A DNA stretch of 35,795 bases from an uncultured Holophagaceae bacterium (GTDB lineage Bacteria > Acidobacteriota > Holophagae > Holophagales > Holophagaceae): positions 1 through 35,795 of the forward strand of contig CAIQPH010000077.1 of NCBI GenBank assembly GCA_903873655.1, read 5' to 3'. The translations under genes and the position numbers were made by a program. The notes beneath the pieces were generated by a model. The model was not told the DNA's origin and made no database searches. It was given only the letters and a program-made list of their open reading frames with translations. Below, one piece after another: positions 1 through 35,795 of this stretch. Numbering within the stretch: position 1 is the first letter of the stretch; the number at the start of each line of letters is the position of its first letter.

Positions 1-968
1 GCCAGGTTCTGGCGCTCGCCGACGGTCTTCATGAGTTCCATCAGGAGCTGGTTGTGATCCGAGGCCAGGTTGGCCGGCTCATAGATGGGGGCGATCTCGA
101 ACTGGTTGGGGGCCACCTCGTTGTGCCGGGTCTTGGCGGGGATGCCCAGCTTGAAGCACTCCAGCTCGACTTCCTGCATGAAGCCCAGGACGCGCGCCTT
201 GATGCTGCCGAAGTAGTGGTCCTCGAGTTCCTGGCCCTTGGGGGGCTTGGCACCCTGGAGGGTCCGGTTCGCGAAGAGCAGGTCAGGGCGCAGCCGGGCT
301 AGATCGAGGTCGACGGCGAAATACTCCTGCTCCGGGCCGCACTGGGCCACCACGGAGTCAACATTCACCCCGAAAAACTTCAGTGATGCCTTGGCGCTGG
401 CAGACACCACGTCCATGGAACGGAGCAACGGAACTTTGTGGTCCAGCGCCTCACCGTGGTATCCGATGAAGGCCGTCGGGATGCAGAGCGTCTTGCCGAT
501 GGGGCCTTCCATGATGAACGCCGGGCTGGCGGGATCCCAGGCGGTGTAGCCCCGCGCTTCGAAGGTCGCGCGCAGGCCGCCACTGGGGAACGAGCTGGCG
601 TCTGGCTCGCCCTGGATGAGCTGCCCGCCGCTGAAGCGCTCGATGACCGTGCCGGGTTCGTCCCAGGCGATGAAGGCATCGTGCTTCTCGGCCGTGGCGC
701 CAGTCATCGGCAGGAACCAGTGGGTGAAGTGGGTGCAGCCCTGCTCCAGGGCCCATTCCTTCATGGCGATCGCCACGCTCTTGGCCACCTCAGGCGACAG
801 GGCTTCGCCCCGCTTCAGCGCCTGGCGGTAGGCCTTGTAGACGTCCCGCTGCAGGCGCTCATGCATGGTGCGCTCGCTGAACGTATTGCAGCCGAAGTAC
901 TGGCTGATCTTGATCTGGTCCAGCCGTGAGATGCTGGATGTGTCCGGCGCCTGCGGCGTCTTGGCCAT
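1..968 (-). CDS. glnN: Glutamine synthetase type III, N-terminal part (runs off window start)
   Basis: The reverse strand reads open from an ATG at 968 to the window edge, giving about 322 residues with no stop, so the C-terminal half lies outside. The enzyme condenses glutamate and ammonia with ATP to glutamine in the cytoplasm. Recognisable family blocks are the early SQYFGCNTF segment, the [15 protein letters not shown] block, the catalytic GPEQEYF strand (metal and glutamate-binding glutamates) and [15 protein letters not shown] followed by ASDHNQL. These features belong to the large type III (GlnN) class rather than the shorter GSI. An AAGGGGG Shine-Dalgarno sits about 6 nt before the ATG. 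It is divergent from the genes at 1002 onwards. Identification is firm; full length cannot be judged. Confidence 0.93.
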
Positions 969-1001
969 GTATGCCCCCTTTTTAGATGGGATGAAAAAGG
1001 C

Positions 1002-1286
1002 ATGAATCCGTCTAGACCTGGACCGATGTCCGCCCCCGAAGGTCAGCCATCGGATTCCCGCATCCGCCAGGACCCCGCGATCCATCCTCAGGATAGCGGA
1101 AATCAGCTTGTGGCAACAGGATTAGATGCGCGGGAGCGGGCCCTGGTACTCCTCGGGGACCTCATGAGCCATCAGGCTGGTCTCGGCCGAACCCAGGCCC
1201 TCGCCTGGGAGAGGGCCGCCTTCTCGGAGGTCTTCGACCATTCGGAGCCTGGCATCCGAATCCGTCGATTTCTGGACAAAGGATAG
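1002..1286 (+). CDS. Small hypothetical protein upstream of nadA (doubtful)
   Basis: This 94-codon ORF fills the otherwise gene-free 969-1295 gap between glnN and nadA and ends 9 nt before the nadA ATG. The first ~35 residues are rich in Pro, Ser and Arg and do not look conserved. The last ~50 residues ([15 protein letters not shown] onward, ending [10 protein letters not shown]) look like a genuine amphipathic helical protein and faintly recall the C-terminal helices of enoyl-CoA hydratases. No enoyl-CoA hydratase core precedes it. It may be a real small gene cotranscribed with nadA, a degraded remnant, or a chance ORF in GC-rich DNA. A later ATG at 1026 is an alternative start. I do not recognise a function. 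Confidence 0.35.
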
Positions 1287-1295
1287 AATCAAAGC

Positions 1296-2264
1296 ATGGA
1301 TCTGATCGCCCCCTATGTCCCAGACCTTGAGAGCATCCCAGCGGGTCTCGACCTGCCTGCTGAAATCCGTCGCTTGAAAACCGAACGCCGGGCCATCCTC
1401 CTGGCCCACTACTACCAGGAGGCCGAGATCCAAGACCTGGCGGATTTCGTGGGCGACAGCCTCCAGTTGAGCCAGCAGGCCGCCAAGGCCGACGCCGATG
1501 TCATCTGCTTCTGCGGCGTCCACTTCATGGCCGAGACGGCCAAGATCCTGAGCCCCGCCAAGACCGTGGTGATCCCAGACATGGATGCGGGCTGCAGCCT
1601 GGCGGACCGTTGTCCCGCGGACCACTTCGCCCAGTGGCTGAAGCAGTACCCGGACCATGACGTGGTGAGCTACATCAACTGCTCGGCGGGCGTGAAGGCC
1701 CTCAGCACCGTCATCTGCACCAGCAGCAACGCCGTGCGTGTGGTGGAGAGCCTCCCGAAGGAACGCAAGCTCGTCTTCGCGCCAGACCGGCACCTCGGCA
1801 AGTGGGTGATGAAGCAGACCGGCCGGGACATGGCGCTGTTCCCGGGCTTCTGCATCGTGCACGAACAGTTCACCGCCAAGCGGGTCGCCGCCCTCAAGGC
1901 GCAACATCCCGAGGCCAAGCTCATCGCCCATCCCGAATGCGATGCCACAGTGCTCCAGTTGGCGGATTTCGTAGGCTCCACGGCCGCCCTGCTCAACTTC
2001 GTGGCCAAGGACGGCGCCAAGGCCTTCATCGTGGCCACCGAGGCCGGCATCCTCCACCAGATGCGCCAGCGGCGACCCGAGGCCGAACTGATCCCGGCTC
2101 CGGCCGACAGCGGCTGCAACTGCAGCCTCTGCCCCTACATGAAGCTGAACAGCATCGAGAAGCTCTACCTCTGCCTGCGGGACCTGAAGCCTGAAATCAC
2201 CATGGACGAAGGACTCAGGATCCAGGCTCTGAAGCCCCTGGAGCGCATGCTGGCTTTGGGTTGA
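1296..2264 (+). CDS. nadA: Quinolinate synthase
   Basis: This 322-residue protein is the 4Fe-4S enzyme that condenses iminoaspartate with dihydroxyacetone phosphate to quinolinate in de novo NAD synthesis. Visible motifs are LLAHYYQ near residue 36, FVGDSLQLS near 51, the PDMDAGCSLAD block with Cys100, YINCSAGVKA followed by VICTSSNAV, HPECDATV, and the C-terminal CNCSLCPYM. The conserved cysteines in the AGCSLAD, ICTSSNA and CPYM blocks are the expected iron-sulfur ligand candidates. Length is normal for the compact NadA form. The start is well placed, but its ribosome site (AAAGGA) is weak and overlaps the end of the small ORF before it. The DAHP synthase gene starts 7 nt after the stop, so the two are probably cotranscribed. 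nadB and nadC are not in the window. Confidence 0.96.
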   Translation: MDLIAPYVPDLESIPAGLDLPAEIRRLKTERRAILLAHYYQEAEIQDLADFVGDSLQLSQQAAKADADVICFCGVHFMAETAKILSPAKTVVIPDMDAGCSLADRCPADHFAQWLKQYPDHDVVSYINCSAGVKALSTVICTSSNAVRVVESLPKERKLVFAPDRHLGKWVMKQTGRDMALFPGFCIVHEQFTAKRVAALKAQHPEAKLIAHPECDATVLQLADFVGSTAALLNFVAKDGAKAFIVATEAGILHQMRQRRPEAELIPAPADSGCNCSLCPYMKLNSIEKLYLCLRDLKPEITMDEGLRIQALKPLERMLALG

Positions 2265-2271
2265 GGGCGGC

Positions 2272-3600
2272 ATGAGCTCCTGGAACCCCCACAGCTGGCA
2301 GCGTTTCCCGGCCCTACAGCAGCCGGACTACGACGATCCTTCTGAATTTGAAGGTATCCTGGCGCGTTTGCGCCGCATGCCGCCCCTGGTGGTACCCGAG
2401 GAGGTGGCGCGTCTCCGGGGTCTCCTCGCCGAGGCGGTCACCGGCCGCAGGTTCCTGCTCCAGGGTGGGGATTGCGCCGAGCGGTTCAAGGATTGCACGC
2501 CGGAATCCATCGAGGGCAAGCTCCGGGTGATGCTCCAGATGTCCGTGGCTCTCACGCATGGCGGCCGCAAGCCCGTGGTGCGCGTGGGCCGAATCGCCGG
2601 CCAGTTCGCCAAACCCCGCAGCAAGCCCACCGAAGTGATGGGAAACCGGGAGCTGCTGAGCTACCGTGGCGACCTCATCAATGACCTGGAAGGCAACGAG
2701 GCAAGTCGAAGGGCCGATCCCGCCCGCATGCTAGAGGCCTATTTCCATTCGTCCGCCACGCTGAACCACCTGCGGGCCCTCACCGCTGGTGGATTTGCAG
2801 ACCTGCACCACCCCGAGCGCTGGGAACTGCCAGGCGGCACCGGGGGAGTGCCGGCCTACCGCCGCACCCTAGACCAGGTGCGCGAGTCGCTCGATTTCCT
2901 CGAGGCTCTGGGTGGCGTCCAGCGGGACGTGTTGGAGCGCATCGACTTCTTCACCAGTCACGAGGCGCTGCTGCTGCCCTATGAGGAGGCGCTCACCCGC
3001 TGGGTCAGTGAAGAGGGGGGCTACTACAACCTGGGAGCCCATACGATCTGGGTCGGCGAGCGGACTCGCCAGCTAGGGGGCGCCCACATCGAGTACCTCC
3101 GTGGCATCCGCAATCCCATCGGGGTGAAGGTGGGCTCCAGCGCCACGCCGGATCATCTGGTCGCCCTGCTGGAACGCCTTGACCCATCGCAGGAGCCTGG
3201 ACGCATCACCCTCATAACCCGTTTTGGTGCCGCCACGATCCGCACGGCCCTGCCGCCACTGCTGAAGGCTGTCCAAGCCACGGACCACCCGGTGCTCTGG
3301 AGCTGCGACCCCATGCACGGCAATGGTACGGAAAGCGCTAACGGCCTTAAGACAAGGGACTTCAGCGCCATCCTGTCCGAGCTGCGGCAGGCCTTCGAGA
3401 TTCACCGGGCCCATGGCTCCCACCTCGGCGGTGTCCACATCGAGCTCACCGGCGAGGCCGTCACCGAATGCACCGGCGGCACCGAAGCCCTGTCCGAGGC
3501 GGATCTCCTCAAGGCCTATGAAACCGGCTGCGACCCCCGCCTCAATGGCACCCAGAGCCTCGAGATGGCCTTCCTCATCGCGGAGATGATGCGGGGCTGA
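2272..3600 (+). CDS. Class II 3-deoxy-7-phosphoheptulonate (DAHP) synthase
   Basis: This 442-residue enzyme catalyses the first committed step of the shikimate pathway, joining phosphoenolpyruvate and erythrose 4-phosphate. It is the plant/mycobacterial class II type. The evidence is LQGGDCAERF near residue 62 (metal-binding Cys), GRIAGQFAKPRS, SHEALLLPYEEAL, HTIWVGERTRQLGGAH, LITRFGA, WSCDPMHGN and GGVHIELTGEAVTEC, which together carry the PEP-binding and metal-binding residues. Length matches the class II family. A GAGGGCGG ribosome site overlaps the nadA stop, suggesting coupled translation. Its stop codon directly abuts the stop of the opposing gene at 3601. Family is firm; the symbol varies between organisms (aroG/aroF), so none is given. 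Confidence 0.95.
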   Translation: MSSWNPHSWQRFPALQQPDYDDPSEFEGILARLRRMPPLVVPEEVARLRGLLAEAVTGRRFLLQGGDCAERFKDCTPESIEGKLRVMLQMSVALTHGGRKPVVRVGRIAGQFAKPRSKPTEVMGNRELLSYRGDLINDLEGNEASRRADPARMLEAYFHSSATLNHLRALTAGGFADLHHPERWELPGGTGGVPAYRRTLDQVRESLDFLEALGGVQRDVLERIDFFTSHEALLLPYEEALTRWVSEEGGYYNLGAHTIWVGERTRQLGGAHIEYLRGIRNPIGVKVGSSATPDHLVALLERLDPSQEPGRITLITRFGAATIRTALPPLLKAVQATDHPVLWSCDPMHGNGTESANGLKTRDFSAILSELRQAFEIHRAHGSHLGGVHIELTGEAVTECTGGTEALSEADLLKAYETGCDPRLNGTQSLEMAFLIAEMMRG

Positions 3601-4350
3601 TCACTGGACGGTTGGATGGAGGTCTTCTGGGCCCAATCTCAGGACCAATGTATCGAACCCTGCGACCAGCCGCACTTCCGTACCCGCCATCAGCGCGGGG
3701 AGGGGTTTCAGCTTCGGCGGTGGCAACAGCAGCACCTCGCCCGCTCGCAGAGGCGGTAGCTCCACACCCTCCCAGGCTCTGAACGACACGCTCCGTCGGG
3801 CGGCCCCAGCCCTCAGCTCCAGGCTGCCCGCGGGCCATTCATCCGTCATCCAGGTTCCCAAGACGACGCTCCCCCCCTCCTCCAGGGCCAGGCAAAACCC
3901 GGCCAACGTACCCCCGGCCAGACCCAGAGCCGCCAGGCAAGGCTGGGGCGGAGCCGACAACTCGGCCCCGGAGCCCCGCACGGCGAGGCGGTCGAGGCTC
4001 TGCCCGTCCATCCGGCGTAGCGAAGAGGGCCGCGGCAAGCAGGGCAGCAGGTCCGCGGATTCCAATCCAGGCGTCAGGATGTCCGGCAGGGTGCCGCGCC
4101 GATCCCATTTTTCGGCATAGGCCACGGTCTGCCGCACCCGCGCCAGGGCCCTGGCCCCACCCTCCAGCACCCGGCGCAGGCTCGGGGGGACCAGCGCCTC
4201 CGCCAGCCGTTCGGGCTCCCCCTCGCCCAGCTTGCGCAGGCGGATTGCCTCGATGCGGTTGAGATCAGCCAAGCGGCCCGAGGCCAGCCTTGCCACCAGG
4301 GTGCGGCGCTCCACCGGTCCCTCGGTCCAAACGGCTGTACCTAGTTGCAT
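3601..4350 (-). CDS. Uncharacterised protein coupled to thioesterase
   Basis: This 249-residue protein is not one I can name. It is Leu/Ala/Arg rich with no signal peptide, no clear membrane segment and no cysteine pattern. The layout of an N-terminal MQLGTAVW/GRLADLN strand, a middle helical part, and a C-terminal AGTEVRLVAGFDTLVLRLG strand faintly resembles fumarylacetoacetate hydrolase-like proteins (gate strand plus terminal beta-rich core), but the metal-binding Glu/Asp set of that family is not apparent. The ATG at 4350 overlaps the thioesterase stop by one base (TGATG on the minus strand), so translation is probably coupled; a GTG one codon upstream is less likely. The 3' end abuts the DAHP synthase stop, so the two genes converge without a gap. 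Confidence 0.72.
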   Translation of the reverse strand: MQLGTAVWTEGPVERRTLVARLASGRLADLNRIEAIRLRKLGEGEPERLAEALVPPSLRRVLEGGARALARVRQTVAYAEKWDRRGTLPDILTPGLESADLLPCLPRPSSLRRMDGQSLDRLAVRGSGAELSAPPQPCLAALGLAGGTLAGFCLALEEGGSVVLGTWMTDEWPAGSLELRAGAARRSVSFRAWEGVELPPLRAGEVLLLPPPKLKPLPALMAGTEVRLVAGFDTLVLRLGPEDLHPTVQ

Positions 4351-4745
4351 CACGGCTGCGCCTCAAGCCAGGCGCGCGTGGGCAGCGACAAGGGCTTGGG
4401 GCGCTGCGCGACGAAATCGAGCATGACCTGGACAGTCTTGCCTTCGGCGAACACTTCCCCATCAACTCCTTTGGTGAGCCGATAGCTCAACTCGAAGGAG
4501 CTGTTGCCCACCTTGGTGCAGTGCAGTGCCACCCGCACGTCATCGCCGATCAGAATCGGCATCCGGTAGTCCACCTCCACGCGAGCGATGAGGAAGCCCT
4601 CCTCCTGGAACCGCCGTCCCCCCAGGAAGGTGCGCCACCACTGGTAGCGCGCCTGCTCCATGTAGCTGATCACCACGGCATTGTTCACATGGCCCATGGC
4701 GTCCAGGTCGCTGAACCTCACTTCGATGGGTTGGGAGAAGGGCAT
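4350..4745 (-). CDS. Acyl-CoA thioesterase, 4HBT hotdog family
   Basis: This 131-residue protein has the single hotdog fold of the 4-hydroxybenzoyl-CoA thioesterase / YbgC-like group, which hydrolyses acyl-CoA or acyl-ACP thioesters. The signature is IEVRFSDLDAMGHVNNAVVISYMEQAR near residues 7-33, with the catalytic Asp in DLDAMGHVNN. It is followed by FLIARVEVDYRMPILIGDDV and a C-terminal AEGKTVQVMLD strand. The ATG at 4745 places the first family motif at the usual distance; an upstream in-frame ATG at 4790 adds 15 residues but overlaps the start region of the divergent gene. The downstream gene is translationally coupled (TGATG), suggesting a shared but unknown role. The natural substrate cannot be read from sequence. 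Confidence 0.88.
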   Translation of the reverse strand: MPFSQPIEVRFSDLDAMGHVNNAVVISYMEQARYQWWRTFLGGRRFQEEGFLIARVEVDYRMPILIGDDVRVALHCTKVGNSSFELSYRLTKGVDGEVFAEGKTVQVMLDFVAQRPKPLSLPTRAWLEAQP

Positions 4746-4798
4746 GGGAATCTCCAGACCATCAACCTTAGCGCCAACCCATGGGATCATGCGGCACG

Positions 4799-5167
4799 AT
4801 GGCCTCGCCCCTCCTGCTCGCCTACGACCCCGCCTGCAGCCTATGCTGCCGAATGGCCATCTGGCTGGCCCGCCGGGATCGCCAGGGCCTGCTGCTGATC
4901 CTCTCGGTCCGGGATCCGGACCTGCTGGTCCTGGCCCCGGAACTGGCGGGAAAACCTGTCGAGAAGGAGATCCACGGGCTGGACCTGGGCACCCGCGAAG
5001 TTCGCGCCGGGGCAGACCTGCTGGGTCCCATCGCCCGCCGCCTTCCGGCCTGGCGGTGGCTGTCTCCCCTGCTCGGCATCCCGGGTCTCCCCGCTCTGGC
5101 CAACCGGATCTACCTCCGCTGGTCCACCTGGCGTTTCCGGCGGACCGGGCGCCTCCCTTTCGCCTAG
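4799..5167 (+). CDS. DCC family (DUF393) thiol-disulfide-type protein
   Basis: This 122-residue protein starts with LLLAYDPACSLCCRMAIW, which fits the DxxCxxC signature that names the DCC (DUF393) family (Asp10, Cys13, Cys16, plus an extra Cys17). Family members resemble thioredoxin-fold oxidoreductases, often around 110-140 residues, but the reaction is not established. Later parts carry the usual RRLPAWRWLSPLLGIPGL / ANRIYLRW segment with likely membrane-associating hydrophobic stretches. An alternative ATG at 4781 adds six residues; neither start has a strong ribosome site. The next gene begins 11 nt after the stop, so it is likely cotranscribed with the CPBP protease-like gene. Confidence 0.82.
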   Translation: MASPLLLAYDPACSLCCRMAIWLARRDRQGLLLILSVRDPDLLVLAPELAGKPVEKEIHGLDLGTREVRAGADLLGPIARRLPAWRWLSPLLGIPGLPALANRIYLRWSTWRFRRTGRLPFA

Positions 5168-5178
5168 GGGCTGGAACC

Positions 5179-6516
5179 ATGCACGGGAGACAACGCGAGC
5201 CCTGGAACCCCCACCCAAGCTGGGCCGATCCCCTCATCACTCTGCTGGCGGTGCTGGCCCTGATGGCCACGATATTCACGCTCTCGGCCCGCAAGGCTGC
5301 CTCGAAGCGCCCCTCGGAGCAGGTGACCCTCCAGGGGCAACTGACGGAAGTCGCCCTCATGGGGCCTGGGTTCCTCCCGGGCCATGGGACCAAAACCGCC
5401 GATTGGTCCAGGATCGAGGCCGAGCTGAAGGAGCCCTGGGACCGCGCCATGTTGGCGGTGCTGAAGGCCGAGCGAACCGACCCGGGCGGGGATGCCAGGG
5501 CGTGGATCGACCCGGTGACGCCAAGGGGACCCGGGGGGCTCACCTTCCGGGATGCCTGCCTGGCCGCTTACGCTGATGGGCCCCTGCCCAGCCGGGCTGA
5601 CCGCGATGAACTCCGCCGGCACCTGGGCAAGGGCTACACCGCCGATCTGCTCGAGGCCCGCCTTCTGGACCGCGAGGGCCAGGGCGATGCGCTCCGTGCC
5701 CGTGCCCGGGCGGCCCTAATGACCCGCCTGGTCGGTCTCGGCCTGCTCGGCCTGGTGGCCCTGGGCGCCGGAGCCGCTGGCCTCGTTGTTGGGGTCTACC
5801 TCGTCGGGACCCGCAAGACCCCGAGCCAGGCTCTGCCCCTGTGGACCCTGTCCGGGCGCGCCGCAGCGCTGGTCCTGCTGGCCTGGTTCCTGGCCTTCTT
5901 CCTCTTCAGCAACCTGGTGGGCTTGCTGCTCCATCCCTGGCCCCGGGTGCACTGGCTGGCTGGCCCCCTCTCCTACGTCCTGCATGCGGCCGTCGGAACC
6001 GGGCTGCTCTGCTGGTCCGAGGGCATTGGCTTCACCCATTTATGGCGCCGAGTGGCCCCGGGCCGGCTGGGGCGAGACCTTGCCTGGGGTTGCGCCTTCC
6101 TTTCCCTGGCGGTGGTACTGGTCCTGGCCGTGGCTCTGGTTTCCGGCTGGATCATCAGGCCGGACCAGAGCCCTCAGCGGGATCTTCAGGAGCTGCTGCG
6201 GGGGCTGTCGGGCTGGGGCCCGAACCTTGTCATGTTCGTGCTCGTCGCGGGGATCGCACCTTGCTTCGAGGAGTTGCTCTTCCGGGGCTTTCTCCTGCCG
6301 GTCCTGGCCCGGCGTCAGACCCTGGCCGTGGCCCTGCTGGTATCGGCGCTGCTCTTCGGGGCCATCCACCTCCAGCCGGCCGGGCTTCCGATCCTGAGCA
6401 CGCTCGGCTTGGTCCTGGGGTTCGCCATGCGCCATACCGGCAGCCTGAGGACACCGATACTCGTCCATGCCGGGTGGAATGGCTGTCTCTTCCTGCTGAT
6501 GAGGGCCCTCGCCTAG
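5179..6516 (+). CDS. CPBP (CAAX-type) intramembrane metalloprotease
   Basis: This 445-residue polytopic membrane protein has the three CPBP/Abi motifs of the family: EELLFRG near residue 363 (Glu-Glu plus Arg), GAIHLQ near 395 (His), and a terminal HAGWNG near 430 (His and Asn). These residues form the membrane-embedded active site in glutamic-type CAAX proteases. There is an N-terminal transmembrane helix at about residues 15-33. A soluble, probably extracytoplasmic stretch of ~140 residues follows, then about seven further hydrophobic helices. The soluble insert is not a known domain to me. The ATG at 5179 follows an AGGGGCTGG site just after the DCC gene stop. The substrate is unknown; bacterial members process peptides or act in immunity and signalling. 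Confidence 0.88.
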   Translation: MHGRQREPWNPHPSWADPLITLLAVLALMATIFTLSARKAASKRPSEQVTLQGQLTEVALMGPGFLPGHGTKTADWSRIEAELKEPWDRAMLAVLKAERTDPGGDARAWIDPVTPRGPGGLTFRDACLAAYADGPLPSRADRDELRRHLGKGYTADLLEARLLDREGQGDALRARARAALMTRLVGLGLLGLVALGAGAAGLVVGVYLVGTRKTPSQALPLWTLSGRAAALVLLAWFLAFFLFSNLVGLLLHPWPRVHWLAGPLSYVLHAAVGTGLLCWSEGIGFTHLWRRVAPGRLGRDLAWGCAFLSLAVVLVLAVALVSGWIIRPDQSPQRDLQELLRGLSGWGPNLVMFVLVAGIAPCFEELLFRGFLLPVLARRQTLAVALLVSALLFGAIHLQPAGLPILSTLGLVLGFAMRHTGSLRTPILVHAGWNGCLFLLMRALA

Positions 6517-6522
6517 GCGTTC

Positions 6523-7755
6523 TCAGGGCTTCAGTTGCACCCGTGAGAGCGCAGGAGCCATCAGCCAGAACAGCTGGAGCAGCAGGAAAACCAGGGCCAC
6601 CCACTTGAAGATCGACCACCAGTCCGTGCCCTCGGGCTTGGTGCCCGCCGCTGGCTTTCGGGCGGCCAGGTAGGATTCGACTGGGTCCTCCGCCAGAGCG
6701 ATCTTCACGGGCTGGCTCTGGCGCGAGGGGAGTTCCGTTGCGTTCAATCCGCTGTCCTCGGGGGCATCGGCGAGGAGGCCCGAGGGGATACGGAATCTCG
6801 CGGTGGAGACACTGCTGCCCTCTTCGTCCTGTCCGAGGATTGAGAATAGGCGGGCCCGCATGCTGGCCGGCCCGGGCAGGGCATCGATCAGCTCCTCCAT
6901 GAACTCCGGGAGGGTGCTGTAGCGATCCTCCGGGTCGGTGGACAGGGCCCGCTGGAATACCGCGCCCAATCTGGGCGGCAGATCCGCCGGGATGGCGACC
7001 GGCTCCTGGAGGATGTGGATGATGATTTCCGTGAGGCCACTCCCCGGGTGAGGCAGTTGGTTGGTCAGAAGTTCAAAGGCGGTCGCGGCGAAACTGTAGC
7101 GGTCTGAGGCCGGGGAACCTTCACCGCCCTTCAAAACTTCAGGCGGCGCGTAGGCGGGTGACCCGAGGAAGTCGCCGGTCGAGGTGAGACGCAGCGCTAG
7201 TGTCTGCGCATACCCTGGCTCCATTCCGTCTCCCGCGGTCAGTGATTCCAGAGGATGGTCCGGATCGACGCTCATGTGGCCCATGGTGCGGGCAATGCCG
7301 AAGTCCATCAGCTTGGCGCGCCCTTCTTCACTCAGGAGGATGTTGTCGGGCTTCACGTCGCGGTGGACGATGGCCCGGCGGTGGGCCGCCCGCAGGGCCC
7401 GCATGGCCTGGATCAGCACCCGGACGGCGGCTTCCTGATCGAGGTCCTTATCCTTGATGTGCCTTCCGAGGCTCTTGCCTTCGACGAACTCCATGGCCAG
7501 GAAGGGGCCCAGGTCCTCCTCCACGCCCACATCAAAGACTGTCACCAGGTTTGGGTGGTTCAGCTGGGCGCTGATCTCCGCTTCCCGGCGGAAGCGCAGC
7601 ATGGCCTGGTGCCTGAGGTTGCCGGTGACTCGGATCACCTTGATCGCGACGCGGCGCTTGAGCAGGGGATCCTCGGCCAGGTAGACCGTCCCCATGCCGC
7701 CCTGCCCGATGGGCCGCAGGATCTGGTACCTGCCGATCGTTCTTGGATCCGCCAT
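6523..7755 (-). CDS. Membrane-anchored Hanks-type Ser/Thr protein kinase
   Basis: This 410-residue protein begins with a complete bacterial eukaryote-like kinase domain: glycine loop IGQGGMGTVY at residues 16-25, ATP-binding Lys39 in VAIKVIR, catalytic HRDVKPDN near 131, DFGIAR near 151 and SPAYAPPEV. An acidic and Ser/Thr-rich linker follows, with repeated S/T near 320-370 that could be autophosphorylated. A single C-terminal transmembrane helix (FKWVALVFLLLQLFWLMAPAL, about 380-402) is followed by a short tail, so there is no extracellular PASTA-type sensor. The ATG at 7755 fits the kinase N-terminus, though no good ribosome site is visible. It is divergent from the EF-P-like gene with a 73-nt gap. 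Its substrates are unknown. Confidence 0.93.
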   Translation of the reverse strand: MADPRTIGRYQILRPIGQGGMGTVYLAEDPLLKRRVAIKVIRVTGNLRHQAMLRFRREAEISAQLNHPNLVTVFDVGVEEDLGPFLAMEFVEGKSLGRHIKDKDLDQEAAVRVLIQAMRALRAAHRRAIVHRDVKPDNILLSEEGRAKLMDFGIARTMGHMSVDPDHPLESLTAGDGMEPGYAQTLALRLTSTGDFLGSPAYAPPEVLKGGEGSPASDRYSFAATAFELLTNQLPHPGSGLTEIIIHILQEPVAIPADLPPRLGAVFQRALSTDPEDRYSTLPEFMEELIDALPGPASMRARLFSILGQDEEGSSVSTARFRIPSGLLADAPEDSGLNATELPSRQSQPVKIALAEDPVESYLAARKPAAGTKPEGTDWWSIFKWVALVFLLLQLFWLMAPALSRVQLKP

Positions 7756-7828
7756 GAGAAGGAATTCTAACCAGGAGCCACCTCCCGAAGAGGGGATAGA
7801 ATGGAGGATTCGACATTCTGGAGACCCC

Positions 7829-8404
7829 ATGGCCGCCCTGCTCGAAGCCATCGAGATCAAACGCAAGATGTTCTTCGAGCTCGAGGACGTCCCCTTCCAC
7901 TGTCTGGATGTGGAGATCTCCACGCCCACGGCCCGCGGCGGCCAGACCCTGGTCCGCATCAAGATGCGCAACCTGCTCACCCGGGCGGTCTTCGACAAGA
8001 CCTTCAAGGCCGGTGACAAGTTCAAGGAACCCGACCTCGCCCTCGCCCCCGCCAGCTACCTGTACAGCGATGGCGACGGCTCCCACTTCATGGACCAGGA
8101 GACCTACGAGACCCACACTCTGGGAGCGGGGCTCATGGGCAACGCCCTCGACTACCTCACGGAGGGCCTCATCGTCCAGATCCAGAAATTCAACGGCAAC
8201 CCCATCGGTCTCCAGCTGCCCACCCAGGTCGAGCTAGCCGTGACCTACACAGAACCCGGCGCCCGCGGCGACACGGCCAGCGGCAACGTCACCAAGCCTG
8301 CCAAACTGGAGACCGGCATCGAGATCAAGGTGCCCCTCTTCATCAAGGAGGGCGAGAAGGTGAAGGTCAGCACTGAGACTGGCGATTTCGTAGGCCGGGC
8401 CTGA
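7829..8404 (+). CDS. Elongation factor P-like protein with YeiP-type loop
   Basis: This 191-residue protein has the three-domain architecture of EF-P: KOW-like N-terminal domain, then the middle OB domain with SYLYSDGDGSHFMDQETYE, then the C-terminal LPTQVELAVTYTEPGARGDTA and KVSTETGDFVGRA. EF-P binds the ribosome and relieves stalling at proline runs. At the tip of domain I, where E. coli EF-P has PGKGQ with the modified Lys34, this protein has PTARGGQTL. That closely matches the SPTARGAATL loop of the paralogue YeiP (EfpL). It may therefore be an EfpL-like factor or an EF-P with an unmodified Arg tip. The ATG at 7829 gives the expected N-terminus. rsgA follows 16 nt later, a plausible ribosome-related operon. 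The family is sure, the subtype is not. Confidence 0.9.
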   Translation: MAALLEAIEIKRKMFFELEDVPFHCLDVEISTPTARGGQTLVRIKMRNLLTRAVFDKTFKAGDKFKEPDLALAPASYLYSDGDGSHFMDQETYETHTLGAGLMGNALDYLTEGLIVQIQKFNGNPIGLQLPTQVELAVTYTEPGARGDTASGNVTKPAKLETGIEIKVPLFIKEGEKVKVSTETGDFVGRA

Positions 8405-8420
8405 TGGAGAAGACCGACTG

Positions 8421-9560
8421 ATGTCTCAAAAGTACCGCCTCGGCCAGAGCCGGGAAGCTCGGGATCTGGACCACCGGGAGGCCTACTCCCGTGAACGAGG
8501 CGGCGAGAGCAAGCGGCGTCAGCGCAAGGCCGAGCGCCTGGAGACTGGCATTGAATCCCACGATGCCGAGGCGTTGTTGAGGCTTCCGGATCCGGCTCCC
8601 TGGATGCACCTGCCCGAAGCAACCTTGATCCAGCGGCACAGTCAATGGGTCGACCTGGAACTGGCAGACCGCAGCACCCTGCGGGCCACCTTGGGTGGGA
8701 AGCTCAAGGGGGTTCGTCTGGTCTGTGGGGATCTGGTCCGTTATTCGATGGTCCCGGTCGAACCAGACGATCCGAGGTTTCCGCCCTCAATCAACCTCCG
8801 GGGCGAAGGGGGGTCGCCCGAAGCCCAGGTGGTCGCGGTCATGCCCCGCAAGACACTGCTCAAGCGGGGGGGCATCGATGATCGGGAACCTTGGCAGCTC
8901 ATCTGCGCCAACGCTGATGAGCTCTGGATCTGCGCCGCAGTGGTGGATCCCCCCCTGCGCCCGGGCCTGCTGGAACGGGCCCAGGTGCTCGCGGTCGATG
9001 CGGGACTCACGTTCCGCGTGCTCGTCACCAAGCGGGACCGTGCCTCGAAAAAAGATACGCTGCCCGAGCTGGACCCATTGCGCGAGCAGGGCGTCTTGAT
9101 CCACGAGACCTCCGCCCTGAAGGCCGAAGGCATTGAGCCCCTGCGCGAACTGCTCCATGGCCAGGTCGTGGTCCTGCTGGGCCACAGCGGCGTGGGGAAA
9201 AGCACCCTGGTGAATGCCCTCCAGCCTGAAGCGGCCTTGAAAACCGGGGGCTTGACGAAATTCGGCACCGGGAAACAGACCACCAGCGCCGCCCGCTGGC
9301 TACCGCTCGCCTCCGGTGGCACGCTGGTGGACACGCCCGGCATCCGCAGCCTCAGCGTGCGCGGCTTCGACCGTGCCTTGCTGGGTCGGGTCTTCCCCGA
9401 ATTCACGGCTGAAGTGATGGAGAACCCCCTCGCCGTCGACGCCGGCGACGACGAGACCCTTGAGCGCCTTGGCCTTGATTACCCGGAACGCCTGCAAAGC
9501 CTCCAACGCCTCTGGCTGGAGATGGAAGACCGCAATCCCAACCAGAACGTGTGGCGGTAG
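8421..9560 (+). CDS. rsgA: Ribosome small subunit-dependent GTPase A
   Basis: This 379-residue protein is a circularly permuted GTPase that helps late 30S subunit maturation. The G-motif order is permuted as expected: VLVTKRD (G4) near residue 200, then GHSGVGKSTL (G1, P-loop) near 254, then VDTPG (G3) near 303. The N-terminus has a basic extension (SKRRQRKAER) and an OB-like part (VDLELADRSTLRATLGGKL...GDLVRY). The usual C-terminal zinc-binding Cys-His cluster of RsgA is absent: after FPEF the sequence is acidic and helical, with no cysteines. GATGGAGAAG upstream is a plausible ribosome site. It lies between the EF-P-like gene and an acyltransferase, with gaps of 16 and 15 nt. Confidence 0.92.
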   Translation: MSQKYRLGQSREARDLDHREAYSRERGGESKRRQRKAERLETGIESHDAEALLRLPDPAPWMHLPEATLIQRHSQWVDLELADRSTLRATLGGKLKGVRLVCGDLVRYSMVPVEPDDPRFPPSINLRGEGGSPEAQVVAVMPRKTLLKRGGIDDREPWQLICANADELWICAAVVDPPLRPGLLERAQVLAVDAGLTFRVLVTKRDRASKKDTLPELDPLREQGVLIHETSALKAEGIEPLRELLHGQVVVLLGHSGVGKSTLVNALQPEAALKTGGLTKFGTGKQTTSAARWLPLASGGTLVDTPGIRSLSVRGFDRALLGRVFPEFTAEVMENPLAVDAGDDETLERLGLDYPERLQSLQRLWLEMEDRNPNQNVWR

Positions 9561-9575
9561 GAGGAGTGTGTCCAG

Positions 9576-10523
9576 ATGCAAGACAGGATGCAGACCCCAT
9601 CCAAGCTTCTCGACCTCTTCTACGGCGCGGTCTTTGGCACCCTCTTCCCCCTCTTCCATTTCGCAGCCAGGTCCTTCGCCCGGCGGGAGTGCGGCCACGA
9701 CATCGCGGACCAGATCGCTAACGCCTTCATGGATGTCCAGCCCAGGTACCTGGAAGCCATCCTGGGCAACACCGCGCAGGTGATGGGGTTGAAGCCGACC
9801 CACCCCCTGGTGGAGCGCACCGCGCGCGAGATGGTGCGCCAACATGCCAGGGCTTGGGTGGATTTCTTCTTCTACGGCCAGCGGCCCGTGGAAGAGGCTC
9901 TGGCGCAGTTTGCGAAAATCGAAGGGATCGATCGCTTCGACGCAGCCATTACCGAAGGCAAGGGCGCGATCTTGCTCACCGCCCACGCGGGGAACTTCGA
10001 GCTGGGCGGCATTCTGCTGCGGTCTCGCAGCCTCAAGGTCCATGCGGTCTACAAGCCCGACCATTTCAAGGCGGTCGAGCGGCTCCGGGAGGACATGCGC
10101 GCCGAGGGCGGCGTGGTCGGCATCCCCGTGGACGGCGTGGGATTCTCGACGCTACCCCTGGTTCGACTGCTGCGGGAAGGGTCCCTGGTGGGCATGCAGG
10201 GGGACCGGGACTTCAGCCTCAACGGAGTGTCCGTGCCCTTCTTCGGCCGAGAGGTCCCCTTTCCAAGGGGCCCCTGGGAGCTGGCGGCCATGACCGGCGC
10301 TCCGATCATCACGAGCTTTTTCTATACGGATGAGGACCGCCGATTTCACGCCCACTTCGGGGAGCCCATCTGGATCCAAGGCGAGAGAGGTTCGCGCATG
10401 GCCGCCATCGAGGCGGGCATGCGGGCCTACGTGGCCGATCTGGAGGCCCTGATCCGCCGGCATCCCAGCCAGTGGTACTGCTTCTACCCCTTCTGGGACG
10501 ATCCAGCCCGGAACGCTGGCTGA
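9576..10523 (+). CDS. LpxL/HtrB-family lysophospholipid acyltransferase
   Basis: This 315-residue protein belongs to the lauroyl/myristoyl acyltransferase family that adds secondary acyl chains to lipid A at the inner membrane. Visible motifs are the catalytic HAGNFE near residue 138 (HX4D/E box), VHAVYKP, GVVGIPVDG, LVGMQGDRDF, VPFFGREVPFPRGPWELA and the terminal WYCFYPFWDD. There is one hydrophobic N-terminal stretch (AVFGTLFPLFHFAAR) that may anchor it. The ATG at 9576 follows a GGAGGA site about 12 nt away; ATG 9588 is an alternative. It starts 15 nt after rsgA. The acyl donor and exact acceptor cannot be read, but its presence argues for a lipid A-like outer membrane. Confidence 0.88.
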   Translation: MQDRMQTPSKLLDLFYGAVFGTLFPLFHFAARSFARRECGHDIADQIANAFMDVQPRYLEAILGNTAQVMGLKPTHPLVERTAREMVRQHARAWVDFFFYGQRPVEEALAQFAKIEGIDRFDAAITEGKGAILLTAHAGNFELGGILLRSRSLKVHAVYKPDHFKAVERLREDMRAEGGVVGIPVDGVGFSTLPLVRLLREGSLVGMQGDRDFSLNGVSVPFFGREVPFPRGPWELAAMTGAPIITSFFYTDEDRRFHAHFGEPIWIQGERGSRMAAIEAGMRAYVADLEALIRRHPSQWYCFYPFWDDPARNAG

Positions 10524-10639
10524 GACACCCCTGGCGAGGGCCTTCCCTCAAGGCCGCCGCACCTTGTCCCACATCATAAGAAGTTTGCCTTAGACTCGAC
10601 CTGCCCGGCCTTTTCCCGGATTTCCAAGGAGTTCCATCC

Positions 10640-11413
10640 ATGCGCAGCGCCCTTCCCCTTCTCTTCGCCCTTGTGTCCACCGTTAGCTGCCAGTCCAAAA
10701 AATCGGACGCCATCGTAGCCGCCCCCACTACCGGAGCCCTGCCTCCGGCCGCCGCCACCGCCGCCGCCCCGGGCCTCAGTGGCAAGGTGCTGGAGCGGAT
10801 TGATGCTGCACCCTATTGCTACCTGCGCCTTCAGACCGCGAAGGGCGAGGCCTGGGCGGCTGTGCCAGAGGCCAAAATCGAGAAGGGCGCGGAGGTCACC
10901 GTAGCCAATCCGATGCTGATGAGCAATTTCGAGTCCAAGACCCTGAACCGCACCTTCCCCGAGATCTTCTTCGGCACCTTGGCTCCCGCTGGCGCAGCAC
11001 CAGCTGCAGCTGCAGCTGGTGCCCAGGCTCCAGCCATGGGGGCACAAGCCGCCCCGGGCACCCCGGTCCCCGAGCCTGTGCTCATCGGCAAAGTGGACAA
11101 GGCACCCGGTGCGGACGCCCACACCGTAGCCGAGACCTGGGCCCAGAAGGGCAGCCTTAAGGACAAGTCCATCAGCATCCGCGGCAAGGTGGTGAAGTAC
11201 AACCCCAACGTCATGGGCAAGAACTGGATCCACCTGCAGGACGGCAGCGGCGACCCCTCCAAGCGCACTCATGACATCACCATCACCAGCATGGATGCCG
11301 TGGCCAAAGGCGATGTGGTGACCGCGAAGGGCGTGCTGCGCCTGGACAAGGATTTCGGCGCTGGCTACACCTACGCACTCATCGTCGAGGACGCCAAGGT
11401 CGTGAAGAAGTAG
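10640..11413 (+). CDS. NrfJ-like OB-fold lipoprotein
   Basis: This 257-residue protein starts with a signal peptide ending STVSC, a slightly atypical lipobox with Thr at -3. Two similar halves follow, separated by an Ala/Pro-rich linker (about residues 115-145). The second half contains HTVAETWAQKGSLKDKSISIRGKVV, then KYNPNVMGKNWIHLQDGSGD and DVVTAKGVLRLDKDFGAGY, the pattern of the NrfJ/OB-fold lipoproteins found with respiratory nitrite or cytochrome systems. The first half (LSGKVLERIDAAPYCYLRLQTAKGEAWAAVPEA) is a second, related NrfJ-type domain with a single Cys. The ribosome site is AAGGAG about 8 nt before the ATG. The role is unproven; family members are periplasmic or membrane-attached and may bind a ligand or haem protein partner. 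A strong hairpin follows. Confidence 0.8.
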   Translation: MRSALPLLFALVSTVSCQSKKSDAIVAAPTTGALPPAAATAAAPGLSGKVLERIDAAPYCYLRLQTAKGEAWAAVPEAKIEKGAEVTVANPMLMSNFESKTLNRTFPEIFFGTLAPAGAAPAAAAAGAQAPAMGAQAAPGTPVPEPVLIGKVDKAPGADAHTVAETWAQKGSLKDKSISIRGKVVKYNPNVMGKNWIHLQDGSGDPSKRTHDITITSMDAVAKGDVVTAKGVLRLDKDFGAGYTYALIVEDAKVVKK

Positions 11414-11430
11414 ACTCTCGTTTCCCGTCA

Positions 11431-11468
11431 ACGCTGAAGCGGGCGCCTGGGGGCGCCCGCTTCAGCGT
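11431..11468. terminator. Bidirectional terminator between convergent genes
   Basis: A perfect 17-bp inverted repeat (arms 11431-11447 and 11452-11468, loop TGGG) lies between the stop codons of the NrfJ-like lipoprotein gene (11413) and the NuoG-like gene (11473). The stem is GC-rich and has no long U-run on either side. It is ideally placed to end both convergent transcripts. Confidence 0.8.
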
Positions 11469-11472
11469 CAAG

Positions 11473-12921
11473 CTACACGGTTGCGGGAACGGCAACCAGA
11501 TCCTTCACCCAGGCCGGAACAGTGCGGACGCCCTTGGGGGGCTGAAGGGCCTTCTGGTAGCGCCGCAGGTCGCCGTCATGGTTGACGATGAAGTCACTCT
11601 CCTCGGCGCAGTTCGTGATGGGCAGCCACGCGGTTGCAGCGCGACCGAGGCCTGATGGTTCGCACTCCATGGCCAGGCTGAAGGCCGCGGCCTTGAGGAT
11701 CCGGCTCAGCAAGGCGGTTTCCCCGGCGCTGGTGAAAGCCGCATCATGCAGCAGCACCACGGCCTTGACCTCGCCCCGTTCAACTTTCCCCAGCAAGTCC
11801 TCGAGGTCCCCGAAACGGAACCCCCGCTCCTCGAAGCCGCGGCGGTTCAGGATGCCATCAGAACTCGTCTGGTACTTGGGGAGCACCACGGCAACGGTCC
11901 TGTCGCCGCTGCCATAGCGCAGCTCGGCCGAGGTGGCCAGTTCCCCCAGGCGCTGGGCGGCATCGCAGCCGAAGGTGCCCTGGCCGATGACGGCCGCGGG
12001 CCCGGCAGACTGCAAGGCCTCGCGGATGGCGTCCATTGATCCGGGGGCGCCGTTCAACTGGGCGACCGGTGCCAACCCCGTCCGGTTATAGCGGGTGTAG
12101 GCGTACCGTTCCTCGTCGCTGATGAAGTGTGTGGTCTCCTTGCCCACCAGGGGCCGGGGACGGAAGCGGTGGATCCTGTTGCCCTCGTGATCGATCCAGA
12201 TGGGATTGCCCAGGGCCGAGTGCCGGCTGATAGACGGAACGCTCTTGAGGTACCAGACCCGCTTGCGGAAGCGGAAGTCGCGGCTCGTGAGGGCGCCCAC
12301 CGGACAGAGATCCACCACGTTCCCGGCGAAGGGATTCTGGTCCATGCTCTTGCCCGTAAAGGTCGTGACTTCCAGGTGCGAGCCGCGGGAGGCCACGGTC
12401 AGCTCGCCACCGCCGCTGATCTCGCGCGTGAACCGCACGCAGCGGGTGCAGTGGATGCAGCGGTTCTTGTCGATGACGATCTTGGCGCCCAGGTCCTCGT
12501 ACCGGTAGCGCCGCTTCACTTCGCCCATGCGTGAATCGCCACTTCCATAGTGGTAGGAGTAGTCCTGGAGCTTGCACTCACCGGCCTGATCGCAGATGGG
12601 ACAGTCTAGGGGATGGTTGATGAGCAGGAACTCCATCACGCCGGCCCGGGCATCGGCCACGGCTGGCGTGTTGGTGAAGACTTCCATCACCACGGCGTCC
12701 GGATTGTCCTTCGGCGCCGGCGGCACGGTCGTCGTGCAGCTGGTGGCCAGCTTCGGCTGACCTTTGATCTCCACCAGGCACATGCGGCAGGTGGCCACGG
12801 GCGTGAGGGCCGGGTGATAACAATAGTGGGGGATGTCGATGCCCACCGTCCGACAGGCATCCAGCACGAGGGTGCCGGGATTCACGCTCAGTGCAACATC
12901 GTTGATCTTGATCGTCGGCAT
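11473..12921 (-). CDS. nuoG: Short NuoG-like iron-sulfur subunit (NADH dehydrogenase family)
   Basis: This 482-residue protein carries the complete NuoG N-terminal electron-transfer module. It has a 2Fe-2S site (PHYCYHPALTPVATCRMC ... SC), the His-ligated 4Fe-4S site (HPLDCPICDQAGEC), and a further 4Fe-4S site (CIHCTRC ... LCPVGALT). After residue ~225 it departs from standard NuoG. The segment normally holding CxxC-type cysteines reads KSVPSISRHSALG with no cysteines, and the molybdopterin-like domain is reduced to about 200 residues (family total usually 690-900). No other nuo genes are in the window. Upstream on the same strand, 59 nt away, is a small hypothetical gene. It could be the genuine complex I subunit or part of another NAD(P)H-linked dehydrogenase or hydrogenase; family membership is sure. 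Confidence 0.88.
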   Translation of the reverse strand: MPTIKINDVALSVNPGTLVLDACRTVGIDIPHYCYHPALTPVATCRMCLVEIKGQPKLATSCTTTVPPAPKDNPDAVVMEVFTNTPAVADARAGVMEFLLINHPLDCPICDQAGECKLQDYSYHYGSGDSRMGEVKRRYRYEDLGAKIVIDKNRCIHCTRCVRFTREISGGGELTVASRGSHLEVTTFTGKSMDQNPFAGNVVDLCPVGALTSRDFRFRKRVWYLKSVPSISRHSALGNPIWIDHEGNRIHRFRPRPLVGKETTHFISDEERYAYTRYNRTGLAPVAQLNGAPGSMDAIREALQSAGPAAVIGQGTFGCDAAQRLGELATSAELRYGSGDRTVAVVLPKYQTSSDGILNRRGFEERGFRFGDLEDLLGKVERGEVKAVVLLHDAAFTSAGETALLSRILKAAAFSLAMECEPSGLGRAATAWLPITNCAEESDFIVNHDGDLRRYQKALQPPKGVRTVPAWVKDLVAVPATV

Positions 12922-12980
12922 GGACCCACTCCAGGGCTTCCAGAATGGGGCTAGGAGCCTTCAAGGTAAAGGAGGCCCGA

Positions 12981-13319
12981 TCAGCCCGTTCCGACGGCAC
13001 CCACCATGCACCGCCGGCAAAAATCCAGGAAATCCTCCAGATCCGGGATATCCACGTCCACTGTGGCGGGGATCACATTCGGGATGACCACCCGTTTGTT
13101 CAGTTCACCCGTGGCTTCCAGGGAAAACACAAACCAGGCGAGCCGGTCCTTCTCGGACGATAGCGTAAGGCTCACCACCTTGGTCTCGAAGAACAGGTCG
13201 GGGGCGCCCCCATCCTCGGGGGTTTTCCAGGCGGGGATGTGCGCCCGTTTGACGAACTCAGCCTTCAACTGCTCCATGGTGTGCTGGACCGTGAACTGAA
13301 CCTCGACCTGGACATCCAT
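12981..13319 (-). CDS. Hypothetical 112-residue protein
   Basis: This small acidic, beta-rich protein (MDVQVEVQFTVQHTMEQLK at the start, DIPDLEDFLDFCRRC near the end) has no signal peptide, membrane helix or motif I recognise. The alternating hydrophobic strands and the terminal helix with FCRRC suggest a compact globular domain. It sits 59 nt upstream of the NuoG-like gene on the same strand, so cotranscription is plausible. It is divergent from purH across 111 nt. Coding is supported by amino acid composition, tight placement and lack of a competing frame, but no function is offered. Confidence 0.65.
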   Translation of the reverse strand: MDVQVEVQFTVQHTMEQLKAEFVKRAHIPAWKTPEDGGAPDLFFETKVVSLTLSSEKDRLAWFVFSLEATGELNKRVVIPNVIPATVDVDIPDLEDFLDFCRRCMVGAVGTG

Positions 13320-13430
13320 TTCGCCCTCCCTAGTCCTTGTCGGCCGGGATCAATGAAAACCCAAACCTGGACATCGGAGCCTTCCAGACGACCCGGAAGC
13401 GTGGAAAAATCAAGGATTCAGGGGGCGGAC

Positions 13431-14975
13431 ATGCCGACGGCATTGATCTCGGTGTATGACAAGACAGGACTCATCCCCCTGGCGGAAGGCCTGCTGGCCC
13501 AGGGTTGGCGGATCCTGGCCACGGGAGGAACCCTCCGTACCTTGCAGGAGGCGAAGCTCGAGGCCCTGGAGGTGGCCGGCTACACCGGTGCGCCGGAGTG
13601 CTTCGATGGCAGGGTGAAGACCCTCCACCCCCGCATCCACGGTGGCCTCCTCTACCGGCGCGACCTACCGGACCACGTCGCCGATGCCAAGGCCCAGGGC
13701 ATCGATCCCATCGACCTGGTGGTGATCAACCTCTACCCCTTCGAGGCCACCATCGCCCGGGAAGGGGTCACCGCCGCAGAGGCCATCGAGCAGATCGACA
13801 TCGGCGGCCCGAGCATGATCCGCAGCGCTTCGAAGAACCACGCTTCCGTCACGGTGCTCACGGATCCCGCCCAGTACGGGCCCTTCCTCGAAAAGCTCCA
13901 GGCCGGAATATGGAATCTGGAGGATCGCCAGCGCTGCGCCCTGGAGGCCTTCCGCAGGACCGCAGCCTACGATGCGGCCATTTCAGGATGGATGGAGCGC
14001 GAGCTGGCCTCCCGGAAGTCCGCGGACCTGCCCCACCACCTCTGCCTCAACCTGGTGCTGAAGCAGGGCCTGCGCTACGGAGAGAATCCGCACCAGGCGG
14101 CCGCCTTCTACGTGGAGCCCGGTCGGCAGCCCGAGGGCATGGCCTCCTGCCACCAGCACCAGGGTAAGGAACTGAGCTTTAACAACCTCCTCGACGCGGA
14201 TGCCTCCGCCCGCCTGGTCTGGCAATTCCCGGCCCCGGCCTGCGTCATCGTAAAGCACAACAACCCCTGTGGCGTGGGCCAGGGCCCTCACGCCCTGGAA
14301 GCCTTCATGCGGGCCCAGGCTGGCGACCCGGTCAGTGCCTTTGGCGGCATCGTGGCATTCAACCGTCCCGTCGGGGCCGAGGTCGCCAAGATCATGGCCC
14401 AGAACTTCTGGGAGGTCATCCTGGCCCCGGCCTTCACCGGCGAAGCCCTGGAAGTGTTCGCAGCCAAGAAACAGCTCCGCATTCTGCAGACACCCGACCA
14501 TTGGCCCCAGAGCGCCGAGGGCCTGGACTCCCGTTCCATCGGTGGTGGCTATCTGGTGCAGCGCGCCGACGATGCGTTCGCCCCCTTCGAGGACTGGGAG
14601 GTGAAGGCCAGCGGGCCCGGATCCAACCCCAGGGCCGAGGATCTCGTGCTGGCCCAGCGCGTGGCCAAGGCCGTGAAATCCAATGCCATCGTCCTGGTGA
14701 AGGACGGCGCCACCGTGGGCATCGGCGCTGGCCAGATGAGCCGGGTGGATTCCGTCGAGATCGCGTGCCGGAAGGCCGGGGAGCGCGCTCGCGGCGCCGT
14801 TCTTGGCAGCGACGCCTTCTTCCCCTTCCCTGACGGGGTGGAAGTGGCTGCCAGCCACGGCGTTTCCGCCGTCGTCGAACCGGGCGGCAGCCTCAGGGAT
14901 GCCGAGGTCATCGCCGCAGCCCAGAAGCTGGGAGTCTGGCTCTTCTTCACTGGGATGCGCCACTTCAGGCATTGA
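13431..14975 (+). CDS. purH: Bifunctional AICAR transformylase / IMP cyclohydrolase
   Basis: This 514-residue enzyme performs the last two steps of purine synthesis. The N-terminal cyclohydrolase part shows ALISVYDKTGL, RILATGGT, DGRVKTLHPRIHGGLL, VVINLYPFE and IDIGGPSMIRSASKN. The C-terminal transformylase part shows GLRYGENPHQAAAFY, ELSFNNLLDADAS, CVIVKHNNPCGV (catalytic Lys-His), SAFGGIVAFN, IGAGQMSRVDS and DAFFPFPDGVE. Length matches the family. The ATG at 13431 is chosen because MPTALISVYDKTG is the normal start; the longer reading frame from 13239 overlaps the divergent gene at 13319 and adds non-conserved residues. alaS follows after a hairpin. Confidence 0.96.
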   Translation: MPTALISVYDKTGLIPLAEGLLAQGWRILATGGTLRTLQEAKLEALEVAGYTGAPECFDGRVKTLHPRIHGGLLYRRDLPDHVADAKAQGIDPIDLVVINLYPFEATIAREGVTAAEAIEQIDIGGPSMIRSASKNHASVTVLTDPAQYGPFLEKLQAGIWNLEDRQRCALEAFRRTAAYDAAISGWMERELASRKSADLPHHLCLNLVLKQGLRYGENPHQAAAFYVEPGRQPEGMASCHQHQGKELSFNNLLDADASARLVWQFPAPACVIVKHNNPCGVGQGPHALEAFMRAQAGDPVSAFGGIVAFNRPVGAEVAKIMAQNFWEVILAPAFTGEALEVFAAKKQLRILQTPDHWPQSAEGLDSRSIGGGYLVQRADDAFAPFEDWEVKASGPGSNPRAEDLVLAQRVAKAVKSNAIVLVKDGATVGIGAGQMSRVDSVEIACRKAGERARGAVLGSDAFFPFPDGVEVAASHGVSAVVEPGGSLRDAEVIAAAQKLGVWLFFTGMRHFRH

Positions 14976-14981
14976 GCCCGG

Positions 14982-15008
14982 CTCCAAACGGGCTTCGCCC
15001 GTTTGGAG
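14982..15008 (+). terminator. Hairpin between purH and alaS
   Basis: A perfect 12-bp inverted repeat (arms 14982-14993 and 14997-15008, loop TTC) starts 7 nt after the purH stop and ends 44 nt before the alaS ATG. The stem closes as GCTTCGC. There is no following U-run, so it may terminate weakly, protect the purH 3' end, or attenuate read-through into alaS. Confidence 0.55.
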
Positions 15009-15052
15009 ATAGATATGAACGCCACACAGCCATCTTTGCCCGGGACTTGTGA

Positions 15053-17698
15053 ATGAAAACTTCTGAACTCCGCCAGCGATTCCTCCAATACTTCGAGCGC
15101 CAGGGTCACCGCCGGGTGGCCTCCAGTGCGGTGATCGGCCCCGCCGACGACCCCACTGTGATGTGGACCAACTCGGGCATGGTCCAGTTCAAGGACGTGT
15201 TCCTAGGCAAGGAGAACCGCGACTACAGCCGCGCCACCTCCAGCCAGAAATGCCTGCGCGCCGGCGGCAAGCACAATGACCTGGACCAGGTTGGTTTCAC
15301 TGCCCGCCACCACACCTTCTTCGAGATGCTCGGCAACTTCAGCTTCGGCGACTACTTCAAGGCCGATGCCATCCGTTTCGCCTGGGAGTTCGTCACCGGC
15401 CCCGTGGACCAGGGCTGCCTGGGCCTGGACCCGTCGAAGCTGTGGGTCACTGTCTTCGAGGGCGCGGAGGGGGTGCCAGCCGACACCGAGGCCGAGGATC
15501 TGTGGAAGGCCGCTGGGGTCCGAGCCGATCGCATCATGCGGTTCGGCAAGGCGGACAACTTCTGGCAGATGGGCGACACCGGCCCCTGCGGTCCCTGCTC
15601 GGAAATGCACTTCGACCGGGGCGAGCACATCCCCGGCGATGCCACGCCCAACGGCCAGGGCGACCGGGTCATGGAGATTTGGAACCTCGTCTTCATGCAG
15701 TACGAACGGGACGCGAAAGGCGTGTTGACGCCCCTGCCCAAACCCAGCATCGACACGGGCATGGGCCTGGAGCGCACCGCCAGCATCGTCCAGGGGGTGG
15801 ATACCAATTACGAGATCGACCTGTTCGAACCCATCTTCGAGGCCATCTGGAGCGCCGCCAAGGTGAATCCAGAGGACCGGAAGGACCACGCCAACCGCAC
15901 GGCTTCCCAGGTCATTGCCGACCACATCCGCGCTGCCACCTTCATGTGCTTCGACGGCATCGTCCCCAGCAACGAGGGCAGGGGCTACGTGCTCCGCAAG
16001 ATCATCCGCCGCGCACTGCGTTTCGGCCGGAAGCTCGGCATCGAAGGACTCTTCTTCGCCGATCTCGCGCCGGCGGTCTTCCAGGCCATGGGCGATCAAT
16101 ACCCCGAGCTGCTGGCCGAAATGGGCCGCATCCAGAAATCACTCCTGCGGGAAGAGCAGCAGTTCAGCCACACCCTGTCGGCGGGCCTCAAGATCCTCGA
16201 AGCAAGCGACATTTCGAAGGGCACCCTTACCGGCTCGGACATTTTCCGCCTCTACGACACCTACGGCTTCCCGGTGGACCTGGTGGAGGACTGGTGCCGG
16301 GAACGCCGGATCACCGCTGACCTGGCTGGGTTCCAGCAGGAACTGAACGCCCAGCGCGCCCGCGCCCGGGCTGCCATGAAGTCCCATGACCTGCGCCTGG
16401 CCGGGGACTTGGCCGTTTTGGCGGACTTGCCGCCCACGCGTTTCACGGGCTACGACCACCTCGAGGGCCAGGCCCACGTGGTGGCCCTCTTCGACGCGGA
16501 CCATCGCCGGGTGAAGCAGCTCACGGGAGCAGGTTATGCCCTCTTGGACCGCACCCCGTTCTATGCCCTGTCGGGTGGCCAGGTGGGCGATACGGGCCAG
16601 CTCCGCTTCGAGGGTGGCCACGCCGAAGTGCTGGACACCACCGCCCCCGCGCCGAAGCGGCACCTGCACCAGGTCGTGATCACGGGCGTCCTGCACGAGA
16701 ACTCCGGAGTCAATGCTCTGGTGCATCCGATCCGCCGCCGCCGGATCCGGGCCCACCACACGGCCACCCACCTGCTGCACGCCGCCCTGCGGGAAGTGCT
16801 GGGCACCCATGTGAAGCAGGCGGGCAGCGTGGTGGATGCCTCCCACCTGCGCTTCGACTTCACGCATTTCGCCCCCCTCGAGCCCGCGCAGATCACCGAG
16901 ATCGAGCGGCTGGCTTCGCGCCAGGCTCTCAAATCCACGGATACCGAGGTGCGCGAGATGGACATCGAGGAGGCCCTCACCTCCGGAGCCATGGCCCTTT
17001 TCGGCGAGAAGTACGGTGAGGTGGTGCGCGTGGTCCAGGTCCCCGGGTTCTCGACCGAGCTCTGCGGGGGGACGCATGTCCCCAACACCGGCGAGATCGG
17101 GGTCGTGAAGATCATCTCCGAAGGCGCTGTCAGCGCGGGCGTCCGGCGCATCGAAGCCGTGGCCGGCGAGATGGCGCTGGAGCTGCTTCAAGCCGATGAA
17201 TCCCTGATCCAGAGTCTCTCCCGGCGGGTCAACGCCAACCGGGAGGCCCTCCCCGACCTGCTGCAGGCCAAGGATCAGCGGATCGCCCAGCTGGAGCGGG
17301 AGCTCAAAGACTCCAAGCTGAAGGCAGCCGGCGGCGGCGGCAGCGCCGAGCTCATGTTGGGTAACGAAATGAAGGTCAAGGACGCACTCATCCGCTACTA
17401 CCAGGTCGAAGGCCTCTCAAGTTCAGAATTAAGAGAGTTGATGGACCAAAAAAGAACGACACGACAAGACGAACTGATCTTCCTGTATTCAGTCCTGGCC
17501 ACCGATCAGGTCGCTGCAGTGATCTCTGTCCCTAAACATCGAACTGCGCAATTTGACGCCGGCAAGCTCATGAAGGCAATCCTTCCACTCCTTGGCGGAC
17601 GAGGTGGTGGGAAACCAGATCTCGCCCAGGGTGGGGGGAAACGAACTGACAACTTCAAAGAAGTGTGGGAAGCCTTGTGCGAAGCCGCTCAGGCCTGA
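15053..17698 (+). CDS. alaS: Alanine--tRNA ligase (chimeric 3' end)
   Basis: This 881-residue enzyme charges tRNA-Ala. The catalytic domain starts MKTSELRQRFLQYFERQGH and contains the DPTVMWTNSGMVQFKDVFLG block, the FFEMLGNFSFGDYFK block and GRGYVLRKIIRRA. The editing domain has the zinc and hydrolytic motifs HHTATHLLH and CGGTHVPNTGEIG. The C-Ala tail ends with GGRGGGKPDLAQGGGKR. Up to about 17410 the gene is GC-rich like its neighbours. The last ~95 codons are visibly AT-richer and use TTA, AGA, TCA and CAA. A second, GC-rich copy of the tail motif lies beyond the stop (see 17743-17853). This suggests that the native 3' end was replaced by foreign DNA. The protein still looks complete and functional. 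Confidence 0.95.
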   Translation: MKTSELRQRFLQYFERQGHRRVASSAVIGPADDPTVMWTNSGMVQFKDVFLGKENRDYSRATSSQKCLRAGGKHNDLDQVGFTARHHTFFEMLGNFSFGDYFKADAIRFAWEFVTGPVDQGCLGLDPSKLWVTVFEGAEGVPADTEAEDLWKAAGVRADRIMRFGKADNFWQMGDTGPCGPCSEMHFDRGEHIPGDATPNGQGDRVMEIWNLVFMQYERDAKGVLTPLPKPSIDTGMGLERTASIVQGVDTNYEIDLFEPIFEAIWSAAKVNPEDRKDHANRTASQVIADHIRAATFMCFDGIVPSNEGRGYVLRKIIRRALRFGRKLGIEGLFFADLAPAVFQAMGDQYPELLAEMGRIQKSLLREEQQFSHTLSAGLKILEASDISKGTLTGSDIFRLYDTYGFPVDLVEDWCRERRITADLAGFQQELNAQRARARAAMKSHDLRLAGDLAVLADLPPTRFTGYDHLEGQAHVVALFDADHRRVKQLTGAGYALLDRTPFYALSGGQVGDTGQLRFEGGHAEVLDTTAPAPKRHLHQVVITGVLHENSGVNALVHPIRRRRIRAHHTATHLLHAALREVLGTHVKQAGSVVDASHLRFDFTHFAPLEPAQITEIERLASRQALKSTDTEVREMDIEEALTSGAMALFGEKYGEVVRVVQVPGFSTELCGGTHVPNTGEIGVVKIISEGAVSAGVRRIEAVAGEMALELLQADESLIQSLSRRVNANREALPDLLQAKDQRIAQLERELKDSKLKAAGGGGSAELMLGNEMKVKDALIRYYQVEGLSSSELRELMDQKRTTRQDELIFLYSVLATDQVAAVISVPKHRTAQFDAGKLMKAILPLLGGRGGGKPDLAQGGGKRTDNFKEVWEALCEAAQA
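17617..17634 (+). repeat. 18-bp direct repeat, copy 1 (inside alaS tail)
   Basis: AGATCTCGCCCAGGGTGG occurs here within the functional alaS tail (encoding DLAQGG) and again at 17778-17795. The two copies are 161 bp apart. They correspond to the same conserved tail motif in two different alaS 3' ends, one in use and one stranded. Confidence 0.85.
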
Positions 17699-17713
17699 AC
17701 AACTCCACCTATT

Positions 17714-17736
17714 GCACAGGACATTTAGTCCTGTGC
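17714..17736 (+). terminator. Terminator-like hairpin after alaS
   Basis: A perfect 9-bp stem (GCACAGGAC, loop ATTTA, GTCCTGTGC) begins 15 nt after the alaS stop. It lies in the AT-richer segment and before the stranded native tail, so it probably came in with the foreign 3' end. No long U-run follows. Confidence 0.55.
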
Positions 17737-17742
17737 TCCTGA

Positions 17743-17853
17743 GTGCCGGCCCTGCACGGCCGGGGCGGCGGGAAAAAAGATCTCGCCCAGGGTGGAGGAA
17801 CCAACCCGGCTGGCCTGCCTGAAGCCATTGCCGCCCTGAAGGCAGCCCTGTAG
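17743..17853 (+). pseudogene. Stranded remnant of an alaS 3' end
   Basis: Read in the frame ending at the TAG at 17851-17853, this GC-rich stretch encodes VPALHGRGGGKKDLAQGGG followed by TNPAGLPEAIAALKAAL and a stop. This is the typical last ~35 residues of an alanyl-tRNA synthetase (GG-RGGG-K-D-AQ-GG). It has no start codon or body of its own, lies 45-155 nt beyond the actual alaS stop, and is out of frame with it. Its base composition matches the rest of the genome, unlike the AT-richer end now used by alaS. The simplest reading is that it is the original alaS tail left behind by a recombination that replaced the 3' end. Confidence 0.75.
17778..17795 (+). repeat. 18-bp direct repeat, copy 2 (in alaS remnant)
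   Basis: Exact second copy of the 18-bp sequence at 17617-17634. Here it lies in the stranded alaS tail and again encodes DLAQGG in the remnant's own frame. Confidence 0.85.
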
Positions 17854-17877
17854 CCTGTCCCTGCCTTTGGAAGAGCC

Positions 17878-18858
17878 CTACTTCGCCGGGCTGCCGCCCT
17901 TCTCGTGGCAGCCGAGGCAGGTGGCCAGCTTGGGATCCGGGCTGCGCCAGTAGACGCTGTCCTGGTTGCCGAAGTCCTTCTGCAGCGCCTCGGGTATCCG
18001 GGCCCAGTAGAAGGCGAAGGCGGTGGACCCATCGGCCTTGGTCTCCTTCATGTAGAGCGGACCGGGTTCGGTGCCTGGCCTGCCCTTGACGTCGGAGAAA
18101 GTGGACATGACGGCGTAGGCCCCCGGGGGCAGCGCCTTGCCGGCCTTATAGGCGTCAATCCCGGAAGCCGTGACCCAGACCCTTCGCCAGCGGTCACCGT
18201 GGGCCTTGCTGCGAATCGGATCAGGCTCCGCAGGTTCCAGGCTGGCATAGTCCAATGCCCTGATCGGCAGGTCAGCCTCAAGGTCGTTCCGTTTGGCCTT
18301 GTCGGCCTCGGCAGCAGCCTTGTTGGTCTCCTCGCTGCCGAAGACCATGATGCCGCCCAGCTTCCCGCTGAAGCCCCAGCAGCCGAGCCAGATCAGCCCC
18401 ACGAGCAGGGCCGGGGCCCCTACGCCCCGTTCCCAGAAGCGGCGACCCGCATGATGCCGGTGGTCTTTCCCATCAGCCCCGACATGGCTATCCCGGCGCC
18501 AAGTCCGCCACAGGAGGAAGGCGCACAACCCACCCACAAGGAAGCCCGCCAGGGCAGCGAGGATATGGACCTGCAGAATCCGCTGCAGCACCTGTTTCTC
18601 GCTGGCGACCACCGGGATGAAGCTCGAAGGGCCGATCAGGTTGATCTGGCGCCCCCAGACCAGACCGCTGAACAGGGCGATGGTGCTGGCGAGCCATCCA
18701 ATGGCGGCCAGGAAGAAGGACGTGGCCAACAGGGACCTTCCCTGGCGGTGGAAGGAGCCCAACATGGCCACTGGAAGCGCTGCCACCAATCCCAGGGGGA
18801 GGTGAACGAAGGCCGGGTGCTCCCGGGCGATGAATTCGATCAGGGGCGATGCGGTCAT
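17878..18858 (-). CDS. Membrane protein with DUF2231-like N-terminus and cytochrome P460-type C-terminal domain
   Basis: This 326-residue protein is the last gene of the cytochrome operon. The N-terminal ~170 residues have four hydrophobic helices, with HPAFVHLPLGLVAALPVAML at the start typical of DUF2231 membrane domains. A His-rich linker (GADGKDHRHHAGRRF) follows the third helix. The C-terminal ~130 residues look like a cytochrome P460 domain: WRRVWVTASGIDAYKAGKALPPGAY, YMKETKADGSTAFAFYWAR, and a terminal haem c site CLGCH about 13 residues from the end. The P460 part would sit in the periplasm and could pass electrons to or from the cytochromes encoded upstream. The ATG at 18858 follows TGGAG and lies 12 nt after the barrel gene. 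P460 enzymes oxidise hydroxylamine, but that activity should not be assumed here. Confidence 0.82.
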   Translation of the reverse strand: MTASPLIEFIAREHPAFVHLPLGLVAALPVAMLGSFHRQGRSLLATSFFLAAIGWLASTIALFSGLVWGRQINLIGPSSFIPVVASEKQVLQRILQVHILAALAGFLVGGLCAFLLWRTWRRDSHVGADGKDHRHHAGRRFWERGVGAPALLVGLIWLGCWGFSGKLGGIMVFGSEETNKAAAEADKAKRNDLEADLPIRALDYASLEPAEPDPIRSKAHGDRWRRVWVTASGIDAYKAGKALPPGAYAVMSTFSDVKGRPGTEPGPLYMKETKADGSTAFAFYWARIPEALQKDFGNQDSVYWRSPDPKLATCLGCHEKGGSPAK

Positions 18859-18870
18859 GGCACTCCAGGG

Positions 18871-19740
18871 TCAGAAGATGCGGGTGACGTTGAACCCGAT
18901 GGACCAACTCGCCGATGGGCGGGGACCGCCACCGTAATCACCGCTCAGCACCTGATTGGCGGTGGTGCCGATGACGTTCGTGCCGAACAGCGAGAACCGG
19001 TGCTTGAAGGTCTTGTAGGAGACCCCGGCGGCGAATCCGTTCTGATAGGTGGAGCCGTCCGTGCTGCCTTCTGGGGCCGCCTTGGAGAACTTGGAGGGCC
19101 GGGGATAGTACTCCGTCACCACCGAGAATTTTTCGGTGAGGTTGGCGCGGAGGCCAACCCCCACATTGAAAACACCGCCGGTGTTGGGTGTCGTATTCGG
19201 TGTGGCACCCGGAGGAACGGCCAGGATGGTATTCGTCGTGGTGGTCTTGGTGATGTAGGTGGGCACTAGGGAGAAGATGATGTCATCCGTGATGAAAATT
19301 TCCGTGGGCACCTGAAAGGTCCCACCGAAAATACCCACCCTTCCCAGGGGTGTGATGGTCCCCTTCACCACTTCGTCGAACCGCTCCGCCCGGAGTGCCA
19401 TCCGCACGCGGTCGCCGTTCAGCACCTGCTGTTGCAGGCCCAGGGTGAAGGTCTTGTTGTCCGGCGTGCGGTAGATGAAGGCATTCAAGCCCTTGATCGG
19501 CTTGATACCGAAGGTGAACCCGATCCCGGAATAGGTATAGCCATCCAGACCGTAGACATCCTTGCCGTGGCCCTGCACGGGCTGGACGAACCGGTGGGTG
19601 AAAGCCATGCCGATGTCCCAGAACTGCATCCGTTCAGCACTGGGGAGGTTTAGCACCAGAGGAACCTCTGACGATTCGGCATGGAGCGCTCCCCCAGCCA
19701 GGACGGCGCAGGCGAGCAGAGGGGCGGTCTTCCGTGTCAT
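18871..19740 (-). CDS. DUF5777-like outer-membrane beta-barrel protein
   Basis: This 289-residue protein has a signal peptide (MTRKTAPLLACAVLAGGALHA) and then alternating strand-like segments. These include MQFWDIGMAFTHRF, DVYGLDGYTYSGIGFTFGI, FTLGLQQQVL, RVRMALRAERF and the terminal SASWSIGFNVTRIF, which ends in Phe as outer-membrane barrels usually do. The FGLD-type segment and the HRF block resemble the DUF5777 barrel family. The ribosome site AGGAGA is 5 nt before the ATG at 19740, and the gene is 16 nt from the cytochrome c gene. By position it may be the outer-membrane channel or anchor of the multihaem cytochrome, as in porin-cytochrome conduits. That is inference; about 12-16 strands is my rough estimate. 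Confidence 0.8.
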   Translation of the reverse strand: MTRKTAPLLACAVLAGGALHAESSEVPLVLNLPSAERMQFWDIGMAFTHRFVQPVQGHGKDVYGLDGYTYSGIGFTFGIKPIKGLNAFIYRTPDNKTFTLGLQQQVLNGDRVRMALRAERFDEVVKGTITPLGRVGIFGGTFQVPTEIFITDDIIFSLVPTYITKTTTTNTILAVPPGATPNTTPNTGGVFNVGVGLRANLTEKFSVVTEYYPRPSKFSKAAPEGSTDGSTYQNGFAAGVSYKTFKHRFSLFGTNVIGTTANQVLSGDYGGGPRPSASWSIGFNVTRIF

Positions 19741-19756
19741 CGGGTCTCCTGAGTGC

Positions 19757-20107
19757 TTACTTGGCCGCAAACTTGCGCATGATGGGAATCATCTTTTCGA
19801 CATCCGCCGGGGTCATCTTGTCCTTGAAGGCGGGCATCTTGTCCTTGCCGTCCAGGGTGATCTTGATCCAGTCGCCATCCTTCTTCTTGTTCGCCTTGCG
19901 ACTGTCGGTGAAGTCGAAGCCGTTGTCGGGAAGCGGCTTGCCGTTGTTGTCACGGCCACTGCCGTTCGCACCATGACAGCGGGCGCAGGCATCATTCCAG
20001 TACTTCTGGTAGTCGCTCCCCGAGAACTTGGGCAGGTCCTTGGCAGCGTCACTGGCGAACAGGGGCGCACCCATGAGGAGCAGGGAGGAAAGGAAGATTC
20101 GACGCAT
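19757..20107 (-). CDS. Small monohaem cytochrome c
   Basis: This 116-residue periplasmic protein has a signal peptide (MRRIFLSSLLLMGAPLFA), one haem c attachment site CARCH near residue 41, and a class I fold pattern with DKMPAFKDKMTPADVEKMI near the end. The Met of KMPAF is the likely distal ligand. It would shuttle single electrons in the periplasm. The ATG at 20107 has an AGGAGA site 5-6 nt before it; the longer frame upstream of it has no sensible signal. It sits 41 nt after the giant cytochrome gene and 16 nt before the barrel gene, so it is probably part of the same operon. Confidence 0.92.
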   Translation of the reverse strand: MRRIFLSSLLLMGAPLFASDAAKDLPKFSGSDYQKYWNDACARCHGANGSGRDNNGKPLPDNGFDFTDSRKANKKKDGDWIKITLDGKDKMPAFKDKMTPADVEKMIPIMRKFAAK

Positions 20108-20148
20108 GCAGTCTCCTGTGGAGTGGTTGAGTGATACCGAGTGATGGC

Positions 20149-21057
20149 TCAGTTCCATTTGTTGTTGCTGGCGGTGTGGGTCTGACCATGGCAGCTGAGG
20201 GCGCAGCCACCCTTGCCTTCAGTTGTTGAGGTCACGGTATACGTCTTGGCGCCGGTGGGCGTGGTTCCGAAAACGATCGTGTCGCTTGGATACTGGTCAG
20301 AAGGCGTGCCACTGACACCGCTGACGGCGGTGGTGTCGAGGTATTTGAAGTGGTTTCCAACGGTATTGGTGATTCTACTGGTGTTATTGAGATGCCCACC
20401 AACCATGTCGTGGCAGGTGTCACAGGTCGTATTGTGGGCACTCGGGCTGCTGTGCCGACCCGTGAGAGCGTTGTACTCGGGCGCCGAGGTGGAGGCAATT
20501 TTGTGACAGGCGATGCAGTAGGTATTGGCGTTCACAGGGTTGGTACCTGATTGCCAGCCGGGCGTGGTCTGACCCCCGTGGCAGCTGATGTTGGAGCAGG
20601 TGAACTGGGTGGCGCTGGCGGTGTAACCAGCCACCGAGGCCTGCGAGTTGAAGGTCGGATCGACGGACACCGAGGCTGGGCCCACCGTGACGGGTGTCGC
20701 GAGCCGCTTGTTGGCATTGCTGTAGTGAGTCTGGGCTGAGTCGTAGGGCACAGAGCCCACGTGGCAGGCTTCGCAATCGGGATAAGCCGAGGCCGTCAAG
20801 CTGGTTGGCAGGGCCGGTGTGGTCCGAGTGAACGTCAGCAGGGCAAGGTGCTTGGGATGCGCACCGGCCAAATTCGGCCAGGCGGCGCCGGTGGGTCCCA
20901 CGGTGGTGAAGTTGGAGCCGGTGTGGCAGGAAAGGCAGGTGCCCACGCCTAGCCCTGCTGTCAGGGGCGAGCCAAGGATGTGGCAGACGGTGCAAACGGG
21001 ACCGGTCTTGGTGGTGCTCCCGGACTGATCGTGACAGTTGATGCATTCCCCCTCGAA
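20149..21057 (-). repeat. Cytochrome repeat unit 3 (302 codons, ends with gene)
   Basis: Third eight-haem unit, beginning FEGECINCH. It carries sites CINCH, CTVCH, CLSCH, CEACH, CSNISCH, CIACH, CDTCH and CALSCH. It stops about 13 residues short of a full unit, right after the terminal CX3CH site, so the protein ends at a natural repeat boundary. Confidence 0.85.
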
Positions 21058-23667
21058 CTGAGCCTGGGTGAGGGTCTGGTGGTGATTCCCGAGGGTACTC
21101 TGGCTCGTACTCAGGTAGGGGATGGGATGGGCCACGCCTGATCCTTGGGGAGCGGTCCAGTGGTTCTGCGTTGAGGAGGCCACATGGACCTGGGTGTGGC
21201 AGGTCAGGGCACAACCCCCATCACCTTCCGGCAAGGACAAGGCCGGGTTGATGACATAGGGGGGAGTGCCTAAGGCGGAGATCGGGTAGCTAGTGGTGTT
21301 CTTGAACACCACGGTGCCGCTGGGCAGCTTCGTGGCGCTGGTGACAGCATGGAGATTGAGCTGGGCGAAGTGGTTCACGGCCCCCAGGTTGGCATTGGCC
21401 GAAGTCATGTCGTGGCAGATGGTGCAGTCAGTAGCGGCCGCTTGGGCGTGGGTGCCGTAGGAATGGCGGCCGACAGCATCGTTGTACTGCGAGCTGGTGG
21501 TGCCGCCATTGACCTTGTGGCACGAAGAACACTGGGTGGTGATCTTGGTGGTACTGGTCCAGTTGGGTGTGGTCTGTCCACCGTGGCAGCTCGCGTTGGA
21601 GCAGGTGTTCGAGGACCCATTGAACACCGCCGTTCCCGCACTCTTGGCGTTGTAGGCGGGATCAAAGCTCACGGGAGCGGGTCCAGCAGGAGTGCTGTTC
21701 CGGGCATTCGCATTGTTGTAGTGAGTCGCACTGCCGGTGCTGCTGCCTGCATGGCAGGTGACACAGGTCAAGGCGGTGGGCAGCGTCATATGGGTGTTAT
21801 GGGCACCCGCGATGCTGGGGAAAGTGCCACCGGTCGGGCCATTGGGGAGGCTGGATGGGCCTACATGGCAGGACTGGCAGGTGCCATTGCCATTCCCCGC
21901 GAGAGTGGGGTCGGCCAGCTTGTGGCAGATCTGGCAAGCAGGGGCCGCCGAATTGGGCGAGGTGCCAGAAATGGCATGGCAGACCTTGCAATCCGCCGTG
22001 AAGATGGCCAGGGTAGCGGTCATGTGCCCATTGCCCTGGGTATCTGGGGCACTGGTGGACAGAAAAGGTACGGGATGGGGGGCGCCGCTGGACTGCCAGG
22101 TGTCGAGCGGAGCGCCAGTATGGATGTGGGTATGGCAAGTCAGGGCGCACCCGCCGTTGCCCTCTGTGGCGCTGGTCACGGCGTAGGTTCCGCCGGTGAC
22201 GATGAGGGGGTCGAAGACGATGGTGCCACTGGGCATCTGGTCTGCAGGGCTTCCAGTGGAAGCACCATCAACCGCCTCGGTATCAAGGTACTTGAAGTGG
22301 GCCGAAGCCCCAGGGGAAGTGCCGTTGGTCATGTTGTGGCAGGTGGTGCAGGCGATGCCGTTGGCCACCACGGTGGTATTGTGGGTGCCCTGACTGTGAC
22401 GGCCGAAGGCGTCATTGAACTGAGTGATGGTTCCCGCGGCGGCGGCCACCCCGTGGCACATGGTGCACTGCGTACTCGAGTTGATGGATCCGCTCTGCTG
22501 CCAGCCAGGTGTAGTCTGGCCGCCATGGCAACGCACGCTGGAACAGTTGAGCTGCGATGGGCTAAAGGTGGGGTTGCCACCCGTGAGCGAGCTGAAGATG
22601 GTATTGATCGAGACGGTGGCGGGACCTGTCGCAGGAGAGGCGATTCTCTGATTGGCATTCGCGTAATGAGTGGTGGTTCCGCTCCCGGCGCCCGCGTGGC
22701 AGGTGTCGCAGGTCAGCTGGGTGGCCAGGGCCATGTGTTTGAGGTGAGCACCAGCCAGGCTGGGGAAGGCCGAGCCCGTGGGCCCGCTCGACAGTCCGGC
22801 GGCTCCCGCATGACAGGACAGGCAGGTTCCCGCATCGGTGCCGGAGGCCGTAGGATCCGCCAGCTGGTGGCAGACATTGCAGAGCGGGGCCGAAGCCAGA
22901 GGCGAGCTGCCGCTATAGGCATGACAATGGGCGCAATCGGCAGTGAAGGCGCTGACCGTGACGGTCAGGTGGCCATTCAGGCTGGAGTCGGTCTGCCCTG
23001 CCAGGAAGGGAACGGCGTGAGGCGCGGCATTGGCGCCGTGACACAGCGTGGCGTTGTAGCAGCCAGGCTGAGTGCCCGCCGGGGCGGGAGAAACTGGATG
23101 CCCGGCCGGATTGTTGGGGGACCCGGCATAGTGGCACTGGGCACAGACGGCGGCATTGGATGGATCAGTCGTGGCGTGGTTGTAGGCGGACCCGCCGGAA
23201 GTGCGCCAGGGCTTGGGCGGATGGGGCGCCTGGGCGCCATGGCAGGCGGAGCAGGCACTGGCCGACGCCCCGCCCGAGAAATCCCTGGCGTGGCAGATCT
23301 GGCAGGACACTAGACTCCCTCCCGTCGTGGGATCGGCAGCCATCTTGGCCCGCACGCCGTGCAGGGCCGGGTTGGCAAAGCCGGGTGTCGACTGGTGGTG
23401 GCAGCCGCTGGTCATGCAGGTGGGAATGCCGCTGCCCACTCTGAGGATGGAGACTTCATGGCACTTGGTGCAGGCATCGACGCCTTGAACGGCCTGTCCG
23501 CCGTGGGCATTTATCCAGCCAGTGGGATGGTAGTCGCCGTAGTACTGGGCCACGCTGTTGGAACCCTTGCCGCTTCCACAGCCCAGCAGGAGGAAGACCG
23601 AAAGCGCAGAGCAGATCAGGGGCCAGAAGCAGCTTGGTTTCTTGTTCCAACACCATTTCCTAGGCAT
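20149..23667 (-). CDS. Giant multihaem c-type cytochrome lipoprotein (about 30 haem sites)
   Basis: This 1172-residue protein has a signal peptide ending in a lipobox (LLLGC near residue 30), so it should be lipid-anchored, perhaps at the outer membrane. I count 22 CXXCH sites plus eight wider ones: four CX4CH (CMTSGCH, CSSVRCH, CSNASCH, CSNISCH), three CX3CH (CALTCH twice, CALSCH) and one CX5CH (CYNATLCH). The head (residues 1-240) has six sites. Three units begin at residues 241, 556 and 871, each with the order CXXCH x4, CX4CH, CXXCH x2, CX3CH. The CX4CHGGQTTPxW...CXXCH block is the signature of Geobacter-type CxxxxCH/CXXCH proteins. The ATG at 23667 follows AGGGGA; the longer frame lacks a better site. 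It heads a four-gene operon and is divergent from a two-component pair. The function is probably long-range or extracellular electron transfer, by inference. Confidence 0.92.
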   Translation of the reverse strand: MPRKWCWNKKPSCFWPLICSALSVFLLLGCGSGKGSNSVAQYYGDYHPTGWINAHGGQAVQGVDACTKCHEVSILRVGSGIPTCMTSGCHHQSTPGFANPALHGVRAKMAADPTTGGSLVSCQICHARDFSGGASASACSACHGAQAPHPPKPWRTSGGSAYNHATTDPSNAAVCAQCHYAGSPNNPAGHPVSPAPAGTQPGCYNATLCHGANAAPHAVPFLAGQTDSSLNGHLTVTVSAFTADCAHCHAYSGSSPLASAPLCNVCHQLADPTASGTDAGTCLSCHAGAAGLSSGPTGSAFPSLAGAHLKHMALATQLTCDTCHAGAGSGTTTHYANANQRIASPATGPATVSINTIFSSLTGGNPTFSPSQLNCSSVRCHGGQTTPGWQQSGSINSSTQCTMCHGVAAAAGTITQFNDAFGRHSQGTHNTTVVANGIACTTCHNMTNGTSPGASAHFKYLDTEAVDGASTGSPADQMPSGTIVFDPLIVTGGTYAVTSATEGNGGCALTCHTHIHTGAPLDTWQSSGAPHPVPFLSTSAPDTQGNGHMTATLAIFTADCKVCHAISGTSPNSAAPACQICHKLADPTLAGNGNGTCQSCHVGPSSLPNGPTGGTFPSIAGAHNTHMTLPTALTCVTCHAGSSTGSATHYNNANARNSTPAGPAPVSFDPAYNAKSAGTAVFNGSSNTCSNASCHGGQTTPNWTSTTKITTQCSSCHKVNGGTTSSQYNDAVGRHSYGTHAQAAATDCTICHDMTSANANLGAVNHFAQLNLHAVTSATKLPSGTVVFKNTTSYPISALGTPPYVINPALSLPEGDGGCALTCHTQVHVASSTQNHWTAPQGSGVAHPIPYLSTSQSTLGNHHQTLTQAQFEGECINCHDQSGSTTKTGPVCTVCHILGSPLTAGLGVGTCLSCHTGSNFTTVGPTGAAWPNLAGAHPKHLALLTFTRTTPALPTSLTASAYPDCEACHVGSVPYDSAQTHYSNANKRLATPVTVGPASVSVDPTFNSQASVAGYTASATQFTCSNISCHGGQTTPGWQSGTNPVNANTYCIACHKIASTSAPEYNALTGRHSSPSAHNTTCDTCHDMVGGHLNNTSRITNTVGNHFKYLDTTAVSGVSGTPSDQYPSDTIVFGTTPTGAKTYTVTSTTEGKGGCALSCHGQTHTASNNKWN
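21058..22002 (-). repeat. Cytochrome repeat unit 2 (315 codons)
   Basis: Second eight-haem unit, beginning FTADCKVCH, exactly 945 nt long. Sites are CKVCH, CQICH, CQSCH, CVTCH, CSNASCH, CSSCH, CTICH and CALTCH. Shared landmarks with the other units are GPTG..FPS.AGAH, HYNNAN, CHGGQTTP and NDAVGRHS. Confidence 0.88.
22003..22947 (-). repeat. Cytochrome repeat unit 1 (315 codons)
   Basis: First eight-haem unit, beginning FTADCAHCH, exactly 945 nt long. Sites are CAHCH, CNVCH, CLSCH, CDTCH, CSSVRCH, CTMCH, CTTCH and CALTCH. The order and spacing of sites match units 2 and 3, indicating internal duplication of an ancestral eight-haem domain. Confidence 0.88.
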
Positions 23668-23771
23668 GAAAATTCCCCTGTGAGATGGGCGGCTGGTTGA
23701 TGACTGGGAGAGGGACCAATAGTCTGCCATCGGCTTGTCACGGAACGAGCTGAAGAAGAAGGAAACCGTTT

Positions 23772-23799
23772 ATTATTTTCAATCCCAGGTTCGGGGCAA
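23772..23799 (-). promoter_or_regulatory. Possible sigma-70-type promoter for cytochrome operon
   Basis: On the minus strand, TTGCCC (23799-23794), a 16-nt spacer and AATAAT (23777-23772) match -35/-10 consensus moderately (the -10 matches 5 of 6). It lies in an AT-rich patch and would give a leader of roughly 100 nt before the cytochrome ATG at 23667. Assignment by eye only. Confidence 0.35.
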
Positions 23800-23896
23800 G
23801 GGTTCTTGTCCTGACAGAGATGGAAGCAAAATTGGCTTGTCCATCCACTATCGCCAACAAGACGCCATGGGAACATATCTCGAATGGTTGCTTATT

Positions 23897-23916
23897 GTTA
23901 GATCTTTGGATCTAAC
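23897..23916. promoter_or_regulatory. Palindromic candidate operator upstream of histidine kinase
   Basis: A perfect inverted repeat, GTTAGATC-TTTG-GATCTAAC, lies in the 296-nt divergent gap between the giant cytochrome and the kinase, 47 nt before the kinase ATG. TTGCTT at 23888-23893 and TCTAAC at 23911-23916, spaced 17 nt, could form a promoter that the palindrome overlaps. A dimeric regulator such as the NarL-type protein encoded downstream is a natural candidate to bind it, but this is inference. The rest of the gap is AT-rich non-coding DNA. Confidence 0.5.
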
Positions 23917-23963
23917 CCATTTCCATTGATTCGGTCCGGCAAATGGCCTAATCTTCAGCTTCC

Positions 23964-26936
23964 ATGCACTCGCGAATGACAGGACACCGTTCTTCCCGCA
24001 GGGGAGTCCTGCGATGCCTTGCCATCGCCTTGGCTTGGCTGTGCATGACGCTCCCGGTCCTGGCATTGGATCCATCCCGGCCACTCTCGACGCATGCCTC
24101 TCGCACCTGGCGCAGTGAGGATGGCCTGCTCCAGGATACGGCGTCGGCTCTGCTCGAATCGCAGGACGGGTTCCTCTGGGTCGGCACCGAAGCAGGGCTG
24201 GTCCGTTTTGACGGCGCCAACTTCGAGCATTACTTGCGCATCAACCTGCCTGGATTCATTCATAACGACATCCAGTGCCTGGCGGAAGGCCCGGATGGCG
24301 CCCTCTGGATCGGAACTTCCGAGCCGGGTCTCTACCGCCTCCAACGAGGTGAGATCCAAAGCTTCGGCTCGAAAGAAGGTCTGCCTGATCGGGCCATCCG
24401 ACGCCTGCTTCGCGATCACAGTGGCACCTTGTGGGTGGCGCCCGTGGAGGGGTCCCTGCTTCGATTCGACGGGGTACGTTTCCAGTCTGCGTCCTCGGAT
24501 GCGGTGCACATGCGGATCCGGGCGCTCGCAGAGGACCCGGAAGGCACGATCTGGGTGGGCACGGCAGGGTCAGGCCTCTGGCGCCTCCGGGAAGGTCGCC
24601 TGGCCTTGGCGGCCCTGACCGCCGCAGAGATCACCGCCCTGAGTGTGCGAGCGGACGGGGAAGTTCTGATCGGCACTCGCTCCCAGGGAGTGCAGGTGCT
24701 CACGGAGGGGCGGCTGGAAGTTCCGGTCTGGGCGAAGCAACTGCCCTCCAAGCCCATCAGTTCCCTGCTCGTGGACCGCCAGAACAGCCTATGGATCGGC
24801 CTCGAACAGAATGGGCTCTACCGCCTGAACCAGGAAGGCCGGCTCGAAGCGGCACCTGCTTCCCTCGGTTCCCGTTGGACGCCGATTTCCTTGCTGGAAG
24901 ACAGTTCCGGCGCCTTGTGGTCAGGCAGCGATGAACGGGGCCTGCGGGTCCTCTATCCAGTGCCCTTCCAGACGGTACCCGTGTGGGGTGGGGATCCCGA
25001 GGAACCCGCCCGGATGGTCTGCCAGGATGCTCAAGGGACGGTCTGGTGCCTTACTGGTGAGCAGGCCTTGGGCAGGATTCAGCATGGGCGCGTCGAAAAG
25101 GTGAGCCCAGGGAGCCCGACTGGCGGCCCCATCACCTCACTCTGGCCCCGGCGAGCCGGGGGCCTGTGGGTGGGTACCCGGAGCGGGGGGTTGTACACCT
25201 TGGATCAAGGCCGGTTCCACCCGGTCCGCGGGTCCGACGGTCGATCGTGGGATGCCATCGTTTCCCTCTATGAGGACCCAGGCAACGTCCTTTGGGTCGC
25301 GACCTCCCGGCAGGGCCTCGTCAAGCTGGCCCCTGACACCGCCCCCATCCTGTTCCCCGCAGTCCTGGACATCCTGGCCATGACTGGCGGCGGATCGGGA
25401 CCGCTGTATCTGGCGAGCCGCACCCAAGGACTGGGGATTCTCGAGGCCAGCCAACTCCGCTGGCTGGGCAGGACCGAAGGGCTGGGTTCCACCGGGGCCC
25501 TCTCCCTGTATCTAGACACTGAAGGACTCCTCTGGGTGGGGACCCCGGAAGGCCTGCGCATCTACCGGGAAGGCACCTTCCAGAGTTCCGCCAACCATTC
25601 CGGCCCACTGCTCCTGAGCATCCACTCGATCCTGGGCGACCCGTACGACCGCCTGTGGTTCAGCACCGGGCAGGGTGTATTCCAGATGGCGCGCGCAGCG
25701 CTCCTCCGCCGCCTGGATGAACCCGGTCCGATTCCGGCGGTGCTCCTCGATCATCACGATGGCATGCCCTCGCGGGAAACCGCTGGAGGGGCCCAACCCG
25801 TCGCGTGGCTCACCCGGGAAGGAGAGCTCTACTTCCCCACCACCCGGGGGCTGACACGGCTGGAAGGCCGCGGCGCGCCCCTCCAGGGCCCACCCTTGCG
25901 CCTGCATATCCTCAGGGCGGAAAGCGACGAAACGGTCCTGCCCGACACTCTGCCGATCCAGGTCCCCCCGGGCACCCACCGCTTCGAAGTGTATTACGCA
26001 GCCACATCTCTGACCCGGGCCGACAAAGTGCGCTTCCGCTACCGGCTGGAAGGCTGGGAGCCCACCTGGAACGACGTGGGCGACCGCCGTTTTTCGGCCT
26101 ACTCGAACCTTCCCCCGGGGACTTACCGATTCGTGCTTCAAGCCTGGCGGGTTGACGAAGAGGGACCTCCGCAAGAGCGTTCCATCGAGGTGCATGTCCA
26201 GCCTTTCTTCTATCAGCGGACAACCTTCTGGGTGCTGTGCGCCCTGGGAGCAGCCGCCTTCGCAGGCTGGCTGCATCACCTCCGGCTCCAGCAACTGGAG
26301 GCCCGTTCGGCCGTGATCTCTGAGCGGAACCGCATGGCCCGGGAGATTCATGACCACCTGGCCCAGGGTTTCACCGGGGTCCTGCTCCAACTCGAAGCCG
26401 CGGAAGCCAAACTATCCCGCATGGTAGGCGACCCGGCACCGGTCCTCACCCGTCTCGATCATGCCCGGAACCTGGCTGTGGCAAGCCTGCAGGAGGCCCG
26501 TCGCTCCGTGATGGTCCTGCGCCCGAGAAGACCAGAGGGCACGGACCTTCTGGGGGCCATGCGCCTCCTGGCGGACCGGCTCCTGGCGGGCACGGACATC
26601 CAGGTGGAATTGGCGATGGTCGGTAAACCAAGGCCGCTCCGCGAACGCACCGAAGAGGAACTCATCCGCATGGCCCAGGAGATGCTCACCAACGCCCTCC
26701 GCCACGGCAAAGCCAAGTGGGTGAGGGTGGTGCTGCAATTCGAGGCGGGGAAGGTGCACCTCAGCGTCGAAGACGACGGCAAGGGTTTCGACCCTTCAGC
26801 AGATGTCGCAGGCTATGGGATGCGCAGCATCCGTGAAAGCGTCAAAAAACTCCGGGGCCAGTTGGACATCGATAGCAGCCAAGGCCTTGGCTCCCGCATC
26901 ACCATCACCCTTCCCACCCGGAGGTGGCGTTCATGA
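23964..26936 (+). CDS. Two-component sensor histidine kinase with beta-propeller sensor
   Basis: This 990-residue protein has a signal or anchor helix (residues ~14-36) and then a long periplasmic sensor. The sensor is made of repeated two-component regulator propeller segments, such as DGFLWVGTEAGLVRFDG, DGALWIGTSEPGLYRL, EGTIWVGTAGSGLWRL and ENVLWVATSRQG-type units, to about residue 640. A Y_Y_Y domain (FEVYYAATSL ... PPGTYRFVLQA, ~672-727) and one transmembrane helix (~752-772) follow. The cytoplasmic kinase is of the HisKA_3 type: REIHDHLAQG with the phosphoryl His near 796, N-box EMLTNALRHG near 903, and DDGKGFDP with GYGMRSIRE. The protein ends with a 4-nt ATGA overlap with its response regulator. 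It is divergent from the cytochrome operon, which it may control. The start codon lacks a strong ribosome site; ATG 23976 is an alternative. Confidence 0.95.
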   Translation: MHSRMTGHRSSRRGVLRCLAIALAWLCMTLPVLALDPSRPLSTHASRTWRSEDGLLQDTASALLESQDGFLWVGTEAGLVRFDGANFEHYLRINLPGFIHNDIQCLAEGPDGALWIGTSEPGLYRLQRGEIQSFGSKEGLPDRAIRRLLRDHSGTLWVAPVEGSLLRFDGVRFQSASSDAVHMRIRALAEDPEGTIWVGTAGSGLWRLREGRLALAALTAAEITALSVRADGEVLIGTRSQGVQVLTEGRLEVPVWAKQLPSKPISSLLVDRQNSLWIGLEQNGLYRLNQEGRLEAAPASLGSRWTPISLLEDSSGALWSGSDERGLRVLYPVPFQTVPVWGGDPEEPARMVCQDAQGTVWCLTGEQALGRIQHGRVEKVSPGSPTGGPITSLWPRRAGGLWVGTRSGGLYTLDQGRFHPVRGSDGRSWDAIVSLYEDPGNVLWVATSRQGLVKLAPDTAPILFPAVLDILAMTGGGSGPLYLASRTQGLGILEASQLRWLGRTEGLGSTGALSLYLDTEGLLWVGTPEGLRIYREGTFQSSANHSGPLLLSIHSILGDPYDRLWFSTGQGVFQMARAALLRRLDEPGPIPAVLLDHHDGMPSRETAGGAQPVAWLTREGELYFPTTRGLTRLEGRGAPLQGPPLRLHILRAESDETVLPDTLPIQVPPGTHRFEVYYAATSLTRADKVRFRYRLEGWEPTWNDVGDRRFSAYSNLPPGTYRFVLQAWRVDEEGPPQERSIEVHVQPFFYQRTTFWVLCALGAAAFAGWLHHLRLQQLEARSAVISERNRMAREIHDHLAQGFTGVLLQLEAAEAKLSRMVGDPAPVLTRLDHARNLAVASLQEARRSVMVLRPRRPEGTDLLGAMRLLADRLLAGTDIQVELAMVGKPRPLRERTEEELIRMAQEMLTNALRHGKAKWVRVVLQFEAGKVHLSVEDDGKGFDPSADVAGYGMRSIRESVKKLRGQLDIDSSQGLGSRITITLPTRRWRS

Positions 26937-27577
26937 CCACAGCCCCGACCGATCGCATTCGCCTGCTCATCGTGGACGACCACCCGGTCGTGCGTGATGG
27001 CCTCGTGTCCATCCTCCACGAAGGCGAACCTGACCTCGAAGTCGTCGGGGAAGCGGGAGACGGCAAGGAGGCCGTGGTCACCTGGAGGAACCTCCGGCCC
27101 ACTGTGACGATCATGGATCTGCAACTCCCCGGCCAGTCCGGGGTGGAGGCTGTCCAGGCTATTCGCCGGGAGGATCCGGACGCCCGGATCCTCGTGCTCA
27201 CCACCTTCGATGGCGATGCCGACATCCAGCGGGCCCTGGAAGCCGGAGCCCGCGGCTACCTGCTCAAAAGCGTGCGCAGAGCGACCCTCATCGAGGCCGT
27301 GCGCGCCGTGGCCGCTGGCCAGCGCTACCTGCCCCCGGCCACGGCCGCTCGCCTGGTGGAAGCCATGGAATCAGAGCGGCTCACACCCAGGGAACTCGAT
27401 GTGCTCAAGCTGCTCGGGGAGGGTCAGCGCAACCGCGAGATTGCCGATGCCCTGGGGTTGGCGGAAGCCACGGTGAAGATCCACGTGAACAACCTGCTGC
27501 GCAAGCTCGAGGCCAAGGATCGCACCGAGGCGACGGTCATCGCCTTGAAGCGAGGCCTGATTCACCTTGGATCCTAG
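26933..27577 (+). CDS. NarL/FixJ-family response regulator
   Basis: This 214-residue protein has an N-terminal receiver domain (LLIVDDHPVVRDGL with the acidic pair Asp15-Asp16, phosphoacceptor Asp62 in IMDLQLPG, conserved Lys in GYLLKS) and a C-terminal LuxR-type helix-turn-helix (LTPRELDVLKLLGEGQ and REIADALGLAEATVKIHV). It is the cognate partner of the kinase just upstream: the ATG at 26933 overlaps the kinase stop (ATGA) and has GGAGGTG 6 nt before it. A GTG at 26924 would add three residues but loses that site. It ends in a stop that overlaps the stop of rny on the other strand (CTAG). The likely targets are the divergent cytochrome genes, by context only. Confidence 0.95.
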   Translation: MTTAPTDRIRLLIVDDHPVVRDGLVSILHEGEPDLEVVGEAGDGKEAVVTWRNLRPTVTIMDLQLPGQSGVEAVQAIRREDPDARILVLTTFDGDADIQRALEAGARGYLLKSVRRATLIEAVRAVAAGQRYLPPATAARLVEAMESERLTPRELDVLKLLGEGQRNREIADALGLAEATVKIHVNNLLRKLEAKDRTEATVIALKRGLIHLGS

Positions 27578-29193
27578 CGCGCGATCTCGACGGCCCGCAG
27601 CTCCCGCATCACAGTGACCTTGATCTGCCCGGGATACTGCATCTCTGCCTCGATGCGGCGGGAGACATCCTTGGCGATCCAGTAGGCCTGGTCGTCATTG
27701 ACTGAACCGGCATCCACCAGGATGCGGATCTCCCGTCCTGCCTGCATGGCGAAGCTCTTCTGGACGCCCTTGTAGCTGTTCGCAATGCCTTCCAGCTGCT
27801 CCAGCCGCTTGACGTAAGTCTCCAGCATCTCCCGGCGGGCGCCTGGCCGGGCCGCGCTGAGGGCATCCGCAGCGGTGATGAGCATGGCCTCGACCGTGCG
27901 TGGCTCGAAGTCCCCATGATGGCAACTCATGGCGTGGATGACTTCCTCCTTCTCCCCGTAGCGCTGCAACAGCTGCATGCCGATCTCGATATGGGTGCCT
28001 TCCACCTCCCGGTCGATGGCCTTGCCAATATCGTGGAACAGCCCAGCTCTCCGGGCGAGCCGGGCGTCTGAACCCATCTCGCCCGCCATGTACTCGGCGA
28101 TGCGGGCGACCTCCTTGGTATGCTCCAGCACATTCTGGCCGTAGGAAGTCCGGTAGTTCAGACGACCGACGAGCTTGTGCAGTTTCGAATGGATATCCGG
28201 AAAGCCGAGCTCGATGCAGGCGGCCTCGCCGATCTCCTTCAGGTGCTGGTCCATGTCCAGCTTGACCTTCTCGACCACCTCTTCGATGCGGGCGGGGTGG
28301 ATGCGGCCGTCGGCCAGCAGCTTGAGAATGGCCTGCCGGGCCACTTCCCGGCGGATCGGGTCGAAGCTGGAGACGACGATGCTCTCGGGTGTGTCGTCCA
28401 CGATCAGGTCGCAGCCGGTGGCCTTTTCCAGGGCCCGGATGTTGCGACCCTCCCGCCCAATGATGCGCCCCTTGAGGTCATCACTGGGAAGCTGGACTGA
28501 ACTGACGGCCTGCTCGGCGACCACGTCTGAGGCCACCCGCTGAATGGCGGCACCGATGGTCCACCGGGCCCTCTTGTTCGCTTCCTCCTGGGCCTCGTCC
28601 TCGATGCGGCGCACCAGCTTGGCCGCATCCATCTTGGCGGCGTACTCCAGCTGGGAGATCAGCTCGGCCTTGGCGTCTTCCCGGGTGAGTCCGGCGACCT
28701 CCTCCAGCCGCTTGGCCTGGGCTTCCACGAGCTGTTTCGCCTCTGCCTGCCGGGCCTCCAGCTTCTCGAGCTCGGCTTTGCGCTTTTCGGTCAGGACATC
28801 GACATCTTTCGTCTTCAAGTCCAGCTGCTGGGTTTTCTTGTCGAGTCCTTCTTCTTTGGATTGGAGCCGCTGTTCCTGCTTCTCCAGGTTCTTCTGCCGC
28901 TCGGTCAGGAGCTTCTCAGCCTCCTGGCGGTCATGGAGGGCCTGCTCCTTGGCTTTGAGCTCGGATTCCTTGCGGGCGGACTCGGCGTCCTGAATCCCGC
29001 GCTCCAGGAGCCGCTGCGCTTCGCGCTTGGCCTCCTCCAGCAGCTTCTCCCGCTGGGTCTTGATATCGGCCTCGGCCTTCGCCTGGGCCTGCGAACTGTC
29101 CAGGGCCGCCTTCTGGGCCCGCATGGACATCAGATACGCCACTGCCCCGGATACGAGGGCCAGCGCGAGGAAGATCCAACTGATTAAATTCAT
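27574..29193 (-). CDS. rny: Ribonuclease Y
   Basis: This 539-residue membrane-bound endoribonuclease initiates mRNA decay. It has an N-terminal transmembrane helix (MNLISWIFLALALVSGAVAYLM), then a long Lys/Glu/Gln-rich coiled coil to about residue 200. A KH RNA-binding domain (GRIIGREGRNIRALEKATG, from ~241) is followed by the HD catalytic domain with HDIGKAID near 386 and CHHGD further on. The C-terminal part GVQKSFAMQAGREIRILVD is typical. Length is close to the family norm (about 520). The ATG at 29193 has TTGGAG 8 nt before it; an ATG four codons upstream is less favoured. The gene follows the zapA-6S RNA region. Confidence 0.96.
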   Translation of the reverse strand: MNLISWIFLALALVSGAVAYLMSMRAQKAALDSSQAQAKAEADIKTQREKLLEEAKREAQRLLERGIQDAESARKESELKAKEQALHDRQEAEKLLTERQKNLEKQEQRLQSKEEGLDKKTQQLDLKTKDVDVLTEKRKAELEKLEARQAEAKQLVEAQAKRLEEVAGLTREDAKAELISQLEYAAKMDAAKLVRRIEDEAQEEANKRARWTIGAAIQRVASDVVAEQAVSSVQLPSDDLKGRIIGREGRNIRALEKATGCDLIVDDTPESIVVSSFDPIRREVARQAILKLLADGRIHPARIEEVVEKVKLDMDQHLKEIGEAACIELGFPDIHSKLHKLVGRLNYRTSYGQNVLEHTKEVARIAEYMAGEMGSDARLARRAGLFHDIGKAIDREVEGTHIEIGMQLLQRYGEKEEVIHAMSCHHGDFEPRTVEAMLITAADALSAARPGARREMLETYVKRLEQLEGIANSYKGVQKSFAMQAGREIRILVDAGSVNDDQAYWIAKDVSRRIEAEMQYPGQIKVTVMRELRAVEIAR

Positions 29194-29240
29194 GGGCGAC
29201 TCCAAGGAAGAGGATCCAAAGAGCCACCAGCACCCGAATG

Positions 29241-29412
29241 AAAAATCCCCGCTCAGTCGTGGAGGCGTGCCGAGTTCCCTAGTTTATAGGGGGGAGACCA
29301 GAGTCCCTGGCTAAGGCGCGCCGTCGCGCGGAACGCACAGGACAGGGGGAAGGTCTCCCGAGTCGACTTACGGAACAAGAGCTTGGCCATGATCACGGGC
29401 CTCGCAGGGAAA
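29241..29412 (-). ncRNA. ssrS: 6S RNA candidate
   Basis: The 219-nt gap between zapA and rny holds a transcript-like structure on the minus strand. The 5' end TCCCTGC GAGGCCCGTG pairs with the 3' end CACGCCTC ... GCGGGGA (7 bp plus about 9 bp with a small bulge), the closing stem seen in 6S RNAs. Inside, GTTCC pairs with GGAAC around a central bubble, and GGGAGACC (5' side) pairs with GGTCTCCC to form the apical arm. The 3' end runs into a T-stretch (AAAAA on the plus strand, 29241-29245). Size (~170 nt) and the zapA-6S-rny gene order agree with 6S RNA in many bacteria. 6S RNA binds the sigma-70 RNA polymerase as a promoter mimic in stationary phase. Boundaries are approximate. Confidence 0.78.
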
Positions 29413-29772
29413 TCAGGCTCCATCCTCGTCCAGGAGTGGCACGGGAACGGAAGGTTCGTCCGGAACGTCGCCCAGCAGCTTTGAAAGGGTCTGTTCCAGG
29501 TTGTGGGTGTGCTGGTTGGCTTCCTGTTCCAGTCGCGCCACACGGCGCGCCAGATTCAGGGCGCCCAGGAGGTACCAGGACGGGGTGTCGAGACCCTTCG
29601 GGACGCTCCCCCATCTTAACTGGCATTGGGAGTCCATGTCCTGAAAGGTGGCTTCCAGAATCCGTAGGGCCGTCTCCAGGCTTTCAGGCTGGTCGGTCTG
29701 GACCTGCAGGGACCGTCCCTGAACCGTCACCGTGACGGGCCGGGTGCCGGGAAGCGGGGCCGGCGGCTTCAT
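29413..29772 (-). CDS. zapA: ZapA-like cell division protein
   Basis: This 119-residue protein resembles ZapA, which crosslinks FtsZ filaments at the division ring. The N-terminal part has the beta segment VTVTVQGRSLQVQTDQPESLETALRILEATFQDM. The C-terminal part is a helix (YLLGALNLARRVARLEQEANQHTHNLEQTLSKLL) forming the coiled coil. An acidic tail follows. Its start overlaps the end of the zapB-like gene by 4 nt, indicating coupling. Its stop lies directly before the 6S RNA 5' end, a common arrangement. ZapA sequences diverge widely, so the call rests on architecture plus position. Confidence 0.82.
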   Translation of the reverse strand: MKPPAPLPGTRPVTVTVQGRSLQVQTDQPESLETALRILEATFQDMDSQCQLRWGSVPKGLDTPSWYLLGALNLARRVARLEQEANQHTHNLEQTLSKLLGDVPDEPSVPVPLLDEDGA

Positions 29773-30005
29773 CCCAAGGCTTCCAGGGCCCGGAGGATCG
29801 CAGCCACCTGATCTTTGACGGCCTCCCGGTCCCGCTCCAGCGCGACCTTCTCAGCCGTGGCCTCCTCCAGCTGGGCCCGGAGGGATTGGACTTCCCGTTC
29901 TTCCCCCGCTCCGGCGGCCTTCAGTGCCTCCAATTCCTCTCTCAACTGGTTCCGCTGGTGGACCAGGGCCTGCATCTTGGATTCAAGCTGTTTCAGGAGA
30001 TCCAT
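29769..30005 (-). CDS. zapB: ZapB-like coiled-coil protein
   Basis: This 78-residue protein is almost wholly a heptad-patterned coiled coil (LLKQLESKMQALVHQRNQL ... VKDQVAAILRALEAL), as in ZapB, the Z-ring stabiliser that works through ZapA. It overlaps zapA by 4 nt and starts 21 nt downstream of pheT on the same strand. Because coiled coils score poorly in similarity searches, the assignment depends mainly on context; a generic small coiled-coil division factor is the alternative. Confidence 0.7.
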   Translation of the reverse strand: MDLLKQLESKMQALVHQRNQLREELEALKAAGAGEEREVQSLRAQLEEATAEKVALERDREAVKDQVAAILRALEALG

Positions 30006-30026
30006 GGGTTCCTCATGAGACCCATC

Positions 30027-31949
30027 TTACGCTCGGAGCTTAGCTCCGATCGACTCCGCCGCGCGGAGCGCGGCGCTGACCCAGCCATCGATCTCCTCGC
30101 CGACAAGGGTGCGGCCGGCCTGGAATCGCATGCGCATCAGCCAGGCCTGCCGTCCTTCCGGCAGAGTCTTGTGCCGGAACACGTCCACGCAGCGCAGATC
30201 CACGAGGGTTTCCGGGGGCAGGGACAAGCTCATGGCGCCCGCCAGGGCCTCGTAGGATTGGTCCAGGTCCACCAGCAGGGAAAGGTCCCGCTCCACGGCG
30301 GGGAACCGGCTGAAGGGACGGAAGTCCGGGATGATCTGGTCAGCCACCTGGGCCAGCTCCGAGACCGGGAGTTCGAAGCCGAAGAGGCCTTCCCCCAGGC
30401 AACGAATCTCGGGGGGGCAGTTCCACCCCAGGTCCCTGCCGATCCCGCTCAAGTCCGCTTCGCGCACAGCGCGGGCGGGGCTGAGATAGTCCTCGCCTCC
30501 CACGATGCCCCCCCAGACCAGGCCCAGTGAGAGCTGCTCAGAGGGGCCCTGGGGACCGCTGACAAAGATCGGAGCCACCTCAAAGAGACGAATCTCGCGG
30601 GAGCCCCGTCGGAGGTTCTGCTCCGCGGAACCCATGAGGCCCGGCAGGAGAGACCCGCGCATGACCGAGAATTCCTGTCCCAGGGGATTCGCCAGACAGC
30701 GTCCTTCCGCCGGGTTGTCGGCCGAGGCGAAGATCGCGTCGACCTCGGGACTGATGAATCCGTAGGTGACCGTCTGGTGAAACCCAAGGTGGGCCAGGCG
30801 CCGGGCCAGACGCTGCCGCTGAAGGTACGAGGGCGACAGGGGTTCCGGGGGACCTTCCAGAGGCGGCAGCACTGAAGGAATGTGTTCGTACCCCCTCAGG
30901 CGCAGAACCTCTTCAGCGAGGTCCTCGGGAATGGCAAGGTCGTGTCGCCAGGTGGGTGGAATCACGATGATGGGGCCCTTGCCGGCCTGGATGGTGCACC
31001 CAAGCCGAGCCAGGGAATCGGATGCTTCAGACAGGGACAGCGATTCGCCTGCGACCCGCGTCAGCAGGCCCTCCTCAAGCACCACGGGAGCAGCTTCGGC
31101 CGGCAGCGAACCGACGGTCCAGGCCCCCGACAGCTGCGCACCACTCCAACCCACGAGCCGACCGACCAGCAGGTCCCTGGCAACCCTGGCCATGGCGGGA
31201 TCGGCCCCCCTGCCGAAGCGATGCGAAGCGTCCGTATGCAGGTTGTGGCGCCGTGCGGTGGCGCGGACGGTCTTCGGATCAAACCAGGCGCTCTCCAGCA
31301 GGATGCGTTGGGTGGTCTCGGTCACCTTGGTGCCGTCGCCACCCATGACGCCGGCAAGGGCGATGGGCCCTGCTTCGTCGGCGATGACAAGATCCCGGGC
31401 CATCAGCGTGCGAGTGACGCCATCCAGGGTCATCAGGGCCTCACCCTCCTTGGCCCAGCGGATGGACACCGCCCCTTGAATGCGATCCGCGTCGAAGGCA
31501 TGGGTGGGATGACCATAGCGATGCAGCAGCTCGTTGGAGGCGTCCACCGCGGGCAGGCGCTTGGGCGTGGACTCCAGAGCCAGCAGGAAGGTCTGTGCCG
31601 TCGGGGGCGTGGAACCATCCCCCAAGGTGAGAACGGCCGTGCTGTAGAGGGGGCAGGCGGGGCTCTCGAGGCGCACCTCGAGCAGAGGCTTCCCTTCCAG
31701 GACCGTAGGAACGGCGATCGCCGCGAGCGGTTGGCGGAGTTTGGCCGCGATCTCGCGCGCCAGGCCTCGGTGCGACATCGCGTCTCCGCGGTTCGCCGTG
31801 ATATCCACCTCCACCACTTCGCTGCCTTCGCGAGTGGCGACTCCATCCACGGGGAAGCCCAGAGAGGCAAGCATTTCGCAGAGCTGGCGGGTACTGAGAC
31901 CGGCGACGGCCGGGACCTCCTGAGCCAGCGCACTACGTTCGATCCACAT
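30027..31949 (-). CDS. pheT: Phenylalanine--tRNA ligase beta subunit, lacking tRNA-binding domain
   Basis: This 640-residue subunit pairs with PheS to charge tRNA-Phe. It starts MWIERSALAQEVPAVAGLSTRQLCEMLASLGFPVDGV (B1 domain, first part) and goes straight to VVEVDITANRGDAMSHRGLAREIAA (B1, second part). The roughly 110-150-residue EMAP-like tRNA-binding domain (B2) that normally sits between them is missing. The B3/B4 editing region (FDADRIQG, LAGVMGG, ESAWFDP), the B5 domain (IPPTWRHDLAIPEDLAEEVLRLRGYEHIP), the catalytic-like region and the terminal FDX-ACB domain (FSRFPAVERDLSLLVD ... TLVGEEIDGWVSAAL) are present. Usual length is 780-800. The start overlaps the pheS stop by one base (TGATG). 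Confidence 0.94.
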   Translation of the reverse strand: MWIERSALAQEVPAVAGLSTRQLCEMLASLGFPVDGVATREGSEVVEVDITANRGDAMSHRGLAREIAAKLRQPLAAIAVPTVLEGKPLLEVRLESPACPLYSTAVLTLGDGSTPPTAQTFLLALESTPKRLPAVDASNELLHRYGHPTHAFDADRIQGAVSIRWAKEGEALMTLDGVTRTLMARDLVIADEAGPIALAGVMGGDGTKVTETTQRILLESAWFDPKTVRATARRHNLHTDASHRFGRGADPAMARVARDLLVGRLVGWSGAQLSGAWTVGSLPAEAAPVVLEEGLLTRVAGESLSLSEASDSLARLGCTIQAGKGPIIVIPPTWRHDLAIPEDLAEEVLRLRGYEHIPSVLPPLEGPPEPLSPSYLQRQRLARRLAHLGFHQTVTYGFISPEVDAIFASADNPAEGRCLANPLGQEFSVMRGSLLPGLMGSAEQNLRRGSREIRLFEVAPIFVSGPQGPSEQLSLGLVWGGIVGGEDYLSPARAVREADLSGIGRDLGWNCPPEIRCLGEGLFGFELPVSELAQVADQIIPDFRPFSRFPAVERDLSLLVDLDQSYEALAGAMSLSLPPETLVDLRCVDVFRHKTLPEGRQAWLMRMRFQAGRTLVGEEIDGWVSAALRAAESIGAKLRA

Positions 31950-33019
31950 CAGTCGAGCCCTCCCATGGCCTTGAGGAAGCGCTGGTCATTCTCGAAGAAC
32001 AGCCGCAGGTCCGGAGTCTGGCTCAGCATCATGGCCATGCGTTCGACACCCATGCCGAAGGCCCAGCCGGACCATTCGGCTGAGTCGATGCCCGCGTACT
32101 TGAGCACGTTCGGATGAATGAGACCCGCGCCAAGAATCTCGACCCAGCCGGAGCCCTTGCAGACACGGCAGCCCTTGGCGCCGCAGAGCGGACAGCTCAC
32201 GTCCACTTCGCAGCCGGGTTCCACGAAGGGGAAGTAGGAAGGCCTCAGGCGGATTTCCGTGCGGGGCCCGAAGAGCGCCCGCAGAGCGTATTCCAGGGTG
32301 CCCTTGAGGTGCTGCATACCGATGCCATGGCCGACGAGCATGCCCTCGACCTGATGGAACATCGGACTGTGGGTTGGATCGATCTCATCCTTGCGGTAGA
32401 CCCGCCCGGGCGCGAGAAAGCGGATGCCGCCCCGGGCCGCCATATCCTTGGCCACGCGCAGCAGGGTGCGGACCTGCACGGGACTCGTGTGGGTCCGGAG
32501 CAGCAGGTCAGGATGAGCCGCAAGGTAGAACGTATCGGAGGAGGCCTTCGCGGGATGATCCTCGGGGATGTTCAGCCCATCAAAGTTGTGGGCCTCGGTC
32601 TCAATCTCGGGACCTTCCTCCACGTGGAATCCCAGGGGCCGGAAGACCTCCACCAGCCGGTCCATCAGCCGATTCAGGGGATTCAGCGCACCGCTGGCGG
32701 GCACCGGCGGCGGCAGGGCAGGATCCCAGCTCGCGGCCAGGGCATTCCGCTGCCGCTTGACTGCTTCCAGCTCAGTCTGGCGGGCCTTCAGCCCCTCCTC
32801 CCACTGCTGCTTGAGGGCATTGATGGCCGCACCCAGCTCGCGCTTCTGGTCCTTGGGCGCGGCTTTGAGCAGTTCCATCATCCGCGCGGCGTGGCTGCCC
32901 TCGCGCCCCACATAGGCGCCCTTCAGACGCAGCAGGGCATCCGTGTCCAGGCATGCCGCCAGCGATTCGGTAAAGGAATGTTCCGCCTTGACGATTTCAG
33001 GGGGCAGCAAGTGGTCCAT
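31949..33019 (-). CDS. pheS: Phenylalanine--tRNA ligase alpha subunit
   Basis: This 356-residue class II synthetase subunit carries the active site for tRNA-Phe aminoacylation. The N-terminal coiled coil (about residues 10-100, with GAAINALKQQWEEGLKARQ) binds tRNA. The catalytic core shows EEGPEIETEAHNFDGLNIPEDHPA, LLRTHTSPVQVRTL (motif 2 area), RVYRKDEIDPTHSPMFHQVEG, SYFPFVEPGCEVDV with a CPLCGAKGCRVCKGSGW metal-like cluster, and motif 3 GWAFGMGVERMAM. Length is typical. It is translationally coupled to pheT. An 82-nt gap with a terminator-like hairpin separates it from rplT. Confidence 0.97.
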   Translation of the reverse strand: MDHLLPPEIVKAEHSFTESLAACLDTDALLRLKGAYVGREGSHAARMMELLKAAPKDQKRELGAAINALKQQWEEGLKARQTELEAVKRQRNALAASWDPALPPPVPASGALNPLNRLMDRLVEVFRPLGFHVEEGPEIETEAHNFDGLNIPEDHPAKASSDTFYLAAHPDLLLRTHTSPVQVRTLLRVAKDMAARGGIRFLAPGRVYRKDEIDPTHSPMFHQVEGMLVGHGIGMQHLKGTLEYALRALFGPRTEIRLRPSYFPFVEPGCEVDVSCPLCGAKGCRVCKGSGWVEILGAGLIHPNVLKYAGIDSAEWSGWAFGMGVERMAMMLSQTPDLRLFFENDQRFLKAMGGLD

Positions 33020-33050
33020 GGAATCCTCAGGGGAGGGATCTCAAAACAAG

Positions 33051-33074
33051 GAAAGGCCGCTTGCGCGGCCTTTC
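33051..33074 (-). terminator. Terminator or attenuator between rplT and pheS
   Basis: On the minus strand a 10-bp perfect stem (GAAAGGCCGC, loop GCAA, GCGGCCTTTC) is followed by CTTGTTTTGAG, a short U-rich tract. It lies 27 nt after the rplT stop and 31 nt before the pheS ATG, within a run of same-strand genes. It could end the ribosomal transcript or regulate read-through into pheST. Confidence 0.7.
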
Positions 33075-33101
33075 GGGTATCTGCGAGGTGCTAGGTCGCG
33101 A

Positions 33102-33449
33102 TCAGCCCTTGGCCACAGCCACGAGCTTGGTAAAGGCTTCGGGGTTACGCACCGCGAGATCCGCGAGGATCTTGCGGTCAAGGTCCACGGAGGCCTTCTT
33201 GAGACCGCCCATGAACTTGGAATAGCTGGTGCCATTCTGGGTGCAGGCGGCACTGATGCGCACGACCCAGAGGCGGCGGAAATCACGCTTCTTGACCTTG
33301 CGGTCGCGGTAGCCGTAGCCGAGCGACTTCTCGACGGCCTCCTTGGCGGACCGGTAGAGGCGGGACTTGGCACCGTAGAAGCCCTTGGCGAACTTCATCA
33401 TGCGCTTGCGGCGCTGGGCGCGTTTGAAACCACGTTTGACGCGAGTCAT
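33102..33449 (-). CDS. rplT: 50S ribosomal protein L20
   Basis: This 115-residue very basic protein matches bacterial L20: [39 protein letters not shown], then [26 protein letters not shown]. The C-terminal half ([24 protein letters not shown]) is the globular part that, in other bacteria, also binds mRNA to repress its operon. It assembles early on 23S rRNA. It sits in the conserved infC-rpmI-rplT order, but 141 nt separate it from rpmI, and that gap contains three hairpins. Confidence 0.98.
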
Positions 33450-33511
33450 GTTGCTTCCTTTCCTCGAGGCAGCGCGTTCAGGATTGAACGGACTTTAGGA
33501 GCCTCATCGGG

Positions 33512-33584
33512 GGTGGCCTCAGCCACCGGGTTAAAAGGCGCGATGGCAAGGCCATCGCGGTAACGGAGTTCCGCAGGAACTCCG
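33512..33584 (-). promoter_or_regulatory. Three consecutive hairpins between rpmI and rplT
   Basis: The 141-nt gap holds three perfect inverted repeats: 33512-33527 (GGTGGC, loop CTCA), 33540-33558 (GCGATGGC, loop AAG) and 33564-33584 (CGGAGTTCC, loop GCA). Together they form a structured leader for rplT. L20 regulates its own operon by mRNA binding in E. coli and B. subtilis, so an autoregulatory element or an RNA-processing site is plausible. No similarity to a known L20 leader could be checked by eye. Confidence 0.5.
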
Positions 33585-33590
33585 CAATTC

Positions 33591-33794
33591 TCAGGCGTAG
33601 GGCAGCATCGCGGCAACGGCCTTGGTGTCTGCCTTGGAGACCATTCTGCCCATGTCCAGCTGGCGCTTGCGCTTGGCCGTCTTCTTGGTCAGGATGTGGC
33701 GCTGGTGCGAGCAGCCACGCTTGAACTTGCCGCCGGCGGTCTTCTTGAAGCGCTTCTGGGCGCCCTTGTGGGTCTTGATCTTGTATCCGCTCAT
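33591..33794 (-). CDS. rpmI: 50S ribosomal protein L35
   Basis: This 67-residue basic protein matches L35: [26 protein letters not shown], then [15 protein letters not shown] and a short tail. It is a small 50S component that binds 23S rRNA. The ATG at 33794 is 7 nt after the infC stop, with a GAGGACCCC site overlapping that stop region; the longer open frame to 34019 overlaps infC and is not used. It is normally cotranscribed with infC and rplT. Confidence 0.97.
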
Positions 33795-33801
33795 GGGGTC
33801 C

Positions 33802-34389
33802 TCACTGGGTCTGGGCTTCGGTTGCTGCTGTTTCGGGTTTGGGGGCCTTGGGTTTCTTTGGTGCCTTGGGTACTTCAATGATCTTGGGAGCGAGGATCGC
33901 GTGCATATCGCGACCATCAATGCCGGCACCCTTTTCAACGATGGCTTTGTCGCCGACGCGCTGGATGACTTCCTCAATGATCCGGTAACCGATGTCACGG
34001 TGGACGACTTCACGCCCACGGAACATGACCACCACTTTGACTTTGTCTTCTTCCTCCAGAAACCGCAGGATGTGCTTAACCTTAAAATCGAAATCGTGGT
34101 CGTCGGTCTTGGGGCGGAACTTCACTTCCTTGACGACGATGTTTTTCTGTTTCGCCCGGGCTGCGTGTTCCCGCTTGGCTTCCATGAACTTGTATTTGCC
34201 GTAGTCCATGATTCGGCAGACAGGCGGGTTTGCGTTTCCAGCCACTTCCACCAAGTCGAGGCCGCGTTCTTCTGCGATCCGGATGGCCTGGTGGGGAGGC
34301 ATCAAGCCAAGCTGTTCGCCATCTTCTGAGATGACGCGGACCTCTTGGGCCCGGATGCCGTCGTTGATGCGGGTCTCGTTCGGACGAAT
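33802..34389 (-). CDS. infC: Translation initiation factor IF-3 (ATT start)
   Basis: This 195-residue factor prevents premature 50S joining and checks start codons. The N-domain is [64 protein letters not shown]. The C-domain is [43 protein letters not shown]. It ends in a Lys/Pro/Ala tail. The conserved N-domain begins before any ATG, so the start must be non-canonical: ATT at 34389, preceded by AGGGGAGGT. AUU starts are known for infC and let IF-3 repress its own translation. The first in-frame ATG would cut off the first 28 residues. thrS lies 74 nt upstream. Confidence 0.96.
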
Positions 34390-34401
34390 GGTACCTCCCC
34401 T
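34387..34401 (-). promoter_or_regulatory. Ribosome site and ATT start codon of infC
   Basis: On the minus strand, AGGGGAGGT (34401-34393) is followed by ACC and ATT (34389-34387). The strong purine-rich site compensates for the rare initiator; together they support IF-3 autoregulation at this start. Confidence 0.85.
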
Positions 34402-34463
34402 AGTTGCACAAGGACAGAAAGTCTAACATTTGACCAGGCTTCCGCCAAGCACGGAAAACTGGA

Positions 34464-35738
34464 TCAACGGTGGCGATCCCGGGCCTCCATGGTCAGGGCT
34501 TCCAGGAAGCCATCCAGGGACTGCACCCCAAGATCCCCTCGGTGGCGGTGCCGTACCGAGACCGTGCGGGCTTCAGCCTCGCGGTCCCCTACCACGAGCA
34601 TGTAAGGGACCTTGGCCAGCTGGGCTTCCCGGATCTTGGCTTTTAGGCTTTCGTTCCGGAGGTCCAGTTCCACCCGTAGGCCGCGGGCCTTCGCCCTCGC
34701 CGCCGCCTCAGTGGAGAACGCGTTGGCGCGATCGGTGATGGGAAGTATGGCGACCTGGACCGGGGCGAGCCAAGCGGGGAAGGCTCCTCCTGTGTGCTCG
34801 ACGAGAATGCCCATGAACCGCTCAAGGCTCCCCAGGATGGCCCGGTGCAGCATGATGGGTCGCCCTTCGCCGCCATCCGGCCGGGTATAGGTCAGGTCGA
34901 ACCGCTCGGGCAGCATGTAGTCCACCTGGAGTGTGCCCAGCTGCCAGGGGCGCTTGAGAGCATCCAGAATCTGGAACTCGATCTTGGGACCGTAGAAAGC
35001 CCCTTCCCCGGGATTCAAGGTGAAGGGCATGCCAGCCTCGTTGAGGGCCTCGCTCAGCGCCTTTTCCGCGGCATCCCAGATCTCGTCTGAGCCCAGGCGC
35101 TTCTCGGGTCGGGTGCTGAGGGCTACCCGCATCCCTTCGAAGCCGAAGGTGTCGTAGACCTCCTTCAGCAGGGCCAGGAAATCCGCCATCTCGGTCTTGA
35201 TCTGCTCGGGCGTGCAGAAGATGTGGGCATCGTCCTGGCAGAAAGTGCGCACCCGGGTGAGGCCGTGGGTGACGCCACTGCGCTCGTAGCGGTGCAGGCG
35301 GCCGAAGTCGGCGTAGCGGATGGGCAGGTCGCGGTAGCTGTGCTTCTGGGCGCCGAACATGAGGCAGTGGCCGGGGCAGTTCATGGGCTTCACGGCGTAT
35401 TCGCGTTCCTCGGCCGTCGTGAAGTACATGTTCTCGGCATAGTTCTCGTAGTGGCCGCTGGTCTTCCACAGGGCCACGTCGAGGATCTGGGGCGTGATCA
35501 CTTCGCTGTAGCCGTACTTGAAGTAGAGTTCGCGGATGTAGGTGACCAGTTCGTTGTAGACCTGGGTGCCCTTGGGGTGGAAGAAGGGTGAGGCCGGTGC
35601 TTCCGGATGAAAGGAATACAGGCCGAGTTCCTTGCCCAGTTTGCGGTGATCACGAGCCTTGGCCTCTTCCAGGCGCTTCAAGTGTTCGTCCAACTCCTTC
35701 TGAGTATGGAAGGCGGTGCCGTAGATGCGGCTGAGCAT
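34464..35738 (-). CDS. thrS: Threonine--tRNA ligase, catalytic and anticodon-binding part after an in-frame stop
   Basis: The 424-residue open frame from an ATG at 35738 contains the whole aminoacylation and anticodon-binding parts of ThrRS. Visible blocks are MLSRIYGTAF, EEAKARDHRKLGKEL, VKPMNCPGHCLMF (zinc Cys, metal-binding), RYADFGRLHRYERSG, RTFCQDDAHIFC, EGAFYGPKIEF, MLHRAILGSLERFMGILVEH, and the C-terminal anticodon domain with VPYMLVVGDREAEARTVSVR. The conserved preceding sequence continues upstream (35751-35795), but a TAG at 35748-35750 breaks the frame where other ThrRS have GDxRN. Initiation at the ATG three codons later is possible but has only a weak site (GCGGAAC). The TGS and editing domains should be encoded outside the window. 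It heads the thrS-infC-rpmI-rplT-pheST order. Confidence 0.9.
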   Translation of the reverse strand: MLSRIYGTAFHTQKELDEHLKRLEEAKARDHRKLGKELGLYSFHPEAPASPFFHPKGTQVYNELVTYIRELYFKYGYSEVITPQILDVALWKTSGHYENYAENMYFTTAEEREYAVKPMNCPGHCLMFGAQKHSYRDLPIRYADFGRLHRYERSGVTHGLTRVRTFCQDDAHIFCTPEQIKTEMADFLALLKEVYDTFGFEGMRVALSTRPEKRLGSDEIWDAAEKALSEALNEAGMPFTLNPGEGAFYGPKIEFQILDALKRPWQLGTLQVDYMLPERFDLTYTRPDGGEGRPIMLHRAILGSLERFMGILVEHTGGAFPAWLAPVQVAILPITDRANAFSTEAAARAKARGLRVELDLRNESLKAKIREAQLAKVPYMLVVGDREAEARTVSVRHRHRGDLGVQSLDGFLEALTMEARDRHR

Positions 35739-35747
35739 CTGGTTCCG

Positions 35748-35795
35748 CTAGTCGCCTTTCCAGTAGGCGCCCGCGATGCTGAGCAGCTTGAAGGC
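35748..35795 (-). pseudogene. thrS: End of N-terminal thrS segment, closed by an in-frame TAG
   Basis: Reading the same frame, 35795-35751 encodes AFKLLSIAGAYWKGD, then TAG at 35750-35748, then RNQ and the ATG at 35738. Typical ThrRS continues without break through this stretch (AGAYWRGDSxNKML), at the junction between the editing domain and the catalytic domain. One base substitution (for example from TCG or GAG) would restore the frame. This could be a true split gene, a mutation, or a sequence error; only the window edge is visible. Confidence 0.7.

Follow-up and report, generated by a model that had tools for sequence, protein, structure and literature searches.

The window, the whole stretch of 35,795 nucleotides analysed here, belongs to a Holophagaceae genome assembly of 3.47 Mb in 328 contigs. 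To judge by its sequence matches and by genomes of the genus with the operon at the same site, the host is probably Geothrix-like. Four genes lie side by side on its minus strand in the order giant cytochrome, cytochrome c, barrel, membrane protein, with gaps of 41, 16 and 12 nt and a ribosome site of the AGGAG/GGAG type ahead of every start. Genes for a propeller-type histidine kinase and a NarL-type response regulator diverge from them. All six were located as claimed in the original prediction, which had described the set as a possible regulated trans-envelope electron-transfer module. The features are listed below.

20149..23730 (-): giant multihaem cytochrome lipoprotein with 30 haem motifs, likely true start at 23667 (Pfam/NCBIfam matches and lipobox)
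22972..23580 (-): fixed N-terminal block of the giant cytochrome, 6 haems, spacing pattern 2-4-2-2-2-5
22027..22971 (-): wire module A1, 8 haems, variable middle
21082..22026 (-): wire module A2, 8 haems, variable middle
20152..21081 (-): wire module A3, 8 haems, C-terminal, found in all complete orthologues
19757..20107 (-): periplasmic monohaem cytochrome c, CxxCH at 19973-19987
18871..19740 (-): DUF5777 outer-membrane beta-barrel, ATG start, modelled with about 12 strands
17878..18858 (-): inner-membrane protein, four long helices (DUF2231-like) and a C-terminal haem-c domain (P460/c'-beta-like)
17905-17919: CxxCH of the inner-membrane protein
23964..26936 (+): two-component-propeller histidine kinase with 8 Reg_prop stretches, Y_Y_Y and HisKA_3; a neighbour, not dedicated to the operon
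26924..27577 (+): NarL/FixJ-type response regulator with Response_reg and GerE; a neighbour, not dedicated to the operon
23668..23963: divergent intergenic region, which from its sequence holds the likely promoters

The similarity search yielded 30 loci, all from Holophagaceae, Geothrix or Acidobacteria. At each of them the membrane-protein gene adjoins those for the barrel and the cytochrome c. Giant-cytochrome sequence lies upstream in 29, and the gene order is kept in the same 29/30, the contig of L075 ending before the giant gene. Spacings are mostly near those of the window, with one larger gap in L069, L085, L087, L088 and L091. All six genes occupy the same place in 20/20 Geothrix-genus loci fetched with their flanks (the 20-locus and 30-locus sets share species and are not independent). 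The operon-type membrane protein occurs in 38 of 77 Holophagaceae genomes, 31 of the 47 in the genus and seven elsewhere, one of these seven with two copies; the cytochrome c is found in the same 38 and the barrel in those 38 plus one more (G323). Operon-type genes are absent from 16/47 genus genomes, some of which are incomplete assemblies. Among 396 Acidobacteriota genomes the membrane protein is present in 37, all Holophagaceae, a number that includes genomes with only a solo paralogue (see below). The original prediction had named a lack of conservation as a unit elsewhere as the observation that would count against it; the unit is conserved, with the three smaller genes together in 38/77 Holophagaceae, and the order and spacing of this operon-like set of redox and envelope proteins are mostly kept within the family. 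The four-gene set is a real unit, and its three smaller genes form a constant block. The additional barrel genome shows a different arrangement, in which a fragment of a giant gene is followed directly by the barrel, with neither cytochrome c nor membrane protein (L184/L204, G323:C30:1-2753).

The giant gene probably starts at its second in-frame ATG (23667), which has AGGGGAA in front and yields a signal peptide ending in the lipobox LLGC. Its 30 haem motifs comprise 22 CxxCH, three Cx3CH, four Cx4CH and one Cx5CH, and T, S, A and G account for 47% of the mature protein. It scores above the cut-offs for Cytochrom_c3_2, Mtrc-MtrF_II-IV, Cytochrome_C7 and TIGR01904, the NCBIfam model for CxxxxCH/CxxCH giant cytochromes (49.8 bits versus a cut-off of 27, in three stretches). 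The three 8-haem modules of this haem wire have a common spacing pattern and are 49-51% identical to one another. The pattern 2-4-2-2-2-5 of the N block recurs in 27 of the 28 loci whose giant gene is complete (the exception, L088, carries a 5-haem variant) and also opens the giant genes of four additional loci, L199-L202; the C-end pattern 22224223 is present in 28/28 complete giant genes of the 30-locus set. Behind the N block come zero, one or two three-haem B modules and then one to five eight-haem A modules, a description that leaves the layout of L200 outside the parsed set and treats the N part of L088 as irregular. Eleven of the 28 complete genes encode 30 haems, eight encode 17 and four encode 20, and 14, 18, 33, 41 and 49 haems occur once each; the additional loci L199, L200, L201 and L202 have 25, 39, 25 and 25. 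The wire consists of fixed ends and a variable middle, and ranges from 14 to 49 haems.

Related giant cytochromes also occur outside the operon. Stand-alone genes of the same modular family, with no barrel or membrane-protein gene beside them, encode 71 haem motifs in 2664 aa (L191:5939-13933 (-)) and 54 motifs each in L190:5060-11440 (-), which is a single-contig genome, and L192:6035-12262 (+). Single giant genes in L194 and L195 have 31 haems each, the former with a weakly similar cytochrome c on the opposite strand. The 71 haems of L191 are a large number yet no record, because the accessible part of PMC5566968 gives 85, the highest number met in the literature covered.

Haem number does not follow the partner genes. 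It changes at least 14 times on a three-protein partner tree of 39 rows, 37 of which have a known haem number. In a 29-row set, which leaves out the outer genera and represents the wire by its N block and last module, the haem-number labels require eight changes on the partner tree versus three on the wire tree. That wire tree unites all four 20-haem wires in one clade (SH-aLRT 99.8), a grouping that the partner data reject (p-AU 1.8e-8). The trees were built by a quick method and the direction of exchange is unreadable from them. The pair L074 and L077 illustrates the pattern: the flanking genes are near-identical (AlaRS 96%, regulator 97%, Rny 100% identity) and the three partners share 94-96% identity, versus 69% for the N block of the wire and 57% for its last, C-terminal module. 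DNA homology between the two loci stops inside the giant gene and returns in its last ∼ 500 nt. In the pairs examined the flanks side with the partners, so it is the wire that has moved. Wires have passed from species to species independently of the three-gene block. A precedent for gain and loss of haem domains in a neighbouring cytochrome is described in the available part of PMC7399161. Between L074 and L077 the kinase is only 78% identical, versus 97% for the regulator, and so diverges much faster in otherwise near-identical surroundings.

Assembly collapse was considered as a source of the wire variants and rejected for the 17- and 20-haem forms, in which a different 3-haem module is present; 17 haems are also found in Geothrix isolates. 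It was likewise rejected for the 30-haem wires of single-contig genomes. The single 14-haem wire (L079, a metagenome assembly) may be a collapse.

The barrel of the window (289 aa) matches Pfam DUF5777 (PF19089) with 72.3 bits (cut-off 23.1), and the same Pfam search gave no match to MtrB_PioB (PF11854). An AlphaFold model built from 24 sequences (pLDDT 67) contains 12 strands of at least six residues and three short ones. Its fold resembles KdgM (Z 18.4, rmsd 2.1 over 166) and the COG4313 channel (Z 18.4, rmsd 3.9 over 211), with NanC lower; sequence identity to these proteins is 8-10%, and the Foldseek TM-scores are ∼ 0.5 or less by query length. A search of solved structures by sequence gave no useful match for the barrel, the giant cytochrome or the membrane protein. 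With about 12 strands and a KdgM-like shape, the modelled barrel seems to offer too little space for a haem wire of the kind that MtrB encloses. An MtrB-like sheath was rejected on strand number, in a model of moderate confidence, and the picture of a barrel with a haem wire inside is supported neither by this KdgM/NanC/COG4313-like model nor by an operon with no periplasmic multihaem cytochrome.

These data bear on whether the operon encodes a trans-outer-membrane conduit of the MtrCAB/PCC3 kind, in which the barrel would enclose a cytochrome and the giant lipoprotein would form the terminal wire on the outside. With its barrel, its inner-membrane protein and its multihaem lipoprotein, the operon covers much of the PCC3 part list given in the accessible part of PMC5566968, and exposure at the surface would agree with a wire that evolves fast and is swapped. 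We nevertheless regard such a conduit as unlikely: the barrel has ∼ 12 strands versus 18 in ExtB, 21 in ExtE (PMC6148476, available part) and up to 42 in PCC3, the operon offers only the monohaem cytochrome c where MtrCAB-type systems have a periplasmic multihaem partner, and the membrane protein is devoid of the HX13H pair that is the inner-membrane hallmark of PCC3. Porins of the MtrB_PioB type are themselves rare in the family. PF11854 matches were found in 3/77 Holophagaceae genomes, one of them among the 38 with the operon, and a search of the window's own genome gave none; the matching loci are L206-L209 (G160:C7, G339:C63, G010:C164).

DUF5777 is present in 118/396 Acidobacteriota genomes. 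We fetched 20 further DUF5777 loci, 18 of them outside Holophagaceae, and in 8/18 of the latter a domain with a haem motif, CxxCH or CxxxxCH, precedes the barrel in the same protein as an N-terminal fusion (L166, L167, L168, L169, L170, L171, L177, L181); C..CH is invariant in an alignment of these eight. Seven more of the 18 have a haem motif in the adjacent upstream frame (L182 is doubtful), compared with a background of 32/625 frames, a loose count since frames were taken from stop to stop. In L183 the neighbour of the DUF5777 barrel is cupredoxin-like. Because the barrel is so often fused or adjacent to a haem motif in other Acidobacteriota, a barrel with one haem is probably the more ancient arrangement, to which Holophagaceae would have added the giant wire, as far as can be judged from sequence comparison. 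Against this, a paralogue of the barrel within Holophagaceae (∼ 42-51% identity) has no cytochrome neighbours in five annotated loci (L051, L054, L058, L060 and the distant L061), and since these relatives stand apart from cytochromes, a barrel of the DUF5777 family can work without this chain.

A single N-terminal haem domain fused to a barrel is the layout of Cyc2. The fusions with their invariant C..CH could therefore point to a Cyc2-like unit, in which the monohaem cytochrome plugs the small barrel, electrons cross the outer membrane through its one haem and the giant lipoprotein is an electron store behind or in front of the barrel. There is hardly space for a haem within 12 strands, and the cytochrome encoded here is separate, soluble and of class I type, so that we consider this arrangement quite improbable. 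The window barrel and its eight relatives match no cytochrome-porin family in NCBIfam, a library that may lack a Cyc2 model. The accessible part of PMC5566968 describes Cyc2 as a cytochrome c of the outer membrane, with a haem motif near the N terminus that is common to its homologues.

The monohaem cytochrome c matches Cytochrome_CBB3 (38.7 bits, cut-off 27), and Met91 and Met98 are invariant among its orthologues. The membrane protein had been predicted to combine a membrane part with a P460-type haem domain. Matches that would fit this assignment come from relatives rather than from the window protein, which falls below the Pfam cut-offs both for Cytochrome_P460 (PF16694, 15.5 bits versus 27) and for DUF2231 (PF09990, 18.2 bits versus 26.4); at E<=0.1, 10/20 orthologues match the former (best 4.2e-4) and 18/20 the latter (best 3.4e-5). 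The model (21 sequences, pLDDT 72.6) shows four long membrane helices, one further helix and a C-terminal alpha/beta domain that carries the CxxCH. Across 21 orthologues five histidines are invariant, three within the helices (14, 19 and 98), one in the soluble part (220) and one in the CxxCH (318); a b-haem held between the helix histidines is a guess. The fourth helix contains an SGXXG motif, and HX13H is absent from the window protein. Split matches had suggested that one genus encodes the protein as two genes; this was rejected, as L199, L200 and L202 encode it in a single frame.

A haem-crosslinking lysine is the defining feature of cytochrome P460. There is no invariant lysine in the haem domain across the 21 orthologues, and a cross-linked P460 cofactor is therefore unlikely. 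The best Foldseek match of the model is cytochrome c'-beta of Nitrosomonas europaea, at a non-significant E of 0.029, with cytochrome P460 lower in the list; VIA-align returned helical bundles, many of them designed and uninformative, with no P460/c'-beta fold among its best 50 matches. That the operon serves nitrogen-oxide or hydroxylamine handling around this domain, the giant cytochrome acting as an electron sink and respiration to the outside playing no part, is very improbable: the Foldseek match and the ten Pfam matches lend it some colour, to be set against the non-significant E value, the missing lysine and a conserved block that contains no nitrogen-oxide gene. A solo paralogue of the DUF2231-P460 type is present in most Holophagaceae, including the window's own genome (G000:C155:5320-6240, L122), and has no multihaem neighbours in the five annotated loci (L122, L123, L126, L128, L129), which, like the lone barrels, counts against a role in the proposed chain.

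The divergent kinase and regulator had been proposed to control the operon. Either gene is present in 22 of the 30 loci, and contig edges cut four of the other eight (L062, L067, L070, L075). In the more distant genera the operon stands without the pair where the flanks are in view (L082, L088, L090, L091) and likewise in L199-L203 and L205. Of these, L203 shares its genome with L090 and L205 with L082, and the only similar genes near L200 are distant relatives of the kinase (29%) and regulator (38%). We searched six Geothrix-genus genomes without the operon for its flanks and found both in five (G315 was without Rny and a full AlaRS). The flanks of G008 are on different contigs, and in the four genomes with both flanks on one contig (L210-L213) a kinase (51-62% identity) and a regulator (82-86%) lie between AlaRS and Rny in 4/4. 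Pair and operon are separable both ways, because each is found without the other. The neighbouring pair was accordingly rejected as a dedicated link, and the proposed dedicated regulation fails, the pair being kept without the operon in 4/4 cases and the operon without the pair elsewhere. Control of the operon by the pair in Geothrix is possible, though unsupported by co-inheritance. The divergent intergenic region of the window contains a perfect inverted repeat (23898-23915, 7-nt arms, 4-nt spacer) that was not found in five other loci scanned, and it was rejected as a conserved operator.

Taken together, we think it reasonably probable that the genes form a cell-envelope electron-transfer operon in which a constant base carries an interchangeable wire and the barrel is not a sheath for haems. 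The inner-membrane protein would take electrons at the membrane and pass them to its own periplasmic c-haem. The class I cytochrome c would then ferry them over the periplasm and might dock at the barrel's periplasmic opening, a role suggested by the fused barrel-haem proteins of other Acidobacteriota. Electrons may be stored in the lipoprotein wire or conducted along it over a long distance. For the barrel, the most likely role would be that of a small-solute pore admitting soluble acceptors or redox shuttles, or of a docking base. The most likely path would thus run from membrane protein to cytochrome c to giant lipoprotein, and the barrel would serve as a pore or a docking site.

For the crossing of the outer membrane we favour a pore for solutes or shuttles. 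Geothrix fermentans is cited, in the accessible part of PMC5732950, as a user of secreted redox-active molecules. Such a physiology and the small barrel would agree with a periplasmic reductase chain that has a small-solute pore of its own, and the repeated swapping of the wire would agree with surface exposure; sequence by itself gives no choice between these two pictures. We speculate, tentatively, that a 12-strand DUF5777 barrel together with, or fused to, one c-haem could be an undescribed outer-membrane redox unit of Acidobacteriota, to which Holophagaceae would have added the inner-membrane haem protein and a socket for modular wires; wire length (14 to 49) would be reset by recombination between species, much as surface antigens are, and electrons would leave by a path other than a sheathed haem wire.

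The carriers of the set are soil and sediment bacteria of the Geothrix family, and Geothrix is a known iron reducer. The operon is a concrete candidate for part of its iron-reduction chain, given that MtrB-type porins (PF11854) occur in just 3/77 genomes of the family, and it gives a functional lead for the DUF5777 family. It also provides a natural series of haem wires of different lengths on one constant base, in which close relatives differ mainly in the wire, and the effect of wire length on electron transfer is therefore directly testable. A full-text search of openly available papers found none on DUF5777, and the combination of DUF2231 with cytochrome gave one unrelated database paper. 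The titles and abstract openings of the papers found on Geothrix, P460, multihaem cytochromes and barrels contain no description of the cluster, and within the literature covered we met no precedent for whole-allele exchange of a wire at a constant operon. Two features look new: the independently moving variable wire, and the pairing of barrel and haem across Acidobacteriota.

Among known systems, the KdgM, NanC and COG4313 channels have the barrel fold in common with the DUF5777 protein, and a shared fold proves no function. Cyc2 resembles the fused DUF5777 proteins in combining one haem domain and one barrel at the outer membrane. Its barrel is larger than the ∼ 12-strand DUF5777 barrel, and Cyc2 differs further in oxidizing Fe(II) and in having no giant cytochrome partner. 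MtrCAB and the Ext/Omc systems of Geobacter likewise place an outer-membrane lipoprotein multihaem cytochrome next to a barrel, but their barrels are larger and stand beside a periplasmic multihaem cytochrome, unlike those of the window operon (PMC6148476, available part). In Burkholderiales, according to the accessible part of PMC7399161, large neighbouring cytochromes of 24 and 49 haems differ between close relatives by haem-domain indels, with the porin and the other cytochrome 96-98% identical; that case concerns three genomes and an OmbB-like porin with 20 or 24 predicted strands, and the same part describes no whole-allele exchange.

The closest likeness is to PCC3, as described in the available part of PMC5566968. 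There too a giant repeat cytochrome rich in small residues, a barrel and an inner-membrane protein of ∼ 300 aa are encoded in one cluster, and haem numbers span a wide range (extracellular median 34, maximum 85). The repeat architecture and composition of the giant cytochrome match the description of the PCC3 giant cytochromes, a likeness and not a homology comparison. PCC3 differs in its large porin of up to 42 strands, compared with ∼ 12 here, and in having a periplasmic multihaem cytochrome in place of a monohaem one; its inner-membrane protein has five helices and two HX13H motifs, of which the window protein has none, with SGXXG in common (PMC5566968). The statement that this combination is not one of the well-known conduits holds, though PCC3, as far as that source describes it, has the same general logic.

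Follow-up and report, generated by a model that had tools for sequence, protein, structure and literature searches.

A lipoprotein cytochrome with 30 haem motifs, built of a six-haem head and three octahaem units, at a conserved gene cluster of Holophagaceae

Introduction

Long-range electron transfer through bis-His haems has been proposed for the Geobacter filaments OmcS, OmcE, and OmcZ. The speed and reach of electron transfer along the haem chain of a single polypeptide are disputed, mostly because the examples offered by nature vary in every respect together. In the fused protein Cyc2, a small barrel and a monohaem cytochrome are believed to work as a pair. The giant multihaem cytochromes of ANME archaea have 20–80 haem sites, and one has 86 (PMC9012536).

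Here, we describe a cytochrome gene from an uncultured Holophagaceae bacterium, found in a DNA stretch of 35 795 nucleotides (the whole of which is called the window below). Like the ANME proteins, for which extracellular electron transfer was proposed (PMC9012536), its product would hold many haems in a single exported chain. The ANME cytochromes are archaeal, however, with S-layer domains or transmembrane anchors, whereas the protein described here is a bacterial lipoprotein with near-regular octahaem units; Pfam searches of it returned haem domains only and no S-layer domain. Judging from its sequence, it is probably, though by no means surely, a modular cytochrome anchored in the outer membrane, with 30 mostly bis-His haems that extend electron transfer for extracellular respiration.

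Results

The gene lies on the minus strand (20149–23667) within an open reading frame of 1193 codons (20149–23730). Its likely start is M22, with the ATG at 23667, since a Shine-Dalgarno-like AGGGGA (23674–23679, minus strand) is found 6 nt 5′ of this codon and M22 is conserved in at least 90% of the orthologues; nothing resembling AGGGGA precedes the upstream in-frame ATG at 23730, which is therefore less favoured. A signal peptide with the lipobox LLLGC (23578–23667, minus strand; lipidated Cys codon at 23578–23580) was read by eye from the sequence. The lipobox Cys and the Gly that follows it are invariant in 13 orthologues.

When the haem motifs were recounted, exactly 30 were obtained: 22 CXXCH, four CX4CH, three CX3CH, and one CX5CH. 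Given as the number of X residues, their order is 2,4,2,2,2,5, followed by 2,2,2,2,4,2,2,3 three times over. The first six form a head (23020–23580; all features of the gene are on the minus strand) that includes a CX4CH (23398–23418) and the CX5CH, CYNATLCH (23038–23061). Unit 1 (22078–23019), of the type that is duplicated in longer paralogues, has its CX4CH at 22525–22545 and its CX3CH at 22132–22149. The corresponding sites are at 21583–21603 and 21196–21213 in unit 2, the penultimate type (21130–22077), and at 20578–20598 and 20188–20205 in unit 3, the terminal type, which runs to the stop codon (20152–21129).

The three units are 42–47% identical in pairs over nearly their full length (BLASTP, E 1e-60 to 1e-85). 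Their alignment scores stood 19–26 s.d. above those of shuffled sequences in which all motif Cys and His were held in place. The first-pass annotation, made from the DNA letters, had described a lipoprotein with this same tally of motifs, a six-haem head and three eight-haem units of recurring site order, and had proposed that an eight-haem domain was duplicated; all of this is borne out. The duplications in the window's copy are old: a search at the DNA level showed no repeat as long as 40 nt, which rules out a recent event. A common ancestor for head and units was also considered and dropped, as their similarity was not significant (best BLASTP E 0.017).

The same annotation had given the units an identical period of 945 nt, from which a regular haem chain was predicted. 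Only site 1 of the units keeps to that period exactly, recurring after 315 residues twice. The other seven sites drift, recurring at 308–315 residues in the first interval and 314–338 in the second (924–1014 nt). The doubled 945 nt is hence a coincidence produced by compensating indels, and exact periodicity, holding in both intervals at one site of eight, was given up as an argument for a regular chain. AlphaFold2, run on the mature protein with 23 sequences, gave a mean pLDDT of 29.8, with no residue above 50.

The Cys-Cys-His triplets of all 30 motifs are invariant across the 13 orthologues. Of the 61 Cys in the mature protein, one is for the lipid and 60 belong to haem motifs, which leaves none to spare. 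Thirty-six His outside the motifs are invariant as well, for 30 motifs; by comparison, 30% of the other positions (307/1013) are invariant. We then consider 139 unit domains from 57 loci, which were collected with a pattern-free model built from the units of the window's cytochrome, so that selection by the motif pattern itself was avoided. The CX4CH residues were intact in 139/139, and those of CX3CH were kept in 102/104, 109/109, and 108/109. Each unit has eight distal His, conserved at 93–100% each. Bis-His cytochromes have one distal His per haem, and the counts agree with this, the pairing of His to haem being presumed.

The non-canonical CX3–5CH sites are thus very probably true bis-His haem sites, given the invariance of the 30 motifs, the lack of a spare Cys and the eight near-invariant His per unit. 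Their use as haem sites had been suggested earlier, and the 98–100% retention of CX4CH and CX3CH residues, together with matching distal His, supports it. Could these motifs be structural or unfilled, so that the protein carries only about 22 haems? CX3CH and CX5CH are rare as haem motifs, but the 139 domains keep the Cys-Cys-His of CX4CH and CX3CH as strictly as they keep that of CXXCH, the number of distal His suits eight haems per unit and no Cys is free; we give this reading a very slim chance. The distal His bear also on whether the protein is a multidomain redox enzyme of the octahaem reductase type, and not a wire. Eight near-invariant distal His for eight haems leave no obvious open axial site, and the weak profile matches to nitrite reductases, which along with the octahaem units would speak for an enzyme, are limited to short stretches at haem motifs. 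An enzyme is scarcely credible on these grounds.

Haem models of Pfam matched the cytochrome above cutoff. A search with TIGR01904, the CxxxxCH/CxxCH domain model of Geobacter c-type cytochromes that had been suggested for this purpose, gave 49.8 bits over three stretches (cutoff 27). The feature shared with those cytochromes is the core CX4CHGG...CXXCH; a CX4CH followed by CXXCH is present in each unit and invariant in the 13 orthologues. Here, however, the core sits inside a larger eight-haem unit with a CX3CH end, whereas the distant Geobacter matches have mainly repeating 2,2,4 motif patterns. Single octahaem proteins of Nitrospirae and a C-terminal domain in Desulfuromonadaceae close with the motif order 2,2,2,2,4,2,2,3 at their C-terminus, and their core residues are the same; these have one unit, without the six-haem head or the array.

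In the PDB, neither the cytochrome sequence nor its orthologue profile found a match, the solved filament cytochromes included. Profiles of the units matched UndA, NrfA, and others over short haem-motif stretches only; none of the solved structures is clearly homologous. A subunit that polymerizes into filaments, as OmcS, OmcE, and OmcZ do, would likewise be multihaem, probably bis-His and apparently exported, and stacked haem chains are a frequent outcome. The present protein differs in lacking similarity to these cytochromes and in having an N-terminal lipid anchor; moreover, a covalent array of duplicated units with distinct head and cap is the opposite of small-subunit self-polymerization. 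A filament subunit is therefore very unlikely.

With the OmcA/MtrC and Pcc/Mtr systems, the locus shares a multihaem lipoprotein adjoining a barrel and another cytochrome. The cytochrome also matches the Pfam domain MtrC/MtrF II/IV, but TIGR03507, the model of the OmcA/MtrC family, gave no match to it. A further link is the head, which shares about 39% identity with a hexahaem lipoprotein that stands alone elsewhere in the genome. The gene for the latter has that of a pentahaem cytochrome on one side and, on the other, that of a cytochrome of the OmcA/MtrC family (TIGR03507, 283 bits; cutoff 209).

The cytochrome is the first gene of a four-gene cluster that is conserved in Holophagaceae. It is followed on the minus strand by a class I monohaem cytochrome c resembling cbb3 subunit III (19757–20158), an outer-membrane beta-barrel of the DUF5777 family (18871–19770) and a membrane protein (17878–18858). 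The monohaem cytochrome, which probably starts at M18 (20107), has a conserved KMPAF, the Met of which is a probable ligand of its haem. The barrel was modelled with about 12 strands at moderate confidence, its nearest solved folds being OmpG/NanC-like (TM about 0.5). It looks small, and a multihaem plug of the MtrA kind would not fit into it. A literature search that covered mostly journals outside subscription returned no papers on DUF5777. The N-terminal part of the membrane protein is DUF2231-like, with a match below the Pfam cutoff; it has a conserved His, and its C-terminal domain carries a single CXXCH. The protein is a candidate for the quinol:cytochrome c step. A Pcc/Mtr conduit combines a large porin, a periplasmic multihaem plug and an outer cytochrome in one cluster, whereas here the barrel (DUF5777) is small and the cytochrome encoded beside it has one haem; the cluster has neither a large porin nor a periplasmic partner of 8–10 haems.

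Divergent from the cluster and syntenic with it is a sensor histidine kinase gene (Reg_prop, Y_Y_Y, HisKA_3; 23964–26936, plus strand), followed by that of its partner, a LuxR-type response regulator (26924–27577, plus strand). The kinase is a candidate regulator. In about 20 records, the four-gene cluster has the kinase/regulator pair and AlaRS as neighbours. Across 77 family genomes, those in which the membrane protein has a close homologue (E ≤1e-80) nearly always have the units too: 37 had both, 35 had neither, and 1 and 4 had one only; as these genomes are related, statistics on such counts overstate independence.

The three-unit array, the head and the cluster were almost confined to Holophagaceae among what was found. 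The number of haem motifs at the syntenic locus ranges from 14 to 49; it is 30 in Geothrix limicola (isolate Red804) and 17 in G. rubra, G. oryzisoli, G. paludis, G. campi, and G. terrae. Paralogues at other loci reach 54 and 71 motifs. The 54-motif form is intact in a single-contig genome of 3.73 Mb, ruling out an assembly artefact in its case, and the 71-motif form comes from one MAG contig of 72.8 kb. The long paralogues keep the head and a tail of two units constant and have grown in between, by duplication of internal blocks of the unit 1 type, and the three unit types hold their positions across species. Comparison of these sequences indicates that the family evolves in length by gain or loss of octahaem units. 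No paper on this cytochrome family in Geothrix was found in the literature searched, which was mostly that outside subscription journals.

Discussion

We infer the following path for a Geothrix-like, iron-reducing acidobacterium. The N-terminal lipid would anchor the cytochrome, most likely in the outer membrane. Electrons would probably leave the quinone pool through the co-encoded DUF2231-like membrane protein, with its one c-haem, and pass to the monohaem cytochrome c. The DUF5777 barrel may provide the passage through the outer membrane or an anchoring site. The six-haem head, beside the anchor, would take electrons from outer-membrane partners, and the three octahaem units, if loaded with haem, would relay them outward, unit 3 acting as a dedicated terminal cap. 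An extracellular position of the array would suit respiration of Fe(III) or other extracellular acceptors.

The co-encoded inner-membrane and monohaem cytochrome partners would also suit a lipoprotein that is anchored in the outer membrane's inner leaflet, extends into the periplasm and connects the quinol oxidase of the inner membrane to the outer membrane, the units setting the span. A linear chain of 30 haems, at the spacing of filament cytochromes, would be roughly as long as the periplasm is wide. Yet 14–49 motifs at the syntenic locus, with unchanged partners, fit a fixed gap poorly, and the monohaem cytochrome might cross the periplasm by itself; we regard such a bridge as unlikely. The variation in haem number between species, with so many motifs and no apparent catalytic site, could be that of an electron store, a capacitor at the cell surface or in the periplasm that keeps charge through times of acceptor shortage, with little directional conduction. 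The preserved order of units and the special terminal unit suggest a directed path, which a capacitor would not need, and a store is decidedly unlikely. The outward relay remains the preferred reading.

A more tentative proposal, possible but doubtful, is that evolution sets the length of a cable (fixed head, fixed two-unit tail, and inserted blocks; 14–71 motifs) working with a four-gene electron route at the outer membrane that would be neither Pcc nor Mtr, and that may pair the monohaem cytochrome and the small barrel in a Cyc2-like way.

The conservation of CX3CH and CX4CH supports the inclusion of both in haem prediction. The family also offers a natural length series at one orthologous locus, with the same anchor, partners and haem unit, and with some of the lengths in cultured isolates. 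Since the same locus occurs in different lengths, the dependence of electron-transfer rate or reach on length becomes directly testable. Acidobacteriota are common in soils and sediments, and the cluster is a candidate route for their extracellular respiration, one that searches for Mtr/Pcc porins would miss.

The cytochrome gene and its haem motifs

The cytochrome gene is an open frame of 1193 codons on the minus strand (20149–23730). Its second ATG (23667) is the likely start, because AGGGGA lies six bases 5′ of it and it is kept in at least 90% of the orthologues; this agrees with the gene coordinates of the first-pass annotation. When the haem motifs were counted by script, the 30 sites read earlier (22 CXXCH, four CX4CH, three CX3CH and one CX5CH) were recovered exactly. 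Written as the number of residues between the two cysteines, their order is 2,4,2,2,2,5, followed by three rounds of 2,2,2,2,4,2,2,3. The source genome is a 3.47 Mb draft in 328 contigs; of the named organisms, those closest to it belong to Geothrix and other Holophagaceae (Acidobacteriota), among them isolates such as Geothrix limicola Red804. Geothrix fermentans is cited in PMC8100337 as a known Fe(III) reducer.

The non-canonical spacings had been proposed to be used haem sites, and three results point the same way. The Cys-Cys-His triplets of all 30 motifs were invariant across 13 orthologues, the other 12 being 63–76% identical to the window protein. Of the 61 cysteines in the mature protein, one belongs to the lipobox and 60 to motifs, leaving none to spare. 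A model derived solely from the three units of the window was used to scan the open frames of related loci without the motif pattern. It returned 139 long unit domains from 57 loci; these loci include near-duplicates, so that the counts are not independent. CX4CH was complete in 139/139 domains and the CX3CH residues were kept in 102/104, 109/109 and 108/109. Eight further histidines (238, 254, 329, 332, 355, 445, 478 and 537), one per haem of the unit, were conserved in 93–100%. CX3CH, CX4CH and CX5CH are thus predicted haem sites.

Octahaem units and growth of the array

The three octahaem units are real repeats, as had been supposed. By BLASTP they are 42–47% identical (E 1e-60 to 1e-85), and their global scores lie 19–26 s.d. 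above shuffles in which every motif Cys and His was held in place. The first site keeps the identical 945-nt period exactly across both intervals, but the remaining sites recur at 308–338 aa. Since no DNA repeat of at least 40 nt was found in the gene, the duplications are old. Within the window protein, BLASTP detected no homology between head and units.

At the corresponding locus, with the same partner genes, the cytochromes carry from 14 to 49 motifs: 14 (locus L066), 17 (L077–L083), 20 (L039), 25 (L087, L123), 30 (the window and over a dozen others), 33 (L085), 39 (L122), 41 (L071) and 49 (L086). The main alternative to an array leading outward, that the cytochrome spans the periplasm as a fixed bridge, is disfavoured by this range at one locus, which argues against the spanning of a fixed gap.

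Some genomes have paralogues of 31, 54 or 71 motifs at other sites. The 71 motifs stand in a single frame of 2672 codons in a Holophagaceae MAG (L060:6656-14671, plus strand), with seven octahaem units and two 6-haem heads. Six-unit cytochromes of 54 motifs occur in two genomes (L120:7063-13464, minus strand; L057:9890-16117, plus strand), one of them a single 3.73 Mb contig in which the gene is intact; that of L120 adjoins an RND efflux pump and purine-type permeases and is without the window-locus partner genes. The 31-motif type is represented by L073:8635-12829, L072 and L075; in L073 and in the genomes of the other two loci, a frame for a 5-haem cytochrome immediately precedes it, and the DUF5777 cluster is absent.

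In a tree of 53 units, units 1, 2 and 3 clustered across species by position. The 54- and 71-motif proteins both end in a type 2 unit followed by one of type 3, and their additional internal units belong to type 1, several of these grouping together within one protein; the 71-motif protein has an extra first unit of another type. This placement indicates that arrays grow by copying of an internal block, with a fixed head and tail retained. The order 2,2,2,2,4,2,2,3 occurs singly in a Nitrospirae protein (L101), which makes it probable that the unit predates the arrays.

Very large multihaem cytochromes are already known from ANME archaea, with up to 86 motifs (PMC9012536), as is the TIGR01904 core from Geobacter. 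Frames of Geobacter sp. OR-1 (L115:8918-17113, 68 motifs) and Geomonas anaerohicana (L111:1149-7763, 56 motifs) mostly repeat 2,2,4, a three-haem array type unlike the octahaem series. In the open-access literature we found no description of the Holophagaceae octahaem series, its caps, its internal growth or the four-gene cluster.

Partner genes

Three genes directly follow that of the cytochrome on the minus strand. The first encodes a class I monohaem cytochrome c and the second a DUF5777 beta-barrel protein; the product of the third is a membrane protein that has a CXXCH in its C-terminal part and contains a stretch resembling DUF2231, which scores under the Pfam cutoff. Upstream and divergent, a large sensor kinase with a Reg_prop propeller and a LuxR-type regulator (23964–27577) likely regulate the cluster. 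Cytochrome block, kinase pair and AlaRS are syntenic in about 20 records. In the stretches examined of more distant genera the outer flanks, RNase Y and AlaRS, were not found, and the partner genes were retained.

Of 77 genomes from the same family, 37 have both octahaem units and a membrane protein closely homologous to that of the window (E at most 1e-80), and 35 have neither; one has only the membrane-protein homologue and four have only the units. As the genomes are related, this is support and no clean statistic. Three of the four units-only genomes have the 31-motif paralogue type, and the fourth is a fragment. The window's genome holds a second membrane CXXCH protein, 39% identical (L121:1767-2792, contig 155), with no further haem protein in the 5 kb inspected around it; similar copies are present in most genomes of the genus.

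The head and a proposed electron path

A stand-alone hexahaem lipoprotein of the same genome is 39% identical to the head (E 1e-25). Upstream of its gene are a 493-codon frame that belongs to no known family and may encode a barrel, and then a pentahaem cytochrome gene; an OmcA/MtrC-family cytochrome (TIGR03507, 283 bits; cutoff 209) is encoded downstream. By analogy, the head may be an outer-membrane docking module, and the octahaem array would occupy the place relative to it that the OmcA/MtrC-type cytochrome occupies there. Putative Geothrix outer-membrane conduit clusters (L002:3-3623, L125:7373-12424, L126:2919-11515) have a frame of about 480 codons (a possible barrel), a pentahaem cytochrome, a head-like hexahaem lipoprotein and at least one OmcA/MtrC-type cytochrome.

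AlphaFold2 gave no usable model of the window cytochrome (mean pLDDT 29.8). The DUF5777 model was moderate (pLDDT 58.4, pTM 0.62), with about 12 strands, and its closest solved folds were OmpG-like and NanC-like porins (TM near 0.5). An MtrA-type plug would not fit into the barrel as modelled. For Cyc2, a monohaem domain in a small barrel has been proposed, and by analogy the monohaem domain could sit within the DUF5777 barrel. Most likely, electrons of the quinone pool would exit via the membrane CXXCH protein, be received by the monohaem cytochrome, cross either at the DUF5777 barrel or at another conduit, and then enter the 6-haem head and pass through the octahaem units to an acceptor outside the cell.
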